From Nakamurella antarctica (GTDB lineage: Bacteria > Actinomycetota > Actinomycetes > Mycobacteriales > Nakamurellaceae): a stretch of 64,000 nucleotides of DNA. This document shows, piece by piece, positions 1 to 64,000 of the stretch; within the stretch, counting starts at the first letter, position 1, and each line of letters starts with the position of its first letter. Made by a program: the position numbers and the translations under genes. The notes under the pieces were generated by a model. It worked only from the letters and a program-made list of their open reading frames with translations, was not told the DNA's origin and ran no database searches. The stretch covers positions 310,001 through 374,000 of the forward strand of contig NZ_CP034170.1 in the NCBI RefSeq assembly GCF_003860405.1. The letters are read 5' to 3'.

Positions 1-739
1 GCGAACCGAAACCAGCGGGCCAGTTGGCCCGCACCAGGTCGTGGTTGCCGCCGATGCCCCCCGAACTCACAACGACAGCTCCGGACACAAGCGAAAATTC
101 ACTGACCACGTCGCGGTTGCTCGCCCGGCCGCGGGTGGCGTTATCCGGCGCCAGGATCTCGCCCCGGGCTCCCACCACACCGCCGTCAGCCGTGAGCAGT
201 TCGGTGACCCGATGCCGGAAGCGGAGCTCGATGCGCCCGGTGCGCACATGCTTCATCACCCTCTTGAGGAACGGCAGGATAATACCGGGACCCGTTCCCC
301 AAACGAGATGAAAGCGAGGTACCGAGTTGCCATGCGAGCTGCCTTGATAGCCGCCGCGCTCTGCCCACTGCACCACGGGGAAGAGCGAGACGCCCTGCTC
401 CTTGAGCCAGGACCGCTTCTCCCCCGAAGCAAACTCCACGTACGCCTTGGCCCATTCGCGGGGCCAATGGTCTTCGGCGCGGTCGAACCCCGCTGTACCC
501 AGCCAGTCGGAAAGAGCAAGCTCTGCGCTGTCTGTGATGCCGAGCCTGCGTTGTTCGGGACTGTTCACGAGGAAGAGCCCGCCGAGGGACCAGTAAGCCT
601 GGCCCCCCAGGCTCGCGGCGACTTCTTGGTCGAGGATGACGACCCGGCGCCCGGCATCGGCTGCTTCGGCCGCGGCAACAAGGCCCGCGAGGCCCGCTCC
701 GATCACGATGACGTCGGTGCGCACGGGGGGAGTCGGCAT
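1..739 (-). CDS. FAD-binding dehydrogenase (flavoprotein), 3' end cut by the window edge
   Basis: Reading leftward from the ATG at 739, the frame stays open to the window edge (about 246 codons). The N-terminus holds a dinucleotide-binding motif (VIVIGAGLAGLVAAAEAA), then an acidic end of the second strand (VVILDQE) and a GGQA motif, the FAD-binding Rossmann fold of the FAD_binding_2 / fumarate reductase-ketosteroid dehydrogenase superfamily. A later segment (GAVVVSSGGIGGNHDLV) fits the same family. A ribosome site (GGAAGGA) sits about 6 bases before the start. Complete members run about 550 residues, so less than half is visible. Known: such enzymes oxidise or reduce C-C bonds using FAD. The substrate cannot be deduced here. 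The next gene upstream (cspA) points the same way but is separated by a strong hairpin. Confidence 0.85.
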   Translation of the reverse strand, partial: MPTPPVRTDVIVIGAGLAGLVAAAEAADAGRRVVILDQEVAASLGGQAYWSLGGLFLVNSPEQRRLGITDSAELALSDWLGTAGFDRAEDHWPREWAKAYVEFASGEKRSWLKEQGVSLFPVVQWAERGGYQGSSHGNSVPRFHLVWGTGPGIILPFLKRVMKHVRTGRIELRFRHRVTELLTADGGVVGARGEILAPDNATRGRASNRDVVSEFSLVSGAVVVSSGGIGGNHDLVRANWPAGFGS

Positions 740-814
740 AGGGGATCCTTCCAAAGTTCAAGACCGGGGCAGTGGGTGACCAACGTGAACTGAGGCTAGC
801 CCGACCATAAACGC

Positions 815-853
815 CACAAGGCGGCTACCTCAAGAAGAGGTAGCCGCCTTGTG
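815..853. terminator. Strong hairpin between cspA and the FAD dehydrogenase
   Basis: A perfect 16-bp inverted repeat (815-830 with 838-853) leaves a 7-base loop. It lies 23 bases past the cspA stop and about 75 bases before the FAD dehydrogenase start. The trailing bases on the minus strand (GCGTTTAT) are only a weak U-tract, so intrinsic termination is likely but not certain. It would stop the abundant cspA transcript from running into the flavoprotein gene. Confidence 0.75.
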
Positions 854-876
854 AACTATTTGAGGGTTAGCTCAAA

Positions 877-1080
877 TCAGATGACGGTGACACCGGTCGC
901 CTGGGGACCCTTGGGGCCCTGGGTGACGGTGTAGGTCACGCGCTGGTTTTCTTCCAAGCTGCGGTATCCACCGGACTGAATTTCGGAGTAGTGAACGAAG
1001 ACGTCCGCACCCGAATCTTCAGGGGTGATGAAGCCGAAGCCCTTTTCAGCGTTAAACCACTTGACGGTTCCGTTTGCCAT
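877..1080 (-). CDS. cspA: Cold shock protein, CspA family
   Basis: This is a 67-residue single cold-shock domain. The RNP1 motif (KGFGFITPE) and the RNP2-type motif (DVFVHYSEI) are both present, after the usual start [16 protein letters not shown]. The product is a single-stranded nucleic-acid-binding RNA chaperone in the cytoplasm. The frame continues upstream to 1242, but the ATG at 1080 has an excellent ribosome site (AGGAGAAAT) and gives the normal family length. A long untranslated leader and a strong terminator frame the gene, as is usual for csp genes. Identification is secure; its temperature response cannot be read from sequence. Confidence 0.96.
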
Positions 1081-1372
1081 GATTTCTCCTCTGGCGATGT
1101 ATCCATCGAACCTTCGCGAATTACGAAAGTCCGGGTCTGTCTTACGAATCCGACATCTCTGGATACTTCGATCTAGAGGATCCCACGACCGCAAAGCTTG
1201 CACTTGGGGCCGTTTGAAACGTACACAAGAACTGGTGACCACGGATAGTTTGGCACGTATCCGTCGCGGCGGTCAACACAGATGTGCAGTCTTAACCTTG
1301 TTGTAACCCATAAGGGTGCCCGCTAGCCGAAGTGGGGAGTCCTGTGCCCGCGTCGACAGGCGCCCAGCGCAG
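1081..1372. other. Gene-free interval: cspA leader and end of the amino acid ABC operon
   Basis: This stretch holds the cspA 5' region, read leftward, and the 3' flank of the ABC ATPase gene. I see no credible gene. A TTGACC hexamer on the minus strand near 1275 could be a -35 element, but no clean -10 follows at normal spacing. A leader of up to about 200 bases would fit the long structured leaders known for cold shock genes. Confidence 0.4.
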
Positions 1373-2116
1373 CTAGAGACGACCGGCATCGATGATGCGT
1401 TTCAAGAACTGCTGAGTCCGTGGATCCACTGGGTCGACGAGCACCTGTTCTGGGGGACCGGACTCGGCCACACAGCCGCCTTCGAGGAAGACCACCCGGT
1501 CGGAAACCTGTTGTGCGAAGCCCATTTCGTGGGTAGCGATCACCATCGTCATTCCGTCGGATTTGAGGTCCTTCATCATCGCAAGTACTTCGCCGACCAG
1601 CTCTGGGTCGAGGGCGGAGGTCACCTCGTCGAACAACATGAGAATCGGTTTGTTGACCAAGGCGCGGGCGATTGCTACCCGTTGCTGCTGCCCACCGGAC
1701 AACGAGTCGGGCCTAGCGGATGCCTTCGAACGCAAACCCACCCGGTCCAGCATTTCCATTGCCTCGTGCTCGGCCTGATCTTTCCCGACCCCGTGAACGC
1801 GCCGGGGCGCCAAGGTGATGTTGTTCAGAACAGACATGTGCGGAAACAGGTTAAAGGCTTGAAAAACGATTCCGACCCGAGCGCGGACCGTATCCGCGTC
1901 GACACTGGGATCGGTGATGTCCTCCCCGTCCAGGAAGATCTGACCGTCATCGACTATCTCGAGAAGATTGATGCACCGCAGCAGCGTCGACTTACCTGAG
2001 CCGGAGGCACCGATGAGCGTCACGCACTCATGGGAATCAACAGCCAAATCAAAATTATCGAGAATGACGTTGGCGCCAAACGTCTTTCGCAACGCTTGCA
2101 CATTCAGCAAACTCAT
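1373..2116 (-). CDS. Polar amino acid ABC transporter, ATP-binding protein (GlnQ/HisP type)
   Basis: This 247-residue single ABC domain has Walker A (GASGSGKST, residues 36-44), the Q-loop near 86, the signature LSGGQ (139-143), Walker B (ILMLFDE, 158-164) and a D-loop SALDP. The DEVTSALDP variant is common in the amino acid (PAAT) subfamily. It energises uptake with the permease and binding protein encoded just upstream. Its ATG overlaps the permease stop by 4 bases (ATGA), so the two are translationally coupled. Order in transcription is binding protein, permease, ATPase. The substrate is probably a polar amino acid, unspecified. Confidence 0.93.
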   Translation of the reverse strand: MSLLNVQALRKTFGANVILDNFDLAVDSHECVTLIGASGSGKSTLLRCINLLEIVDDGQIFLDGEDITDPSVDADTVRARVGIVFQAFNLFPHMSVLNNITLAPRRVHGVGKDQAEHEAMEMLDRVGLRSKASARPDSLSGGQQQRVAIARALVNKPILMLFDEVTSALDPELVGEVLAMMKDLKSDGMTMVIATHEMGFAQQVSDRVVFLEGGCVAESGPPEQVLVDPVDPRTQQFLKRIIDAGRL

Positions 2117-2976
2117 ACGATGCCTCCGCTGACCCAGCCCTGACGGCGGGCGATGAAGTCGGTCAGTCGCGTCAGCGGGATGGTGATCAGGATGAAGAGG
2201 ATGCCGGCTACGACGTAAGGCGTGTAGTTGAATGTTTGAGCGGTGGCAATCTTTGCGCGCAGGATGGCGTCGTAGGCGACGGCTCCAAGCACGTACAGCA
2301 GGCCCGTGTCTTTCTGCAAGGCCACCATGTCGTTCAGCAGCGGAGGCATCACCCGGCGGACAGCCTGGGGCACGACCACGTACCGCATCATCTTGCCGTG
2401 GGAAAGGCCCAACGACCGTGCCGCCGCCCGTTGGGACGGATGCACCGACTCAATGCCGGCCCGAAAGACCTCGGACACGTAGGCGCCGTACACCAAGATC
2501 AACGACGCACAACCCCAAAACAGCGGATCACGGGGCAGCCAGTCGATGCGCAGACTCGGAACCCCAAAACCCAGCAATAGCAACACCAAAATCAGCGGCA
2601 CACCGCGGAACACGTCGGTGTAAATGGTGGCGAGCGCGCGAAGCGGAAAGAAGGCGGGACCGCGCAGATTCCGCATGAGCGCCACCAGCATCGCCAAAAT
2701 CACGATGCACACACCACACAGCAGCATCAGGCGGATATTCAGCCACAACCCGTTCAGGATGTCCGGAAACACCTTTTTGCCGTACGACAGGTTAAGAAAT
2801 GCCTTCTGAAACCGCGGCCAACCGGTGGAGTTCAACACCCCCCACACGGTGACGGTCGCAACGACGACGGTGATTACCGCCGCGATGACCAGGCTCCGCC
2901 GCGCCCGCGAGCGGCGATAAGCCGCTCGCGAGAGCGCAACTTTTGACGGAGACCAGGCGTGTGAGTCTGGGCTCAC
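2113..2976 (-). CDS. Amino acid ABC transporter permease (HisM/GlnP type)
   Basis: This 287-residue membrane protein has a basic cytoplasmic N-terminus, a first membrane segment at about residues 30-50, then a His/Glu/Gln permease domain with four or five further segments. The cytoplasmic EAA-type loop is clear: VFRAGIESVHPSQRAAARSLG, followed by VVVPQAVRRVMPPLLND. It forms the transmembrane path with the downstream ATPase. It starts 4 bases after the stop of the binding-protein gene and overlaps the ATPase start, so it is the middle gene of a three-gene operon. Only one permease gene is present, so a homodimer is likely. Confidence 0.92.
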   Translation of the reverse strand: MSPDSHAWSPSKVALSRAAYRRSRARRSLVIAAVITVVVATVTVWGVLNSTGWPRFQKAFLNLSYGKKVFPDILNGLWLNIRLMLLCGVCIVILAMLVALMRNLRGPAFFPLRALATIYTDVFRGVPLILVLLLLGFGVPSLRIDWLPRDPLFWGCASLILVYGAYVSEVFRAGIESVHPSQRAAARSLGLSHGKMMRYVVVPQAVRRVMPPLLNDMVALQKDTGLLYVLGAVAYDAILRAKIATAQTFNYTPYVVAGILFILITIPLTRLTDFIARRQGWVSGGIV

Positions 2977-2980
2977 GTGG

Positions 2981-3925
2981 TTACTTCAGGACAGGCGCGC
3001 CGCTACCGGCGAGCCACTGATCCGCAAGTGATGCCAGCGTGCCGTCGGCACGGAGCGCGTCGACTGCCGCGGTGACGCACTTGGTTAACGGCGAATCCTT
3101 TTGCAGGATGAGGCCCAGTTGCTCCGTGTCGGTGGAGGTGGGGGGCAGTTGCCCGATGACGATCCCGTCCGTCAATTGCGCACCCGTCATGTAGAACGCC
3201 GTAGGCAGGTCGACGACAAGGCCATCGATCTGGCCGTTCTGCAGGGCGGCCGCGCCAGCGGTGTTGTCGTCGAAGACGGCCGGCTTGTTGGTCGGGTCAA
3301 TGGAGGCACTGATCGCGTCCAAGCTGGTGGTGCCGAGCATCGCGCCGAGCTTGGCACCCTTGAGGCTCGCCAAATCCGAGGCCTTTTCGAGGCTGCTGCC
3401 CTTGACAGTGATGACAGCCTGGGTGATGTCGTAGTAGCTACTGGAGAAATCGACCGCCTCGGCGCGCTGTGCGCTGATCGAGTACTGGTTGATGTCGAAA
3501 TCGAAGGGCTTGGGACCGGGTGTGGTGCCTGCTTCGAAGCTCACTCGCATCCAAAAAATCTGTTCCTTGGTGTATCCGAGCTTTTCAGCAACGGCGTACG
3601 CCACCGCGGACTCGAAGCCCTTGCCGGTTGTCGGGTCATTGTCGACCATCCACGGTTCGAACGCAGGTTCGCTGGTCGCCAACAGGAGAGACTTGGGCGC
3701 CATGGTCGTCAGATCGGTGGGATTGCAGCCCGCACCGACCGCTCCGGGGGCAGCGGCCGACCCCGACGCGCTGGGGGCGTCGCTGGCGCTGGCGCTAGCG
3801 TCGGCGCTGGCGCTGCTGGCGGACGAAGGTGCCGAGGCAGAACTGCTGTCCGAGCTGCATGCTGCCAGCGCCAGCATGCTGGCTGCGAGAAGTGCGGCTG
3901 CGGCTGCCTGGCGGCGTTGTGACAT
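2981..3925 (-). CDS. Amino acid ABC transporter substrate-binding lipoprotein
   Basis: The product is about 314 residues. A lipoprotein signal peptide (MSQRRQAAAAALLAASMLALAAC) places the lipidated Cys near residue 23. A Ser/Ala/Asp-rich low-complexity linker of about 40 residues follows, then a type 2 periplasmic binding domain (for example PFDFDINQYSISAQRAEAVDFS). It captures the amino acid outside the membrane and delivers it to the permease. An open frame extends to 4165, but the signal peptide fixes the start at 3925, or possibly the GTG at 3931. It is the first gene of the operon; its promoter should lie in 3926-4163, divergent from the acetyltransferase gene. Confidence 0.92.
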   Translation of the reverse strand: MSQRRQAAAAALLAASMLALAACSSDSSSASAPSSASSASADASASASDAPSASGSAAAPGAVGAGCNPTDLTTMAPKSLLLATSEPAFEPWMVDNDPTTGKGFESAVAYAVAEKLGYTKEQIFWMRVSFEAGTTPGPKPFDFDINQYSISAQRAEAVDFSSSYYDITQAVITVKGSSLEKASDLASLKGAKLGAMLGTTSLDAISASIDPTNKPAVFDDNTAGAAALQNGQIDGLVVDLPTAFYMTGAQLTDGIVIGQLPPTSTDTEQLGLILQKDSPLTKCVTAAVDALRADGTLASLADQWLAGSGAPVLK

Positions 3926-4163
3926 CTTCACGTTCGAATGCTCGCTTTCTGGTCGAACCCGCGTCGCCGCAGATTGCACTTCTTTAGAGGACGAATCAGT
4001 GGTGAATGTACGAAAGATGAGCAGGCCTGCAACTCTGTGGTTCCCGCAGTCGAATTTTAGCCCGAGAAGTGGCGTCACGATGCCACGCCGAAACTCAGCG
4101 TCAGACTCATATGGAAGCATCTTCTCTAGGACCCAGCCGTGGGCCGGATAAGGAGCGAACACC

Positions 4164-4463
4164 ATGAGTACCGAAGCACCGTTCCGGATCGATCACGTGC
4201 TGAAACTGCACCGCTTCGACCTTAGCCGAGACGGCGTCGAACTTGCTCACGTCGAATACGTTCCGCGAGACGGCGTGTGGGTCATCACCCACAGCTGGAC
4301 CGAACCTGCAGCGCGCGGTCAGGGTCTCGCGGCGAAGGTGGTTGCGGCGACACTTGAAGGTGCCAGAGCAGCGGGAGTGAAGGTTCGCCCGGTCTGTCCT
4401 TATGTTGTCGACTTCCTCGGGGAGCACCCGGAATTTCACGATGTCGTTCAGGGCCAGCAGTGA
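4164..4463 (+). CDS. Small GNAT-like N-acetyltransferase (Acetyltransf_CG / YjdJ type)
   Basis: This 99-residue protein carries the shortened GNAT core: HSWTEPAARGQGLAAKVV (acetyl-CoA pyrophosphate loop, R/QGQGLA) and VRPVCPYVVDFLGEHPEF, the conserved CPFV-type segment of the YjdJ-like family. These minimal acetyltransferases have no well-established substrate. The ATG at 4164 follows AGGAGCGAACACC. Its stop overlaps the GTG start of the AI-2E family gene (4460), so they are co-translated. A functional link to the exporter is inference only. Confidence 0.85.
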   Translation: MSTEAPFRIDHVLKLHRFDLSRDGVELAHVEYVPRDGVWVITHSWTEPAARGQGLAAKVVAATLEGARAAGVKVRPVCPYVVDFLGEHPEFHDVVQGQQ

Positions 4464-5695
4464 CCGAGCGCGGCGCTCGGGGGGGCCCATCGAATCCTCG
4501 TAAAGCGGCCGGTGCGGTGGGCAAACTGAGCGATTTAGGTGCGCGGGCGGGTTTTCAGCCGCGCCGGCCGCGACCCGATACTGAGGTCGGGGGCGACCCT
4601 CCGCCGCCTGAGATCAAGATTGCTAACGCACGCTCGAACAACGCTGCCGTGTCGCCTTCCGCAAACGGCCGAACCGGCCAGTTTTCGCCGTTCAAGTTTG
4701 GATTGTTCGGGGGCCTGGGTGTCCTATTGGCCTGGGTTATTTTCCTGTCGCTGGACACCCTCCGCGACACGTTGATCGTGATAGCGATTGCTTCTCTTCT
4801 CGCCATTGGGCTTGATCCGGCGGTTTCTTTTCTGGCCAGGCGGGGACTTCGCAGAGGCGTCTGTGTGGCCATCGTGATGCTCTCATTGCTAGCAGCCTTA
4901 GCGGGTGCGGTTTTTGCCATCATCCCGCCAATTGTCAACGAGGTCTCCACATTCGTCGTGTCGATCCCCACGCTGTTGGAGGACCTCCAACAGAACCAGA
5001 CGATCAAGAACCTTGATGCCAAGTTCGGGCTCATTGATCAGGTAAAGAACTCGTCACTGTTCCAGAATCCGTCAGATGCGGCCGGCGGCATTGTGACGGC
5101 GGGGTTCACCGTCGCCGGAATTGTTTTCGATTTGGCGGTGGTGCTGATACTGACGCTGTACTTCCTGTCGGGCTTCCACGACATCAAGAAGGCCGCCTAC
5201 CGCCTCGCGCCAGGATCGAAGCGGGCTAGGGTGTCCGAACTCGGCGACGTGATTCTGAAGCAGATGGGCGGCTATCTCGGCGGAGCCTTCCTCATCGCCC
5301 TGCAAGCGGGGTTGGTAGCGGGAATTTTTGCCTCGATCGTGGGCTTGCCGTACCCCTGGGCCATCGCCCTCGGCGCTTTCGTGCTGGACTTTGTGCCCGT
5401 GGTGGGACCGATTGTCGTCGGAATCTCGATGATGCTCATCGGTTTTACCCAGAGCCTGACCATTGGGATCATCGCCGCCGCCTTCTACCTGTGCCAACAC
5501 CTCTTTGAGGCCTACTGGTTATATCCGCGCGTGATGAAACGAGCGGTGAACATCTCCACCGGAGCGGTGGTGGTGGCAATTGTGATCGGAAGTGCGTTGC
5601 TGGGCGTTACCGGGGCCCTACTTGCCGTACCGGTTGCTGCCGCGATTCAGCTGATCGTCCGAGAAGTCGTTTTCCCATTACAAGAGGAGGCCTGA
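4460..5695 (+). CDS. AI-2E family transporter (TqsA/PerM-like membrane protein)
   Basis: This is a 411-residue membrane protein. A polar, Pro- and Arg-rich N-terminal tail of about 75 residues precedes a pair of hydrophobic segments. A soluble helical stretch follows (about 170-230), then a run of membrane segments including LGLPYPWAIALGAFVLDFVPVVGPIV and a C-terminal YWLYPRVM...V segment typical of the family. Family members include the AI-2 exporter TqsA and Na+/H+ antiporters, so the substrate is open. The GTG start overlaps the stop of the acetyltransferase gene, which decides the start. The SDR gene follows after one base. Confidence 0.9.
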   Translation: MTERGARGGPSNPRKAAGAVGKLSDLGARAGFQPRRPRPDTEVGGDPPPPEIKIANARSNNAAVSPSANGRTGQFSPFKFGLFGGLGVLLAWVIFLSLDTLRDTLIVIAIASLLAIGLDPAVSFLARRGLRRGVCVAIVMLSLLAALAGAVFAIIPPIVNEVSTFVVSIPTLLEDLQQNQTIKNLDAKFGLIDQVKNSSLFQNPSDAAGGIVTAGFTVAGIVFDLAVVLILTLYFLSGFHDIKKAAYRLAPGSKRARVSELGDVILKQMGGYLGGAFLIALQAGLVAGIFASIVGLPYPWAIALGAFVLDFVPVVGPIVVGISMMLIGFTQSLTIGIIAAAFYLCQHLFEAYWLYPRVMKRAVNISTGAVVVAIVIGSALLGVTGALLAVPVAAAIQLIVREVVFPLQEEA

Positions 5696-5696
5696 A

Positions 5697-6593
5697 ATGC
5701 ACTCGATACCCAGCCAAGCTGGCAAACGGGCACTGATCACCGGCGCCAACACCGGCCTGGGGTACCAGAGCGCGCTCGCGTTGGCAGGGGCCGGAGCGGA
5801 AGTGGTGATTGCTGTTCGTGACACGGCAAAAGGCGACAAGGCCGCGCGCGCCATCATCGCCGCCCACCCGCGCGCCAGCGTCGAAGTAGCAAAGCTCGAT
5901 CTCGCCGACCTGGCGAGTGTTCGCGACTTTGCGGCGGGCTTCAGCGGCAGCATCGACATTCTCATGGCGAATGCGGGCCTGATGCTGGTGCCCACACGGA
6001 CACTGACGGTAGACGGATTCGAGATGCAAATGGGAGTCAACCATCTCGGCCATTACGCGCTGATCGGCCACTTGCTGCCGAATCTTCGCAAGGCGCCCGC
6101 GGCCCGAGTGGTGTCGCTGTCGTCCATGGCCCATCTGCAAGCTGGTCGCCTGGACCGCAGGCTGGGGGTGGAAGGCCCGTACACGCCCATGGGCCAGTAT
6201 GGGCAGTCGAAACTGGCGAATGCGATGTTCGCCATCGAGTTCGACCGACGGCTGCGCGCTGCAGGCGAGAGCACCATCGCGCTCGCTGCGCATCCGGGAT
6301 GGTCAGCCACCGATTTGTTCGGTCGCAAATACACCGACAAGCCGAATGCATGGGTGTTCTTTTCCCGCAAGATGACAGCGGTGCTCGGATCTTCCCCAGC
6401 AAAAGGTGCGCAGTCACAAATTGCGGCAGCCACCGCACCCGGCGCCGAGGGCGGCAGCTATCTCGGACCCAAGTACACGATTCGGGGCGCGCCGGGGGTG
6501 GCGCAGTTCTCCAAGTTCGCGCTGGACGCCGACGACGGAGCCTGGCTGTGGGAGGAGTCCGCTCGGCTGACCGATACGGATTTCGGCCTTTAA
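5697..6593 (+). CDS. Short-chain dehydrogenase/reductase (retinol dehydrogenase-like)
   Basis: This 298-residue classical SDR has the cofactor motif TGANTGLG at about residues 15-22, ANAG near 89, the catalytic Ser in VVSLSSMA and the YGQSK active-site Tyr/Lys at about 165-169. The C-terminal half resembles retinol dehydrogenase / protochlorophyllide reductase-like SDRs, which usually prefer NADP(H). The substrate is unknown. It begins one base after the AI-2E transporter stop, so it shares that transcript, and a hairpin follows at 6628-6648. Confidence 0.9.
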   Translation: MHSIPSQAGKRALITGANTGLGYQSALALAGAGAEVVIAVRDTAKGDKAARAIIAAHPRASVEVAKLDLADLASVRDFAAGFSGSIDILMANAGLMLVPTRTLTVDGFEMQMGVNHLGHYALIGHLLPNLRKAPAARVVSLSSMAHLQAGRLDRRLGVEGPYTPMGQYGQSKLANAMFAIEFDRRLRAAGESTIALAAHPGWSATDLFGRKYTDKPNAWVFFSRKMTAVLGSSPAKGAQSQIAAATAPGAEGGSYLGPKYTIRGAPGVAQFSKFALDADDGAWLWEESARLTDTDFGL

Positions 6594-6627
6594 CTCGCAG
6601 CAGGTGTCGGCAGCGCCAGGCCCCACC

Positions 6628-6648
6628 GGTGGGGTCGCTGACCCCACC
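6628..6648. terminator. Hairpin between convergent SDR and copC genes
   Basis: A 9-bp perfect stem (6628-6636 with 6640-6648) closes a 3-base loop. It overlaps a second perfect palindrome at 6621-6634, so the two folds are mutually exclusive. It sits between the SDR stop (6593) and the end of copC on the other strand (6693). A T-rich run follows some 17 bases later on the plus strand, so it may terminate the rightward transcript. Confidence 0.5.
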
Positions 6649-6667
6649 GATGAAACTTGCTGGTTGT

Positions 6668-6712
6668 TTTCCCTGCGCTAGCTTTCCCTGCGCTAATTTT
6701 CCCTGCGGCGAC
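6668..6712. repeat. Three 15-bp direct repeats at the copC 3' end
   Basis: Three imperfect copies of a 15-base unit beginning TTTCCCTGCGCTA (6668, 6683, 6698) cover the copC stop codon and its last codons. The third copy diverges after TTTCCCTGCG. They encode little (the short basic copC tail) and look like a small tandem duplication. Confidence 0.7.
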
Positions 6713-7238
6713 CAGAAACTACCGCTCCCACCGCCAGAAGCACGACCACGACGGTGCCGCCGACTATCCAGGCCCACGAGGGGATCCCGGAGTCGGCTTC
6801 TCGGGCGACGGGAGTGTCTGGATTGGCAACACCCGTCCCGGCGGCGCTCAGGGTGAAGGTTGAGGTTCCCTCCACCGGATGGCCATCGGCAGAAATGATG
6901 CGAAATGCGACGGTGTAATCCCCAGCTGGGCCGAGAGGGCTCAGCGGCACGGTGACGGTGTTATTGAGGACAGCGATGGGGCTGCCCTGCCACCGACCCC
7001 CATCGGGGCCCGTGACGGTTACCAGAGGCTCGTAGTTCTGAACCGTTTGGTCGAATGTCAGCACAATTTCCGACGGGCCCACGCTCACTTGGGCTCCGTC
7101 CGCGGGGTTAGTGCCGGTCAAAGCGTTGTGGGCGAGGGCAGTGCCAGCGCCGAGTAGCGCGAGGACGCTGGCAATCACCGCCACTGCCGCGCCGCGAAGA
7201 CTCAGAGCAGCCACCGATTTTATCTCTCTGCGGGCCAC
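6693..7238 (-). CDS. CopC-domain copper-binding membrane-anchored protein
   Basis: This 181-residue protein has a signal sequence (hydrophobic stretch around residues 14-34). The mature domain begins HNALTGTNPADGAQV, the CopC start whose first His can bind Cu(II). The CopC beta-sandwich includes SADGHPVEGTSTFTL, with a second conserved His. One C-terminal membrane helix and a short basic tail follow. It is an extracellular copper carrier or buffer. The GTG start at 7238 is chosen for its GGAAGAG ribosome site and correct signal peptide; the frame runs further upstream inside ycnI. It is the last gene of a ycnI-copC pair. Confidence 0.9.
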   Translation of the reverse strand: MARREIKSVAALSLRGAAVAVIASVLALLGAGTALAHNALTGTNPADGAQVSVGPSEIVLTFDQTVQNYEPLVTVTGPDGGRWQGSPIAVLNNTVTVPLSPLGPAGDYTVAFRIISADGHPVEGTSTFTLSAAGTGVANPDTPVAREADSGIPSWAWIVGGTVVVVLLAVGAVVSGRRREN

Positions 7239-7971
7239 GATCAACTCTTCCCGCCGGCTTTCGGCCGCGCAGGGCCAGAACGGCGCCGCCAAGGCCCAAG
7301 GCGCCGAGGATGACGCCGACAATACCGAGAGTTCTTGCGGTCGAATCGTTTTCGCCAGCAGCCATCATCGGGGGAGTGTCCGCGGCGGTTACGGACACGC
7401 TGCCGGGCGCCGCAGCGCCATGGTGATCACCGGTTTCTTCACCGGAAATCGTCAGAACCGGTGCTGGATGATCAGGCTCATCGCCGCTGGCCGGCGTCGC
7501 CTCGTTCCAGGTCACTACTTTGCCGTCGCTGTAGGTCTGGACGGCCGCAAAGGTGATGGTCGGCACGGTGGGCACCGGGCCCACCGACAGGTCGAAATCG
7601 GCGAATTGGTTGGGGCTGATGCTGGCGCCCTTGTCTGCGGTAAAGACGACTTTGAGGATCGCTTCGTCGATGTTGGTGGTGCCCTGGCTGACGACGGCCG
7701 GCAGTTTCTCCTTCATCAGCTCCACGCTCCACCCTGGAGTTTGCTTGGCCCGGACGGAGGCGAACGGGGTATCAGCCGGAAGGTCGATTTCGACAGAAAC
7801 GGTGCTGGCGGTGGGACTCTCGTTCGGAACGCGAAAGGTCAGCACGGTGTAGCCGCCAGCGGCCACGGTGGACGGGTTGACGCTGACGTGCGCGAGCGCG
7901 ACGCCGGAGCCAAGTATCAGGGCAGCCGCGGTGGCGGCTACAACGGTGGTAGTTCGGGTGAAAACGGACAT
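7108..7971 (-). CDS. YcnI-like (DUF1775) copper-associated membrane protein with an aberrant 3' end
   Basis: A signal peptide is cleaved before HVSVNPSTVAAGG, the mature N-terminus of YcnI/DUF1775 proteins. Its conserved His binds copper in B. subtilis YcnI. The domain runs to about residue 165, then a linker and one membrane helix (LGIVGVILGALGLGGAVLAL). After the helix the frame continues about 50 residues as an Arg/Gly-rich tail overlapping copC by 131 bases; this tail reads like an out-of-frame shadow. A one-base gain in the AAA run (plus strand 7259-7261) would end the protein at 7241, just before the copC start. I infer an indel there. Start ATG 7971 has a GGAG site. Confidence 0.85.
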   Translation of the reverse strand: MSVFTRTTTVVAATAAALILGSGVALAHVSVNPSTVAAGGYTVLTFRVPNESPTASTVSVEIDLPADTPFASVRAKQTPGWSVELMKEKLPAVVSQGTTNIDEAILKVVFTADKGASISPNQFADFDLSVGPVPTVPTITFAAVQTYSDGKVVTWNEATPASGDEPDHPAPVLTISGEETGDHHGAAAPGSVSVTAADTPPMMAAGENDSTARTLGIVGVILGALGLGGAVLALRGRKPAGRVDRGPQRDKIGGCSESSRRGSGGDCQRPRATRRWHCPRPQRFDRH

Positions 7972-8090
7972 GAGGCTCCTTCGGCGCGCGGGGGCGCCTG
8001 ACGGCTACGGAAATGGCGGGTGCGCGCAGCCACCGAGGGCGGCGCCCGGATGCGGCGCCCGAGGGCTGCGCCCGGATGAAGAATGAAAAC

Positions 8091-8130
8091 GCGACTGCAA
8101 ACTCGGGAGAAGTCGGCGAGTCGCAGTCGC
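8091..8130. other. Inverted repeat downstream of the copper-group membrane protein
   Basis: GCGACTGC (8091-8098) pairs with GCAGTCGC (8123-8130) around a 24-base loop. It sits between the stop of the membrane protein (8134) and the ycnI start (7971). There is no U-tract, so its role is unclear. The same spacer also holds near-copies of a GC-rich GGCGCCCGGATG motif. Confidence 0.3.
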
Positions 8131-8133
8131 GTC

Positions 8134-8655
8134 CTAGACCGCGGCTGGGGGCCCGCGGAGTGGCCTTGCGCGTCGAAGATTCCACTGCTGCGTGGAGGCG
8201 ATCCGCGCGCTGACGACGACGACCCACGAGGGGGCGATATCGATCTGAGCGGCCGTTACCAGCCGGGGAAGACGTCGAAGTACCGCGGCGAAGAGGCCAA
8301 AAAGGAGTGTCTCGCCGCGCGCCAGCAGAGCGGCCGAACCGATGGCCGCTACTAGATGAAATGCGATCATGGGCCAAGCATGGAGTGCATGATCGTGGTG
8401 GCTGGAGACGGTGAAGACGAGGTGGAAGAGCACCTGGGCTCCGGACATCACCACGAACAGAGGCATAAAACTGCGAGGCTGCCGCGCAAAGGTTGTCAAA
8501 ACTGCAGTGGTGATAACACTGACGGCCCCCAGAGCAGCGAGGTCGGGCATCGAACCACCGCCGAAGAGGTGCCCGATGACCGCAATCTGAGCCGCCAGCG
8601 CTGCCAGGACGGAGCAGCGCACGATGCGCCAACGCGAACTGGTGGGGCGGGACAT
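8134..8655 (-). CDS. Polytopic membrane protein upstream of ycnI/copC, function unknown
   Basis: This 173-residue protein shows four or five hydrophobic segments (about residues 14-30, 38-55, 65-85, 95-112, 117-130). A His-rich loop, SSHHDHALHAW, lies near residues 84-94 and could coordinate metal. I do not recognise a named family with certainty. Its position immediately upstream of ycnI and copC on the same strand suggests a role in copper handling (inference). The last 20 residues (WNLRRARPLRGPPAAV) are Arg/Pro-rich and could be an out-of-frame tail, but I found no clear evidence for that. Confidence 0.65.
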   Translation of the reverse strand: MSRPTSSRWRIVRCSVLAALAAQIAVIGHLFGGGSMPDLAALGAVSVITTAVLTTFARQPRSFMPLFVVMSGAQVLFHLVFTVSSHHDHALHAWPMIAFHLVAAIGSAALLARGETLLFGLFAAVLRRLPRLVTAAQIDIAPSWVVVVSARIASTQQWNLRRARPLRGPPAAV

Positions 8656-8757
8656 ACCCGTCAGGCTACCGGCCGGGCAACTGCTCTCTTTCTCGGTGAG
8701 AGGCTGCGAGGCGACGGTGTGAGGTGGGGATCACTGGTCAGGATGTGTGGGACAACT

Positions 8758-9270
8758 TTAGTGAGCTACCAGGTGATGCATCAATTGAGATTGCAGCTGG
8801 TCGAGCTCGCGCCCGATTGCGTCCAGCGTCGCACGCCGGCGGGATGCGGGCATAGGGGCCGCAGCGTGGGTGGCGATGGCGAGATTATGAAGTTGGTCAT
8901 GGCATGTCTGGGAAAAGGTTTTCACGGCGGCATCGCCGGTGCGGGAGCTGCGAAGTTCTTCGACGGCGGCACTTACCGCATCAATCCGAGCCAACGTGCG
9001 GCCTGTGGGTCCTCGGTAGGCACCCACGCGTTCGACAGGGACGCCGAGCTCAGCGGCCCTGCGTTGATCCAATACTCCTCGAGCCCGCGCAATACCTTCG
9101 ATGGCCAGGGGAGCGATGAGCGGAACGACAATTTTTCCGATCGACAGGTATCGCTTTGTTTTCTTAGGGTCTGTCAGGTTGGCAGTGATACCGGCAAGCC
9201 GACTGGTGGTAGCCACCGATGGCGTGGGGTGTGCGGCCGTGTTGTTTTTTCGCTTCTTCGTTCGAGCCAT
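8758..9270 (-). CDS. DUF6474-like actinobacterial protein
   Basis: This 170-residue protein has a very basic N-terminus (MARTKKRKNN), one hydrophobic helix (YLSIGKIVVPLIAPLAIEGIARA) and a helical C-terminal half (IDAVSAAVEELRSS, then a region rich in His and Ala). The pattern matches the DUF6474 family of actinobacteria, whose function is not known. The ATG at 9270 is preferred over a TTG two codons earlier because of spacing to GAGGGG. It stands alone between divergent and convergent neighbours. Confidence 0.7.
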   Translation of the reverse strand: MARTKKRKNNTAAHPTPSVATTSRLAGITANLTDPKKTKRYLSIGKIVVPLIAPLAIEGIARARGVLDQRRAAELGVPVERVGAYRGPTGRTLARIDAVSAAVEELRSSRTGDAAVKTFSQTCHDQLHNLAIATHAAAPMPASRRRATLDAIGRELDQLQSQLMHHLVAH

Positions 9271-9407
9271 TTTCAACGCACCCCTCGGCCTCAGATTGTC
9301 AATAGCGCCAGCCTAGTAGGACCGCTCGTGCCTGTTCCCCAGCGCCGTGCGCCCGCAGCCCGCAGCATGCAACCCGTAGTCCGCAACCCGGCGGCCTACG
9401 ATGGGTC

Positions 9408-11065
9408 GTGATGACCCAGAATGTGAGCGACGATGCGCAGACGGTGCGGTTGGGCCCGAGCGTAGCCAGCCGTTGTCGCAGGCGGGTGCACCTGGACGGT
9501 GATCCCGCAGCAGATCGGTCGGCCAAGACGTTGCCCGACAGCACCTTTCAGCTCAGGATGTCCGATCTGGCGCGCCACCGCGAGGAGGTGCTGAGCCGAT
9601 TCCAGGAGCAACTTCCCCCGCGGGACAGCGCAGACTGTGGCGAAGAGCCCCAGTGGACGCCGCAGTCGCTCGAACGGCCAGCGCTCCTTCGGGGCATCAC
9701 GCTTCGCTCCCAGCACCGCTATGGCGTCATCGACGTTTTGCTGTGGAACGGTGATGGGTACCTGCCGGTAATTATTCGTGGGCATCGCACCCTTGACGTG
9801 GGCGCCGGCGCTAGCGTTTCCACGCTGCGGGACCCGCTGGGTATTGAGATATCTAGCAACCGAAAGTTGCGGCCGCAGCCGCGAGATGTGATGGTGCTCG
9901 CGCATTTTGCCCGCTTGCTTGCCGAACTGGGTCTCGGCTCGACGCGTGCGATGGGCGGAGTCATCGGGCGCGGGGGCCGACCGGGGATTCCGAGACCATT
10001 TCCTGGCACCGGCTGGATGGCCTGGGTGCCACCGCCTTGACCGAATACGACGAGCGATTTGCCGACAGATTGCTCGTGGCAACTGCAGCGGCGACGGGGC
10101 AGCCGGCGTTGGCGTACCCGAGCAGGATCGCAGAGTGCAGGCGCTGTCCATGGGATACCGTCTGCACAGCCGAAATGGTTGCTAGCAAGGATATCTCGCT
10201 CGTCGCACCGGGTATCGACGCCGTAGTGTTGCGAGCGGGCGGCCTGTTCACCATTGATGATCTCGCGGACTCAGATCCCGCCTACGTTCAGAGCCTCCCG
10301 CTGACGGCCCTGCGTCGGGATGAGGCTGTGATTCGGGCAAGGGCGTGGCAGCACTCGGTCAGTCTTGTCCGACGACGTGACGACGTGGTGGTGCGCAGAG
10401 CTGATATCGAACTTGACGTGGACATGGAATCGTACGTCGAGGATGGCGCCTACCTCTGGGGGACTCTGCTGTCTGGAAGCGTGGCGGGCATGGAAGCCAT
10501 TGCGCGCGAGGGCTTCTCGCAAGGATATCTAGCTTTTGCCACCTGGGAGATGGTGCCGACGCCGGATGAGGGCAGGGCCTTCGCGCAATTTTGGCAGCAC
10601 CTGACCGCCCTGCGGGAGTTGGCAGCCAGCAACGGATTGACCTTCGCGGCATATTGCTATTCCCGTGCGGCGGAGGAGCGGTGGCTCAAGTCGACACCGG
10701 TGCGGTACCCGGATGTATCGGGGATGCCAGGTAGCGCCAGCATCGCCGAATTCATCGCGACTGCGGACTGGGTGGATTTGTATGCCGTCATCGGCGCGGA
10801 GTTCTTAGTTCCGGGTTCACGCAGATTGAAAGCTTTGGCGCCGATAGCCGGGTTTCACTGGCGCGACCCGGAAGCAAGCGGCGAGAACTCGATGGCCTGG
10901 TACCGGTCCGCAGTCGGAGCCGACGGGCATCCTCCCGATCCAGCACTGAAGGACCGCCTTCTGCAGTACAACGAGGACGATGTCCTCGCCACGCACGCCT
11001 TACGCAACTGGATGAGCGGCGCAGCGGGTGAACAGACTCCGACCATCGCGCAGCTCATGCGGTGA
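9408..11065 (+). pseudogene. TM0106-type RecB-like nuclease with a single-base frame disruption
   Basis: Two open frames encode one protein. The first (GTG 9408 / ATG 9411 to 10040) carries the N-terminal part through VMVLAHFARLLAELGLGSTRAMGGVIGRG. It then degenerates into a Gly/Pro-rich tail. The other frame, read from about 9971, continues sensibly as DSETISWHRLDGLGATALTEYDERFADR and runs to 11065. It includes a Cys cluster (ECRRCPWDTVC) and the RNase H-like end YNEDDVLATHALRNWM. The break maps to five Gs at 9972-9976; one added G restores about 550 residues. Known members combine a RecB-like nuclease with an RNase H-like domain. It may be intact in the organism if the missing G is a sequencing error. 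Confidence 0.85.
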
Positions 11066-11066
11066 C

Positions 11067-11372
11067 CTACTTTTTCGCGAGCACCCGCCCGGCCACGAGC
11101 GATGCGGCCGCGGTCATGCCTGCCGCGCTCAGGACGGCTGGCCAGGCGCCGATCTTCTTTGCTAATGGGTGGCTGGCTCCGAAGGACCCGGTATAAATCA
11201 GGCCCAAGGCGAACGACGCGGGGCCACCCAGTGCATCCTTCCAGCGCTTACCCGCGATCGCGCCCGCGCCCGCGAGCACGGCCCCGCCCAATTCACGCTT
11301 TTTGGTCGTAGTTGCCACGGCGTAGCCGCCGACCAGTCCGATGGTGGTGATCACTTCGATCGGCAGTGCCAT
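11067..11372 (-). CDS. Small membrane protein of unknown function
   Basis: This 101-residue protein is Gly/Ala-rich with hydrophobic stretches at about residues 5-20, 30-42, 52-66 and 76-92, ending in a basic VLAKK. The ATG at 11372 follows AAGGAAGTCACC, a strong ribosome site, although the frame is open to 11570. It converges on the nuclease gene with one base between the stops. I do not recognise a named family. Confidence 0.7.
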   Translation of the reverse strand: MALPIEVITTIGLVGGYAVATTTKKRELGGAVLAGAGAIAGKRWKDALGGPASFALGLIYTGSFGASHPLAKKIGAWPAVLSAAGMTAAASLVAGRVLAKK

Positions 11373-11529
11373 GGTGACTTCCTTCTGTTGTCGGTTCGAG
11401 GCGGCCCGCGCGTGAGCAGGAACAGCCGAGCCCCATTCTTCCCTGCCGGTTTCCGGCCGCGAGGGCTGCCCCACATCACTAGAATTCGGTGGCCCCTTCA
11501 CACAACAACTTCCTGCTGGTATTCTTCTA

Positions 11530-11547
11530 ATCGTACAATCGAACGAT
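11530..11547 (+). promoter_or_regulatory. Candidate promoter and operator of the proline catabolic genes
   Basis: ATCGT (11530-11534) and ACGAT (11543-11547) form an inverted repeat with an 8-base centre. It contains TACAAT (11534-11539), a good -10 hexamer. No convincing -35 was found. Transcription would begin within about 15 bases of the proline dehydrogenase ATG (11559), giving a very short leader. A dimeric regulator bound here would block RNA polymerase. Confidence 0.4.
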
Positions 11548-11558
11548 AAGCCCTGTCG

Positions 11559-12515
11559 ATGGGCCGTCAACTGGGAGCGACCTTGTATCTGCTGCGAAAG
11601 CCCATCCTCGCGCTGTCGGCCAATACCAAGGTCCGCGACATTCTCACTAAGGCGCCAGTGACCAGGGCGGTAGTGGCGCGGTTCATCCCCGGCGACGATA
11701 CGGTCAAGGCGGTGAAGACCGTCGCTGATGTCCGCGCCAAGGGCATGCAGGTCAGCCTCGACTTTTTGGGCGAAGGCGTCAGCACGCTAGCGGATGCGAA
11801 AGCAACCGTCGCGGCGTATGTCGAACTGCTGGATCAACTTCAAGCAGCCACACTTATTGCTGGAGCAGAAGTTTCGGTCAAACTCTCGGCAGTCGGACAG
11901 TCGCTGCCCGGGGGCGACATCATCGCTTTGGAACATGCAAGGCAAATCGTCACGAGCGCTTACAGCAGGGGCGCCCGCGTCACATTCGACATGGAAGATC
12001 ACACCACCGTCGACTCCACCCTGCAGACGCTGTTTGCTATTCGGCAAGACTTCCCGGATGTCGGAGTCGCAATTCAAGCAATGTTGCATCGCACAGCGGA
12101 CGATCTGGAAAAGCTGACAGGTAGAGGTTCTCGGGTTCGACTTGTCAAAGGTGCCTACAACGAACCGGAACAGGTTGCCTACCAAGGCGCCGAAAATGTC
12201 GACCTCGCCTATGTGCGCGCGCTCAAAATTCTGATGGCGGGGGATGGGCATCCGATGGTCGGCTCACACGATCCGCGACTCATCGCTATCGCCGGCCAGC
12301 TCGCCCGTGAATCCAATCGAACGCCCGACAGCTATGAGTTCCAAATGCTTTTCGGCATTCGCACCACAGAGCAGGAACGCCTCGCAGCCGAAGGTAATAC
12401 AGTGCGGATTTACCTCCCCTACGGAAGCGACTGGTACGGCTACTTCACGCGCCGACTTGCTGAGCGACCGGCCAACCTGCTTTTCTTCGTGCGCTCGATG
12501 CTCACCAAGAGCTAG
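11559..12515 (+). CDS. Proline dehydrogenase
   Basis: This 318-residue monofunctional PRODH (TIM barrel) oxidises L-proline to 1-pyrroline-5-carboxylate using FAD and passes electrons to the respiratory chain. Visible conserved segments are SVKLSAVGQ, FDMEDHTTVDST, RVRLVKGAYNEPE and the C-terminal YLPYGSDWYGYFTRRLAERPANL, which carries the paired Arg residues binding the substrate carboxylate. Length fits actinobacterial PruB/PutB. No strong ribosome site precedes ATG 11559. TTG 11583 is an alternative, but the close upstream -10 supports a near-leaderless start. P5C dehydrogenase follows 52 bases later, completing the pathway. Confidence 0.93.
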   Translation: MGRQLGATLYLLRKPILALSANTKVRDILTKAPVTRAVVARFIPGDDTVKAVKTVADVRAKGMQVSLDFLGEGVSTLADAKATVAAYVELLDQLQAATLIAGAEVSVKLSAVGQSLPGGDIIALEHARQIVTSAYSRGARVTFDMEDHTTVDSTLQTLFAIRQDFPDVGVAIQAMLHRTADDLEKLTGRGSRVRLVKGAYNEPEQVAYQGAENVDLAYVRALKILMAGDGHPMVGSHDPRLIAIAGQLARESNRTPDSYEFQMLFGIRTTEQERLAAEGNTVRIYLPYGSDWYGYFTRRLAERPANLLFFVRSMLTKS

Positions 12516-12567
12516 TCCCACCAGACATTTCAGGCTGAAAAACTCAGAAAATCCAAGGAGATCGATA

Positions 12568-14193
12568 ATGGACGGTTACACCTGCCCACCTGCCCCGATT
12601 AACGAGACGGTGCTGAACTATGCGCCGGGCAGCGTGGAGCGCGGCGAACTACTGCAAGCGCTGCAGTCCTTTTCCGGTCCACTGGAACTACCGGCAGTGA
12701 TTGGCGGGGTCCGTCGGCAGGGCGGCGGAGCCAGCTTCGATGTCGTTTCCCCGCAGCGCCACTCGCGAATCCTTGGACACAGCGCTCACTCCACGCAGGC
12801 AGATGCGCGCGATGCGATCACGGCGGCAACGGCGGTCGCCCACGAGTGGCGCGCACTCGACTTCGACGATCGCGCAGCCATCATTTTGCGGGCCGCTGAT
12901 CTTTTGACGGGCCCGTGGCGGGCGCGCATCAATGCCGCCACCATGCTCGGCCAAGGTAAAACTTCCTATCAGGCGGAAATCGATGCGGCCTGCGAATTAG
13001 CCGACTTCTGGCGCTTCAACGTGCATTTCGCCAAGCAGGTGCTGTCCGATCAGCCCATTGCACACTCAAAGGGTATCTGGAACAGAACCGACTACCGCCC
13101 GCTTGAGGGCTTTGTGTACGCCATCACCCCCTTCAACTTCACCGCGATTGCCGCGAACCTTCCTACCGCAGCAGCCCTGATGGGCAATGTTGTTGTGTGG
13201 AAGCCGTCACCGACGCAGCAGCTGGCCGCGTCCCTCACCCTGGATTTGCTCAGCGAGGCAGGACTGCCCGACGGCGTCATCAACATGCTGCCCGGTGATG
13301 GGATCGCAGTGTCCGAGGTGGTGTTGGCTGACCCGGCGTTGGCAGGTATTCACTTCACCGGTTCCACGAAGACCTTCCAGTACCTATGGGGCCAGGTTGG
13401 CGCGAACATTGCTTCCTACAACACGTATCCCCGTCTGGTCGGCGAAACCGGCGGTAAAGATTTTATCCTGGCGCATGCAAGCGCCAACGTCGACGTGCTG
13501 CGGACGGCCATGGTGCGTGGCTCGTTCGAGTACTCCGGGCAAAAGTGCTCCGCCGCCTCTCGGGCATTCGTGCCAAAGTCGTTGTGGTCCACCCTCAGGG
13601 ACGACTTGGCCTCCGAGACAGATGGTCTCGCTGTGGGCGATCCGGAGAACTTCGCAAACTTCACGTCCGCGGTGATTGATGAGCGTGCCTTTGCCAAGCA
13701 AAAAGCTGCCATCGATAGGGCCCACGCCACCGCCGGTATTGAGGTTCTCGCCGGCGGCACCTACGACGATTCAGAAGGGTACTTCGTCCGCCCGACGGTC
13801 TTGGTATCCGACGACCCGACTGACGAAATCTTCAGCACCGAATACTTCGGTCCGATTCTTGCCGTCCATGTTTACGATGATGAAAAGTTCGATTCCGTCA
13901 TTGATCTCGTGGATAAGGGCTCGAAATATGCCCTCACTGGCTCGATCATCTCCGGCGACCGCACGGTTGCTGCCAGGGTCGCCAACGATTTGCGCTTCGC
14001 TGCCGGCAACTTCTACATCAACGACAAACCAACCGGTGCGGTCGTTGGTCAACAGCCATTCGGTGGGGCCCGGGCTTCGGGTACCAACGACAAGGCCGGT
14101 TCTGCGCTCAACCTGATGCGGTGGACGTCGCCCCGCTCCATCAAAGAAACGTTCGTCCCCGCCAAGACCTCCGGGTATCCGCACCAGGACTGA
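12568..14193 (+). CDS. pruA: L-glutamate gamma-semialdehyde (1-pyrroline-5-carboxylate) dehydrogenase
   Basis: This 541-residue aldehyde dehydrogenase has the Rossmann segment ITPFNFTAIAANLPTAA and substrate specificity typical of P5CDH. The general-base Glu lies in GETGGKDF (near residue 294) and the catalytic Cys in SGQKCSAASR (near 328). It converts glutamate semialdehyde to glutamate with NAD+. An in-frame open stretch reaches back into the proline dehydrogenase gene, but ATG 12568 has an AAGGAG site 9 bases upstream and gives the normal N-terminus. It is second in a two-gene proline utilisation operon. Confidence 0.95.
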   Translation: MDGYTCPPAPINETVLNYAPGSVERGELLQALQSFSGPLELPAVIGGVRRQGGGASFDVVSPQRHSRILGHSAHSTQADARDAITAATAVAHEWRALDFDDRAAIILRAADLLTGPWRARINAATMLGQGKTSYQAEIDAACELADFWRFNVHFAKQVLSDQPIAHSKGIWNRTDYRPLEGFVYAITPFNFTAIAANLPTAAALMGNVVVWKPSPTQQLAASLTLDLLSEAGLPDGVINMLPGDGIAVSEVVLADPALAGIHFTGSTKTFQYLWGQVGANIASYNTYPRLVGETGGKDFILAHASANVDVLRTAMVRGSFEYSGQKCSAASRAFVPKSLWSTLRDDLASETDGLAVGDPENFANFTSAVIDERAFAKQKAAIDRAHATAGIEVLAGGTYDDSEGYFVRPTVLVSDDPTDEIFSTEYFGPILAVHVYDDEKFDSVIDLVDKGSKYALTGSIISGDRTVAARVANDLRFAAGNFYINDKPTGAVVGQQPFGGARASGTNDKAGSALNLMRWTSPRSIKETFVPAKTSGYPHQD

Positions 14194-14204
14194 GTGGGGC
14201 GTGG

Positions 14205-15431
14205 TCAGGGCCGGGAGGGCAAGGATTTGTCCTCCCGGGCGGCGGGCGCCAGGAAGACCACCAGCAGCACGGCGACCGCCACTACTAACAAGGCCCTGTC
14301 CAGCGGCCAGACGCGGGTGAGCTGCCCGATCAGGGGTGCGCCGAGCAGAAAGCCCGTGTAGCCGATCGTTGATACCAACGCGATGGCCCGTGGGCCGCGC
14401 CCAGGGATCTCCCCGGCGGCGGAGACGCCGCTGGGGAAGACCACTGCTAAGCCCAAGCCCCAGCAACCAGCGCCGATCAAGGCCGTTACCGGCGAGTTGA
14501 CCAAGCACAACAGCAGGATTCCGAAGCTCGCCACACCACCGCTCACCCGCAGAATCGGAACACGGCCCATCCGCGCGATCATCTTGCCGCCGATAACGCG
14601 GCCGATGCCCATCGTGAGGTTGAAACCTGCCAGGGTGAGAGCGCCGAAAGCTTCGGCTACGCCGCGAGTGTCAACTAATACGAGTCCGAGCCAGTCGTTG
14701 GCAGCGCCCTCACCCATCGCTGTTGCAAGCACGATGATGCCGAGCACTATTTCTCGCCGAGACGCACCAGGCCGCGACTCACCGGGCCGCGCAGAAACAC
14801 TGGAACTATCAGCGTTACTGCCGACATCTGTGACACGGTCTTCGACCGGAACCGCATCGGAGACGAAATATTTAGTACAGACAAACAACGCGGTAACCAT
14901 GAGGGCGCCAACGACGGGGAATTGCACTTGCGTCGAGATGTCCGCAGCGGCGCAGGCGGCACCCATCAGAGCTCCGGTTACTGCTCCGAAGGAGAAGAGT
15001 GCGTGCAGCATAGGCATTAACACCCTTGTGCGACGCTGCTCCACCGTCACGCCCTGGACGTTCATCGCCACGTCCCAGACGCCGAGACCTAGACCGGCGA
15101 ATAGTAGACACAGCCCGAGCGCGAACACCGACGGCATCCAGGCCACCGCTGTCCACGCGCCGAGCGCAAGGGTGCCGGAAACGCGGCAGACGAGGGCTGA
15201 CCCGAAACGTTCGGTCAAGCGCCCGGTGAATGGCATCGCCAGGATGGATCCAATACCCACGCATACCAGCGCGAGCGAGAGCTGAGCCAAACTCGCTCCA
15301 ATATAGGCGCGAATGGACGGCATTCTCGAAAGTACGGAAGCAAAGAAGAGCCCGTTGACGGCAAACGACGTCGCGACTGCAAAGGGTGATCCCAGGTACG
15401 CGCGATCCTGCGCGGTGGTCGGCGAGCTCAT
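14205..15431 (-). CDS. MFS transporter
   Basis: This 408-residue protein has about 12 hydrophobic segments in two halves separated by a charged loop rich in Ser and Asp (about residues 195-225). An MFS motif A-like loop (GRLTERFG) lies after segment 2 and an equivalent (GGKMIARMGR) in the second half. Family-level identification is firm; the substrate is not known. The start ATG overlaps the aldo/keto reductase stop by 4 bases, so the two form an operon. An open frame upstream to 15578 is inside the reductase gene and was not used. Confidence 0.9.
   Translation of the reverse strand: MSSPTTAQDRAYLGSPFAVATSFAVNGLFFASVLSRMPSIRAYIGASLAQLSLALVCVGIGSILAMPFTGRLTERFGSALVCRVSGTLALGAWTAVAWMPSVFALGLCLLFAGLGLGVWDVAMNVQGVTVEQRRTRVLMPMLHALFSFGAVTGALMGAACAAADISTQVQFPVVGALMVTALFVCTKYFVSDAVPVEDRVTDVGSNADSSSVSARPGESRPGASRREIVLGIIVLATAMGEGAANDWLGLVLVDTRGVAEAFGALTLAGFNLTMGIGRVIGGKMIARMGRVPILRVSGGVASFGILLLCLVNSPVTALIGAGCWGLGLAVVFPSGVSAAGEIPGRGPRAIALVSTIGYTGFLLGAPLIGQLTRVWPLDRALLVVAVAVLLVVFLAPAAREDKSLPSRP
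14211..14238. terminator. Candidate terminator shared by pruA and the MFS gene
   Basis: CCGGGAGG (14211-14218) pairs with CCTCCCGG (14231-14238) around a 12-base loop, 18 bases after the pruA stop. It lies inside the last codons of the convergent MFS gene. No U-tract follows, so it is a weak candidate. Confidence 0.35.
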
Positions 15432-16408
15432 GCGGCCGGGGGGAAGATGTGATCGATGGCGACGAGGTCGGCGGTGGTGGGAACCCACGCATCTGCCGCT
15501 GCTGCGTTCGCCTGGATCTGGGCGGGGGTGGTGGCTCCGGCGATTACCGATGACACGCTCGGCTGCGCAAGAAGCCAACCGAAAACTAGCTCTACCATGG
15601 TGATGTCGCGCTCCCGCGCCAACGACGCAAGGGCTTCGAGCTGATCGAACGGTGCAGTGTCGAACAGGTGCGGTTTTAGATCGGTGATCCGGCTGTCCGC
15701 TGGACGATGGTCTCGGGTGTATTTGCCCGTCAGGAGTCCGTTTGCCAAGGGGTAAAACGGCAACACTCCCACTCCGAAAGCCCTGGCAGCCGGTAGTAAA
15801 TCGACTTCGATCCGACGGTTGAGGAGGGAATAGTCGTTCTGCGCCGAGATAAACCCCTCGTACCCGCCCGAGCGCGCCGTCCAGTCAGCGTCGGCGAGTT
15901 GCCACCCGCTGAAGTTGGAATGGCCGAAGTAGCGGATCTTGCCTTCGCGGACCAATTCGGTCAGCGCCGAGATCGTTTCCGCGATTGGGGTCGCGGGGTC
16001 GGGTTCGTGCTGCTGGTAGAGGTCGATCCAGTCGGTGCCGAGCCGTGATAGGGAGCCTTCGACTGCTGTGCGGATGTAGCGTCGAGATCCCCGCGCGCCG
16101 AAGTCGGGCCCGTTCAACCCTTGCGCATCCATCCCGAATTTGGTTGCCACGACAACGTCTCCGCGGCGCTTACCCAAAGCTTTGCCGAGCAGTTCCTCAC
16201 TCAAACCGGGCTGCGCACCGTAAATGTCGGCCGTATCGAACAACGTGATCCCAGCGTCCACCGCTGCCGAAATCAGCAGCGCGCACCCCGGCAATGTTGC
16301 AGTCACAGTTCCCTTGCGGCCCAAGTTATTACAGCCCAAGCCGGTGGCGGAAACCGCCAGCCCGGAGTTACCCAGGCGGCGCAGAGAGGGAGCGGTGCGG
16401 GTATTCAT
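15428..16408 (-). CDS. Aldo/keto reductase
   Basis: This is an about 326-residue TIM-barrel oxidoreductase of the AKR superfamily. The catalytic tetrad is visible: Asp and Tyr in LFDTADIYG, Lys in VVATKFG and His in DLYQQHEPD. The C-terminal NADPH-binding segment SSVIAGATTPAQIQANA is typical. It reduces or oxidises an aldehyde or ketone; its substrate is unknown. A GTG one codon earlier is an alternative start. Its stop overlaps the start of the MFS gene. Confidence 0.92.
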   Translation of the reverse strand: MNTRTAPSLRRLGNSGLAVSATGLGCNNLGRKGTVTATLPGCALLISAAVDAGITLFDTADIYGAQPGLSEELLGKALGKRRGDVVVATKFGMDAQGLNGPDFGARGSRRYIRTAVEGSLSRLGTDWIDLYQQHEPDPATPIAETISALTELVREGKIRYFGHSNFSGWQLADADWTARSGGYEGFISAQNDYSLLNRRIEVDLLPAARAFGVGVLPFYPLANGLLTGKYTRDHRPADSRITDLKPHLFDTAPFDQLEALASLARERDITMVELVFGWLLAQPSVSSVIAGATTPAQIQANAAAADAWVPTTADLVAIDHIFPPAA

Positions 16409-16425
16409 CACCTGCTCACTCTAAG

Positions 16426-17745
16426 TCAGTCCCTGGATAGGCCCAGCTGCCAATCGTCGATGTACTTGGCCGCGAAACCGGCCTCGGTGTAGGCGAGGTA
16501 GAAATTCCACATCCGGACGAACGTCTCATCGAATCCGAGAGCCGTTATCTCATCGAGCTTGTCGTTGAAACGATGACGCCACTCCTGCAGGGTCTTTGCG
16601 TAGGAAAGTCCAAGCCTGCGTGACTCGGTTACCCGAAGTGTGGTGGTATCCAGCGCGGAATCAATGGCCTTGAGACTTGGTAACACCCCTCCGGGGAAAA
16701 CATATTTATGCACCCACGTGTAGCTGTTGCGGGTAGCCAGCAGTCTCTCGTGTTCGATCGTGATCGCTTGTAGACCCACCTTGCCGCCGGGGACCAGCAG
16801 CCGATCGATGCACTGAAAATAGTCCGACCAATACTTCTCGCCCACGGCCTCGATCATTTCGACGCTGACCACTGCGTCGTAGGTGCCACGGTGGTCGCGG
16901 TAGTCCTCCAGCAGAACACTGATTTTATCGGTGAGACCTGCTTTCGCGATCCGCTTTTCAGCCAACGCCTTCTGCTCCACCGACAATGTCAACGTGGTCA
17001 CTCGCACCCCGCGTTGCTGCACTGCGCGGATGGCGAGGCCACCCCAGCCGCTGCCGATCTCTAAAATGTGCATCCCTGGCTGGACATTGGCTAGGTCCAG
17101 GATGCCGTCGATCTTGCGTTCCTGCGCTGCCTCCAAAGTCACGCTGTGCTCACCGCCGCGAGCGTCCGCAGCGTCATACCAAGCGGAGGAGTACATCATC
17201 GAGTCGTCAAGGAATGTCGAGAACAATTCGTTCGACAGGTCGTAGTGGCGGTGGATGTTTTCCACGGAGCCGTGGACGGTGTTCTCCTCCGAAGGGGGCT
17301 GCACCATTTGCCAACCATTTCGGAGTTTTTGCAAAGGCTTAGGCACCAACGAGCTCATCCGGCCCGCCATCACGGTGAGCGCGGCGGCCAGAACGTCGGT
17401 GGCTTCGTTAATTTCGGTTCCGCTCAGCGGTGTGCCACCGGGAATCCAGCCGCGGGTGGTCATATCGCCCGTCATCCACGCCTCGCCGAAACCGATCAGA
17501 CCGTCGCGGCCGAGGCGCGCGAAAAATGCATCGGGGCGGACGATGTTCAGTTCCGGACCACCGGTGCCCCACACTGTGCCATCTGGGAAGACCATGCTGA
17601 TCGGCAGCTTCGCGATCGCGCCCTTGATCACGGCGGCGGCAATGCGCGCGTGGGCCGGGCCGCGAGGGACCTGCGCCAACCCCGGCCAGACACCCGAAGA
17701 CGGTTGCGGGATGTCGCGGTCGCGGGTGGGTGAGAGAAGTCCCAT
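16426..17745 (-). CDS. Cyclopropane-fatty-acyl-phospholipid synthase
   Basis: This 439-residue protein has an N-terminal lipid-handling region (about 30-120) followed by a SAM-dependent methyltransferase domain. The SAM motif is HILEIGSGWGGLAIRA. Upstream conserved residues NIHRHYDLSNELF and MMYSSAWY, and downstream VSVEMIEAVGEKYW, are hallmarks of CFA synthases. It adds a methylene bridge to unsaturated acyl chains of membrane phospholipids using S-adenosylmethionine. The start at 17745 is fixed by an excellent site (AGGAGGAATTTC). The aldo/keto reductase lies 17 bases downstream in the same direction. Confidence 0.95.
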   Translation of the reverse strand: MGLLSPTRDRDIPQPSSGVWPGLAQVPRGPAHARIAAAVIKGAIAKLPISMVFPDGTVWGTGGPELNIVRPDAFFARLGRDGLIGFGEAWMTGDMTTRGWIPGGTPLSGTEINEATDVLAAALTVMAGRMSSLVPKPLQKLRNGWQMVQPPSEENTVHGSVENIHRHYDLSNELFSTFLDDSMMYSSAWYDAADARGGEHSVTLEAAQERKIDGILDLANVQPGMHILEIGSGWGGLAIRAVQQRGVRVTTLTLSVEQKALAEKRIAKAGLTDKISVLLEDYRDHRGTYDAVVSVEMIEAVGEKYWSDYFQCIDRLLVPGGKVGLQAITIEHERLLATRNSYTWVHKYVFPGGVLPSLKAIDSALDTTTLRVTESRRLGLSYAKTLQEWRHRFNDKLDEITALGFDETFVRMWNFYLAYTEAGFAAKYIDDWQLGLSRD

Positions 17746-18140
17746 GAAATTCCTCCTGGTACCGACAAGGCATGATCTGTGTACTGCTGAGATTCGGTGC
17801 GCCGGCCCGCACAGTTTGGTACATGTGCCCTCTTGCCACTGGCCAGGACGTGAAGCACGCCCTGCGCACCAACGAGCAGCCCAGATCATGACTGGACCAT
17901 GAGAGAAGTGCAATTCGCTCCCGGCCCGCTCTGATCCAACTGCCCACAGGCATCATGGCGCAGGCATCATGGCGCAGGCATCATGGCGCAACGGCGCAGT
18001 TGAGCGCACACTTGAAGAGCACCCTCTCGATTCGACCCGCAAACGAGGCAGCCATGTTCAGATCAGCCGGACGCACCCCGGATTTGCTTCCCGTACTTTC
18101 CCGCGGAAAGCATCGCAGCCCGAAGCAGGGCGCGTGTTTC
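17746..18140. other. Gene-poor divergent interval
   Basis: This stretch separates the leftward CFA synthase from the rightward hypothetical gene. It should hold both promoters, but I see no confident hexamer pair. It contains the 14-bp tandem repeats at 17947-17988. The hypothetical gene's frame is open back to 17955, so part of it could be translated. Confidence 0.4.
17947..17988. repeat. Three exact 14-bp tandem repeats containing ATG
   Basis: Three contiguous copies of CAGGCATCATGGCG begin at 17947, 17961 and 17975. Since 14 is not a multiple of three, their ATGs (17955, 17969, 17983) fall in all three forward frames. Only the first is in frame with the downstream hypothetical gene. Confidence 0.85.
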
Positions 18141-18806
18141 ATGGAGTTCGCTTCTTTCCTGGCCGGAGAGAAATGGAGCGACCACCCGTCATGTACGCAC
18201 CCGGTGTTGTCTGCGCTGGCGCGAAATGTGAATGACTGCACCGGGGATGAGGCGCGTAAGTGCTTGACCCCGCTGATTCCAGCCGTCGTCGGGCTCAACC
18301 CCGCCGGGTCGCGTCCGGATGCCTTGATTGCGCTGCGCTGCGCCCGCATCGCACTCCCCGTGGTGTCCGTGGAGCGCGCCCACGTGATGGCGGTTGCCGT
18401 GTATGCGGCAGAGCAGGAGCTGTCCCGACTTGATGGGCGCCCGCGCGGGTACCTCAGCCCGCAATCGGAAGAAGCTCTTGCCATGGCGCCTTCGTCAGCC
18501 AAGTGGGCTGCTTCGTTCGTTGCCCAGGTTGACGCCGGAATGCACGGTGGCCGGCGGGAGGATTCGCAATTTCGGCAGCAAGTGGCTTTGAACGTCGTTC
18601 GTAGTGCTGTCCCCGGTGTGCGAGATGCGTGTGTACGAAACCCCGAAGAGCTGATGCTGGAGATGTTATCGGGCGCCATCACCGATCTTCAGGCTCTCGT
18701 CGAAGTCCCCGTCCAAGATGAAGTTCCCGCCACCGCCAAGGCAGAGGGTGGTCTCACTCGCGGCAGTGGCGATGATGCTCGACGCAGACTTCATGCAGAC
18801 GTCTAG
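18141..18806 (+). CDS. Conserved hypothetical protein
   Basis: This is a 221-residue, mostly helical soluble protein. The segment FLAGEKWSDHPSCTHPVLSALARNVND followed by LTPLIPAVVGLNP resembles a conserved actinobacterial hypothetical family. I know no function for it. ATG 18141 is chosen because the conserved region begins there; an earlier in-frame ATG at 18054 and one at 17955 inside a tandem repeat give unlikely low-complexity extensions. The rhodanese gene follows after 44 bases. Confidence 0.7.
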   Translation: MEFASFLAGEKWSDHPSCTHPVLSALARNVNDCTGDEARKCLTPLIPAVVGLNPAGSRPDALIALRCARIALPVVSVERAHVMAVAVYAAEQELSRLDGRPRGYLSPQSEEALAMAPSSAKWAASFVAQVDAGMHGGRREDSQFRQQVALNVVRSAVPGVRDACVRNPEELMLEMLSGAITDLQALVEVPVQDEVPATAKAEGGLTRGSGDDARRRLHADV

Positions 18807-18850
18807 CACTCGGGCGGGCTACCGACAGCCGCCGGTGGGATGATGTGCGG

Positions 18851-19183
18851 GTGACCAATCCTGCGATACCCGAAATCCCGGTAAGCGAACTGCCCTCTGA
18901 CGCAGTCCTGCTCGATGTTCGTGAGGCCGACGAGTGGGCCGCTGGGCACGCTCCGTCGGCAGTCCACGTCCCCATGTCAGCGTTGGCGGAGCGCCTGGAC
19001 GACCTCCCCGAGGGTGATCCGATATACGTCATTTGTCGATCCGGTGGCCGCTCGGCGCGAGTGACCAGTTACCTCAACACCCACGGGTGGAACGCCGTCA
19101 ACGTTGCTGGCGGGATGTCTGCCTGGGCGCTGTCGGGTGGCGCCATGGTGGCGCAGGGCCCAGCGGCGCCAGAGGTGTTGTAG
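18851..19183 (+). CDS. Rhodanese-like domain protein
   Basis: This 110-residue single rhodanese domain has VLLDVREADEWAAGHAPSA at the start of the domain and the active-site loop VICRSGGRSA, with the catalytic Cys near residue 61. Such proteins transfer sulfur or handle persulfides. GTG 18851 gives a tight N-terminus (MTNPAIPE); GTG 18845 two codons earlier is also possible. The DUF4328 protein gene starts 4 bases after the stop, so the two are probably co-transcribed. Confidence 0.9.
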   Translation: MTNPAIPEIPVSELPSDAVLLDVREADEWAAGHAPSAVHVPMSALAERLDDLPEGDPIYVICRSGGRSARVTSYLNTHGWNAVNVAGGMSAWALSGGAMVAQGPAAPEVL

Positions 19184-19187
19184 ACCG

Positions 19188-20231
19188 TTGACCAGCCCGC
19201 CAGCTGCCGCGCACTGCGTGCGCTGTGGTCGTTTTCAACCCGCGTTCAACCCGCCAGCGGTGTGGTGTGTTTACTGCCGGGGGCCGGTTTCTACTCCTGC
19301 CCGGCAGCACTGGATAGCGAGCTCTCCCGTAGTTCCGCAACTAGCAACCGAGTCCCCGCGCGCGCGGGCGCCTTACGCCGGGCCGCCGTCCTACCGAGGC
19401 TCGATACCGAGGTGGGGATTTCCCGCAGTGACGTGGAAACAGCTACCAGCCGCCGGCGCCGCACGCCCCGTCGACGCCCCCGTTGCGGCCCTGCGCCTCT
19501 CCGTGTTTTTGGCCATCGCCACCGGTGTGTTGTGTGTCGTGGCCGCTGGCGCTCAGACCTGGCGGTTCGCTCTGATGACCCGGGGCAGGACCGAGGTGTT
19601 GCTCGCGGGCGACGTGACGGCCAGCGACGCGCTGGTGGTAATCGCCGGGTGGGCGGCGCTGATCCTTGCCCTTGCCACCGTTCTCGCGCTGTTGCCAGCG
19701 CTGGGGCGCACCATTGAATTTGCCGCGGCGCGCGCTGGCCTCACCCCATCCCGCACCGCCGGGCAGCGTGTGGGCTGGTTGCTCGTCCCTGGCTGGAACC
19801 TTTACGGTGCGGGGGAAGTGCTCGGAGAAGCCGACGCACTGCTGCGGGTGTCAGCGTCGACCCATCGTGGGCTCGTTGACCCGCGCAGAGAGGTTGCAGG
19901 ACAACTCATCTCACACTTGCCGCTGCGGGCAAGCAGAAAACTTGTGGTGTGGTGGTCGCTCTGGCTGATCAATGGGCTGCTGGCCATCGCAGTCCTGCTT
20001 CGCGGGTATTTTGGCACCAGCGAGCAGGGGATCGCTGACACCGTCGAATTGCACATTGCACTGAATGTTTCTGCCTCCGCGGTGGCAGTAGCAACAGCGG
20101 TATTACTCACCGGATTCTTACGGGTGATCACCCCGAAACGCGAGAGGGGTTTGCAGGGATGGGTGCTGCTGCCGCCGCATGCTGGAGCTGAAGGTGGCGC
20201 GGTACTCGCTGACGCAGTGCGAAAAAAGTAA
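19188..20231 (+). CDS. DUF4328-type membrane protein with N-terminal zinc ribbon
   Basis: This about 347-residue protein has an N-terminal CxxC...CxxC pair (HCVRCGRFQP and VWCVYCRGPV) that forms a zinc ribbon. A Pro-rich linker and four or more membrane helices follow. The segment VGWLLVPGWNLYGAGEVLGEAD matches the conserved region of DUF4328 proteins. Function unknown. The likely start is TTG 19188, directly after the rhodanese stop; an ATG at 19104 lies inside the rhodanese gene and gives a Cys/Arg-rich shadow sequence. Confidence 0.8.
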   Translation: MTSPPAAAHCVRCGRFQPAFNPPAVWCVYCRGPVSTPARQHWIASSPVVPQLATESPRARAPYAGPPSYRGSIPRWGFPAVTWKQLPAAGAARPVDAPVAALRLSVFLAIATGVLCVVAAGAQTWRFALMTRGRTEVLLAGDVTASDALVVIAGWAALILALATVLALLPALGRTIEFAAARAGLTPSRTAGQRVGWLLVPGWNLYGAGEVLGEADALLRVSASTHRGLVDPRREVAGQLISHLPLRASRKLVVWWSLWLINGLLAIAVLLRGYFGTSEQGIADTVELHIALNVSASAVAVATAVLLTGFLRVITPKRERGLQGWVLLPPHAGAEGGAVLADAVRKK

Positions 20232-20293
20232 TCCGCTGGCGCGCGGCATCGACGCGGCAAGTTCAGCGTGCCGCGTCGACTACCGTTATCCCC

Positions 20294-21253
20294 GTGGCCT
20301 CCAAGACATCCAAGCGCTCCGCTGCCCCTGTTTCCACCGACGTATCTGCGGCTAACCCGGAAGCGGTCAGCCCGCGCAGTCCCTGCCCTTGTGGTTCGGG
20401 TCGCCGGTTCAAGGCCTGCCACGGATCCGCAGACGCGGCCAACCTCATCGTGGCGCGGCCGTTTGAGGGCTTAGCTGCCGAAACAGAATTGATCGCGCTG
20501 CGCGAGTTCGTGCCGTCGGCGTCTGCTCCGCTGACATTGATCGGCGCCGACGTGAACACCCCGAAAATAACGTTGGGAACCGTGCTTCCCGCGGCCGCCG
20601 CGGCACTTACTCGCTCCGATGGCTCGATCCTCCTGGGGATGCAGGTCCAGACTCACACCGGCGACCTCTCGCGCGATCTCGCGGCCGCGCTCGAGTGGGC
20701 ACTCGCCGCGCCCCCGTCGTCCGTGTTGTCGGTAGTGGGACGCGCCACCGTCGGTAAGCGGTTCGGGGACCTTGTGCTGGATGAGCCACTAGAGATCACC
20801 GTGCACCAGGATTTTGGCTGGTGGCTTGAAACCGAAGCCGAAGCCGGCAGCGAAGTTGCGACGTCACTAGAGCGGGCCAACACCGCGATCATGCCCACCG
20901 AACGGATCGCCGGTTTGGCCGGCGCGTACTGGGTCGATGCTGGCGAAAAGGCACACCTGCGCTGGGTCCGTCCGGAAGAGGAAGCGGATCTGATGGCTGC
21001 GCTGGCACGCCTTTCGGCAGCGGGCGAACTCGATCTCGGCGAAGGTAGCCGCTATGTCGGATCTTTCCGCGCGCATGGCCGCCTCGTCCCTGTATGGGAC
21101 CTCGATCACGACGCGCATCCCAGCGAATGGGAGGCCCCCACGCTGGCATTCGGTGCCAGGTTGGATGAGGCGCTGGCCGCTACCGAGCCGTTGACCGCTG
21201 CCCAGAGACGGGCGCGCGATGGAATTTTCGGGCGCCAGTTCACCCTTCGTTAG
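20294..21253 (+). CDS. DUF5926 protein with SEC-C metal-binding motif
   Basis: This 319-residue soluble protein has an N-terminal SEC-C motif (SPCPCGSGRRFKACHG, about residues 29-44), which binds zinc through CxC...CH, followed by a long conserved domain found in actinobacterial DUF5926 proteins. The function is not established; SEC-C motifs often mediate protein contacts. Start GTG 20294. No gene follows on this strand until pheA, and the convergent CPBP gene ends 44 bases downstream. Confidence 0.85.
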   Translation: MASKTSKRSAAPVSTDVSAANPEAVSPRSPCPCGSGRRFKACHGSADAANLIVARPFEGLAAETELIALREFVPSASAPLTLIGADVNTPKITLGTVLPAAAAALTRSDGSILLGMQVQTHTGDLSRDLAAALEWALAAPPSSVLSVVGRATVGKRFGDLVLDEPLEITVHQDFGWWLETEAEAGSEVATSLERANTAIMPTERIAGLAGAYWVDAGEKAHLRWVRPEEEADLMAALARLSAAGELDLGEGSRYVGSFRAHGRLVPVWDLDHDAHPSEWEAPTLAFGARLDEALAATEPLTAAQRRARDGIFGRQFTLR

Positions 21254-21296
21254 GGCCGGTTTTGCGCTGACTTGCCGCAGGTGGAGCCGGGGCGAA

Positions 21297-22099
21297 CTAT
21301 CCCAGCAATGACGTAAACCAGTCGGTGAAGGCGCTGTAGCCCACAAAGCTCACCACGTCCATCAACGTATGCGCGATGATGAGCGGCCAGATCCGTCGCC
21401 AGCGCAACCATGCGTAGCCAAAGACGAGGCCCATCAGCATATTTCCGACAGCTTGTCCCGGACCCTGATACAGGTGGTAGGACCCACGAAGCAGCGCAGA
21501 CATACCCAGTGCGACCCAAGGGTTGACGCGGAGCTGACGCAGTCGGGTCAGCAGGAACCCGACCACCAGCACCTCTTCCAGGAAGCCGTTCTTGAAAGCG
21601 GCCAGCACGAGTACCGGGACCGCCCACCAGTTGCTGTCCAGGGTGGCGGGCTGGACTTCAAGGTTGAACCCGAGTCGGTAGGCGAGGATGTAGAAGGCAA
21701 TCCCGGGAATACCGACCGCTGAGGCAAGCCCCACGGCCCCCACAAGTCGCGCCACGGGCGTTTTCGATCCATCCCGAGCCGCGTGGCGATGTCCATACCG
21801 GATCGCCAGAGCAAAAACAGTCCGAGCAGACCCCACGCGATCCCGACAGAAATGCTGACCAGCTGCAACGCGAGATCGACCACGGATTGTGACGACTGGG
21901 AGGTGACAATCGCGACCTTTTGCCCAGCAAGCGGGGTGGGTTTGGTGGCGGCATCGATGAGGGTGATCAGGGCTCGTACGCCACTGGCCCCCAGGGTAAT
22001 CGCGAAGACCACCACCAGTTCCCATTTAATGGATCGGGTGGTGTCCGGCCTCGGCAGGAAGTCAGTATCTACGGAGCTGCGTGCAGCAAGGTTTTTCAT
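21297..22099 (-). pseudogene. CPBP family intramembrane metalloprotease with a single-base frame disruption
   Basis: From ATG 22099 (ribosome site TGGAG) the frame encodes a soluble start and two membrane helices up to about LGMDRKRP. It then turns into a Trp/Pro/Ser-rich shadow. The adjacent frame resumes as KTPVARLVGAVGLASAVGIPGIAFYILAY and continues with the protease motifs FLEEVLVVGFLLTRL (EExxxR-like glutamates), a GSYHLYQG segment and a C-terminal IAHTLMDVVSF (His). One extra A in the AAAA run (plus-strand TTTT 21761-21764) joins them into about 266 residues. CPBP proteases (Abi) cleave in the membrane; targets vary. Likely intact if the indel is artefactual. Confidence 0.85.
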
Positions 22100-22211
22100 A
22101 GCAAACTCCACCCTAATGAGATCGTGTTTCGCGAGTGTGCCTACAGGGGTGGAATGTGATGTGAAGGCATCAGGGACTGGGTGCGGCGCAGGCCAAGATA
22201 GTCTGATCAGT

Positions 22212-23207
22212 GTGACGCAGCGCTGGGCATATCTCGGACCGGAGGGGACCTTCACTCAGCAGGCGGTTCTGACATTGCGAGAGCAGCTTTCAGCAGCGGA
22301 GCAGTCTGTGGCAGGGCAGCGACTACTGCAGGAGGACATTTCCACAGGGGGTCTCCTGCCACCCACGGAGCTCCTTCCGGCGGCGGGGATTGCGAAAGCG
22401 ATAGCGGCGGTGCGATCGGGGACTGTCGACGCAGCCTGCGTGCCGCTGGAGAACTCTGTTGAGGGTTCGGTTCCGCTGACGCTTGACGAATTGACGCACG
22501 GCGATCCGCTAGTGATCGTGGCCGAAACGTACGTGCAGATCACCTTCGACCTCTTGGTCCGCCCCGGCACCGCGATTGCCGATATCCGCTCTGTGGGGTC
22601 CCACCCCCATGGTCACGCTCAGGTCCGCGGCTTTGTCACCGCCACGCTTCCCGATGCCGAGAGCGTGGTGTATTCCTCCACCGCGGCCGCTGCCGAGGCT
22701 GTCCTTGCGGGCGGATTGGATGCTGCCGCGGCCGCCCCCTTGGCCGGTCGGAAATACGGCCTGGAGTCTGTTGCCACCGATATCGGCGAGGTGCGCGGCG
22801 CCGTGACGCGCTTCGTTTTGTTGCGCCGGCCCAGCCCGCCACCGCCGGCCACCGGCAACGATCGCACCTCCCTCGTGGTGTTTGTCGATAACCAACCGGG
22901 GACGCTTCTCGCGGTGCTGGCCGAGTTGGCCAATCGTGGAATCAACCTGACGCGCCTGGAGTCTCGGCCCTCGCGGGTGAAAATGGGCGAATACTACTTT
23001 TTGCTCGACGCCGACGGCCACGTCAGCGAACCCGCGATGGCAGAAGCGATCTCGGCGTTGCACCGAAGGTCCGCGGGCCTGCGCTATTTAGGTTCTTATC
23101 AACGGGCGGTGGGTGCGGCGGGCCCGGTTCCGCCCTATGCCAGCACCGAAGCCTTCGCTGCTGCAACAGCTTTCGTCGCTAGCATCACAGCAGGGGAGAC
23201 ATCCTGA
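22212..23207 (+). CDS. pheA: Prephenate dehydratase
   Basis: This 331-residue monofunctional enzyme converts prephenate to phenylpyruvate in phenylalanine synthesis. The catalytic domain begins YLGPEGTFTQQA, with PLENSVEGSV and the TRFVLL motif whose Thr is catalytic. A C-terminal ACT domain (LVVFVDNQPGTLLAVLAELANRGINLTRLESRP) gives feedback control by phenylalanine. The GTG at 22212 is the family start; an open frame runs much further upstream through the divergent CPBP gene. The phosphoglycerate mutase gene overlaps its stop by one base, the same pair order as in mycobacteria. Confidence 0.97.
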   Translation: MTQRWAYLGPEGTFTQQAVLTLREQLSAAEQSVAGQRLLQEDISTGGLLPPTELLPAAGIAKAIAAVRSGTVDAACVPLENSVEGSVPLTLDELTHGDPLVIVAETYVQITFDLLVRPGTAIADIRSVGSHPHGHAQVRGFVTATLPDAESVVYSSTAAAAEAVLAGGLDAAAAAPLAGRKYGLESVATDIGEVRGAVTRFVLLRRPSPPPPATGNDRTSLVVFVDNQPGTLLAVLAELANRGINLTRLESRPSRVKMGEYYFLLDADGHVSEPAMAEAISALHRRSAGLRYLGSYQRAVGAAGPVPPYASTEAFAAATAFVASITAGETS

Positions 23208-23815
23208 TGAAGCTTATTCTGATTCGACACGGGGAAACGCCTGCCAACGTCGCGGGCGAGCTCGATACCGCGGTACCCGGTCCGGGGCTCACGGAGCGGG
23301 GGATGGAACAGGCCGCTGCGCTGGTGGATCGATTCCGCGGGGTCGACTTTGACGTCATTTACGCCTCCACGCACACGCGTGCCCAGCTAACGGCCGCCCC
23401 GCTGGCTGCTGACCGCGCCACTGAGGTGCTGATTCGGTCCGGTTTCCGGGAGTTTTCGGTGGGTGCCTTGGAGAAGCGGTCCGACCCGGAAGCCTTGAGC
23501 ATCTTTATCGAAACCGTCAAGCGCTGGATCTTGGGTGATACCGAACTGTCGATGGCGGGTGGTGAATCTGCGGCCGACATCGTGCGCCGATTCGATGCGG
23601 AGATTGCTGAGGTCGCTGCCACTGGGGTGCAGACAGCCGTGATCGTGAGTCACGGTGGTGCGCTGCGCATTTGGGCGGCAGCGCGAGCGAATAATATCGA
23701 CACCGATTTCGCGCTGGCGAACTATCTGGTCAACACCGCGGTCGTCATCCTCGAAGGTAATCCCCAACAGGGATGGCACTGCGCCTCCTGGGATTTAGCT
23801 CCAGAACACCACTAA
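23207..23815 (+). CDS. Histidine phosphatase family protein (phosphoglycerate mutase-like)
   Basis: This 202-residue member of the branch-2-like histidine phosphatase superfamily has the catalytic RHGE at residues 7-10 (MKLILIRHGETPAN) and the second His in VIVSHGGALR. The predicted activity is a phosphatase or mutase on a small phosphorylated molecule; the exact substrate is not clear. ATG 23207 shares a base with the pheA TGA, so it is translated with pheA. Confidence 0.92.
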   Translation: MKLILIRHGETPANVAGELDTAVPGPGLTERGMEQAAALVDRFRGVDFDVIYASTHTRAQLTAAPLAADRATEVLIRSGFREFSVGALEKRSDPEALSIFIETVKRWILGDTELSMAGGESAADIVRRFDAEIAEVAATGVQTAVIVSHGGALRIWAAARANNIDTDFALANYLVNTAVVILEGNPQQGWHCASWDLAPEHH

Positions 23816-23842
23816 AAATCTTGGTGATCTATCCTGACGGTC

Positions 23843-24079
23843 ATGTCAGCATCCTCCATCAACCCGCGGGATCTGCGGGTCTCTGACGCCGAGCGTTCGC
23901 ACGTCATGGCGATACTGGAAAAAGCAACTGGGCGGGGACTCCTCACCTTGAACGAGTACTCCGACCGGTCCGCTGCGGCTGTCACAGCAAAGACCAGGGC
24001 CGAACTGAACTCGGTGCTCGTCGATCTCCCGGGAATACTGGTCGCAGGCCGCGAGCTTCATCCGCCCACTTCGCCCTAG
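23843..24079 (+). CDS. DUF1707 domain protein
   Basis: This 78-residue protein is almost entirely a DUF1707 domain: DLRVSDAERSHVMAILEKATGRGLLTLNEYSDRSAAAVTAKTRAELNSVLVDLP. The family is found in actinobacterial membrane and regulatory proteins, usually followed by a membrane segment, which is absent here. No function is known. It follows the mutase gene by 27 bases. Confidence 0.88.
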   Translation: MSASSINPRDLRVSDAERSHVMAILEKATGRGLLTLNEYSDRSAAAVTAKTRAELNSVLVDLPGILVAGRELHPPTSP

Positions 24080-24111
24080 AGCCGAGCGGTCGGTGGATCA
24101 CTGCGAGCCGA

Positions 24112-25056
24112 TCAGTCGAGTTCGTCACTCCACGGCGGGTTGGCGCCAGCGCGGGAAACGGTGATGGCCGCCACACGGGAGGCGAACTCGAGCGCATCCT
24201 GAAGTCCTTGCCTCGTCAGCGATTCCAGGCGGCCGCCCAACTGTCCGGCCTGCGCCAGATAGTGCAAAAGCCCTCCGTGAAAGGAATCCCCCGCGCCGAC
24301 GGTGTCCACGACGCTTCTTCCCGCAACCGGCACCCGGACGGTTTCACCGCGTAAGGAGGCAAAGGCTCCGTCGGCGCCGAGGCTGATCACCACGAGCACC
24401 ACACCCTTGGCATGCAACAACTGAGCAGCTTCTTCGACGCTGGTACCGGGCCACAGGTCGATCAAATCGTCCTCCGAGAGGCGCACGATGTCGGCAAGCT
24501 TTGCCCAACCGTCGATTCGCGCGCGGTAGTGCTCGACCGGCACCAATAGCGTCCGGAGGTTGGGGTCAATCGATACCGTCAGGTTTTGGCGCTGTACTGC
24601 AAGGAGGTTTTCGATGACGGCGCCGGACGGCTGCAACGCTAACGCCAGCGTGCCCGTATGGATTGCCACTGGCTGCTCCGGTTGCGCACTGACTAGGGTT
24701 CCCAATTCGGCGGCGGTCCACGCCCAGTCCGCGGTGCCCGACACGTAGAACTCGTAGGACGCGGCGCCGTTGTCGTCCAACTTCGCGATTGCCAAGGTAG
24801 CCGGCTCGACAGCGGCGACCGACGCAGTGAGGTCCACGCCGGAATCTTCCAAATGCGCTTTACACAGCTGGCCGAGTGCGCCGGTAGAAATGCGGCCGGC
24901 GAACCGAGCGGTAGTGCCCAGCCGTGCCAGGGCTACGGCAAAGTTGGCAGGCCCACCGCCGGGGTGAACTGTCAAATGCGCTGCGCCGTCACGGATGCCG
25001 TCAGCCGGCAGGACCGCGTCGGCCACGATTTCGCCAACAACTGCAATGGTGGTCAC
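24112..25056 (-). CDS. PfkB family carbohydrate kinase
   Basis: This 314-residue protein has the ribokinase-type N-terminal signature with a GGGPANFAVALARLG segment, and the C-terminal signature DTVGAGDSFHGG carrying the catalytic Asp. It phosphorylates a sugar or nucleoside; fructokinase-like is most probable but not proven. The start is GTG 25056, supported by AGAGGG 6 bases upstream. It is a single gene with no sugar operon around it. Confidence 0.9.
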   Translation of the reverse strand: MTTIAVVGEIVADAVLPADGIRDGAAHLTVHPGGGPANFAVALARLGTTARFAGRISTGALGQLCKAHLEDSGVDLTASVAAVEPATLAIAKLDDNGAASYEFYVSGTADWAWTAAELGTLVSAQPEQPVAIHTGTLALALQPSGAVIENLLAVQRQNLTVSIDPNLRTLLVPVEHYRARIDGWAKLADIVRLSEDDLIDLWPGTSVEEAAQLLHAKGVVLVVISLGADGAFASLRGETVRVPVAGRSVVDTVGAGDSFHGGLLHYLAQAGQLGGRLESLTRQGLQDALEFASRVAAITVSRAGANPPWSDELD

Positions 25057-25150
25057 GGATGCCCTCTTTCTTGGTCGTCAAGGTGGTTACCTTCTCCTGC
25101 GTCACAAACGTGCGGAGGCCACAGACATCGCACCCTTGCCCCGCTACCTG

Positions 25151-25507
25151 CTACCCCCAGCCGAGATCGTGCAGAGTGTCGTCATCGATCCCGAAGTGGT
25201 GCGCCACTTCATGGATGACGGTCGTGATGACTTGTTGCCGGGCAGCCTCGTAATCGGTGGCGCGGCTCAAAATGGGATCGCGGTAAATGGTGATGGTGTC
25301 GGGTAACTGGCCCGAGTAGTGGCTGTTGCGCATGGTCAAAGCAACCCCGTGATAGAGCCCGTAGAGGCTGCGTGTGGGGTGGTGCGGCTCGATCAACACC
25401 ACGACGTTATCCATCGCCTCGGTGAACTTGACGGGGATCATGTCCAGTGCCTCGCTGACGAGATCGTCAAATTCCCAGTCTTCCAAATCCAGTGCCATAC
25501 CGACCAT
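25151..25507 (-). CDS. Zincin-like metallopeptidase (HExxH)
   Basis: This 118-residue minimal zincin has the active-site helix [13 protein letters not shown] (HExxH) near residues 98-110, and conserved [10 protein letters not shown] and ITIYRDPIL segments. It belongs to a compact metallopeptidase family found next to serS in mycobacteria and relatives; its substrate is unknown. ATG 25507 or ATG 25498 could start the gene; neither has a strong ribosome site. It diverges from serS, with 96 bases between. Confidence 0.88.
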
Positions 25508-25603
25508 GATGCCCGCTGTGGGCGGCGAGAGCGCTCAAGGTCACCCTGGGCGCGGCACTTCTCGCTTAGTAGTTACCCCTGGGTCGCAGATAGGCTGACC
25601 GGC

Positions 25604-26866
25604 GTGATTGATCTGCGCATCGTTCGTGACACCCCCGACATTGCCCGCACCTCCCAGGTGGCCCGCGGCGCCGATCCGGCCGTAGTCGACCGCCTGGTAG
25701 CTGCCGACGCGGCTCGCCGAGTTGCGGTCGCCGCCGCCGACGAGCTGCGCGCGGAACAAAAGGCGTTTGGCCGGACGGTCGGCAAAGCCACCCCCGCTGA
25801 GCGACCCGCGTTGCTGGTCCGCGGCAAGGACCTGGCCGCAAGCGTTGACGTTGCACAGGCGACGGAGACGGTAGCCAACGCGGAGCTGCTCGCTGCGCAT
25901 AAGGCGATTCCGAACCTCATCTCGCCGGAGGCACCGCACGGCGGCGAGGAAGACTTCGTGCTCATCAAACATGTGGGAACGCCAGCCGAACCCGACTTCC
26001 CGATGCTGGACCATGCGGAGCTGGGCGAAAAACTTGGCGCTATCGACACCGTGCGAGGCGCAAAGGTTTCCGGCGCACGCTTTTACTTTCTGCGGGGGGT
26101 CGGAGCTCAGCTGCAACTGGCGATGCTGAATCTGGCTATCTCGCAGGCGCTCAAACACGGTTTCATCCCGATGATCCCGCCAGTTTTGGTAAAGCCAGAA
26201 TCGATGGACGGCACCGGATTCCTCGGCGAACACAACGACGAGGTCTACCACTTGCCGTCCGACGACCTCTTCCTGGTCGGCACCTCCGAAGTGCCGATGG
26301 CGGCCTACCACTCCGGTGAAATTCTGGACCTGGGCGATGGTCCGATCCGGTATGCCGGCTGGTCCTCGTGTTTCCGCCGCGAAGCGGGTTCGTACGGCAA
26401 AGACACCAAAGGCATTCTGCGAGTGCACCAGTTCGAGAAGATTGAAATGTTCTCGTACTGCAGGCCGGAGGAGGCAGAGGCCGAACACCTCACGCTGCTG
26501 GCGATGGAAGAGGAAATGCTGGGGTTGATGGATGTGCCTTATCGCGTTATCGACGTAGCTGCTGGCGACCTCGGGACTTCGGCGGCTCGCAAATTTGATT
26601 GCGAAGCCTGGGTCCCCACGCAACAGGCGTACCGCGAGCTGACATCGACGTCGAACTGCACCACGTTCCAGGCCCGCAGGCTGAACGTGCGATACCGCGA
26701 CGACGACGGCAAACCGCAGATCGCCGCAACATTGAACGGGACGCTAGCGACCACTCGCTGGCTGGTGGCGATCCTGGAGAACCATCAGCAGCGCGACGGT
26801 TCGGTCAAGGTCCCCGCCGCGTTGCAGCCATTCATGGGTGGCGTTGAGGTTATGGAACCGAAATAA
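25604..26866 (+). CDS. serS: Serine--tRNA ligase
   Basis: This 420-residue class II synthetase charges tRNA-Ser. An N-terminal coiled-coil arm (about residues 30-105) grips the long variable arm of the tRNA. The catalytic core shows motif 2 ([26 protein letters not shown]) and motif 3 ([16 protein letters not shown]). GTG 25604 starts the recognised N-terminus ([12 protein letters not shown]); an in-frame open stretch back to 25319 covers the divergent peptidase gene. A cognate tRNA-Ser is encoded at 62869-62957. Confidence 0.98.
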
Positions 26867-26902
26867 CCGACAGAGTCCAGCTGCGGCATACGCGCTGCAC
26901 CG

Positions 26903-27412
26903 TTACCGCCGCGTTGCTGCCACCGGCGGGTCGGCTGACCACGGGAACGTGATCCACAGATTCGTTTCTCGCCAGGAATAGTCCGGCGCGATAATGGTTC
27001 GCGGTTTTGTATAGATGACGGCTGAGCGCGCTGCATCGGCATGCGGGCGCACCAGATCCATCACCAGCGCCAGAGTGCGGCCTGAGTCTGCGACGTCGTC
27101 GACGACCAACAACTTTTTATTCGCCAGCGCGTCCGTGTCGAGTAACGGCGCCAACACCAACGGGTCCGGGAGTGTCTGATCGATGTCGGAATAGAACTCC
27201 ACATTCAGTGTTCCGGCTGCCTTGGTACCGAGCGCGCACGACAACGATCCGGCTGGTAGCAAACCGCCGCGGGCAATCGCGATCACAATGTCCGGAACGA
27301 AGCCGCTGTCGGCGATCATCTGGGCCAGCTCCCGCGAAGCGACGCCGAATCTCTCCCAGGTCAACACCTCCCGGGCCGGTGCCGGGGCGTGGTCGAACTC
27401 AGGGGTATCCAT
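26903..27412 (-). CDS. Phosphoribosyltransferase
   Basis: This 169-residue type I PRTase has the PRPP-binding motif LLVVDDVADSGRTL at about residues 100-113 and a pyrophosphate loop near AIARGGLLPA. It transfers ribose-5-phosphate between PRPP and a base; xanthine or hypoxanthine/guanine-like types have this size. The exact base cannot be told. It converges on serS. Confidence 0.9.
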   Translation of the reverse strand: MDTPEFDHAPAPAREVLTWERFGVASRELAQMIADSGFVPDIVIAIARGGLLPAGSLSCALGTKAAGTLNVEFYSDIDQTLPDPLVLAPLLDTDALANKKLLVVDDVADSGRTLALVMDLVRPHADAARSAVIYTKPRTIIAPDYSWRETNLWITFPWSADPPVAATRR

Positions 27413-27441
27413 GCCGCGCTAACCTACCCGCGCCCGGCACC

Positions 27442-28005
27442 CTAGGCAGGCTCTGCTTCGCTGCCACGCCGGTGTAGGTAATCGCCACGGAAGTACAGCA
27501 ACGGGTTCGTTGCGTCCTCGTCCGGGAAATCGGTGTCGAGATCGAGGACATCGGCGACCACGATGGTGTGGTCGCCGCCGTCGTATTCCGCACGCAGGGA
27601 GCAGTCGACCCACGCCAGAACTCCCGGCAGAATCGGGGAACCGGCTGGCCCGCTGATGTACTCAAGCCCGGCGAATTTGTTGCGTCCGTCACTGGAGCTG
27701 ATCGCGAAGTTGTCGGAGAGTGCGTCATGGTCGGCGGTCAAAATATTGATGCAGAACCTGCCGATATCCCGGATCTGCGCCCACGTCCCCGAGGTGCGTG
27801 CGGGACAAATCGAGACCAGCGGCGGCGTGAGCGACACCGAAGCGAAGGTTTGACAGGTAAAGCCGATCGGTCCGTGGGGGCCCAGCGCCGTCACCACGGT
27901 GACGCCCGTACCGAAGTTGCCGAGCACGTCCTTCATCATCCGCGGGGTGACTCCGGAGTCCGTGGCGCGGCCCGTGGCGCGTGCGGCTTCTCTCATGATG
28001 GCCAT
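27442..28005 (-). CDS. Flavin reductase domain protein
   Basis: This about 187-residue FMN-binding split-barrel protein contains FGTGVTVVTALGPHGPIGFTCQTFASVSLTPPLVSICPA, the typical flavin reductase signature, and a DHTIVVADVLDLD segment with the conserved His. Such proteins supply reduced FMN/FAD to a partner monooxygenase or act as stand-alone oxidoreductases. The start is uncertain: ATG 28005 or ATG 27996, neither with a strong ribosome site. No monooxygenase gene lies alongside. Confidence 0.88.
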   Translation of the reverse strand: MAIMREAARATGRATDSGVTPRMMKDVLGNFGTGVTVVTALGPHGPIGFTCQTFASVSLTPPLVSICPARTSGTWAQIRDIGRFCINILTADHDALSDNFAISSSDGRNKFAGLEYISGPAGSPILPGVLAWVDCSLRAEYDGGDHTIVVADVLDLDTDFPDEDATNPLLYFRGDYLHRRGSEAEPA

Positions 28006-28110
28006 TCTATGGACGGTGCGCACGGCACGCCGCCTTCTGTGACGCGTCTGTAAGGCTCGGGAACGCGGGCGCTGTTCCCGAGCCGGCGAAAACACCAGGA
28101 TAATGAGGGG

Positions 28111-28920
28111 GTGAACGCTCAGCAGATGGTTGCCGCCCCCCGGATGGTTGTTTCAGACATGGATGGAACCCTTCTCGATGGCGCAGGCCTGGTATCGCCG
28201 CGCAACGCAGCCGCTTTGCGCAGGGCCGCCGACAGCGGCGCCCACGTCGTCATCGCCACCGGACGCCCCATCTGGTGGCTCAGCCCGGTCATCGACGCAG
28301 GGTTCACGGGAACCGCCGTGTGCATGAACGGCGCAGTGACGTACGACATCGCCGCGGGCGAGATCACCTCGTGTTCTCCGTTAGAAGTTGCCCCGATGCA
28401 GGATTTCGTTGCCAACCTGCATGCGCGTGAGGAGAAATTTGCGCTGGCCGTAGAGCGGATCGGCGTCGACCTGGATGCGTGCTGGGCGGAGCATCACTAT
28501 GAGCACCCCTGGGAGGATGGTTTCTTTCAGCGCGGCCCCCGGGAGCACCTGTTGTCGCTGCCGGTGGCGAAGCTGTTGGTGCGTAGCGGAAATGACTCGG
28601 GTGGGTTGGCACATCACGCACGAGAGGCGGCGGGCGCCCAGGTGAGTGTCACGTTCTCCACTGATGACGGCTTGATCGAAGTAGCGGGACCCGGCGTCAA
28701 TAAGGGAACCGCGCTGGACCGGCTGGCCAAGCAGTGGGGGATTGCTGCAGCCGACGTGGTGGCCTTCGGCGATATGCCCAACGATTTGGAAATGCTGAGC
28801 TGGGCCGGCCACGGCGTGGCGATGGCGAATGCACATGCAGACGTCGCCGCGATCGCCAACGAAATTACCGGTTTCCACCACGAGGATGGCGTCGCACTGG
28901 TGTTGGAGCGCTGGTTCTAG
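28111..28920 (+). CDS. HAD superfamily hydrolase, Cof type
   Basis: This 269-residue protein has motif I VVSDMDGTLLDG, a large C2B cap, a Lys before GTALDRLAKQWGI and motif IV VAFGDMPNDLEML. It is a sugar- or cofactor-phosphate phosphatase of the Cof/YbiV kind; the substrate is unknown. The start is GTG 28111, with an open interval of about 100 bases to the divergent flavin reductase. Confidence 0.92.
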   Translation: MNAQQMVAAPRMVVSDMDGTLLDGAGLVSPRNAAALRRAADSGAHVVIATGRPIWWLSPVIDAGFTGTAVCMNGAVTYDIAAGEITSCSPLEVAPMQDFVANLHAREEKFALAVERIGVDLDACWAEHHYEHPWEDGFFQRGPREHLLSLPVAKLLVRSGNDSGGLAHHAREAAGAQVSVTFSTDDGLIEVAGPGVNKGTALDRLAKQWGIAAADVVAFGDMPNDLEMLSWAGHGVAMANAHADVAAIANEITGFHHEDGVALVLERWF

Positions 28921-28959
28921 GCGTTCTGGAGCCTCCTCGTCGCGCTCGAATAGCAGGTT

Positions 28960-30326
28960 TCAGTGCCCGAGAAAGCGCCCAAAAAGCTTGGCAGCGCGCG
29001 ACTCCCGGCCGCTTCTGGTCTCGCTCGCATCGGCGAATCGCATTACCTGCAGCCCCGCGTTGACGCCGATCCAGCGCAGCGGCTCTACTTCCCAGCGGGG
29101 GGACCGGTGCCCCACCCACGGCAGGGCAACGATCTCAGACTCGGCGCCGGTGATGAGATCCGCCAGGGTGCGCCCCGCGAGGTTGGTAGTCGACACCCCG
29201 TCGCCAACGTAGCCGCCAGCCCAACCGAGTCCGGTTTCGCGGTGCAAGCCGACGCTGGCGTTCCAATCGCGCGCTACTCCGAGTGCGCCACCCCAGGCGT
29301 GGCTGAAGCGCACGCCCTGCAGTACGGGGAAAAGGTCAATCAGGTTGCGCTGCAACAGGTTGAATACGCGGGGGTCCGTGTCGAACGATGACTTGGTACG
29401 GGAGTCGAAGTGGTATGGCGCGCCGCGGCCACCGAAGACCAACCGCCCGTCGCCGCTGCGCTGTCCGTAGGAAATGAGGTGTTGGTAATCGGTGAAGGTC
29501 GCCCGATCATGCAAACGGATGGATTCCCATTGCTGATCCGAGAGTGGTTCTGTTGCCACCACCAGGGAATAGATCGGCGCCACATCGCGTCGAGAACTTG
29601 GCAGCGAAGGCGTGTAGCCCTCGGTTGCCCGAATCACCACATCCGCACGTACCGTGCCCGCGTCGCAGACGGCAGCGTGGGGCGGGTGGAGCGAACACGG
29701 CTGCGTTCGTAGAGGGTGACGCCCAGTCTTTCTACGAGCTCGGCGAGCCCGCGGACCAACCGTGCTGGATCTAAGGCCGCGCAATGCGGCGTAAAGGCGC
29801 CGCCGAGAAGGTTAGTGGCGCCAATGATGTCGCTGGTTTCTCTGGAGCCCAGCAGCACCGTGTCCGTATCTCCCCACGAAGCGGCCTCGGCGACATCGGC
29901 CTGCGCCCGCGCCCACTGCGTACGCGAACGCGCCATGGACACGGTGCCGCCATAGGCGAATCCGCACTCCAAGCCTTCAGCTTCGATGACGCGGGCGATC
30001 TCGGCCACCGTTTCCCGCATGGCAGCGCGCATCTGCAGGGCGGCTGGGCGGCCATGGCTGCGCGCAATCTTGGCCGATGATGCGGGAAAGAGCTCCGAAC
30101 ACCAGCCGCCGTTGCGTCCGGACGCACCAAAGCCTGCGATCTCGGCTTCGAGGATCACAATCCGCAGGGCCGGATCGGCTTTGGCCAGGTAATAGGCCGT
30201 CCAGAGACCGGTGAACCCGGCTCCGATGATCACGACATCGGCGTCCCGGTCGCCGGGCAGGGCGGGTCGGGGATCCAGAGAATCCCCGACACCGTCGAGC
30301 CAGAGTGAGAGTTGTTGGTAACTCAT
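28960..30326 (-). pseudogene. FAD-dependent oxidoreductase (gamma-glutamylputrescine oxidase-like) with a single-base frame disruption
   Basis: From ATG 30326 the frame encodes the DAO-type FAD site (ADVVIIGAGFTGLWTAYYLAKADP, then GFGASGRNGGWCSE) and continues to a Arg/Thr-rich junk tail ending at 29634. The next frame picks up at AAVCDAGTVRADVVIRATEGYTPSL and ends at 28960 with TGLGWAGGYVGDGVSTTNLAGRTLADLI. The join lies at CCCC (plus-strand GGGG 29679-29682); one added base gives a normal protein of about 455 residues. Relatives act on putrescine derivatives or other amines. The aminotransferase gene is 3 bases upstream, so it belongs to the polyamine locus. A paralog lies at 38407-39840. 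Confidence 0.87.
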
Positions 30327-30329
30327 GGC

Positions 30330-31679
30330 TTACAGCAGGGTCCACGCTTCGGTGAGAACGCTGCGCAGGATCTGCTCGATCTCGTCGAACTGTGTCTGGT
30401 CGCAGATCAGCGGCGGCGCAACCTGAATCACGGGGTCTCCCCGGTCGTCAGCGCGGCAGTAGAGACCGTTCTCGAAAAGGGCTTTGGACAGGAAACCGCG
30501 TAGCACCCGCTCGCTTTCGGCGTCGGTGAAGCTCTCCTTGGTTGCAGCGTCCTTGACCATTTCGATGCCGTAGAAGTAGCCGTCACCGCGGACGTTACCC
30601 ACGATCGGCAGGTCCATCAGCTTCTCCAGCGTCATGCGGAACGGGTTCTCATTGCGCATGACGTTGCCCAACAGGTCTTCCCGGTCGAAGATGTCAAGGT
30701 TCGCCAGCGCCACGGCGCACGACACCGGGTGGCCACCGAAGGTGTATCCGTGACCGAACATCGCATCGCCCTTGCTGAAGGGCTCGAAGATTCGGTCGGA
30801 GATAATAGCGGCGCCCAGCGGCGAATAGCCCGAGGTCAAACCCTTGGCGCAGGTGATGATGTCAGGCTGGAAGTCGAACTTCTGGGCACCGAACATCGTG
30901 CCCAACCGACCAAAGGCACAGATGGTTTCGTCCGAGATGAGCAGCACGTCGTACTCGTCGCAGATTTCGCGCACCCGCTGGAAATAACCGGGGGGAGGCG
31001 GGAAGCACCCCCCCGCATTCTGTACCGGTTCGAGAAATACGCAGGCAACGGTGGACGGACCCTCAGCGAGGATGGCTTCTTCAATCCGGTTGGCTGCCCA
31101 CTGGCCGAAGGCTTTTTCGTCATCGGCGAGGTGCTCGGGTGCCCGGTAGAAGTTGGTGTTGGGCACGCGGAAGGTTCCGGGAACGAGGGGCTCGAACGCC
31201 TCCTTGAAAGGCGGGATTCCGGTGATGGACAACGCGCCCTGGGTGGTGCCGTGGTAGGCGATAGCGCGCGAGATGACCTTGTGCTTATTGGGTTTGCCGG
31301 TCAGTTTGAAGAACTGCTTTGCCACCTTCCACGCCGTTTCCACTGATTCGGCGCCGCCGGTGGAGTAGAAGACCTTGTTCAAGTCGCCCGGGGCGAGGTC
31401 TGCAAGGCGGTCGGCCAATTCGATGGCGGCGGGGTGCGCGTACGACCAGATCGGGAAGAACGCCAACTTCTCCGCCTGCGCTGCCGCTGCCGCTGCGAGT
31501 TCCTTACGGCCGTGGCCTACCTGAACGGTGAAAAGGCCGGAAAGTGCGTCGAGGTACCGCTTTCCGTTGGTATCGAAGATGTAGGCACCTTCGCCGCGCT
31601 CGATAACGGGCACCGGTGCGTGGTCGTACGACGACATTCTGGTGAAGTGCATCCAGAGGTGGTCAGTTGCGTTACTCAT
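30330..31679 (-). CDS. Class III pyridoxal-phosphate aminotransferase (putrescine/diamine type)
   Basis: This 449-residue class III aminotransferase has the PLP Lys in ITCAKGLTSGYSPLGAA, the Asp in LLISDETICAFGRLG and GYTFGGHPVSCAVALANL at the C-terminal side. This subgroup transaminates putrescine, GABA or beta-alanine, usually with pyruvate as acceptor. The context (Lrp regulator, polyamine transporter, FAD amine oxidases) favours putrescine or a diamine. ATG 31679 overlaps the Lrp stop (ATGA) and is chosen over ATG 31691. Confidence 0.92.
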   Translation of the reverse strand: MSNATDHLWMHFTRMSSYDHAPVPVIERGEGAYIFDTNGKRYLDALSGLFTVQVGHGRKELAAAAAAQAEKLAFFPIWSYAHPAAIELADRLADLAPGDLNKVFYSTGGAESVETAWKVAKQFFKLTGKPNKHKVISRAIAYHGTTQGALSITGIPPFKEAFEPLVPGTFRVPNTNFYRAPEHLADDEKAFGQWAANRIEEAILAEGPSTVACVFLEPVQNAGGCFPPPPGYFQRVREICDEYDVLLISDETICAFGRLGTMFGAQKFDFQPDIITCAKGLTSGYSPLGAAIISDRIFEPFSKGDAMFGHGYTFGGHPVSCAVALANLDIFDREDLLGNVMRNENPFRMTLEKLMDLPIVGNVRGDGYFYGIEMVKDAATKESFTDAESERVLRGFLSKALFENGLYCRADDRGDPVIQVAPPLICDQTQFDEIEQILRSVLTEAWTLL

Positions 31680-32185
31680 CGTGTTCCCCATGTGTAGGTT
31701 TGCTTGGAAAGTTTCAGGTACACAAAGCTTTCGGTGCTTCGGATACCCGGAATGACGCGGATTCGTTCGTTCAGGAGGGCGAGCAGCTGATCGTCGTCTT
31801 CGCAGACAACCTCGGCGAGGATGTCGAACGAGCCGGCGGTCACCACCACGTAGTCGACCTCGTCCATGGCGCAGAGCATGTCCACGATCGGATTCAGGTT
31901 GCCCTCGGCTTTGATGCCGATCATCGCTTGGCGACTAAAGCCCACTTGCAATGGGTCGGTGACTGCGACAATCTGCACCATCCCTGAACCGATGAGCCGC
32001 TGGACCCGTTGCCGGACAGCAGCTTCGGACAATCCCACGGCCGCGCCAATGCTGGCGTAGGGACGCCGGCCATCTTCTTGGAGTTGCTCGATGATGGCCT
32101 TGGAAATGTCGTCGATTCCGGCGGTCGCCAACCGGGAGCGATCGACGATCGCCTTCGTGTCGGGGCCGCTATGTCTGGTGGACAT
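31676..32185 (-). CDS. Lrp/AsnC family transcriptional regulator
   Basis: This 169-residue protein has an N-terminal winged helix-turn-helix (DDISKAIIEQLQEDGRRPYASIGAAVGLSEAAVRQRVQRLIGSG) and a C-terminal RAM/ACT-like ligand-binding domain ending ESFVYLKLSKQTYTWGTR. It should sense an amino acid or amine and control the divergent operons. It overlaps the aminotransferase start, so it is the first gene of the leftward operon. Inverted repeats in 32186-32519 are candidate binding sites. ATG 32185 is the natural start; an open frame goes back to 32422. Confidence 0.92.
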   Translation of the reverse strand: MSTRHSGPDTKAIVDRSRLATAGIDDISKAIIEQLQEDGRRPYASIGAAVGLSEAAVRQRVQRLIGSGMVQIVAVTDPLQVGFSRQAMIGIKAEGNLNPIVDMLCAMDEVDYVVVTAGSFDILAEVVCEDDDQLLALLNERIRVIPGIRSTESFVYLKLSKQTYTWGTR

Positions 32186-32519
32186 CAATCGATCATGACA
32201 AGAGAATCGACAGATGGCAAGTGAATCAGTTGCGTTGTGGCTGATTTTCCACGAAAAACACCGCTGAATGGGATGCATACTGCCGCATGCCTTGCAGAAT
32301 GCTTCAGGGCGAGCGGCCAGGGGTGTGGAAGCGTATTTCTCCCGGTAGGCCGGTGCGCTTGTGTAAACAACTGATGTTTTTCGTTGCCGTCGCGTGACAA
32401 TCCGACGGAAACCCTTGCCCAAACCGGTAAAACAGTGCCACTATCACCATCAATCTAAACCTGTCCCGGGCCGCTTGGCGCCCGTCCGACAGCCGCAAGC
32501 GAACTTTGGGAGGCAACTC
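32186..32519. promoter_or_regulatory. Divergent control region of the polyamine locus
   Basis: This 334-base gap separates the Lrp gene from potD. Two A/T-rich inverted repeats stand out: TTTTC-CAC-GAAAA (32245-32257) and AAACA-ACTGA-TGTTT (32365-32379), plausible Lrp-type sites. A possible rightward promoter has TTGCCC (32415-32420) and CACTAT (32439-32444) with an 18-base gap. All are by eye. Confidence 0.4.
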
Positions 32520-32549
32520 GTGACCCGACTTTTAGGCCGGGCGACATGA
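32520..32549 (+). CDS. Nine-codon leader ORF before potD, or displaced potD start
   Basis: The best ribosome site of the operon (GGGAGG) sits 6 bases before GTG 32520, which reads MTRLLGRAT and stops at TGA 32547-32549, overlapping the potD ATG (32546) as ATGA. It could be a leader peptide coupling translation to potD. Alternatively, one extra T in the TTTT at 32530-32533 would make GTG 32520 the true potD start (MTRLFRPGDMTG...). Confidence 0.4.
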   Translation: MTRLLGRAT

Positions 32550-33769
32550 CTGGCCCAGCCGGACTCACGCCCGCGTCCTCTCCCGGCGCTCGAATGATGT
32601 TCCGCCCGGGGCCACGACTGTCGCGCCGCCGATTTATGCAAACCTCGGCTCTGGGCGCCAGCGCCGCCTTCCTCGCCGCCTGTGGCATCAACCCGGCACG
32701 CCCTGGGCGGCTGACGGTGCCCGATCGGTCCGATATGGACAAGTTTGTGAACTGGTCCAATTGGCAGGGATACATGGACGTCGACGCCAATGATTCGTCG
32801 ATCTTCCCGACGCTTGTGGGATTCCAAGACGAATACGGGATTACGGTCAACTACACCGAAGATGTCAACGACAACACCGAGTATTTTTCAAAGATCCACC
32901 CCCAGATCGCTGCCGGCCAGACCATTACCGCCGATTTGTTCGTCGTCACCGACTGGATGGCAGCCAAGCTCATTCAGCTGGAGTACGTGCAGGAGCTGGA
33001 CCATGCCAACATCCCCAACTTGGCCAACCTCAACCCCGCCTTGCAAAAAGTGACCTTTGACCCGGGCCGCAAATACTCCGCGACGTGGCAGTCCGGGTTG
33101 GCCGGAATTGCCGTCAACCACGCGGTTGTCGGCAAGGACAAGACGGTTGAGTCCATGAACCAGCTGCTCACCGATCCATCCCTGGCTGGACGCATCACGC
33201 TGCTCAAGGAAATGCGGGACACCGTCGCATTGTGCCTGCAGGACTTGGGGTACGACGCCAGCGATTTCACCGACAGCCAATTCATGGAAGCGATCAACAT
33301 GATCGGCGAGGCGGTAAACAGCGGCCAGGTTCGACAGTTCACGGGTAACGACTATGTCCCCAGCTTGGTGTCCGGTGACTTGGCCGCATGTGCCGCTTGG
33401 ACGGGCGATGTTGTTGCGCTGCAGAACGACTCGGACGATTTCGAAATGGTGCTGCCCAAGGCGGGCTACCCGCTGTGGAGCGACAACTGCGTGATTCCTG
33501 CCGCTGCGGCGCATAAGAAGAACGCCGAGATGATCATCAATTACTACTACGAGCCCAGGGTCGCGGCGACCCTCTCGGAATACGTCAACTACATCACCCC
33601 GATTCCCACGGCAAAAGCATTTGCCGCTGAGGACGACCCAGCAATCGCAAACAATCAACTGATTTTCCCGGGCGATGAGATCCTCTCCAACGCGCACGTT
33701 TTCATGGCGCTGGACGGCGAAACCGACGCGCGGTATTCCAAGATCTTCGACAAACTTTCTGGGGCGTGA
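32546..33769 (+). CDS. potD: Polyamine ABC transporter substrate-binding lipoprotein (PotD-like)
   Basis: This 407-residue protein has a twin-arginine signal with lipobox: SRRRFM at residues 26-31, then a hydrophobic stretch ending AFLAAC with Cys46. It is therefore probably exported folded and lipidated. The mature domain is a type 2 spermidine/putrescine-binding fold; acidic and aromatic segments such as NWSNWQGYMDVDAN and SGDLAACAAWTGDV are typical. It binds polyamine outside the membrane. Its stop overlaps the potA start (GTGA). ATG 32546 lacks its own ribosome site (see the leader at 32520). Confidence 0.92.
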   Translation: MTGPAGLTPASSPGARMMFRPGPRLSRRRFMQTSALGASAAFLAACGINPARPGRLTVPDRSDMDKFVNWSNWQGYMDVDANDSSIFPTLVGFQDEYGITVNYTEDVNDNTEYFSKIHPQIAAGQTITADLFVVTDWMAAKLIQLEYVQELDHANIPNLANLNPALQKVTFDPGRKYSATWQSGLAGIAVNHAVVGKDKTVESMNQLLTDPSLAGRITLLKEMRDTVALCLQDLGYDASDFTDSQFMEAINMIGEAVNSGQVRQFTGNDYVPSLVSGDLAACAAWTGDVVALQNDSDDFEMVLPKAGYPLWSDNCVIPAAAAHKKNAEMIINYYYEPRVAATLSEYVNYITPIPTAKAFAAEDDPAIANNQLIFPGDEILSNAHVFMALDGETDARYSKIFDKLSGA

Positions 33770-34908
33770 TGAGAATGGCTGACATGACAAAAGACGATGC
33801 CACGGGTGGACTGTCTATCCGCGGGCTGCGGAAGAACTACGGGAATTTCAGCGCGGTAGACGGGATCGACCTCGAAGTCGAATCCGGTCGCTTCTACGCA
33901 CTGCTCGGTCCATCGGGATGCGGCAAGACCACCACGCTGCGAATGGTTGCCGGGCTCGAGGATCCGGATCAGGGCGAAATTCGCATTGGCGACGTGGATG
34001 TTTCCAAGCTGCGCCCCTACCAGCGCCCAGTCAACACGGTATTCCAGAGTTACGCGCTGTTCCCGCACATGTCGATCTACGAAAACGTGGCCTTCGGTCT
34101 TCGTCGTAAAAAAGAGGACAATATCGACCGCCGGGTGAAAGAAATGCTGGAATTGGTGGATATGGGTCATCTCGCTCAGCGCAAGCCCACCCAGCTCTCC
34201 GGTGGTCAACAACAGCGGGTCGCCGTGGTTCGCGCTTTGGTGAATCGGCCCAAGATCTTGTTGCTGGACGAACCACTCGGGGCGCTTGATCTCAAGCTGC
34301 GCCGGCAGATGCAGCTGGAGCTCAAGCGCATCCAGCTGGAAGTCGGCATTACCTTCATTCACGTCACCCATGATCAGGAAGAGGCCATGACCATGGCCGA
34401 TACGATCGCGGTGCTCAACAAGGGCAAGATCGAACAACTCGGCGCTCCGGTGGATCTTTACGAGAACCCCTCCACCGCTTTCGTAGCTGGCTTCCTCGGC
34501 CAGTCGAACCTGTTGAACGCAGTGGTTACTGAACGGCAGGGGGATGTGATCGTTCTCAATGTCGACGGTGTTCGCGTCTGTATGCCCGCATCCCGTGCAC
34601 ACGCCACCGGCAACGCCATGAGCGTCGGGGTGCGACCAGAAAAGATCCAGTTGGCCGAAATGGGAATGGCTCCGGTAGGCCACAACGTGATCGACGGCGA
34701 GATCGTGGACGCCTCCTTTATCGGTGTGTCGACCCAATACCTGGTGCGCACCGCAACGAACGATGAAATGACGGTCTTCAGCCAGAACACCGCAACGTTC
34801 CCCCGGCAGGTGGGCATGAAGGTCTGTATGCACTGGGATCCGGCGCACACCTTCGGCCTTGCCGCGGGTGCTCATGAAATCGCCGCTGCTGCGGAGATCG
34901 CATCATGA
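33766..34908 (+). CDS. potA: Polyamine ABC transporter ATP-binding protein (PotA-like)
   Basis: This 380-residue protein has Walker A GPSGCGKTT near residue 47, signature LSGGQQQR, Walker B ILLLDEPLGALD and a switch His in THDQEEAM. About 130 C-terminal residues form the TOBE/OB domain typical of PotA and MalK-like ATPases. It powers polyamine uptake. GTG 33766 overlaps the potD stop; ATG 33769 next to it is equally possible. Confidence 0.95.
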   Translation: MMRMADMTKDDATGGLSIRGLRKNYGNFSAVDGIDLEVESGRFYALLGPSGCGKTTTLRMVAGLEDPDQGEIRIGDVDVSKLRPYQRPVNTVFQSYALFPHMSIYENVAFGLRRKKEDNIDRRVKEMLELVDMGHLAQRKPTQLSGGQQQRVAVVRALVNRPKILLLDEPLGALDLKLRRQMQLELKRIQLEVGITFIHVTHDQEEAMTMADTIAVLNKGKIEQLGAPVDLYENPSTAFVAGFLGQSNLLNAVVTERQGDVIVLNVDGVRVCMPASRAHATGNAMSVGVRPEKIQLAEMGMAPVGHNVIDGEIVDASFIGVSTQYLVRTATNDEMTVFSQNTATFPRQVGMKVCMHWDPAHTFGLAAGAHEIAAAAEIAS

Positions 34909-34951
34909 TCAGGGCGGACCTTTCTGCCGCGGACGCCTTGGCGGGCACGCG

Positions 34952-35878
34952 ATGACGGCGGCAGCTGCTGCGGTTGCGGAGACCTCGGGGCTCAGCACCC
35001 CGCCGCCACCGCCGGGCCCCCGCAGTAAAAAGTTGACTCCGCTGTTCCTTCTGCTGCCTGCAGCGCTAGCGATGCTGGTTTTCTTCGTCATCCCGATCAT
35101 GACGCTAGCCTCGACATCGCTGATGCAGGGCAGCCTTTCCACCGGATTCCGGCAGACCTTCCGCTGGTCCAACTACGGCGAAATCCTCAGCGAGTACTAC
35201 CCGCAATTCCTACGCTCTTTGTTGTACGCCAGCCTGGCCACACTGATGACGTTGTTGATCGCCTACCCGCTGGCCTACATGATCGCCTTCAAAGCGGGCC
35301 GCTTGCGAGCGGTGCTGCTCGTGCTGGTCATTGCCCCGTTCTTTACCAGCTTCCTAGTCCGCACCATTGCCTGGAAGCAGATCCTCGCCGACGACGGTGC
35401 CATCGTGCACTTCATGAATAACACCGGCTTGATGTGGCTGTTTGATCACCTCGGCTTGACTGAGGGACGCGTACTATCAACACCTTTCGGTGTGATCCTC
35501 GGCCTCACCTACAACTTCTTGCCGTTTATGGTGCTGCCGCTGTACGCGTCTTTGGAGAAGATCGACCGTTCGCTGCTGATGGCCTCCGGCGACCTATACG
35601 CCAACAGTTGGACCAGTTTCTGGAAGATCACCTGGCCGCTGTCGCTGCCCGGTGTGGTCAGCGGAACGCTGATGACCTTTATCCCCGCGGCCGGTGACTA
35701 CGTGAACGCGGAATTGCTCGGTGGCCCGTCTACCACCATGGCGGGCAACGTGGTCAATAACCAAGTCCGAAACTTCCAATACCCCGCGTCGGCAGCGATG
35801 TCGGTCGTATTGATGTTGGCCATTGTCTTGCTGGTGGCCTTCTACGTGAAACGCTCTGGCACGGAGGAACTGGTCTGA
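34952..35878 (+). CDS. potB: Polyamine ABC transporter permease (PotB-like)
   Basis: This 308-residue protein has a Pro-rich N-terminal tail followed by six membrane helices; the first lies at about residues 32-52. The EAA loop is ASGDLYANSWTSFWKITWPLSLPG, followed by SGTLMTFIPAAGDYVNAELLGGP, characteristic of PotB/PotH. It forms the channel with PotC. It starts 43 bases after potA; the frame extends upstream to 34859 inside potA but ATG 34952 fits the family. Confidence 0.92.
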   Translation: MTAAAAAVAETSGLSTPPPPPGPRSKKLTPLFLLLPAALAMLVFFVIPIMTLASTSLMQGSLSTGFRQTFRWSNYGEILSEYYPQFLRSLLYASLATLMTLLIAYPLAYMIAFKAGRLRAVLLVLVIAPFFTSFLVRTIAWKQILADDGAIVHFMNNTGLMWLFDHLGLTEGRVLSTPFGVILGLTYNFLPFMVLPLYASLEKIDRSLLMASGDLYANSWTSFWKITWPLSLPGVVSGTLMTFIPAAGDYVNAELLGGPSTTMAGNVVNNQVRNFQYPASAAMSVVLMLAIVLLVAFYVKRSGTEELV

Positions 35879-36723
35879 TGGTCCATCAAATGCTCGACAC
35901 CACCCCGCCGGCCGCCCACAAGCCGAACCGCCCCACGGTGGGACGGTGGATCCGAGACCACCTCGTGGTGGTGTTCGGAATCTTGGCGCTGCTGTTCATG
36001 TTCGCGCCGATCGCCAACGTCGTCCGGTTTTCCTTCAACAAGCCCGAAGGAAAGATCAACCTCATTTGGAACCAGTTCTCCCTGGACGCCTGGAAGGACC
36101 CCTGCGGGGCCAGCGGCCTGTGCGATTCGCTCTGGACGTCCATCTGGATAGGCGTCGTCGCCACCGCTATCGCCACCGGCGTTGGCACCTTGGCTGCCTT
36201 CGGTATGTCCCGGCACCGTTTCCGTGGTCGGGGGCTCGCCAATGTTCTGGTGTTCCTACCCATGGCCACCCCTGAAGTTGTGGCGGGATCCTCGCTTCTG
36301 ACTTTGTTCCTCAACTTGGGCGTACCCCTGGGAGCGGTGACCGTCGTCATCGCGCACGTCATGTTCTGTCTGTCGTTCGTCATTGTGACGGTGAAGGCCC
36401 GGCTTGCCGGAATGGACCCCACATTGGAACAGGCCGCGCAAGATTTGTATGCCGACCCCACTCAAACGTTCTGGCGGGTCACGTTTCCGCTGGTATTGCC
36501 CGGAATCGTTTCCGCGGCGATGTTGTCGTTCTCGCTGTCGTTCGACGACTTCATCATCACGAACTTCAACTCCGGCTCAACCGTCACCTTCCCGATGTAC
36601 GTGTGGGGCGCCGCGCAGCGCGGGCTCGCGCCACAGGTCAACGTCGTCGGCACCGGTATGTTGGTCATTGCTCTCACAGTGGTCGTCATCGGCCGATTCG
36701 TATCTTCTAGGCGGGCGCGGTAG
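35878..36723 (+). CDS. potC: Polyamine ABC transporter permease (PotC-like)
   Basis: This 281-residue protein has six membrane helices and an EAA loop AAQDLYADPTQTFWRVTFPLVLPG, followed by LSFSLSFDDFIITNFNSG, a PotC/PotI hallmark. It pairs with PotB. The ATG shares its first base with the potB TGA. The dehydrogenase gene begins 5 bases after its stop, so catabolism and uptake share one transcript. Confidence 0.93.
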   Translation: MVHQMLDTTPPAAHKPNRPTVGRWIRDHLVVVFGILALLFMFAPIANVVRFSFNKPEGKINLIWNQFSLDAWKDPCGASGLCDSLWTSIWIGVVATAIATGVGTLAAFGMSRHRFRGRGLANVLVFLPMATPEVVAGSSLLTLFLNLGVPLGAVTVVIAHVMFCLSFVIVTVKARLAGMDPTLEQAAQDLYADPTQTFWRVTFPLVLPGIVSAAMLSFSLSFDDFIITNFNSGSTVTFPMYVWGAAQRGLAPQVNVVGTGMLVIALTVVVIGRFVSSRRAR

Positions 36724-36728
36724 CGACA

Positions 36729-38240
36729 ATGTCAGGATCACAACCTCATATCTTCAATCCAGCGCTGAACTACATCGGCGGCCGCAGGGTGGCCGGAGCG
36801 GGCGCGGCGTTTGCCGTGATCGACCCCTGCTCCGGCGCTTCGATTCTCGACTACCAACTGGCTACCGGTGGGCAGGCGGAGGAAGCGGTTCACTGTGCGC
36901 GGCAAGCATTCCGGCAGTGGTCGCGCACCACACCGGGGGAGCGCTCGGGCTTGATTCAAGCGCTGGCCCACAAGCTCACAGACAGGTCCGACGAGCTGGC
37001 AAGTGTTGAGTCGGCTCAGACCGGCAAGCCGCTGAAGCTGGCCAGCGGGTTTGACGTGCCTGGCACTATCGACAACGCCGCGTTCTTCGCTGGCGCCGCC
37101 CGGGTCCTTGAGGGCAGCGCAGCAGGCGAGTACTCGCCGGACCACACGTCGATGATTCGGCGCGAGCCCATCGGCGTCATCGGTTCGATCGCGCCGTGGA
37201 ACTATCCGCTGCAAATGGCTGGCTGGAAAATACTGCCTGCCATTGCTGCGGGTAACACGATCGTGCTCAAACCATCTGAGATCACCCCGTTGACGGCTCT
37301 GCTGTTCGCCGAGGCCGCTTCGGAGGCCGGAATCCCGGATGGCGTCATCAATGTCGTCACCGGAACCGGCTTGGAAGTAGGAAATGCCCTCACCGGTAAC
37401 AGGCAAGTCGACATGGTCTCCTTCACCGGCTCAACCGCTGTTGGCCGTCAAGTAATGGCAAGTTGCGCCGCTCGGGCGGCCAGGGTGCATCTGGAATTAG
37501 GCGGCAAGGCGCCGTTCGTGGTTTTCGCCGATGCGGACCTTGATGCGGCCGTCCACGGCGCCGTTGCGGGCTCGCTGATCAATACCGGCCAGGATTGCAC
37601 CGCAGCCACCCGCGCGTACGTCCATGTGTCGTTACTCGAGGCGTTCACCGCCGGAGTTGCGGACCTGTTTGCATCGATTGTGCTTGGAGCCCCCGACGAT
37701 TCGAACACCGACCTGGGTCCCCTTTCCAGTGCGCGGCACCGGGATCACGTTGCTGGGTTCGTCGCACGAGCGCGCGCCGACGGCGGACGCGTCTATGACG
37801 GTGGAGCGCTGCCAAGTGGTGAACTGGCTGGCGGATTCTGGCACCGGCCCACCTTGATCGCCGGCCTGCCGCAGTCCGCTGAAGCGGTGCAATCGGAGAT
37901 CTTTGGACCGGTGTTGACCGTCATCGGATTCGATACCGATGATGAGGCGTTGGCGATGGCTAATGACAGCCCATTCGGTTTGGCTGCCTCCGCGTGGACC
38001 GGCGACGTTCACCGCGCGCTGCGAGCCAGCCGCGAAATCAACGCCGGTACGGTGTGGATAAACGACCACATTCCGATTTTCTCGGAGATGCCACACGGCG
38101 GGTTCGGCGCATCTGGCTTCGGGAAGGACATGAGTGTCTACTCCCTGCAGGAATACAGCCAGATCAAGCATGTCGCCATGGACCTGACAGGCACAGTGGA
38201 AAAAGACTGGCACCGTACAATTTTCAAGTCCCCTTCTTAG
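36729..38240 (+). CDS. Aldehyde dehydrogenase (gamma-aminobutyraldehyde dehydrogenase-like)
   Basis: This 503-residue NAD+-dependent aldehyde dehydrogenase has the general-base Glu in HLELGGKAPFVV and the catalytic Cys in NTGQDCTAATRAYV, plus PWNYPLQMAGWKILPA in the cofactor site. The pot operon context suggests oxidation of 4-aminobutyraldehyde (from putrescine) to GABA, as for PatD/PuuC. Betaine aldehyde dehydrogenases look similar, so specificity is inferred from position. It is cotranscribed with potC. Confidence 0.92.
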   Translation: MSGSQPHIFNPALNYIGGRRVAGAGAAFAVIDPCSGASILDYQLATGGQAEEAVHCARQAFRQWSRTTPGERSGLIQALAHKLTDRSDELASVESAQTGKPLKLASGFDVPGTIDNAAFFAGAARVLEGSAAGEYSPDHTSMIRREPIGVIGSIAPWNYPLQMAGWKILPAIAAGNTIVLKPSEITPLTALLFAEAASEAGIPDGVINVVTGTGLEVGNALTGNRQVDMVSFTGSTAVGRQVMASCAARAARVHLELGGKAPFVVFADADLDAAVHGAVAGSLINTGQDCTAATRAYVHVSLLEAFTAGVADLFASIVLGAPDDSNTDLGPLSSARHRDHVAGFVARARADGGRVYDGGALPSGELAGGFWHRPTLIAGLPQSAEAVQSEIFGPVLTVIGFDTDDEALAMANDSPFGLAASAWTGDVHRALRASREINAGTVWINDHIPIFSEMPHGGFGASGFGKDMSVYSLQEYSQIKHVAMDLTGTVEKDWHRTIFKSPS

Positions 38241-38257
38241 CGTAGAAAGTGAACTCC

Positions 38258-38410
38258 ATGTTCCCCACCCCAGGGCCCAGCGCCTCAAGCCCCCAGGGCG
38301 CCAATGGCGATTCCGACGGCTGCTCCCTCAACACTGCGATGTGGGATGCCAAAACTGGCACCGTCGCAGAGACCTCCCGTAAAATTTTTGATTGGATAAC
38401 CCACGCATGA
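38258..38410 (+). CDS. Small ORF (50 residues) between the dehydrogenase and oxidase genes
   Basis: ATG 38258 opens a 50-codon frame: MFPTPGPSASSPQG... with a Pro/Ser-rich start and the end TSRKIFDWITHA. It stops at TGA 38408-38410, overlapping the ATG 38407 of the next gene as ATGA. The overlap, its snug fit in an otherwise empty 150-base gap and a purine-rich AGAAAGTGAA upstream suggest it is translated. I recognise no family. It could also be a coupling leader for the oxidase. Confidence 0.45.
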   Translation: MFPTPGPSASSPQGANGDSDGCSLNTAMWDAKTGTVAETSRKIFDWITHA

Positions 38411-39840
38411 TAAAAAAAGCACGCACCCCAGCAACCTCACTCCATCAACAAGCCGTGCAGTCGCTGCGCGATGCCGAGCCCGTCTGTTACTGGCTCGATG
38501 ATGTCGATTCCCCCGTTCAACGAGAGCGGTTGACGGAAGACAGAAAAACTGACCTAGCGGTGGTCGGGGCAGGTTACTCCGGCCTCTGGACCGCGCTGCT
38601 GGCAAAACAACGAGACCCGGAACGTGAAGTCACCGTTCTGGAAGGTCGCAATATCGGATGGGCCGCATCCGGGCGCAACGGCGGTTTCTGCTCCGCATCG
38701 CTCACCCACGGCCAAGCCAACGGGCTGGATTGGTACCCCAGAGATATGCCGAGGCTGGAACGTCTCGGTCGCGAAAACCTGGCCGGGATCGTCGACACCA
38801 TCAAAGAGTTCAGTATCGATTGCAAGCTTGAGCAAACGGGCGAAATGCGGGTCGCAACCGAGGAGTACCAACTCGAAGATATCGAAGTGGACTACCGGCG
38901 AATGCTCGACTTCGGCGATGAGGCAGTGCTGCTTAACCAAGAAGAAACCAGGGCTCAAGCCAACTCGCCGACTTATCTCGGCGCCGTCTGGTCCAAAGAC
39001 AAGACCGTGATGGTGGACCCGGCGCGACTGGCCTGGGGTTTGGCAGATGCCTGCGAGCAGCTTGGCGTCAAGATTTATGAGAACACGAACGTCGATGGGC
39101 TGTCCCGTGATGGCGACACCATGCAGTTGCACACCCATAACGGGATCATTTCAGCTGATCGAGTTGCGCTGGGCACCAACGCTTTTCCGTCGCTACTGAA
39201 GCGGGTACGGCCATTCGTTGTCCCGGTGTACGACTACTCGTTGACCACCGAACCGTTGACCGATGCGCAGCTGGCGTCCATCGGTTGGAACAACCGTCAG
39301 GGCATCGGCGATTCCGGCAACCAGTTTCACTACTACCGCCTCACCGAGGACAACTCCATCCTGTGGGGCGGATACGACGTGATCTACCACTACGGCGGCA
39401 AGATCGAAGAGAAGTACGACCAACGGCCAGCAACATTCGAGATCTTGGCAGAGCACTTCTTCGAAACTTTCCCCCAGCTTGAGGGCATTAAATTCAGCCA
39501 CAGCTGGGGCGGCGTCATCGACACGTGTTCGCGGTTCTTCCCGTTCTACGGCACCGGCCACGGCGGCCGGGTGGCACACGCCACCGGTTTCACCGGACTC
39601 GGCGTGGGCGCGACCCGCTTCGGCGCGCAAGTGATGCTCGATTTGCTCGACGGAGCTGACACCGAACTCACCGTTCTCGACACGGTCCGCGGCAAGCCGG
39701 TCCCGTTCCCGCCAGAGCCGCTCCGGTCAGCCGTCATCGGCGTCACGAAGCGGTCTATCGCGCACGCGGATGCGAACGAGGGCAAGCGAAACTTGTGGTT
39801 GCGCTCGCTCGACCGGTTCGGCTTGGGTTTCGACTCCTAG
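38407..39840 (+). CDS. FAD-dependent oxidoreductase (gamma-glutamylputrescine oxidase-like)
   Basis: This is an about 477-residue DAO-fold flavoenzyme. The FAD site is DLAVVGAGYSGLWTALLAKQRDPE with GWAASGRNGGFCS downstream, followed by DYSLTTEPLTDAQLASIGW and the C-terminal HATGFTGLGVGATRFGAQVMLDLLDG. Relatives oxidise gamma-glutamylputrescine or other secondary amines. ATG 38407 overlaps the small ORF stop; a TTG at 38392 is possible. It is a paralog of the interrupted oxidase at 28960-30326. Confidence 0.9.
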   Translation: MIKKARTPATSLHQQAVQSLRDAEPVCYWLDDVDSPVQRERLTEDRKTDLAVVGAGYSGLWTALLAKQRDPEREVTVLEGRNIGWAASGRNGGFCSASLTHGQANGLDWYPRDMPRLERLGRENLAGIVDTIKEFSIDCKLEQTGEMRVATEEYQLEDIEVDYRRMLDFGDEAVLLNQEETRAQANSPTYLGAVWSKDKTVMVDPARLAWGLADACEQLGVKIYENTNVDGLSRDGDTMQLHTHNGIISADRVALGTNAFPSLLKRVRPFVVPVYDYSLTTEPLTDAQLASIGWNNRQGIGDSGNQFHYYRLTEDNSILWGGYDVIYHYGGKIEEKYDQRPATFEILAEHFFETFPQLEGIKFSHSWGGVIDTCSRFFPFYGTGHGGRVAHATGFTGLGVGATRFGAQVMLDLLDGADTELTVLDTVRGKPVPFPPEPLRSAVIGVTKRSIAHADANEGKRNLWLRSLDRFGLGFDS

Positions 39841-39849
39841 CCCTGCTTG

Positions 39850-39866
39850 GCCCGCCCTCGGCGGGC
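39850..39866 (+). terminator. GC-rich hairpin after the second oxidase
   Basis: GCCCGCC (39850-39856) pairs with GGCGGGC (39860-39866) around a 3-base loop, 9 bases past the oxidase stop. There is no U-tract, so it may slow polymerase or only stabilise the transcript. The remaining gap to 40027 shows no gene. Confidence 0.35.
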
Positions 39867-40027
39867 GGCCGCGTCCTCTCCTACCTCGAAGACAAGGATC
39901 TGGTCGCCGCTGATGCGACGAGCGGGCTTTGCCTGTCTATCAGAGGCCACAAAACGGGCGTGAATCGGCGAATCGTTGCGCGTAAACGGGCAACTATTGC
40001 TATTCACACCTGCCAGCAGCCACTCTG

Positions 40028-42358
40028 ATGGAAGAAAGTTGCTGTTCGAACGTTCACGAAGGTGTCGTCTTCTCGACGCCGAAAATGCTAGTGCGAGAGT
40101 GGAACACCATGGCGCGATACGGCGCAATGTACGGCCCCGATGTCACCTTCACAGGTGTACCCCGATGCGATCTGAGCGATCCGGCGAGTTACGCAGATGC
40201 CACCGCCGTGATCGTGGGCGCCCCCTACGACTCGGGAACCTCTTACCGGTCGGGCGCCCGGATGGGCCCGCTCGCGATTCGGACATGTGACTATTCGGAG
40301 CACACCGGATCTCGCCCACATATTGGTTTGCGGGTCGACCCACTTGCGGGCGTGATGGACGCGGGTGATATCGAGATGGCGCCGACCGAGACCATCCGGT
40401 CATTGAACAACTTGCAGAAGGCGATCCGTCAAATCGTTTCGCACGGGAAGCTCCCGATCATCCTCGGCGGCGACCACACCGTCGCCATGGCCGATATCAC
40501 CGGCGCAGCAGAGCATTTCGGATTTGGCCGACTGTCTGTCATCCATTTTGACGCGCACGCCGACACCGGCGACATCCAGTTCGGATCCCTGTACGGCCAC
40601 GGGCTGCCGATGCGGCGACTGATTGAATCCGGTGCCGTCCGCGGTGATAAATTCCTGCAGATCGGGTTGCGCGGCTACTGGCCCGAACCTCCCGAGCTCG
40701 CCTGGATGGCGCAGCAGGGTATGCGCGGCTACGAGATGGGCGAGATCCGCCGCCGCGGCCTCGACGACGTGCTCACCGAAGCCATGGAAATCGCCATGAC
40801 GGACACCGACGGCGTGTTCCTCTCGGTCGACATCGACGTGGTGGACCCAGGAATGGCTCCCGGAACCGGGACCCCGGAGCCCGGCGGATTCACGGGCCGC
40901 GAACTGCTCGACGCCGTTCGCCGGATCGCGCGCGAAACCAACCTGGTCGGGATGGAGATCGTCGAAGTTGCACCGCCCTACGATCACTCCGATGTGACCG
41001 CGATTTTGGCCAATAGGGTTGTCCTGGAAACCCTCTCCGGGATTGCCCGCCGCAAACTGGATGCGGAAACCGGAACACATTTCGACGATACGATGCCGGT
41101 GCTTCAGGGACTCACGGACATAGCCGTACCGTCGGGCGACGGCAAAATTCGGGTGCTCATGGTCGGCGCCGGTGGCGTCGGTTCTGCCATTGTGGCCACA
41201 GCAGCGAAGCGGAATTACATCGAAGCCATGGTGGTCGCTGACTACGATCTCGACCGCGCGATTCACGCCGTCGAGGCAGCGGGCGACGGACGCTTCATCC
41301 CGGCGCAGGTCGACGCGACCGATTCGATGGCGGTCGAGGGACTCCTCAAGCGCTACCGCTGCGACCTTCTCCTCAACGCGACGGACCCGCGTTTCGTCAT
41401 GCCGCTGTTTAATGCGGCCCTTGCCGGCGGAGCCCACTACATGGACATGGCGATGTCCATGTCGGTGCCCCACCCCACCGACCCGTACAACACCCCGGGC
41501 GTCAAGCTCGGCGACGAACAGTTCGCGGCCGAGGACGCGTGGAAGGCTGGCAACCAACTCGCCCTCGTCGGAATGGGCGTGGAGCCGGGACTTTCGGACG
41601 TTTTTGCTCGTTATGCCGCCGACCACCTGTTCAGTGAGATTGACGAAATCGGTGTCCGCGATGGTGGCAACCTCGTGGTGCAGGGGTACTCGTTTGCGCC
41701 CACCTTCTCGATCTGGACGACCATCGAGGAGTGCCTGAACCCGCCGGTCATTTACGAAAAAGATCGGGGCTGGTTTACGACCGAGCCCTTTTCCGAGCCC
41801 GAGATCTTCGAATTCCCCGAAGGCATTGGGCCGGTGGAGTGTGTGAACGTCGAGCACGAAGAAGTGCTGCTGATCCCGCGGTGGGTCGACGCAAAGCGCG
41901 TGACCTTCAAGTACGGACTCGGCGAGGAGTTCATCAACATGCTGAAGATGCAGCACACCCTCGGTATTGACTCCACCGTTGCGCTCAAGGTTGGCGACGT
42001 GATGGTGTCCCCGCGCGACGTGATCGCGGCACTCCTGCCGGACCCGGCCACTCTCGGAGACAAGATGGAAGGCAAAACCTGCGCCGGAACATGGGTGAAA
42101 GGCCTTGGCAAGGACGGCAATCCCCGCGAGGTGTACATCTATCACGTGGTCGACAACGAGTGGTCGATGGACGCATACAAGTCGCAAGCGGTGGTGTGGC
42201 AGACCGCGCTTTGCCCGGTGATCGCCATGGAATTACTTGCCACCGGTGTCTGGAGCGGCACCGGGGTTCTCGGACCGGAAGCCTTCGATTCGGTGCCATT
42301 CATGGAACTTCTCGTCGAGCACGGAGCGCCGTGGGGGATGCGGGAAGAGCAGGTATAG
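40028..42358 (+). CDS. Agmatinase-type ureohydrolase fused to a saccharopine dehydrogenase-like domain
   Basis: This 776-residue single frame has two domains. Residues about 50-345 are an agmatinase/arginase-fold ureohydrolase with all manganese ligands: GGDH (His150), FDAHAD (Asp175, His177, Asp179) and VDIDVVDP (Asp268, Asp270). Residues about 374-770 begin with a Rossmann motif, RVLMVGAGGVGSAI, and match the saccharopine dehydrogenase-like family (relatives include carboxynorspermidine dehydrogenase), as in LVGMGVEPGLSDVFARYAADH. In actinobacteria I know these as two genes, so the joining linker (about 346-373) is unusual. Start uncertain: 40028, 40085 or 40109; conserved sequence begins at about residue 30. 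It ends the polyamine operon; the first domain would release urea from agmatine or guanidinobutyrate. Confidence 0.9.
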   Translation: MEESCCSNVHEGVVFSTPKMLVREWNTMARYGAMYGPDVTFTGVPRCDLSDPASYADATAVIVGAPYDSGTSYRSGARMGPLAIRTCDYSEHTGSRPHIGLRVDPLAGVMDAGDIEMAPTETIRSLNNLQKAIRQIVSHGKLPIILGGDHTVAMADITGAAEHFGFGRLSVIHFDAHADTGDIQFGSLYGHGLPMRRLIESGAVRGDKFLQIGLRGYWPEPPELAWMAQQGMRGYEMGEIRRRGLDDVLTEAMEIAMTDTDGVFLSVDIDVVDPGMAPGTGTPEPGGFTGRELLDAVRRIARETNLVGMEIVEVAPPYDHSDVTAILANRVVLETLSGIARRKLDAETGTHFDDTMPVLQGLTDIAVPSGDGKIRVLMVGAGGVGSAIVATAAKRNYIEAMVVADYDLDRAIHAVEAAGDGRFIPAQVDATDSMAVEGLLKRYRCDLLLNATDPRFVMPLFNAALAGGAHYMDMAMSMSVPHPTDPYNTPGVKLGDEQFAAEDAWKAGNQLALVGMGVEPGLSDVFARYAADHLFSEIDEIGVRDGGNLVVQGYSFAPTFSIWTTIEECLNPPVIYEKDRGWFTTEPFSEPEIFEFPEGIGPVECVNVEHEEVLLIPRWVDAKRVTFKYGLGEEFINMLKMQHTLGIDSTVALKVGDVMVSPRDVIAALLPDPATLGDKMEGKTCAGTWVKGLGKDGNPREVYIYHVVDNEWSMDAYKSQAVVWQTALCPVIAMELLATGVWSGTGVLGPEAFDSVPFMELLVEHGAPWGMREEQV

Positions 42359-42365
42359 GAATTGG

Positions 42366-43181
42366 TCAGGTGAGGGCGGACGCCTCGATGTCGATACTCC
42401 ATCGCAAAGGCTTGTCCGGCGAGACTATTGCTGCTCGCCCCTTGCCGATGGCCACTGCCAGCGAATCGAAGTAACCGAGACAGGGCTCAATGGCAATCAC
42501 AGGTTCGCGGCTAATGGTGCAATTGTCGAACCACACGCCGAGGTACGGAACGGTTGCGTCCCACCGAAGTGTCAGAGCTTGCCCGCCGACGATGAGAGAC
42601 GCTGAAGTCACGGTGTCGCGAGGATCCACGTAGACCTTGCGGGTCGCTCGCGGCGGCAACGAATCGATGGTCCAAAGTTCTTCCCGCGCCTCACAGGCAT
42701 CTTCCACTCCCCCCGTCACGTCGAAAAGCCGAGTGGCTCCAGGAACCGCAACTTTCGTCCCCGGGGGAGCCGCGAATTGTGGGTGCGCAGCCCACAGAAA
42801 GGGAAGAACTTTCGAGGCGCTGACGGCGTAATCGAGGCGCAGGCCTTTCTCTGTTGCCGTCATGGAGCGCTCAAAGCGATACTGCAAGGAATGGCCCACA
42901 GCCACCACAGTGGCTCCGGAGCAACTGAACGTGGCGTCCCACAGATCGCCGTGGTCGGGGATCAGCGTTCCGTCGACCGTGCATTCCAGAATGGACGGCG
43001 CGCACTCATCCCACCCCGCCATTTCGGCTTCAACGAAAGACGGTGCCGGCCCAAGGATCTGATCAGGGTCGGCCTGCGCCAACCACTCGTAGCCTGCGCT
43101 GGCGAGGGAGGTGATCTTTGCGCCCCGATCGGGACCGAAAGTGGCGGTCAAGCCGCCGCCGCCCACCACCTCGACCGTCAT
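42366..43181 (-). CDS. Aldose 1-epimerase-like protein
   Basis: This 271-residue beta-sandwich protein of the galactose mutarotase superfamily contains FGPDRGAKITSLASAGYEWLAQ near the N-terminus, WDECAPSI, FLWAAHPQFAAPPG with a candidate catalytic His, and AIEPCLGYFDSL near the end with a candidate Glu. It likely interconverts sugar anomers. It is the last gene of the sugar operon; its ATG overlaps the aldolase stop (ATGA). It converges on the ureohydrolase fusion with only 7 bases between stops. Confidence 0.85.
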   Translation of the reverse strand: MTVEVVGGGGLTATFGPDRGAKITSLASAGYEWLAQADPDQILGPAPSFVEAEMAGWDECAPSILECTVDGTLIPDHGDLWDATFSCSGATVVAVGHSLQYRFERSMTATEKGLRLDYAVSASKVLPFLWAAHPQFAAPPGTKVAVPGATRLFDVTGGVEDACEAREELWTIDSLPPRATRKVYVDPRDTVTSASLIVGGQALTLRWDATVPYLGVWFDNCTISREPVIAIEPCLGYFDSLAVAIGKGRAAIVSPDKPLRWSIDIEASALT

Positions 43182-43795
43182 CTCGTCGCCCGAGCTGCTT
43201 CAATGCTGGCAAGCAGACGAACGGTCGCTGCCGCAGGATCGGCAGCCTGGGAGAGCGCACTGCCAATGCCGACAGCCGCCGCGCCAGCGCGAATCCAATC
43301 GCCAGCGGTGTCCGGTTGAACGCCACCGGTGGGCACCGTCTGCAGATCGGGGAGTGCGGCGAGCACTTCCCGAAGTATCGACGGGGACCACAGTGAAGCG
43401 GGGAAGAGCTTGATCAGGGTGGCTCCCAGCTCGCGAGCGTGAACCGCCTCAGTGGGGGTGGTCGCCCCGGGCAGGACGGTCACGCCCGCGGCAAGGGATG
43501 CTCTGATCACTGCCTCGTTGACGATGGGCGACACGACGAACTGCGCGCCCGCATCAACAGCACGGTCCACATCAGATTCTGTCAGTGCGGTACCCACCCC
43601 GATCATGACCCCGGCAGGGGCATTGCGCGCCGCGTCGCGGATTACGTCGAGGGCCCCGGGGGTCACCAGTGAGACCTCGATAGCCCTCAGCCCAGCGACG
43701 ATCAGGGTGGCAACAGTTTCAGCAGCGTCGCTGGCAGAGCTGGCGCGGACTATCGCGACAACGCCTTGGGCCCTGATGGTTTCGAGTGCGATCAT
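43178..43795 (-). CDS. KDPG/KDPGal-type aldolase (Eda/DgoA family)
   Basis: This 205-residue class I aldolase has the Schiff-base Lys in ATLIKLFPASLWSP (about residue 129), Glu in GLRAIEVSLVTPG and the phosphate loop VPTGGV...GIGSAL. It cleaves 2-keto-3-deoxy-6-phospho-sugar acids to pyruvate and glyceraldehyde-3-phosphate. With the dehydratase at 53951 and the kinase upstream, the galactonate version is likeliest. The start overlaps the kinase stop. Confidence 0.93.
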   Translation of the reverse strand: MIALETIRAQGVVAIVRASSASDAAETVATLIVAGLRAIEVSLVTPGALDVIRDAARNAPAGVMIGVGTALTESDVDRAVDAGAQFVVSPIVNEAVIRASLAAGVTVLPGATTPTEAVHARELGATLIKLFPASLWSPSILREVLAALPDLQTVPTGGVQPDTAGDWIRAGAAAVGIGSALSQAADPAAATVRLLASIEAARATR

Positions 43796-44793
43796 CTATG
43801 CGCCTCCTTGAGTGTGTCCTGGACCTGCGCCCTCGTAGGGAGGCCTTCAATGTCGCCGCTGGCGCCTACCACCGGCGCAGCCACCGCGGATGCCCACTCC
43901 AGAGCGGCGCGGATCCCCGCACCGTCGAGGGTTGCCGCGATGAACCCGGCAGCGAACGCGTCGCCGGCGCCGACGGTGTCGACCACCGAGATCGCCCGTG
44001 ACGGAGTGTGGTGGGTCAAGGCTCCGTCGGTGGCAACCGCGCCAGCAGCGCCAAGTTTGGTGACAACGATCCGACAACCTTGATTGACCAAGGCGGCGAC
44101 CGCTGCGTCTTCGGTCGAACCAGCCATGAGAGCGAGCTCTGCCAAGTCGCCGATGGCGATATCGGCGTTGCCACGGACGCAGTCCAGCGCGCGGGTGAAG
44201 TCTGCCGCGGTTCCCAGGGTGAGCCGAAGGTTCGGGTCAACAATGACGAGCGCCCCGTTGCTGCGCGCCAGTTGCACCGTGCGTTCCACGGCCAACCGAG
44301 CCGATGCCGAACGCACCGCCGTAATCCCCGTGACGAAGACCGCTGCGACATCTGATGTCCACGCCTCGTCGATCATTTCCGGGCCAATCGAAGTTGCTGC
44401 GCTACCGGACCGCAGATGTACCGACTGACAAGGTCCACCCCTCGCCAGGTCGCGGACGATCACACCCGTCGGCTGCGGCACGCGGTGCGCTCGGACGTCG
44501 ATACCGCATTCCCGCAAGGTGTTCTCGACTGCGTCTCCCAAAGCATCCGAGCCGACGGCAGTGACGAATCGCGCACGATTCCCGAGTCTTGCTGTTGCGG
44601 CGGCAACATTGGACTCGGAGCCGGCCACCGTTCGTCGATATGCTGAGGCGCTGTCGATGGTGCGAGAGTCAGTAGGCAGAAAGACGGCGAGCACCTCGCC
44701 GACCGTGAAAAGTAACGGACTGCTGCCTGTCACACTGCTGCCTGTCACACTGCTGCCTGTCACACTGCTGCCTGTCACACCGCTGCCTGTCAC
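43792..44793 (-). CDS. PfkB-family 2-keto-3-deoxy-sugar-acid kinase (KDG kinase-like)
   Basis: This about 333-residue PfkB kinase follows a repetitive N-terminus (VTGSS units, residues 1-25) made by 15-bp tandem repeats. Core motifs are GEVLAVFLPTD, AGSESNVAAATARLG and DTVGAGDAFAAG with the catalytic Asp. The fold and neighbours suggest phosphorylation of 2-keto-3-deoxygluconate or -galactonate. GTG 44793 overlaps the SDR stop (GTGA); four more in-frame GTGs in the repeats could also start translation. It sits between the SDR and aldolase genes. Confidence 0.9.
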   Translation of the reverse strand: MTGSGVTGSSVTGSSVTGSSVTGSSPLLFTVGEVLAVFLPTDSRTIDSASAYRRTVAGSESNVAAATARLGNRARFVTAVGSDALGDAVENTLRECGIDVRAHRVPQPTGVIVRDLARGGPCQSVHLRSGSAATSIGPEMIDEAWTSDVAAVFVTGITAVRSASARLAVERTVQLARSNGALVIVDPNLRLTLGTAADFTRALDCVRGNADIAIGDLAELALMAGSTEDAAVAALVNQGCRIVVTKLGAAGAVATDGALTHHTPSRAISVVDTVGAGDAFAAGFIAATLDGAGIRAALEWASAVAAPVVGASGDIEGLPTRAQVQDTLKEAHR

Positions 44794-44802
44794 ACCGCTG
44801 CC
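44720..44802. repeat. 15-bp tandem repeat array at a gene start
   Basis: Five copies of a 15-base unit (plus strand CTGCTGCCTGTCACA, with one C/T change) fill 44720-44794; a partial sixth copy reaches 44802. On the coding strand each copy reads GTG ACA GGC AGC AGT, so every unit offers a GTG start. The unit length keeps the frame. Copy number is likely variable. Confidence 0.9.
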
Positions 44803-45530
44803 CAGGTGGACTGTCCGCCATCGACGACGATGGAGGCGCCCGTTATATACGAGGCCGCATCACTGGCGAGAAAAAGAATGACCGAAGCCACTTCCTCGGG
44901 ACGTCCCAGCCGTCCCAGGCTAATAATGCTCGCTGCGAGCTCCCGGTCCGTTCCCTGTGCCGCGCTCCAAATCCGGGTCTCGATGGACCCGGGAATGACG
45001 CAGTTAACCCTCACCTCGGGTGCATAGTCGACCGACAGCTGCCGAGTGAGCGAGACGATGCCACCTTTGGCTGCCGCGTAGGCAGGCCTGCTAGGGCGGG
45101 CGGCGATGGCGTGAACGCTTGAAACGTTCACGATCGAGCCACCGTGCTTGACCAAGCCGGCGTGGAATGCGCGAACGGACCGGTAGATGGAAGTGAGGTT
45201 GACCGAGATTTGGCTCTCCCAGTCGGCTTCGGCAAGTTCGTGGGCGGCGCCCCACACTTGCTGGAATGCGTTATTCACAAGGACGGACGGCAGCCGGTTT
45301 TCCTTTTCGAGATCCGCGGCCAGTTTATGCCACGCCGCTGAATCGCCGACGTCGAGGCCGTGGAAGGTGGCGTGACCACCGGCGTCCGTGATCTGGTGCG
45401 CCACCACCTGCGCGGCACCCGGATCCACGTCGGTGACGACGACGTCCCGACCAGCTGCCCCAAACGCTAGCGCTGTCGAGGCGCCGATACCGTTGCCAGC
45501 GCCGGTGATCAACACCGAGCCGCCGCTCAC
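44790..45530 (-). CDS. Short-chain dehydrogenase/reductase (sugar dehydrogenase-like)
   Basis: This 246-residue classical SDR has TGAGNGIG at the cofactor site, a VNNAF segment, Ser in IVNVSSVHA and YAAAK at the active site, and the C-terminal GASIVVDGGQS. In this operon it most likely oxidises an aldose to its lactone or reduces a keto sugar acid. GTG 45530 overlaps the stop of the hydrolase gene (GTGA), which is why it is chosen over 45578. Confidence 0.92.
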   Translation of the reverse strand: MSGGSVLITGAGNGIGASTALAFGAAGRDVVVTDVDPGAAQVVAHQITDAGGHATFHGLDVGDSAAWHKLAADLEKENRLPSVLVNNAFQQVWGAAHELAEADWESQISVNLTSIYRSVRAFHAGLVKHGGSIVNVSSVHAIAARPSRPAYAAAKGGIVSLTRQLSVDYAPEVRVNCVIPGSIETRIWSAAQGTDRELAASIISLGRLGRPEEVASVILFLASDAASYITGASIVVDGGQSTWAAV

Positions 45531-46720
45531 GTCATCACCGCCGCAAGGAGTGCGAGCAGGGCCGGGCCCTGCCCCCATGGAACGACGAAACCTCTTGGTA
45601 CTGAAGCATAGTGGCTGGGTTCGGTGGACGCGTAGACCGCTGCCGAGACTTCGCGGAGTTGAGCGTCCGCGTCGAGGGAAGCGAGAACGGCCTTCCGAGC
45701 TCGCTGCATCGGTTCTATCACCTCTACATCCTGCAGTACGCCCATCCGCACCGCCTGCGCGAGCGCTACGACCATAAAGGCCGCGGTGGAAAATTCGTTG
45801 CCGGAAAGTGAATCAGTGACCACCGCGTACCAATGCCCGTCGGATCGCTGCAACGCGATCATCTGCCGTAACAGGCGTTCCACGGACGTGGTGATGGCGA
45901 GTATTTCGGCATGCTTATCCGCAGGGTTTTCCCGCAGGGACTCAAGGACGTCCAGCATCCCGAGCATCGCCCAGCCCTGCCCGCGGCCCCACCCCGGGCC
46001 GAAAGTCTGCGGCTGTCCCCGCAGAGCAAAATGATCAAACAGCCCGGAATCGGTCTGTAGCAAGGCGATGTACCCCAAGGCTTGGTCAATGCCGGCATCC
46101 GTATAGCGGCTCTCTCCCGTAGCCAGGCCCAGTGCGACGAGAAATGGTGGGTCGAAATGCAGGCAGTCGACGAACACCCCCGGCGGCGGCGAAGCCAACA
46201 GCGCGGTCTGCTCGCCGTCGAGGGGGACCCCGCTGTAAGGACTGAGCAGCGGCGAGCTCTGCCACGTTTCGTACACACCGTTCAGAACCGGGCGGCTCAT
46301 CAAGTAATCGGCCAGCTGTCGAAGCGCTGCTAGTAGTTGCGCGTCCTGGTAGCGAACTGCCAGGTGCGCGAGCGCCCGCCCCGGAGCGGTGCAATCGAGA
46401 CGCACGAAGGGTTGCGCCCGTGTCGCCCAGGCTCTGCCCCAGCCGTGAGCAAACCGCGCCCACCTCTCATCGCCCAGCCTTTCGCTCGCAGTGACGAGCG
46501 CGTCGAAGGCGACCGAGTCGCCGAACCCCCACGTGGAGAACGCGAGATCGATGAGGCGGTCAGCCACTTCGGCGGCCAAAGCCGGAGAGTCGATGTGGTG
46601 TGCTGGGGCGCCAGCCCGGCGGGTGTCTGCCAACGCGGATGCAGCGTCGTCGGCGGCTACGTAACGGCCCGAGCCCCACGCAACGTCCTCTGGGGCGGTA
46701 TCTGGTGCGGCGGCGCTCAT
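45527..46720 (-). CDS. GH88/GH105-like glycoside hydrolase
   Basis: This 397-residue (alpha/alpha)6-barrel protein has helices with DCLHFDPPFLVALGLATGE and FGPGWGRGQGWAMLGMLD, characteristic of unsaturated rhamnogalacturonyl/glucuronyl hydrolases (YteR/Ugl). These remove a terminal unsaturated uronic acid by hydration, releasing sugars. No signal peptide is seen, so it acts on imported oligosaccharides in the cytoplasm. ATG 46720 overlaps the stop of the truncated MBL gene (ATGA). Confidence 0.8.
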   Translation of the reverse strand: MSAAAPDTAPEDVAWGSGRYVAADDAASALADTRRAGAPAHHIDSPALAAEVADRLIDLAFSTWGFGDSVAFDALVTASERLGDERWARFAHGWGRAWATRAQPFVRLDCTAPGRALAHLAVRYQDAQLLAALRQLADYLMSRPVLNGVYETWQSSPLLSPYSGVPLDGEQTALLASPPPGVFVDCLHFDPPFLVALGLATGESRYTDAGIDQALGYIALLQTDSGLFDHFALRGQPQTFGPGWGRGQGWAMLGMLDVLESLRENPADKHAEILAITTSVERLLRQMIALQRSDGHWYAVVTDSLSGNEFSTAAFMVVALAQAVRMGVLQDVEVIEPMQRARKAVLASLDADAQLREVSAAVYASTEPSHYASVPRGFVVPWGQGPALLALLAAVMT

Positions 46721-47094
46721 GCGAAGGTCCATGCAGGAATACCGGCCCTGTCCTGGGTTCGCCGAATTTGTCCCGATGCCCGAAGGCGTTCGAGGTGACC
46801 TACGACCGGGAAGGCAAGCGCGCCTTCGGTTCCCGTATCGCCCAGGTCGATAACGAAGTGGTCAACGTCGCAATGCGACATCACCACGTGGCTGATGTCG
46901 GGGGGTTCCAGCCCCAATTCGGTAAGTGCGGGGAGTACGAACTCATCGACCATACCGTCGGTGCCACCATCGAAGTGCAGGGCCGATGCGCTCCCCACGA
47001 CGAGATACATCGTCACAAAACGATCGCCGAGCGGGGCAATCACCCCATGAACTCCCGCCGCCAACGTGCTGAGCGACGGAAGATTCTCCGTCAT
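46717..47094 (-). CDS. Truncated metallo-beta-lactamase-fold protein, apparent internal deletion
   Basis: The 125-residue product starts like an MBL-fold hydrolase: RFVTMYLVVGSASALHFDGGTDGMV, then ISHVVMSHCDVDHF, an HxHxDH-type metal motif with Cys in place of the second His. Immediately after, the sequence jumps to what looks like a C-terminal region (GALAFPVVGHLERLRASGQIRRTQD). About 150 residues of the metal-binding domain are missing relative to normal MBL proteins, so hydrolase activity is unlikely. The gene still overlaps both neighbours as in an intact operon. It may be a remnant or a fold fragment with another role. Confidence 0.65.
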   Translation of the reverse strand: MTENLPSLSTLAAGVHGVIAPLGDRFVTMYLVVGSASALHFDGGTDGMVDEFVLPALTELGLEPPDISHVVMSHCDVDHFVIDLGDTGTEGALAFPVVGHLERLRASGQIRRTQDRAGIPAWTFA

Positions 47095-47888
47095 CAGCGA
47101 CCCTTGAACACCGGCGGGCGCTTCTCGGCGAACGCCGCACGACCCTCCGCCGCATCCTCAGTCATCATGAGATAGGCGAATGAGTCGTTCTCGGCCAGCA
47201 GGGCGACGTCGAGGGGCGCGTTTTGGGCAAGTCGCACCATGCTCTTGGTCTTTTCTACCGCGATCGGCGACATTCCGGCGATCGTCAGCGCCACTGCCAT
47301 CGCGGTGTCGATAAGGTCAGAAAATGGCACGATCTGCTGTACGAGCCCGATTCGCAGGGCCTCGGCGCCGTCAATCCGATCCCCGGTGAGCAGTAGCCGG
47401 GAGGCGTAGCCCGGCCCAATGAGGTGAGTCAGGAGCTGTGTTTGGCCGGAACCGCCGTGCCAGCCCCATTTGATCTCGCCTGCTCCAAACGAGGCCTCGG
47501 GTGTCGCGATCCGGATGTCGGACGCGCACGCCATTTCGAGCCCGCCACCGATGCAATAGCCGTGGATCGCCGCCACCACCGGCTTGCGATTGAGCCACAT
47601 GGCGCGCGCATAGTCGGTCCGCGCGTCGAATCGGTTGCGATAACTCCAGTTGTCCCCGTACTCGTCCAGGTCGGTGATGTCGCTACCGGCAGAGAACGCT
47701 CGGTCGCCAGCCCCGGAAAGCAGAATTACCCGGACATTCGCATCGTTGTTCAATGCGTGCACCAGATCGTTCATCTGGTGATCCATTGCCACCGTCATCG
47801 CGTTGAGCTTCTTTGGTCTATCGAGTACCACGTGCGCGATGTGTCCGTGGTGCTCTACGGTGATCGCGCCGTCGGTATGTCCGGCCAT
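47094..47888 (-). CDS. Enoyl-CoA hydratase/isomerase (crotonase) family protein
   Basis: This 264-residue protein has the crotonase segment DRAFSAGSDITDLDEYGD and the oxyanion-hole region AAIHGYCIGGGLEMACASDIRIATPEASFGAGEIKWG. A Glu in the active-site area is present. It acts on an acyl-CoA thioester. Finding it in a sugar catabolic operon is unexpected; a CaiB-type CoA transferase is encoded nearby (52643-53869). Its stop shares a base with the MBL start. Confidence 0.92.
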   Translation of the reverse strand: MAGHTDGAITVEHHGHIAHVVLDRPKKLNAMTVAMDHQMNDLVHALNNDANVRVILLSGAGDRAFSAGSDITDLDEYGDNWSYRNRFDARTDYARAMWLNRKPVVAAIHGYCIGGGLEMACASDIRIATPEASFGAGEIKWGWHGGSGQTQLLTHLIGPGYASRLLLTGDRIDGAEALRIGLVQQIVPFSDLIDTAMAVALTIAGMSPIAVEKTKSMVRLAQNAPLDVALLAENDSFAYLMMTEDAAEGRAAFAEKRPPVFKGR

Positions 47889-47918
47889 GAGGCTGTGTCC
47901 TTTATAGGGGTGGAGGGA

Positions 47919-48956
47919 TCAGGTGGGCAGACCGACGGCGCGTTGGCCCGAGCGGCGCTGTTGGATGACGACAGCAATCACGAGCAGGGATCCCTTGGCA
48001 ACGTTCTGCCAGAACGGGTTGACCCCGAGCACAGTCAGACCATTACTGAGGACGCCGAGCAGAACTACGGCGAGCACGGTGCCGACGATGGTGCCCTTGC
48101 CGCCCTGAAGTGCCGCGCCGCCGAGAGCCGCGGCAGTAATCGCCTCGAGCTCGAGGCCCTCGCTGCCGGAGATCGGCTGGCCGCTTCCGGTGCGTGCGGT
48201 GAGAAGGATGCCCGCAAGTCCCGCAACAGCTCCCACGGCGAGATAGACGCCGATGATGTAGCGGTTGATGTTGATGCCAGCCAAACGAGCAGCGGTGTCG
48301 TTGCCGCCGATGGCATAGATGTTTCGGCCGATATCGGTGTATTTGAGGACGAGACCCACAATGATGGCGATGACCACAAAGATGTAAATGAGGATCGGGA
48401 TGCTGAACCACTCGCCCCGACCAAGTGCCTTGTAGACCGGGTCGCTGCTGGTGTAGCCCTGCGACTTACCACCGGAGACGATCTGCGCGAGCCCCTTGAA
48501 GGCGGCCAGGGTCGCCAGTGTTGCGATCACGGGGTTCACCCGCCCGTAGACGATGATCAAGCCGTTGGCGAGACCGCACAACATGCCGACGAAGATGGCT
48601 GACAGAATTCCGAGGAGCGATTGCGTGGTCGCGGTGAAGACCATCGCGCCCACCACCGAACACAGTCCTGTCATCGAGCCCACGGAAATATCAAGGGCGC
48701 CGAGAAGGATGACAAGGGTCTGCACTATCGCAAGGAGGCCGAAGACGGTGATGGCTGAGCCAATAGCGACGATATTTCTGAATCCGAAGAAGTTCGGGTT
48801 CTGGGCGCCGATCACCAGAATGAGGAGGATGAGGGCAATCAGCAAACTGACGTTCTGAACACCCACCCGCGCGAGAACGACGCGTAGTGGTGACGGGGAA
48901 CCCGGGCCGCCGGGAGTTGGGTCGCTGATTTTCGACGCCGATTGGGTCGTGGACAC
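47919..48956 (-). CDS. Sugar ABC transporter permease (RbsC-like)
   Basis: This about 345-residue BPD_transp_2 family permease has 8-10 membrane helices. Conserved segments include VFGLLAIVQTLVILLGALDISVGSMTGL, GRVNPVIATLATLAAFKGLAQI and IYAIGGNDTAARLAGIN. It imports a sugar with the double ATPase encoded upstream. GTG 48956 has AAGGAG 7 bases before it; ATG 48971, overlapping the ATPase stop (ATGA), is the alternative. Confidence 0.93.
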   Translation of the reverse strand: MSTTQSASKISDPTPGGPGSPSPLRVVLARVGVQNVSLLIALILLILVIGAQNPNFFGFRNIVAIGSAITVFGLLAIVQTLVILLGALDISVGSMTGLCSVVGAMVFTATTQSLLGILSAIFVGMLCGLANGLIIVYGRVNPVIATLATLAAFKGLAQIVSGGKSQGYTSSDPVYKALGRGEWFSIPILIYIFVVIAIIVGLVLKYTDIGRNIYAIGGNDTAARLAGININRYIIGVYLAVGAVAGLAGILLTARTGSGQPISGSEGLELEAITAAALGGAALQGGKGTIVGTVLAVVLLGVLSNGLTVLGVNPFWQNVAKGSLLVIAVVIQQRRSGQRAVGLPT

Positions 48957-48967
48957 GGGTGACTCCT

Positions 48968-50470
48968 TCATAGTGTTGCGGTTTCAGAGTGGGGCAGCGC
49001 CAGGCTCAACACGGCCTCTTCCGACGCTTGCGTGTGGTCGAGTTCGCCCACAATCCGGCCTCCCTGCATCACCAGAATTCGATCGGCAAGGCCGAGCACT
49101 TCTGGGAGCTCTGAGGAGATCACGAGGATGGCCATACCGTCATTGGCTAGCTGGTCGATGACGGCGTAGATCTCGGCTTTGGCGCCGACGTCCACGCCGC
49201 GGGTTGGTTCGTCAAGGATGAGCACTTTGGGTTTGCGGGCGAGCCAACGCCCCAAGACCACCTTCTGTTGGTTTCCTCCCGAGAGGTTGCCGACCTCGGT
49301 TTCGATATCGGGGGTCCTGACGCGCATGCGGTCCGCAAGCCCCTGAACTATCAACCGCTCTTGCGCGCGCTTCACGATCCGGAAGGACGTGATCCGGTCA
49401 AGGATGGACAGGCTGATGTTGTCTCGGACGCTGCGCTGCAGGAGTAGAGCCTGTGCCTTGCGTTCCTCCGGCACCAATCCGATGCCTGCCTGGATGGCGT
49501 CACGGGGGGACCGTAGAGACAGTTGTTTTCCCGCAACGCTCACCGAACCGCTCGCATGGGGAAGGTCGCCGATGATGGTGCGAGCCAATTCAGACCGCCC
49601 AGCCCCAATCAGCCCGGCTAGCGCGACGACCTCGCCGGCCCTGACGGTGAGGCTGGCGTTGTGCACGAGATCGTTGGTGAGGTCGTCCACGGCCAGGACC
49701 ACTGCGCCGCCCGTCACTCGGCGTCGTTCGAAGAGCGACGAGAGTTCGCGGCCGACCATAAGGCGCACCAGTTCGGATTCGGATGTTTCTTTCAACATGC
49801 GCACGCCCGCTAGCTCGCCGTCGCGGAGAATTGCCACGCGGTCGGCGATTTCGAAGATTTCGTGCATGCGGTGCGAGACGTAAATGATCGCCACTCCATC
49901 GGTCCGCAACCGGCGGATCAACCGGAAAAGCGCATTTACTTCGTTCTCGGTGAGAGATGACGTCGGCTCGTCGAACGCGATGACCCGGGGGGAATCTACG
50001 AGTGCGCGCATGATTTCGACGATTTGTCGCTGCGCGGGCGAGAGCGTAGACCCCAACGCGTCGGCGTTGAGTACATCGGCAAACCCAAACTTCTCGAGTG
50101 CGCTGATCGCACGAGCCCGTAGGGTTGACGCCGAGAAAATACGCCCGCGATGCGGGAGGCTTCCGACAAAGATATTTTCGGCAACTGATACATCTTTGAT
50201 AATTTCCGGTTCTTGGGCGATGACCCGAATGCCGCTTCGCCTGCCGTCGATGGCGGACTTGAAATTGGTGGGCTCACCATCCAAAAGGATCGTTCCTCCA
50301 TCGGGGGTGTAATCGCCGCTGAGAATCTTCAGCAGGGTTGATTTTCCCGCCCCGTTTTCTCCCAGCAGCGCCAGCACTTCGCCGCTGTCGACGGCCAGAT
50401 CGACCCCCCGCAGGGCCCTTGCCCCGGTAAATGTCTTTGTGAGGCCAGTGATCGAGATTGTTGTTGCCAT
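48968..50470 (-). CDS. Sugar ABC transporter ATP-binding protein (RbsA-like, two ABC domains)
   Basis: This 500-residue protein has tandem ABC modules. The first has Walker A GENGAGKST, a degenerate signature and VIAFDEPTSSLTE; the second has Walker-A-like LIGAGRSEL, signature LSGGNQQK and ILDEPTRGVDVG. The layout and the weak first signature are usual for RbsA/MglA. ATG 50470 is chosen; GTG 50482 is four codons earlier. A long hairpin separates it from the binding-protein gene. Confidence 0.95.
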   Translation of the reverse strand: MATTISITGLTKTFTGARALRGVDLAVDSGEVLALLGENGAGKSTLLKILSGDYTPDGGTILLDGEPTNFKSAIDGRRSGIRVIAQEPEIIKDVSVAENIFVGSLPHRGRIFSASTLRARAISALEKFGFADVLNADALGSTLSPAQRQIVEIMRALVDSPRVIAFDEPTSSLTENEVNALFRLIRRLRTDGVAIIYVSHRMHEIFEIADRVAILRDGELAGVRMLKETSESELVRLMVGRELSSLFERRRVTGGAVVLAVDDLTNDLVHNASLTVRAGEVVALAGLIGAGRSELARTIIGDLPHASGSVSVAGKQLSLRSPRDAIQAGIGLVPEERKAQALLLQRSVRDNISLSILDRITSFRIVKRAQERLIVQGLADRMRVRTPDIETEVGNLSGGNQQKVVLGRWLARKPKVLILDEPTRGVDVGAKAEIYAVIDQLANDGMAILVISSELPEVLGLADRILVMQGGRIVGELDHTQASEEAVLSLALPHSETATL

Positions 50471-50498
50471 ATAGCGCGCCACTTTCTTGGGAACTTTG

Positions 50499-50547
50499 CC
50501 AGTGAGGGGGCGGGCGCTGCAGTGCTTAGCGCCCGCCCCCTCACTGG
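50499..50547 (-). terminator. Long hairpin between binding-protein and ATPase genes
   Basis: A perfect 20-bp inverted repeat (50499-50518 with 50528-50547) has a 9-base loop and lies in the 85-base gap of the operon. No strong U-tract follows, so it probably only partly terminates or protects the upstream transcript. This fits high binding-protein and lower ATPase/permease output. Confidence 0.65.
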
Positions 50548-50555
50548 TCTGTTGA

Positions 50556-51719
50556 TTAGCTGCAGGCCACTCCCGCGTCCTTGAAGGTCGCCGGATCGAC
50601 GATCGTCGTATCCGCTGAGGTCTTTGCCGGCAGTTCAGTCCCGTTCCGTACCTTGTCCACCAGTACCTTCACAGCGGCCTTACCGACATCTCTGCCGCTG
50701 ATGTACAGGGCCGCACGGTTCCCGGATTCCACACCTGCCACCCAGTCCTTGCACATCAGGTAGGCACCAAGCCCGATTCCCACAATGTTGTCGGCGGTGA
50801 CCCCTGAGTTCTGAAGTGCGGTCACAGCTCCGGTCACTGACTCGTCGTTGCAGCCCCAGACAACCCAGTGATCCACACCGGGGTTGGCGGTAATGGCGGC
50901 CGAAGTCTTGTCCAGTGAGTCGATCTGCGTGGCGTCCGAACCGATCTTGATTACCGGTAGGTCAACCCCTGCGCCCTCTTTGAACTTGGCGAGTGCGCCT
51001 TCGTTGCGGTCTTCGCAGGTTTGAAGGTCTTCTTTGGAGACACGGATGATCTTCGTGTTGTCGGCGGTCCAGCCACTCTTTTCCTTGAAGAGCTTGGCTG
51101 CTTCCGTACCCACCTTCTCGCCCATAAGAGTGCCCTCAAAGCCGACGAACGCAGCAGGCTTGCCGGCAGCGTCGGAGATCGCGTCATCGCTGGCGATGAT
51201 GGGGATACCCGCGTTGGTGGCGGCCTCAATTACCTGAGGGCCGATCTTCTGGTCGGGCACGACGATCGCGATGGCGTCAAACTTCTGCGCGATCACGGTG
51301 TCGAGCTCGCTGATGGCCTTGTTGGCGTCATCACCGACGTTGATGACAGTGACTTCGGCTCCGAGCTCGGCAGCGGCTGCCTTGGCGCCGGCTGCTTGGT
51401 CGATGAAGTACTGCTGGTCACCCTGCTTCTGGATGTAGGCGATCTTGACGGTCTTTCCGCTGGGGGCTGCGGCACTCGACTCGGCTGCGGAGCTGGTTTC
51501 AGCGGCGGCGCTTGAGCTGGTTGCGGAGCTCGCGGGGGCGCTGGACTCAGCGGCCGCGCTGGTTTCGGCGGCGGCGCTGGTGCTGGCTACCGGGCTGGCG
51601 CTGCTTGCAGCTGTGTCCGAGCTGGAGCCACAGCCGCTTGTTGCGAGCGCGAGCCCAACGATCCCGGCGGCGGCGATCCAACGCCTAGCGGGAGAGATTC
51701 GACGATGGTGCAGTGCCAT
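50556..51719 (-). CDS. Sugar ABC transporter substrate-binding lipoprotein (RbsB/Xyl type)
   Basis: This 387-residue protein has a basic N-terminus, hydrophobic signal and lipobox with Cys in LALATSGCGSS. An Ala/Ser/Glu low-complexity linker runs to about residue 88, then a type 1 periplasmic binding domain (KIAYIQKQGDQQYFIDQAAGAKAAA). It captures a sugar for the transporter. ATG 51719 has AAGGAG at the right distance; the frame is open to 51737. It is the first gene of the operon. Confidence 0.94.
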   Translation of the reverse strand: MALHHRRISPARRWIAAAGIVGLALATSGCGSSSDTAASSASPVASTSAAAETSAAAESSAPASSATSSSAAAETSSAAESSAAAPSGKTVKIAYIQKQGDQQYFIDQAAGAKAAAAELGAEVTVINVGDDANKAISELDTVIAQKFDAIAIVVPDQKIGPQVIEAATNAGIPIIASDDAISDAAGKPAAFVGFEGTLMGEKVGTEAAKLFKEKSGWTADNTKIIRVSKEDLQTCEDRNEGALAKFKEGAGVDLPVIKIGSDATQIDSLDKTSAAITANPGVDHWVVWGCNDESVTGAVTALQNSGVTADNIVGIGLGAYLMCKDWVAGVESGNRAALYISGRDVGKAAVKVLVDKVRNGTELPAKTSADTTIVDPATFKDAGVACS

Positions 51720-51853
51720 GTTGCTCCTTTGCGACAAATGGATAGGTTGCCGAGGAGCTCACTATCACCCTCGATGCAACATTTGTAATATAAACACAGT
51801 TTTGAGGGGTGCGCTAGAGACAAATGGAGAAACTTTTAAGCTGCGCATGAGCC
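51720..51853. promoter_or_regulatory. Promoter region of the sugar operon
   Basis: This 134-base gap lies between the binding-protein start and the GntR stop. On the minus strand TATATT (around 51788) is a possible -10. GACAAATGG occurs twice (51733-51741 and 51819-51827), and an A/T-rich TTTGTAATATAAACA (51783-51797) lies near the -10. These are candidate sites for the GntR regulator. Confidence 0.35.
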
Positions 51854-52612
51854 TCAGAGCGCGCGATCGCGGGCATCGAGGAGCGCCTTGGTGGAGGGCT
51901 TTTTGCTCAGAATTGACGCGATGTCTTCTGCGGCCCCTGCTACCAACTCCTGCATCCTCATCCGCGCGGTATCCGGATCCCGAGCCTGGATCGCCTCGAA
52001 GACCGCGCGGTGTTTGCGCAGAAATTCCGTGCTGCTCTCGTGGCGGATGACAAGGGAATTCCGCGCGTGCAGGGCGGGCTCCAGCACGACTTCGAATCGT
52101 TCCAGGAGTTCGTTGCCAGCTGCTGCCAGCACTGCGCGGTGGAAACGTAAGTCCGCCTCGACGTGCAGGTCACCCTCAACATCAAATTTCTCTTCCAGCT
52201 CGGCAAGTGCCTGGCTCATCCGCGTAAGTTGCTCGTCCGATCGGCGGACGGCGGCCATTTGGGCTGCCGCCGGCTCGATGACTTGGCGGACTTCGCCAAG
52301 TTCAAGTACCAGCAGAGGGTCAGGATCATCCTGGGAACGCCACACCATGACGTCATGATCAAGGAGCTGCCAGCGCGATCTTTCCGTCACGTAGGTGCCG
52401 AGCCGGGGCCGGGCATCAACGAGGCCCTTGGCTGTCAGCACCTTAAGCGCTTCACGCACCACTGTCCTGCTCACGCCGAAATCATGCAGCAACGCGTCAA
52501 GATCGATGGTTTCGCCCGGCACAAGGTCGCCGCGCATGATGCGAGAACCCACATAGTTCACGACTTGGCCGTGAAGCCCTCTGCCCGCGTAGGTGCTCAC
52601 AGGCGAGAGCAT
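51854..52612 (-). CDS. GntR family regulator, FadR subfamily (FCD domain)
   Basis: This 252-residue protein has an N-terminal winged helix with RTVVREALKVLTAKGLVDARPRLGTYV and a C-terminal FCD domain with DLRFHRAVLAAAGNEL and metal-ligand His residues (H in HRAVFEAI). It is a ligand-controlled repressor, probably sensing a sugar acid or keto-acid. It follows the CoA transferase gene by 30 bases and likely controls the surrounding operons. Confidence 0.93.
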   Translation of the reverse strand: MLSPVSTYAGRGLHGQVVNYVGSRIMRGDLVPGETIDLDALLHDFGVSRTVVREALKVLTAKGLVDARPRLGTYVTERSRWQLLDHDVMVWRSQDDPDPLLVLELGEVRQVIEPAAAQMAAVRRSDEQLTRMSQALAELEEKFDVEGDLHVEADLRFHRAVLAAAGNELLERFEVVLEPALHARNSLVIRHESSTEFLRKHRAVFEAIQARDPDTARMRMQELVAGAAEDIASILSKKPSTKALLDARDRAL

Positions 52613-52642
52613 ACTGTCCGAGGGGCGATGGTGTGCATGTTC

Positions 52643-53869
52643 TTATGACAAATGAGGGCGGTGAATCTCGACAGCGCCGGACTGCAGTAGTCGATCAAGA
52701 ACCTCATCGGTGTAGCCCAACTCGGCAAGGATTTCAGCGCTATCGGCCCCCAAGGCGGGCGCGCCCAGCCGGATGGAGGCGGGTGTCTCGGACAATGCAA
52801 TAGGTGGCCGCAGGGTGCGAACACTCGTGCCGTTCGAACCCGGCTGTTCCACGAGCATCTGGGTAGCGAGCACATGGGGGTCGGCTTCAATGTCGGCGTA
52901 GTCGTACACCGGACCTGCCCACACCTTGTGGCGGTCGCACAGTTCGAGCCATTCCGCTGTCGTCTTGGTGACAAATTTGTTCCTGATGTGCGCGTACACC
53001 TGGTCTCTGTGCACGTGACCGTCGTTGTAGTGGGTGAGACTTCGGAGCCAGTTGTCGTCGAGGACTTCTCCCAGAACGGACAGGGGAGACATCGCCAGCG
53101 TCAACCAGCTGTCGCTGGTCCGGTAGACGCCGTACGGTGCGGGAATGGAGGCGTGCGCGCCGGGCTCCGCTGTTCGCACCGGCTGCCGGCGCGCATTGAG
53201 AAAGGTGACAAGCTCTTGGAGCTGCGCGTCAAGAACCACCGAGAACATGTCAATCTCCACGTGCTGACCGATGCCGATCACGTCCCGAGCGCGGAGGGCA
53301 GCCAAGATGCCGATGGCAGCGTGGTACCCCGTCATCACGTCGGCGGCCCACAATGCGCCGGGCTCCGGGTCGTCGCCTTCGCTGCCGACGGAGAACATCG
53401 AACCCGAGTAGCCCTGCACGATGAGGTCCTGACCTGGGCGGTCGCGGTAGGGCCCGTGTGGCCCATATCCGCTGATGGAGCAGTACACAAGCTGTGGATT
53501 GATAGCGTGAAGTCGGTCGTACCCCACGCCGAGTCGCTCGGCAGTTCCGTGGCGGAAGTTCTGAATGAATACATCGGACGTGGCGACGAGCGCGTCGATC
53601 ACGGCCCCGGATTCGGGATTCTTGAGGTCAATTGCGAGGCTCCGCTTATTGCGATTCACCGCAAGGAATGTCGTCATCTCACCACCGAATCGGACATCGT
53701 CGAAGCCGTGCGTGCGGTTGAATTCGCCGCCGGCCGGTGATTCGAGCTTGATGACGTCAGCCCCTAAATCGCCAAGCCGCGTGGCTGCCAATGGCCCCGC
53801 AAGCATTTGGGTGGCGTCGAGGACACGGAGTCCATCGAGGGCGCCCGGCATCGATGCGGGTGAATTCAT
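52643..53869 (-). CDS. CaiB/BaiF family CoA transferase
   Basis: This 408-residue class III CoA transferase has LDATQMLAGPLAATRLGDLGADVIKLE at the N-terminus and the GPYRDRPGQDLIVQGYSG segment, whose Asp forms the acyl-CoA intermediate. It moves CoA between carboxylic acids. In a sugar-acid regulon it would activate an organic acid for the crotonase at 47094. Start ATG 53869; it diverges from the dehydratase gene. The GntR gene follows in the same direction. Confidence 0.93.
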   Translation of the reverse strand: MNSPASMPGALDGLRVLDATQMLAGPLAATRLGDLGADVIKLESPAGGEFNRTHGFDDVRFGGEMTTFLAVNRNKRSLAIDLKNPESGAVIDALVATSDVFIQNFRHGTAERLGVGYDRLHAINPQLVYCSISGYGPHGPYRDRPGQDLIVQGYSGSMFSVGSEGDDPEPGALWAADVMTGYHAAIGILAALRARDVIGIGQHVEIDMFSVVLDAQLQELVTFLNARRQPVRTAEPGAHASIPAPYGVYRTSDSWLTLAMSPLSVLGEVLDDNWLRSLTHYNDGHVHRDQVYAHIRNKFVTKTTAEWLELCDRHKVWAGPVYDYADIEADPHVLATQMLVEQPGSNGTSVRTLRPPIALSETPASIRLGAPALGADSAEILAELGYTDEVLDRLLQSGAVEIHRPHLS

Positions 53870-53891
53870 TGGCTATCCTTTCGAGAATAAG

Positions 53892-53907
53892 TAGTATTAT
53901 CATACTA
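53892..53907. promoter_or_regulatory. Palindromic operator between the CoA transferase and dehydratase genes
   Basis: TAGTAT (53892-53897) and ATACTA (53902-53907) form a perfect inverted repeat around TATC, in the 81-base gap between two divergent starts. The size and base pattern fit a GntR/FadR-type dimer site. It could control both directions. Confidence 0.5.
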
Positions 53908-53950
53908 GGCACAGCTCTGAGACGATTTCAACCGTTAACAAAAAGAGGCC

Positions 53951-55099
53951 ATGATGCGCATCGACCGACTCGAAACCTTCATGGTGGCTCCACGCTGGCT
54001 TTTTGTGCGCCTCGAAACCGACACCGGGGTCGTGGGGTGGGGTGAGCCAGTCGTCGAAGGTCGCGCCGAAACAGTGCGTACGGCGGTGCACCAGCTCGCC
54101 GAACTCGTCATCGGATCCGACGCCAGCCAGATTGAGGACCTGTGGCAACGGCTCACTAAAGGGTCGTTCTACCGAGGTGGGCCAATACTTTCCAGTGCGG
54201 TGGCGGGTATCGATCAGGCGCTGTGGGATATCGCTGGCAAGTCGTTGGGCGTGCCGGTGCATGTCCTCCTCGGCGGCGCAGTACGCGAATCCGTGCGCGT
54301 CTACGGGTGGGTGGGGGGTGATGAGCCAGCCGAGCTGACCGACAATATCTCTGCAAGCATCGACGCCGGACTTACTGCGGTGAAGCTCAATGCGAGCGGG
54401 AGACTCGGCCCGATCGCCACGCCAGCGGAGATCGACGCGATTATCGATCGCGCTGAACTTGCCCGTGACGTCCTTGGTCGCGACCGAGATTTCTCCCTTG
54501 ATTTTCACGGCCGAATGACGAGCGCCAACACCAAGCGAGTGCTGCCACTTCTCGAACACAGTCGCCCCCTGTTCGTTGAGGAGCCCGTGCTGCCCGAGCA
54601 GGGTCACTTGCTGCGCGGGATAGTGGATGCGACATCGATACCGATTGCCACCGGCGAACGCCTCTTTAGCCGCCAGGAGTTTCTGCCGGTGCTGCAATCC
54701 GGAGTGGCAGTGGTGCAGCCTGACACCTCGCACGCTGGCGGCATCTCGGAAGTGCGGCGCATTGCGGCGCTCGCGGAGACCTTTGGCGCGAGCCTTGCGC
54801 CGCACTGTCCGCTGGGTCCGTTGTCGCTTGCCGCCAGCCTCCAAGTCGCCTTTGCGACGCCAAACTTCCTCATCCAAGAGCAGAGCATTGGCATCCACTA
54901 CAACGAAGACGCCGAGCTACTGGACTACGTACTTGACCGGTCCGTTTTCGCGTTCACCAGTGGCTCCATCAAACGCCCGGTCGGCCCCGGGCTGGGAGTT
55001 GAAATAGACGAGGTTGCCGTGCGTGCCGCGGACCAAGTGGGCCACGCGTGGCGTTCACCGATCTGGCGACATGAGGATGGTTCGTTCGCCGAATGGTGA
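53951..55099 (+). CDS. Galactonate dehydratase-like enolase superfamily enzyme
   Basis: This 382-residue mandelate racemase/muconate lactonizing enzyme fold protein has an N-terminal capping domain and a barrel with metal ligands in SLDFHGRMT, VEEPV and PIATGERLFSRQEF. Active-site segments QPDTSHAGGISEVRRIA and APHCPLGPLSLAA are strong marks of D-galactonate dehydratase (DgoD). It removes water from an aldonate to give a 2-keto-3-deoxy acid. ATG 53951 follows AAGAGG. It is transcribed divergently from the CoA transferase. Confidence 0.92.
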   Translation: MMRIDRLETFMVAPRWLFVRLETDTGVVGWGEPVVEGRAETVRTAVHQLAELVIGSDASQIEDLWQRLTKGSFYRGGPILSSAVAGIDQALWDIAGKSLGVPVHVLLGGAVRESVRVYGWVGGDEPAELTDNISASIDAGLTAVKLNASGRLGPIATPAEIDAIIDRAELARDVLGRDRDFSLDFHGRMTSANTKRVLPLLEHSRPLFVEEPVLPEQGHLLRGIVDATSIPIATGERLFSRQEFLPVLQSGVAVVQPDTSHAGGISEVRRIAALAETFGASLAPHCPLGPLSLAASLQVAFATPNFLIQEQSIGIHYNEDAELLDYVLDRSVFAFTSGSIKRPVGPGLGVEIDEVAVRAADQVGHAWRSPIWRHEDGSFAEW

Positions 55100-55106
55100 T
55101 GGGCGT

Positions 55107-55715
55107 TTAGAGGTACTGCCCTGTTCCGAGGCTGGACCCGGCCTCTACGTCACTCGAACCTTGGCCAGCGGGTAATGCTGGTCGCCGCGCTTGTTCCAAT
55201 TGCATGCGGGCTGCCCCTTGCTGCGCAAACAATGCCGTCTGCAACCCATGGAAAACGCCCTCCAGCCAGCCAACCAGCTGGGCTTGCGCGATCCGGAGCT
55301 CGCTGTCGGTAGGAACGGCGTCATCGCTGAACGGCAGGGCGAGCCGGTCGAGCTCCGCAGCGAGGTCCGGCGTGAGCCCGGACTTCAGTTCGAGGATAGA
55401 TAGCGCATGCGTCCGCATCAATCGAACCCGACTTGCCTCGTCGAGGGGGGCAGCGCGGACCTCCTCCAACAGCTGCTTGATCATCGTCCCGATCCGCATC
55501 ACCTTGGCGGGTTCGCCAATGGCGTCGGTGGGGTCAAGACCCTCGGGATCCTGGGTCAACGCACTTCTTGGCGCTGCGGGATCTATCGGCTGTCCGTCCG
55601 GGCCGATCACGAGGACGCCGTGATTTTCACCGTCGTTTTGGGGCCCGTTATTGGGAGAGTCGTTATTGGGAGAGCCGATATCCATGGACCCATTGTGCCC
55701 AAGCTGCTTCGTCAT
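55107..55715 (-). CDS. bpa: Bacterial proteasome activator (Bpa/PafE-like)
   Basis: This 202-residue protein has a disordered N-terminal tail, with a short Ser/Pro/Asn repeat coded by near 15-bp repeats, a helical core (about 75-170) and a C-terminal tail ending GQYL. That C-terminus docks onto the 20S proteasome alpha ring, as in mycobacterial Bpa (Rv3780). It opens the gate for ATP-independent degradation. ATG 55715 has a GGAG/TAGGAA site; ATG 55685 is an alternative. It is adjacent to the quinone oxidoreductase, as in mycobacteria. Confidence 0.93.
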   Translation of the reverse strand: MTKQLGHNGSMDIGSPNNDSPNNGPQNDGENHGVLVIGPDGQPIDPAAPRSALTQDPEGLDPTDAIGEPAKVMRIGTMIKQLLEEVRAAPLDEASRVRLMRTHALSILELKSGLTPDLAAELDRLALPFSDDAVPTDSELRIAQAQLVGWLEGVFHGLQTALFAQQGAARMQLEQARRPALPAGQGSSDVEAGSSLGTGQYL

Positions 55716-55737
55716 GGGAATTCCTACTCCTACACAT

Positions 55738-56811
55738 TCACCACTGCGGAGCTCCCGGAACGGTCAAGATTAACTTTCCGCCGGGGGCCGAAACAGATTC
55801 CAGCAGCGCGTGGGCATCGGCAGCGTTCGGAAGCTCCATCACGGCTCCGACTTGGGCCATTATCCGGCCATCTTCGATCATCGGCAAAAGATACTCACCT
55901 ACTTCGGCAACAACTTCGGCCTTGGATCCGTGACCGGTTGCCGCGCGGGAGCGCAGCGCGGTCGCCGCGATGGACGCCCGCTTGCGCAGCAGGTCGTTCA
56001 GATTGACCTCTGCTGTGGCGCCGCCCTGCAAACCGATCACCACTAGCCGACCGCCTTCGGCAAGAGCGTCGATGTTGCGCTGCAGGTATTGGGCGCCGAT
56101 GACGTCGAGAATGATGTCCGCGCCGCCGTTTTCGCGCATGACAGGGACAAAATCTTCTGTGCGGTAGTTGATTCCGATGTCTGCGCCCAGTTGTAAGCAC
56201 CGCGCCACCTTGGCATCAGAGCCCGCGGTAAAGGCCGTTCGGAGTCCCAGCGCATGTGCGACTTGGATGGCCATGGTGCCGATTCCGCCTGCGCCACCGT
56301 GGATCAGCACCAACTCACCCGGGGCCGCGCGGGCGGTCATCACCAGGTTGGACCACACGGTGCAGGCTGCTTCCATCAACCCGGCGCACTCCACGGCAGT
56401 CCAACTGCTCGGTACCGGCAGCACGTGCGACGGCGAGACGGCGACCTTGGTGGCATAGCCGCCACCGCTGAGCAATGCGCAGACCCGCTGGCCGATCTCG
56501 AATTGTGCGGCTCGGGCGAAGGGGAGTGCGCCGCCGGCGTCCACGGCAAGGTTGCCTGGAATTGTTGGTTCCTCTTGCGCGACGGACCGCTGCCCGATAG
56601 CGATCACGGTGCCGCTGCACTCCAGGCCAAGGATGTCACTGGCTCCGGGCGGAGGCGGATAGAAGCCTTTGCGCTGCAGCGTGTCTGCGCGGTTAACCCC
56701 GACCGCGCTGACTTCGATGAGGAGCTCGCCCGGTCCGAGCTCGGGATCAGGAACCTCGTGCCACTCCAGCTGCTCCGGCCCGCCAGCCGATGTCACAACG
56801 ATGGCGTACAT
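55738..56811 (-). CDS. Zinc-independent quinone oxidoreductase (MDR family)
   Basis: This 357-residue medium-chain dehydrogenase/reductase lacks the zinc ligands of alcohol dehydrogenases. GVNRADTLQRKGFYPPPPG is typical of QOR/PIG3 proteins, the NADPH site is LIHGGAGGIGTMAIQVA, and DIILDVIG appears in the second half. It reduces quinones or enones. It lies 22 bases upstream of the proteasome activator gene in the same direction. Confidence 0.92.
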   Translation of the reverse strand: MYAIVVTSAGGPEQLEWHEVPDPELGPGELLIEVSAVGVNRADTLQRKGFYPPPPGASDILGLECSGTVIAIGQRSVAQEEPTIPGNLAVDAGGALPFARAAQFEIGQRVCALLSGGGYATKVAVSPSHVLPVPSSWTAVECAGLMEAACTVWSNLVMTARAAPGELVLIHGGAGGIGTMAIQVAHALGLRTAFTAGSDAKVARCLQLGADIGINYRTEDFVPVMRENGGADIILDVIGAQYLQRNIDALAEGGRLVVIGLQGGATAEVNLNDLLRKRASIAATALRSRAATGHGSKAEVVAEVGEYLLPMIEDGRIMAQVGAVMELPNAADAHALLESVSAPGGKLILTVPGAPQW

Positions 56812-56858
56812 AGTGTGCTCCTTATGCCTTGGTGTGGTTCAGGTTTCGGTCTTGCCGG

Positions 56859-57854
56859 CTACCCCAAGTTGCTGGCGCCGAAGGTGTCGCAGGTGGCCGG
56901 GCTGCCCGTGGTGTAACCCGTCATGAACCATTTCTCGCGTTGTTTCGAGCTGCCATGGGTGAAGGAGGATTCGTCGACGGTGCCGCTGCCCAGTGTTGAT
57001 TGGATGTAGTCGTCGCCAATTTTTGCCGCTGCGTCGAGGGCGCCATTGATATCGGTTTGGTTGACATCCGCGATGAGAATTTGACCGTCGGCGCCCGGCA
57101 CCGTCGTCGCGTGGTTGGCCCACGCGCCGGCGTAGCAATCGGCTTGGAGTTCCAATCGCACTGATCCGGACTCGGGTCCAGCGGCTGAGCCCACTTTGTT
57201 AGACGTGCCCAGCAGGTTCTGGACGTGATGGCCGTATTCGTGGGCGAGGACGTAAGCCTGGGTAAAGATCAGATCGTTGGCTTTGAAGTCGGTTTTCAGG
57301 GTGGTGAAAAACGAGAGATCGACATAGACCAATTGATCTGCGGGGCAGTAAAACGGACCGGTGCTGGAGCTGGCATTTCCACAACCCGTGCTGACCTGGC
57401 CGGTGAACCACACGGAGTCCGTCTCTTGATAGGTCGTTCCGGATGCCGCGAGTTGGTCGGTCCAGTAGCCCTGCACCGAGTTGATGATGGCCACCAGTGC
57501 GCAATCGGAGTTGGTGTTGGCGTCGGCTCCGGTAGTGCATTCTTTTTGCAGAGTCTTGGTGTCAGCTTGGGCATTGCTGGAATTGCCACCAGCCAAGAGT
57601 TGGTTGAGCAACCCACCAGCGCCGCCGCCGCTATTGCCAGTGACAAGTGTGTAGATCACGACGCCGATGACGACGAGCACACCGATCCCGCCCCCGCCCT
57701 TGGCCAGCCCCCCGAGCCCGCCGCCCGATCTTTGGTTCCCGGAGCTGCCGCCGAACATGGAGCCGAGGCCACCTGAACCGGTACCGGATCCGCCCCCGCC
57801 GCGCTGGTCGCGAACCTGCGACGTGTCCAGCCGAGCCTTATCGTTGAACCTCAT
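56859..57854 (-). CDS. Neutral zinc metallopeptidase (YpfJ-like) with N-terminal membrane anchor
   Basis: This 331-residue protein has a Gly/Ser-rich N-terminal tail, one membrane helix (GIGVLVVIGVVIYTLV), then a metallopeptidase domain with HEYGHH (zinc ligands) and RLELQADCYAGAW supplying a third ligand. It probably acts outside the membrane. Its substrate is unknown. ATG 57854 begins MRFNDKARLDTSQV, the family start. Confidence 0.9.
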   Translation of the reverse strand: MRFNDKARLDTSQVRDQRGGGGSGTGSGGLGSMFGGSSGNQRSGGGLGGLAKGGGGIGVLVVIGVVIYTLVTGNSGGGAGGLLNQLLAGGNSSNAQADTKTLQKECTTGADANTNSDCALVAIINSVQGYWTDQLAASGTTYQETDSVWFTGQVSTGCGNASSSTGPFYCPADQLVYVDLSFFTTLKTDFKANDLIFTQAYVLAHEYGHHVQNLLGTSNKVGSAAGPESGSVRLELQADCYAGAWANHATTVPGADGQILIADVNQTDINGALDAAAKIGDDYIQSTLGSGTVDESSFTHGSSKQREKWFMTGYTTGSPATCDTFGASNLG

Positions 57855-58047
57855 GAGCAGTTGTCCTTGTTTTCAGTGGTGGCCGCTACGAGGGGGTAGC
57901 TGCTAGGGGAGCAGGCGGGGTAACGGAGGATGAAACTACGCCCTCGAGGCTCGAGGGATTCACTGCAGAGTAGGTCACCACTCGCCCGAGACATCAAACA
58001 CCTGACACCCTGTACGGACATCCAACAGCCAGAATGAAGTGCCCGTG

Positions 58048-58062
58048 TTGCCCGGTGGGCAA
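58048..58062. promoter_or_regulatory. Palindromic candidate operator upstream of the TetR gene
   Basis: TTGCCC (58048-58053) and GGGCAA (58057-58062) are perfect inverted arms around GGT. A second half-like copy, GTGGGCAAT, recurs at 58072-58080 (first copy 58055-58063). They lie 40-55 bases before the TetR start and near a possible TTGCGC/TACTCT promoter (about 58064 and 58090). Autoregulation is likely. Confidence 0.5.
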
Positions 58063-58102
58063 TTTTGCGCAGTGGGCAATGTTCTCCGCTACTCTCGGCA
58101 TT

Positions 58103-58759
58103 GTGTTCACCGACCAACCAGTTCGCGCTCATCTCGCCGACACCAAGCCCTTCAGTGGTTTGCGGGCGCGCAAGAAAGACGCCACGCGCCGAGAGCTCGC
58201 CGAAATTGCCGTAAAACTCACCGTCCAGCGCGGCTATGACGGTTTCACCATCGCCGAGCTCGCTGATGCGGCAGGGGTGTCCCGGCGAACGTTCTCCAAT
58301 TACTTCGCCAGCAAAGCCGAATGCGTGGCCGCCATTCAGGATGAACAAGTAGACCGCACCTTGTCCTACATGAGGCTCGCCGACCCTTCGATCCCCCTCC
58401 ACGAAATCCTTCGCACGCTGGTCTCGATGATCGCCGACGACGTCACCGAAGAGTTCGGCACTTTCTTCCAAATTGCTTCCACAGAGATGGAAGTCAAGAT
58501 GCAGTTGATGTTTCAGCACGATCAGATTGTGATCTCGATTGCCGAGGTAATCGCGGGCCGGTTGGGTCTGGCGTCCAATGATGTGGTGGCGCACGCCATT
58601 GCCGGTTTTAGCATGACGGCCTGCCAGGTCAGCATCGACACGTGGCTGGCAGCTGGCCGCCCCGGTGGCCGACCCACGCTCTACGCCTCGCTGGAGCGTG
58701 CCTTCGGCATTTTGGATCTGAGTGCGTTGGAAGTGTTGCGCCGCACCAATCCTGGATAG
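58103..58759 (+). CDS. TetR family transcriptional regulator
   Basis: This is an about 218-residue TetR protein. The helix-turn-helix lies at about residues 25-70: RRELAEIAVKLTVQRGYDGFTIAELADAAGVSRRTFSNYFASKAE. The C-terminal ligand domain is variable. It precedes the MMPL transporter gene by 63 bases and probably represses it. GTG 58103 gives a compact N-terminus; ATG 58079 or 58034 upstream are less likely because the promoter would overlap them. Confidence 0.9.
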   Translation: MFTDQPVRAHLADTKPFSGLRARKKDATRRELAEIAVKLTVQRGYDGFTIAELADAAGVSRRTFSNYFASKAECVAAIQDEQVDRTLSYMRLADPSIPLHEILRTLVSMIADDVTEEFGTFFQIASTEMEVKMQLMFQHDQIVISIAEVIAGRLGLASNDVVAHAIAGFSMTACQVSIDTWLAAGRPGGRPTLYASLERAFGILDLSALEVLRRTNPG

Positions 58760-58822
58760 GGACCACCAGAGCTTTCGCGGTCCGTTCGTCGTCCCCCACA
58801 GTCGTTATTCTCAGGAGTTTTC

Positions 58823-61132
58823 ATGGCCTCCCTGCTCTACCGCCTCGGCAAGTTTGCTTCCCACCGACGCTGGGCGGTGCTTATCGTATGGGTCGTGCTG
58901 CTGCTTGCCGCAGCGGGTGCTGCATTCTTGCCGGATCGGCCCCCGCTGGGTGAGTCGATCAAGATCCCTGGAACGGCTGCGCAAACCGCCATCGACGAGT
59001 TGTCCGAGCGGATCCCGACCTCTGGGGGATCGACGGGACGGATGGTCTTCGCTGCGCCCGAAGGCAAGAAGCTCACAGACCCCGAGTACGCCGCCGCGAT
59101 CGGCACCGCGATTGATGCGGTGTCCAAGGTGCCTGGGGTGGAAGCGGTCGTCAATCCATTGACGGGGCAAGCCACTTTGGCCGGCGGGATTCCCGCGCCG
59201 AGCAACCCTAAAGCCACCCCGGTGCTGGCCCCGCCGAGCCTGCGCGTGGGATTCGCGACGGTGCAATTGAAGGGGCAGATCACAGCCATCCCCGCCGAAG
59301 CGCAGGCTTCCCTGGCGGAAATCGCTGGCACCGCAAGGGCTAGCGGCCTCCAGGTCGAGCTCAGCGGCGCGGCAGTCAAGCAAACTCCGGCCATTGGATC
59401 CACCGAGGGCCTCGGCGTGATCGTGGCGCTGATCGTTCTGTTGATCACCTTCGGATCGATGGTGGCGGCGGGTCTGCCGTTGCTGACGGCAATTCTCGGT
59501 ATCGGAATCGGCGTATCGCTGACCACCATTGCGTCCAGTTGGGTCGAAATGACCTCCACTGCGCCCATTCTCGCGCTGATGCTGGGGCTTGCGGTCGGCA
59601 TCGACTACGCGCTCTTTATCGTTTCCCGACACCGCAAGCAGATGGCCGCCGGGATGAGCGTGAACGAGTCCATCGGTCGGGCAACAGGAACTGCTGGCTC
59701 AGCGGTGGTCTTCGCTGGCCTGACGGTCGTCATCGCGCTCGCGGCGCTGACCGTCGTCGGGATCCCCTTCCTCTCGGTGATGGGCGTTGCGGCAGCAGGC
59801 ACTGTGGCGATTGCGGTACTGATTGCCATCACGCTGCTGCCGGCTCTACTTTCTTTTGCCGGGGCGAGGATTCTGGGGCGCAAGGGCCGCGCGGCGTTGG
59901 CATCTACCGTTGTTTCGGACTCCGGAGCGCGCACGGTAGTGGCAGCAGAGGGCGAAGATAAAAAGCGCGGTAACCGCTGGGGCGCTCTTGTCACCAAATA
60001 TCCCATTCCGGTGCTGTTGGTGGGCATCCTCGGGCTCCTCGTCATGGCTATTCCGACCACCAAATTGCATCTGTCCCTGCCGGACGACGGCGTCAAATCC
60101 CTGGACGCAACTAACCGCAAGGCCTATGACCTGTTGGCCGACAATTTTGGTCCAGGATTCAACGGCCCGTTAATCATCACGGTGGCTGTGGACGACGCAG
60201 CCAAGGGACAGCAAGCGCTCGGCACAGTCCTGACCGATCTCACTGCCATCCCAGATGTTCAAAACGCCGCGGTAGCAGGGGCTTCAGTCGACAAAACCTT
60301 TTACGCCATCTCTGTGGTGCCGCAATCGGGGCCGTCCGACTCGGCGACTGAAGATTTGGTGCACAACATCCGCGACCAAGCCGTGGGATGGGGGCAAGCA
60401 ACCGGCAGTCGGATCGCAGTGACGGGCCAGACCGCCGTGGTCATTGACGTCTCGGAGAAGTTGGCTGCGGCACTGCCCGTGTATCTGATCATCGTGATCG
60501 GCTTGGCGTTGGTGCTGCTGATGCTGGTCTTCCGTTCGATAGTGGTGCCGATCAAAGCGGCACTCGGGTTCCTGTTGTCCATCGCTGCGGCCTTCGGCTC
60601 CGTGGTGGCCATCTATCAATGGGGATGGTTCGGGCTGATCGAAACGCCTGCGCCCATTGTGGCGTTCCTGCCGATCCTTTTGACCGGTGTGCTTTTTGGT
60701 CTCGCCATGGACTATGAGGTTTTCTTGGTGTCCGGCATGCGGGAGTCGTTCGTCCACGGGGGCGATGCGAAACAGGCTGTGCGGTCAGGCTTTACCCATG
60801 GCGCCCGGGTGGTGACGGCGGCGGCGATCATTATGACGAGCGTTTTCGCTGGCTTCATCTTGGCCCCTGACACCATCATCGCGTCCATCGGATTTGCGCT
60901 TGGATTCGGCGTGCTCATCGATGCGTTTGTGGTGCGGATGACTTTGGTGCCGGCTGCGATGACATTGCTCGGTAATGCCGCCTGGTATCTGCCGAAGTGG
61001 CTGCAGAAGTCGCTCCCGAATGTTGATATCGAGGGCGAAAAGTTGCTGACCATTTTGGCTGAGGACCACGACGCCTCCGCGCCTGAGGTTCGGGTGCCCG
61101 ATGTGAACCGTGGAAAGCACGCCAAACTCTGA
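58823..61132 (+). CDS. MMPL family (RND) transporter
   Basis: This 769-residue RND protein of the MMPL family has about 12 membrane helices in two halves, each with a large external loop (about residues 35-195 and 420-540). Diagnostic segments are GLAVGIDYALFIVSRHRKQMA in the first half and GLAMDYEVFLVSGMRESF in the second, with proton-relay Asp/Tyr. It exports lipids or drugs by the proton gradient. The start has CAGGAG 7 bases upstream. The regulator immediately before it suggests induction by its substrate. Confidence 0.94.
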   Translation: MASLLYRLGKFASHRRWAVLIVWVVLLLAAAGAAFLPDRPPLGESIKIPGTAAQTAIDELSERIPTSGGSTGRMVFAAPEGKKLTDPEYAAAIGTAIDAVSKVPGVEAVVNPLTGQATLAGGIPAPSNPKATPVLAPPSLRVGFATVQLKGQITAIPAEAQASLAEIAGTARASGLQVELSGAAVKQTPAIGSTEGLGVIVALIVLLITFGSMVAAGLPLLTAILGIGIGVSLTTIASSWVEMTSTAPILALMLGLAVGIDYALFIVSRHRKQMAAGMSVNESIGRATGTAGSAVVFAGLTVVIALAALTVVGIPFLSVMGVAAAGTVAIAVLIAITLLPALLSFAGARILGRKGRAALASTVVSDSGARTVVAAEGEDKKRGNRWGALVTKYPIPVLLVGILGLLVMAIPTTKLHLSLPDDGVKSLDATNRKAYDLLADNFGPGFNGPLIITVAVDDAAKGQQALGTVLTDLTAIPDVQNAAVAGASVDKTFYAISVVPQSGPSDSATEDLVHNIRDQAVGWGQATGSRIAVTGQTAVVIDVSEKLAAALPVYLIIVIGLALVLLMLVFRSIVVPIKAALGFLLSIAAAFGSVVAIYQWGWFGLIETPAPIVAFLPILLTGVLFGLAMDYEVFLVSGMRESFVHGGDAKQAVRSGFTHGARVVTAAAIIMTSVFAGFILAPDTIIASIGFALGFGVLIDAFVVRMTLVPAAMTLLGNAAWYLPKWLQKSLPNVDIEGEKLLTILAEDHDASAPEVRVPDVNRGKHAKL

Positions 61133-61193
61133 GGTGAGGGCAGATGCTGGTGCGTGTGAGCGCGACGTTTTCGCCTCCGAGCGTTGTTGTTTT

Positions 61194-61949
61194 CTAACCT
61201 GACTTGGACTTACCATTGATCGCTATCCAGGGACTTTTCGGAGAGGCACAAAACTCGTCGACCTCCTGCATTCCGGCGAAAATCCTGTCTGCGCCAGCTA
61301 AGCGCAACTCGTTCTCGTCGTCTGACCCAGTCAACACTGCCGCACCGAACAGTCCTGCCGTAGCGGCAGCTTTCATATCCGGGGCCGTATCTCCGATGAG
61401 CAGGCCCTTTCCCCGCACGGCGGGGAACGGGAGGCCAGTGAGGGCAGCTTTGACAAGGTCGGCTCGGTCCGCATGCAGATCTCCGAACCCCAGATGGGCA
61501 TCGAAACAGAAACCGTGAGCCAGCCCCACGGCAGCTAGCTTCGCGCTTGCCACCATCGAGATATTCCCGGTGGAGAGCACCCTTGGAATCTGGTGGCTGT
61601 CGAGCACTCGCAAGAAACTTTCGACCCCGGGAAGTATTTTTCCAGGTGAAATGGTTCCGGATTGAATGCTCTCTCGATAGTCATTGCCGTACTCGGCCAC
61701 GAGATCTGCCAGACTAATGTGGTGGTTGCCATTCTGCGACTCTACCGGCATCAATAGTCGCAACAGTTGGGCATCTATCATCCCGGCAATGCTCCGCCCA
61801 TTCAGCGTGGGCTTTTCGTGCTGAATTTCGATCTGCACGTTGATTCCAAGGCTTTTGTTAGCTGTTCGCATGAGGACCCGAAGATGGTCACTGGATCCGG
61901 CCATCAAGGTGCCGTCGATGTCGAAAAGCACAAAATCCGGGAACGTCAT
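61194..61949 (-). CDS. HAD superfamily hydrolase (phosphoglycolate phosphatase-like)
   Basis: This 251-residue protein has motif I FVLFDIDGTLMAG, a helical cap, PRVLSTGNISMVASAKL (motif II/III region) and LLIGDTAPDMKAAATAG. It dephosphorylates a small molecule; the substrate is unknown. Base composition is lower in GC (about half in sampled lines) than in neighbours. Its start overlaps the stop of the membrane-protein gene (ATGA), so the two form an operon. Confidence 0.88.
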   Translation of the reverse strand: MTFPDFVLFDIDGTLMAGSSDHLRVLMRTANKSLGINVQIEIQHEKPTLNGRSIAGMIDAQLLRLLMPVESQNGNHHISLADLVAEYGNDYRESIQSGTISPGKILPGVESFLRVLDSHQIPRVLSTGNISMVASAKLAAVGLAHGFCFDAHLGFGDLHADRADLVKAALTGLPFPAVRGKGLLIGDTAPDMKAAATAGLFGAAVLTGSDDENELRLAGADRIFAGMQEVDEFCASPKSPWIAINGKSKSG

Positions 61950-62752
61950 CCTGAGCGCCGATTCACGATCGCGTCACTGGGAAGGGCTGCTAGATCGCCA
62001 AATCGGTCTCTCATTTGTTCGTAGCAGGCAACCGTGGACCAGAACTGTTGTGAAACTCCTGCTAGCCAATCAGGGTCATGAACCCAGTTTTCGGTCGAGC
62101 TCCCCACCGCCCTGCTCTTGCGAATGTGTTCTTGCAGCAGTTCCATCGCGTTCGTCAACTGCCGCAAGTCGCCCAGATCGTGGGAAGTCGAGTTCGATGT
62201 GAGCATTACGGGCGCCCATTTGGCGGTGGCCTCTTGAAGGCTGCGGCGCATGGTGGCTACATCTCTGAAGAGTTCCTGGATGTAGGCAGGATCGACCAAC
62301 AGCTTTTCTAGTGTGGTTTTGAGAAGGGCCCGATTTTGAAGCTTCCAGGAGCCCGTTGCTTCGTTGAAGGTGGGGCTAATCCCATTGTTGCGAAGACGAG
62401 CACGGATGCGGTCGACCTCATTTCGATCGAATCCAGGAATACCGAGACCGAAAAGGTCCGGTCCATTAAGCGGCGCAAGTAAGACCCGCCCTGCGTCATT
62501 CGCGTATTGAGCCAGGCTCCGGTAGGCGACCGTCAATATGGGAGCAAGCTTGGCCGCCTCTCGCTGTTTGAGGGCCCCTTCCAAAAGCAAACCAAGGGCG
62601 ATAAAGGTAATGAGGGCCGAGGCGGCGCCAGCGGTCATTGGATGGCTCGACCACCATCCTGCACCCGGTGCTAAAAAGTCCAGACTCACGAGGAAGGCGG
62701 TGAGAGCGGCCACTCCGAGAAATGGCAGAATTTTTCGGGTTGTGATCAGCAT
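61946..62752 (-). CDS. Hypothetical membrane protein with large cytoplasmic domain
   Basis: This 268-residue protein has two N-terminal hydrophobic helices (about 9-28 and 38-58), then a soluble helical domain rich in Arg, Leu and Asn. No family is recognised. Like the HAD gene it overlaps, it has a lower GC level than its neighbours. Start ATG 62752. It lies upstream of tRNA-Ser. Confidence 0.75.
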   Translation of the reverse strand: MLITTRKILPFLGVAALTAFLVSLDFLAPGAGWWSSHPMTAGAASALITFIALGLLLEGALKQREAAKLAPILTVAYRSLAQYANDAGRVLLAPLNGPDLFGLGIPGFDRNEVDRIRARLRNNGISPTFNEATGSWKLQNRALLKTTLEKLLVDPAYIQELFRDVATMRRSLQEATAKWAPVMLTSNSTSHDLGDLRQLTNAMELLQEHIRKSRAVGSSTENWVHDPDWLAGVSQQFWSTVACYEQMRDRFGDLAALPSDAIVNRRSG

Positions 62753-62868
62753 TTGGGCAGGTTACCTGACCGCGCTGCCGCCGGTGTTCTTACGAAGTGC
62801 CAGCTGGCCCGCCGGGTAGTGAAGCAGAGCGTTGGTCCGTTGTTGTCCCTGGCGGTAAGCTCCGACAC

Positions 62869-62957
62869 GGAGGCGTGTCCGAGCGGCCGAAGGAAGCCGC
62901 CTTGAAAGCGGCCAGGTGTCAAAAGCCTCGCAGGTTCAAATCCTGTCGCCTCCGCCA
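62869..62957 (+). tRNA. tRNA-Ser (UGA anticodon)
   Basis: The acceptor stem GGAGGCG (62869-62875) pairs with CGCCTCC (62947-62953). The discriminator G and encoded CCA end at 62957. The anticodon loop CTTGAAA carries TGA, reading UCA/UCG serine codons. The long variable arm is normal for class II tRNA-Ser. Confidence 0.95.
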
Positions 62958-62960
62958 TGC

Positions 62961-62990
62961 GCCCGCCGGTGAACAACCGGCGGGCGTTTT
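62961..62990 (+). terminator. Terminator of tRNA-Ser
   Basis: GCCCGCCGGT (62961-62970) pairs with ACCGGCGGGC (62976-62985) around a 5-base loop, followed by GTTTT. This is a good intrinsic terminator, 4 bases beyond the tRNA end. Confidence 0.9.
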
Positions 62991-62991
62991 G

Positions 62992-63043
62992 CGTGCCCCA
63001 TCGGCGTGCCACATCGGCGTGCCCCATCGGCGTGCCCCATCGG
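62992..63043. repeat. 13-bp tandem repeats after tRNA-Ser
   Basis: Four 13-base units, CGTGCCCCATCGG with one C-to-A change in the second, run from 62992 to 63043. They lie just past the tRNA terminator and code for nothing obvious. Confidence 0.75.
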
Positions 63044-63137
63044 CGTATCCGCGGGGCGGGCGCAAAGACAGCCCTGGCCCGGCATGTTCGAACACGAGCC
63101 CATGCGTTAAGGCGCCGACCTTGCGAGCGGGGGGCCG

Positions 63138-63467
63138 TTATGCCTGTGGAAGTCCTTCCAGAATTTTGCTAACCCGTGTGGGTAGGTCGCCAATTACCAG
63201 CATCTGGGTGAGTCCGGTAGGTGTGACGGTGAACTTGAAAACGACCTGATGGTCGCGACGATTGCTCAGTAAGAACGCCCACACACTGATCAGCAGCATC
63301 AACATGCCATTTTCGGGACGGCGCGCCATGACGAGTTCGTCGGGCGAATCCGCGGTGATGCGATATCCGGATCTGCGCAGCGTATCCGCGACGGATGACA
63401 CGACCCATGCTCGGACGTCGGCACGCTCACGCGTGGTAGTCCACGTGAAGTTAATGGGTGCGATCAC
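63138..63467 (-). CDS. Hypothetical protein
   Basis: This is an about 109-residue protein beginning MIAPINFTWTTTRERADVRAWVVSSVADTLRRSGYRI. It has mixed alpha/beta character with a hydrophobic stretch (GMLMLLISVWAFLLSN) near the middle. No family is recognised. GTG 63467 has GGAAGGA about 9 bases upstream; the frame is open to 63521. Confidence 0.7.
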   Translation of the reverse strand: MIAPINFTWTTTRERADVRAWVVSSVADTLRRSGYRITADSPDELVMARRPENGMLMLLISVWAFLLSNRRDHQVVFKFTVTPTGLTQMLVIGDLPTRVSKILEGLPQA

Positions 63468-63567
63468 AGCAGTACATCCTTCCCCCTGGTAGTCACCCGC
63501 CAAGGCGGGCGGACCCTGCACAGTTAAGCACTACCCAGATGCTCCGCTTCTTCGAGGATGCACCAGC

Positions 63568-63609
63568 TGCGGATGGATTTTGAACCAATGCGGGTGGATT
63601 CTGAACCAA
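63568..63609. repeat. Two imperfect 21-bp direct repeats
   Basis: TGCGGATGGATTTTGAACCAA (63568) is followed directly by TGCGGGTGGATTCTGAACCAA (63589), differing at two places. They sit in a 247-base gap before the partial permease gene and have no obvious role. Confidence 0.8.
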
Positions 63610-63714
63610 GAAGTGGAGCGACTACCCGTCGCAGCATCGCGCGACAACCGAGGCATCGGTAGGCGGCGTCAAGGATCTCGGTGCTACGCAATGCCTGGAG
63701 GTTCGCGTCCTAGG

Positions 63715-64000
63715 ATGACACGCGTGACGTGGACCGAAATTGTGCTGATTTTCCTCGCTGGTATCGGCGCCGGGACCATCAACACCATCGTCGGGTCCGG
63801 CACACTCATCACCTTCCCCACCTTGCTGGCGTTTGGGCTGCCGCCGGTCACCGCAACCATGAGCAACGCGGTGGGCCTGGTTCCGGGCAATATCTCGGGC
63901 ACGTGGGGGTACCGGCGCGAGCTCGCGGGTCAGTGGCGCAGGCTCCGTTGGCAGCTTCCGGCCTCCCTACTGGGGGCGCTGCTGGGAGCATGGCTGCTGC
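63715..64000 (+). CDS. TauE/SafE family permease, N-terminal part (cut by window edge)
   Basis: The frame from ATG 63715 (GTG 63724 as alternative) runs to the edge, about 95 codons. It has LIFLAGIGAGTINTIVGSGTLITFPTLLAFGLPPVTATMSNAVGLVPG, the first two helices and Gly-rich signature of TauE/SafE (sulfite/organosulfonate exporter) permeases. The substrate is not defined. Confidence 0.9.
   Translation, partial: MTRVTWTEIVLIFLAGIGAGTINTIVGSGTLITFPTLLAFGLPPVTATMSNAVGLVPGNISGTWGYRRELAGQWRRLRWQLPASLLGALLGAWLL

Follow-up and report, generated by a model that had tools for sequence, protein, structure and literature searches.

The proteins closest to the C-terminal half of the enzyme described here are the carboxy(nor)spermidine dehydrogenases (CASDH/CANSDH; PDB 8deb, 4ina, 4rl6 and 8h4z), which share with it the same pair of Pfam domains and give the best full-length match. 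According to PMC10413350, Ser34, Thr36, Lys39 and Arg45 of CASDH form the network that contacts the NADP 2'-phosphate, and CASDH shows no turnover with NADH; the role assigned below to the active-site triad is taken from the same paper. Where CASDH homologues take agmatine as their substrate, the product is N1-aminopropylagmatine, from which spermidine is then made (PMC11999265). The carboxyaminopropylagmatine pathway (CAPADH/CAPADC, with a ureohydrolase) also employs a CASDH homologue and turns agmatine into spermidine (PMC11999265); searching that paper by term did not turn up a fusion. In its broad fold and polyamine chemistry the dehydrogenase half resembles bacterial homospermidine synthase (4plp, 4tvb), whose NAD dependence it is predicted to share (PMC4725965). 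The N-terminal half has in common with the agmatinase/ureohydrolase superfamily (SpeB, GbuA, GpuA, guanidine hydrolase) a complete arginase domain and the metal site; in contrast to these enzymes it carries a C-terminal dehydrogenase, and its substrate is not fixed by sequence. The locus lies in a 64,000-nucleotide stretch of the Nakamurella antarctica genome (the window), to which all coordinates refer unless another locus is named.

A ureohydrolase and a dehydrogenase in one frame

As the initial annotation had proposed, a single uninterrupted frame of 776 codons (40028-42358, + strand) encodes a ureohydrolase followed by a saccharopine-dehydrogenase-like protein. The true start is probably at 40109, which would yield a protein of 749 aa, because close homologues (L022 among them) begin at MARYG, residue 28 of the ORF. 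Residues are numbered from the ORF start in the following features:

40028..42358, + strand: fused gene, ureohydrolase + saccharopine-dehydrogenase-like (776 aa ORF; Pfam; fusion also in 7 congeners)
40202..41032, + strand: ureohydrolase (Arginase, PF00491) domain, residues 59-335 (Pfam; TIGR01230; metal ligands)
41114..41146, + strand: interdomain linker of 11 residues, 363-373, TDIAVPSGDGK (comparison with fused congeners and standalone ureohydrolases; L116 arrangement)
41153..41554, + strand: saccharopine-dehydrogenase NAD(P)-binding domain, residues 376-509 (Pfam; Asp405 at the CASDH Ser34 position)
41576..42325, + strand: saccharopine-dehydrogenase C-terminal domain, residues 517-766 (Pfam; W563, E567, E568, H610-E611-E612 triad)

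The Pfam matches are all far over their cut-offs: Arginase with E 4e-84 and, for a dehydrogenase-like part that is complete as first described, Sacchrp_dh_NADP with E 9e-19 and Sacchrp_dh_C with E 1e-22. The full metal site expected of the ureohydrolase was found, with all six ligands (H150, D175, H177, D179, D268 and D270) in a complete Arginase domain bearing the GGDH, DAHxD and SxDxDxxDP motifs. The ureohydrolase C-terminus is intact ahead of the linker, which is narrower than the range first given (about 41060-41150) and falls inside it. The same stop-free fused frame is present in 8 of the 17 genomes of the window's genus (Nakamurella-like soil actinobacteria), at 73-80% identity. As seven other genomes carry this continuous frame, a stop missed in the linker, which would have undone the initial annotation, and a sequencing artefact are both ruled out: the fusion of the two genes is real. 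An AlphaFold2 model of the fusion was discarded (alignment of 5 sequences, mean pLDDT 43).

The ureohydrolase half is probably an agmatinase, judging from profile scores: it reaches 192.3 bits with the TIGR01230 agmatinase model (above the cut-off of 174.3) and 209 with the PRK02190 agmatinase subfamily model (below the cut-off of 302). Its best solved match is 'Probable agmatinase 2' (7esr), which we take to be a guanidine hydrolase, and it scores higher against this protein and proclavaminate amidinohydrolase than against the agmatinases 7lol and 7lba.

Coenzyme and substrate sites of the dehydrogenase half

The dehydrogenase half and its orthologues form a group with members in many Actinomycetota (roughly 57-73% identity) and in Desulfobacterota (55-56%). 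Its suspected kinship to carboxy(nor)spermidine dehydrogenase holds, as the best profile and sequence matches are CASDH enzymes, the nearest solved relatives being 4ina, 4rl6, 8deb and 8h4z, and the similarity to CASDH is full-length and includes the His-Glu-Glu triad (H610-E611-E612 in the window protein). A family profile search to E 0.1 found CASDH and neither homospermidine synthase nor lysine 6-dehydrogenase; homospermidine synthase, with no sequence match detectable at this threshold, also differs in having no ureohydrolase part. The NF043000 carboxynorspermidine synthase model gave 166 bits for the window protein and 172 for a Desulfobacula member, both below the cut-off of 800.

Residues were then compared across 36 family members, using BfCASDH numbering. 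Glu188, the base His228 and Glu229 are invariant. Ser34 is replaced by Asp in 35 of the 35 members scored (Asp405 in the window protein), Arg35 is mostly Tyr and Thr36 mostly Asp, and the NADPH 2'-phosphate site formed by these three residues in BfCASDH is not retained in the family. In the active-site loop Arg187, which presumably binds the carboxylate of aspartate semialdehyde in CASDH, is Glu in all 36 members, as is Tyr227; Glu183 is replaced by Trp, and the Ser144 position is not conserved within the family. Because the NADP-site Ser34 is Asp and both Arg187 and Tyr227 are Glu, the dehydrogenase half would be expected to use NAD+, and its pocket, being more acidic, to suit a cationic substrate. 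The direction of the reaction does not follow from coenzyme preference alone. The replacements at positions 34, 183, 187 and 227 distinguish the window's family from CASDH/CANSDH, and the window protein further differs from these enzymes in that it has no partner decarboxylase, lies in a catabolic neighbourhood and is fused to a ureohydrolase.

The initial annotation had also considered a reductive condensation. On the model of the carboxyspermidine or carboxyaminopropylagmatine pathways, the dehydrogenase would join an aminoaldehyde or aspartate semialdehyde to putrescine or agmatine, and the ureohydrolase would supply or trim the amine. The nearest characterised proteins are CASDH enzymes with the same triad, and the route by which agmatine-using CASDH homologues lead through N1-aminopropylagmatine to spermidine (PMC11999265) provides a precedent. 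However, searches of the window's genome returned no match for spermidine synthase, AdoMet decarboxylase, a CASDC/NspC-type decarboxylase or an OKR-type arginine/ornithine decarboxylase, the arginine decarboxylases covered being those of the OKR type. The sole PF02784 match in this genome looks like LysA and adjoins an arginyl-tRNA synthetase-like ORF, and no partner carboxyspermidine decarboxylase was found. The biosynthetic carboxyaminopropylagmatine pathway, which needs both CAPADC and an arginine decarboxylase, was set aside because neither was found in the genome among the families searched. The change of the NADPH-type Ser to an NAD-type Asp and of Arg187 to Glu, together with the importers and degradative genes around the dehydrogenase, also count against reductive synthesis, which we regard as improbable.

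Gene neighbourhoods and the proposed reaction

The genes upstream of the fused gene are the following:

28960..30326, - strand: second FAD-dependent oxidoreductase, frame broken mid-gene
30330..31691, - strand: class III omega-aminotransferase (PRK06541), divergent operon
31676..32422, - strand: Lrp/AsnC-family regulator, divergent
32546-33769, 33766-34908, 34859-35878 and 35878-36723, + strand: PotD-, PotA-, PotB- and PotC-like ABC importer genes (homology; synteny)
36729..38240, + strand: aminobutyraldehyde dehydrogenase (PRK13473, 678 bits, cut-off 615)
38392..39840, + strand: FAD-dependent amine oxidase-like protein (DAO family)

This cluster of a PotDABC-like importer, aminobutyraldehyde dehydrogenase, FAD oxidase, omega-aminotransferase and Lrp regulator agrees with the link to polyamines that had been suggested. 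The aminotransferase (30330-31691) is very close to the solved Streptomyces class III aminotransferases 9gh9, 9qgh and 9qc2 (780-786 bits). The FAD oxidoreductase at 28960-30326 (- strand) has a frameshift near codon 215 and is either a pseudogene or the product of a sequencing error; its homologues in L077 and L121 are intact.

In Desulfobacula, the dehydrogenase gene is accompanied by PotABCD, Lrp and an aldehyde-ferredoxin oxidoreductase-like gene, and by genes for a putrescine aminotransferase (643 bits, cut-off 612) and an agmatine deiminase (582 bits, cut-off 382); an agmatine-removing enzyme therefore recurs, though of a different family. Two Desulfobacula MAGs differ in the agmatine deiminase gene that adjoins the dehydrogenase (L025 13124-14287, L026 13301-14389): one has it split, the other whole. 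On a Mycobacterium plasmid the dehydrogenase is found with an aminotransferase, Lrp and a gamma-aminobutyraldehyde dehydrogenase, with no ureohydrolase beside it. The dehydrogenase also occurs without a nearby ureohydrolase on Streptomyces plasmids and in Desulfobacula, and the ureohydrolase occurs without the dehydrogenase in one congener (G006). In the phylum sample, close orthologues of the two co-occur above expectation (5 of the 13 genomes with the ureohydrolase; one-sided Fisher p = 0.012, a value that counts the window's own genome and ignores relatedness). Plasmid-borne dehydrogenase genes of Streptomyces and Kitasatospora adjoin TetR and/or APC permease genes. APC-family permeases adjoin the standalone dehydrogenase in Streptomyces, Kitasatospora and two congeners (L102, L103, L069, L071) and could possibly be dedicated amine importers.

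That the two halves also occur apart would fit two independent activities sharing one polypeptide only for co-expression; the ureohydrolase would then use a different guanidino compound (guanidinobutyrate, guanidine), and the dehydrogenase an unrelated amine, for example lysine. The best solved match of the ureohydrolase half, 'Probable agmatinase 2', and the Streptomyces and Kitasatospora dehydrogenase copies that lie near LysE/ArgP or APC permease genes point the same way. However, polyamine importers, putrescine aminotransferase, agmatine deiminase and aminobutyraldehyde dehydrogenase repeatedly adjoin the gene in distant phyla, and we give such an incidental fusion only a low probability.

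With moderate confidence, we propose instead that the fused gene encodes a bifunctional enzyme of catabolism, one half hydrolysing agmatine or a related guanidine and the other oxidising a polyamine with NAD+. We infer for it the oxidative direction, the use of NAD+, the substrates and the products as follows. The PotDABC-like importer would bring in agmatine, from which (or from a closely related guanidino compound) the N-terminal ureohydrolase would release urea, leaving putrescine. The C-terminal half would be an NAD+-dependent polyamine dehydrogenase related to CASDH and working oxidatively on a fully cationic polyamine; its most likely reaction would be the cleavage of a secondary amine (spermidine + NAD+ + H2O to diamine + aminoaldehyde + NADH), and the next most likely the oxidation of putrescine or agmatine itself. 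The aminotransferase, FAD oxidase and aminobutyraldehyde dehydrogenase encoded nearby would then take up the products and turn them into GABA-type acids. Spermidine-type secondary amines are favoured for two reasons: the reverse of the CASDH reaction would be a cleavage of the carboxylated analogue, and the Desulfobacula cluster already includes an aminotransferase for putrescine. Against this catabolic reading, CASDH itself catalyses a reductive condensation; moreover, the dehydrogenase step is not forced by the pathway, since the aminotransferase and FAD oxidase of the cluster could oxidise putrescine.

The halves might alternatively act in sequence, putrescine from the ureohydrolase being channelled to the dehydrogenase half and oxidised with NAD+ to 4-aminobutanal, from which the neighbouring aldehyde dehydrogenase would make GABA. 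Such a deamination of putrescine is the first half-reaction of homospermidine synthase, which oxidises putrescine with the help of NAD and a Trp cation-pi contact (PMC4725965); the predicted NAD-type coenzyme site, the conserved Trp in the substrate loop (provided that it lies like Trp229 of homospermidine synthase) and the aminobutyraldehyde dehydrogenase of the window cluster would all suit it. However, the dehydrogenase exists without a neighbouring ureohydrolase, the profile search leads to CASDH and not to homospermidine synthase or lysine 6-dehydrogenase, and in Desulfobacula a putrescine dehydrogenase would be redundant because a dedicated putrescine aminotransferase adjoins the gene. 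We therefore consider the sequential reaction unlikely. Since either half also occurs by itself, shared regulation suffices to account for their pairing, with no need to invoke channelling or an obligate channelled sequence between the halves.

Distribution and origin of the fusion

The search for the same architecture across actinobacteria, advised by the initial annotation, covered overlapping samples of 396 (phylum), 399 (order) and 395 (class) genomes, and no true fusion was found in them outside the window's genus. One apparent fusion (G866; L115 5051-7342, - strand) was rejected as a frameshift that joins two genes and bypasses the ureohydrolase stop, because the fused frame lacks the final helix of the ureohydrolase, whose normal C-terminus and stop are read in another frame; it is a useful example of a false fusion.

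Within the class it is common for the ureohydrolase and dehydrogenase genes to be separate and adjacent, in either order. The stop of the former shares one base with the start of the latter in L075, and a gap of 4 bp separates the genes in L119. L116, from a related family, carries nearly the same genes as the window (ALDH-PotD-A-B-C-FAD oxidase-ureohydrolase-dehydrogenase), and here the ureohydrolase and dehydrogenase genes are collinear, in the same frame and 39 bp apart, with two in-frame stops between them, so that losing those stops would yield the fusion. Because of this arrangement, the linker is probably former intergenic DNA; most likely, the stop codons in a short spacer between neighbouring genes of the same frame were lost. 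Adjacent pairs in L116, L119, L120 and L075 bear out the derivation from neighbouring actinobacterial genes. The fusion is probably a local joining of neighbours within a known type of pathway, and not the wholly new polyamine route that had been envisaged as a possibility.

In the trees, all eight dehydrogenase halves of the fused proteins group in a single clade (support 100/100). Four congeners, however, have standalone ureohydrolases that branch among the fused ureohydrolase halves, so that a single clade of the latter was rejected (AU p = 0.0015). Any of three events would explain this pattern: a second fusion, the replacement of one half, or a later split. Three of these four congeners have a standalone dehydrogenase elsewhere in the genome that groups with Streptomyces-like copies. 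The standalone dehydrogenases of G005, G009 and G015 group with another family of the class, apart from the fused halves, which suggests a transfer or an old paralogue replacing the lost half.

No description of the fusion or of the dehydrogenase family was found in the open-access papers searched, which form an incomplete collection. Tentatively, and with less confidence than in the bifunctional catabolic enzyme, we suggest that the dehydrogenase half represents an undescribed, widespread NAD+-dependent family cleaving spermidine-type secondary amines, and that the fusion in this genus feeds agmatine and spermidine into putrescine breakdown. The group, present in many of the actinobacteria sampled and in sulphate reducers, carries the misleading name 'saccharopine dehydrogenase', and its neighbours point to polyamine catabolism. 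The fusion directly joins the ureohydrolase and dehydrogenase activities, and its likely pre-fusion arrangement, which is available as well, is of use for work on the emergence of gene fusions. Of more value as a target than the fusion itself is the wider dehydrogenase family: if its members are NAD+-linked polyamine dehydrogenases, they would provide a spermidine-cleaving step for polyamine use by actinobacteria, and many annotations would be corrected.
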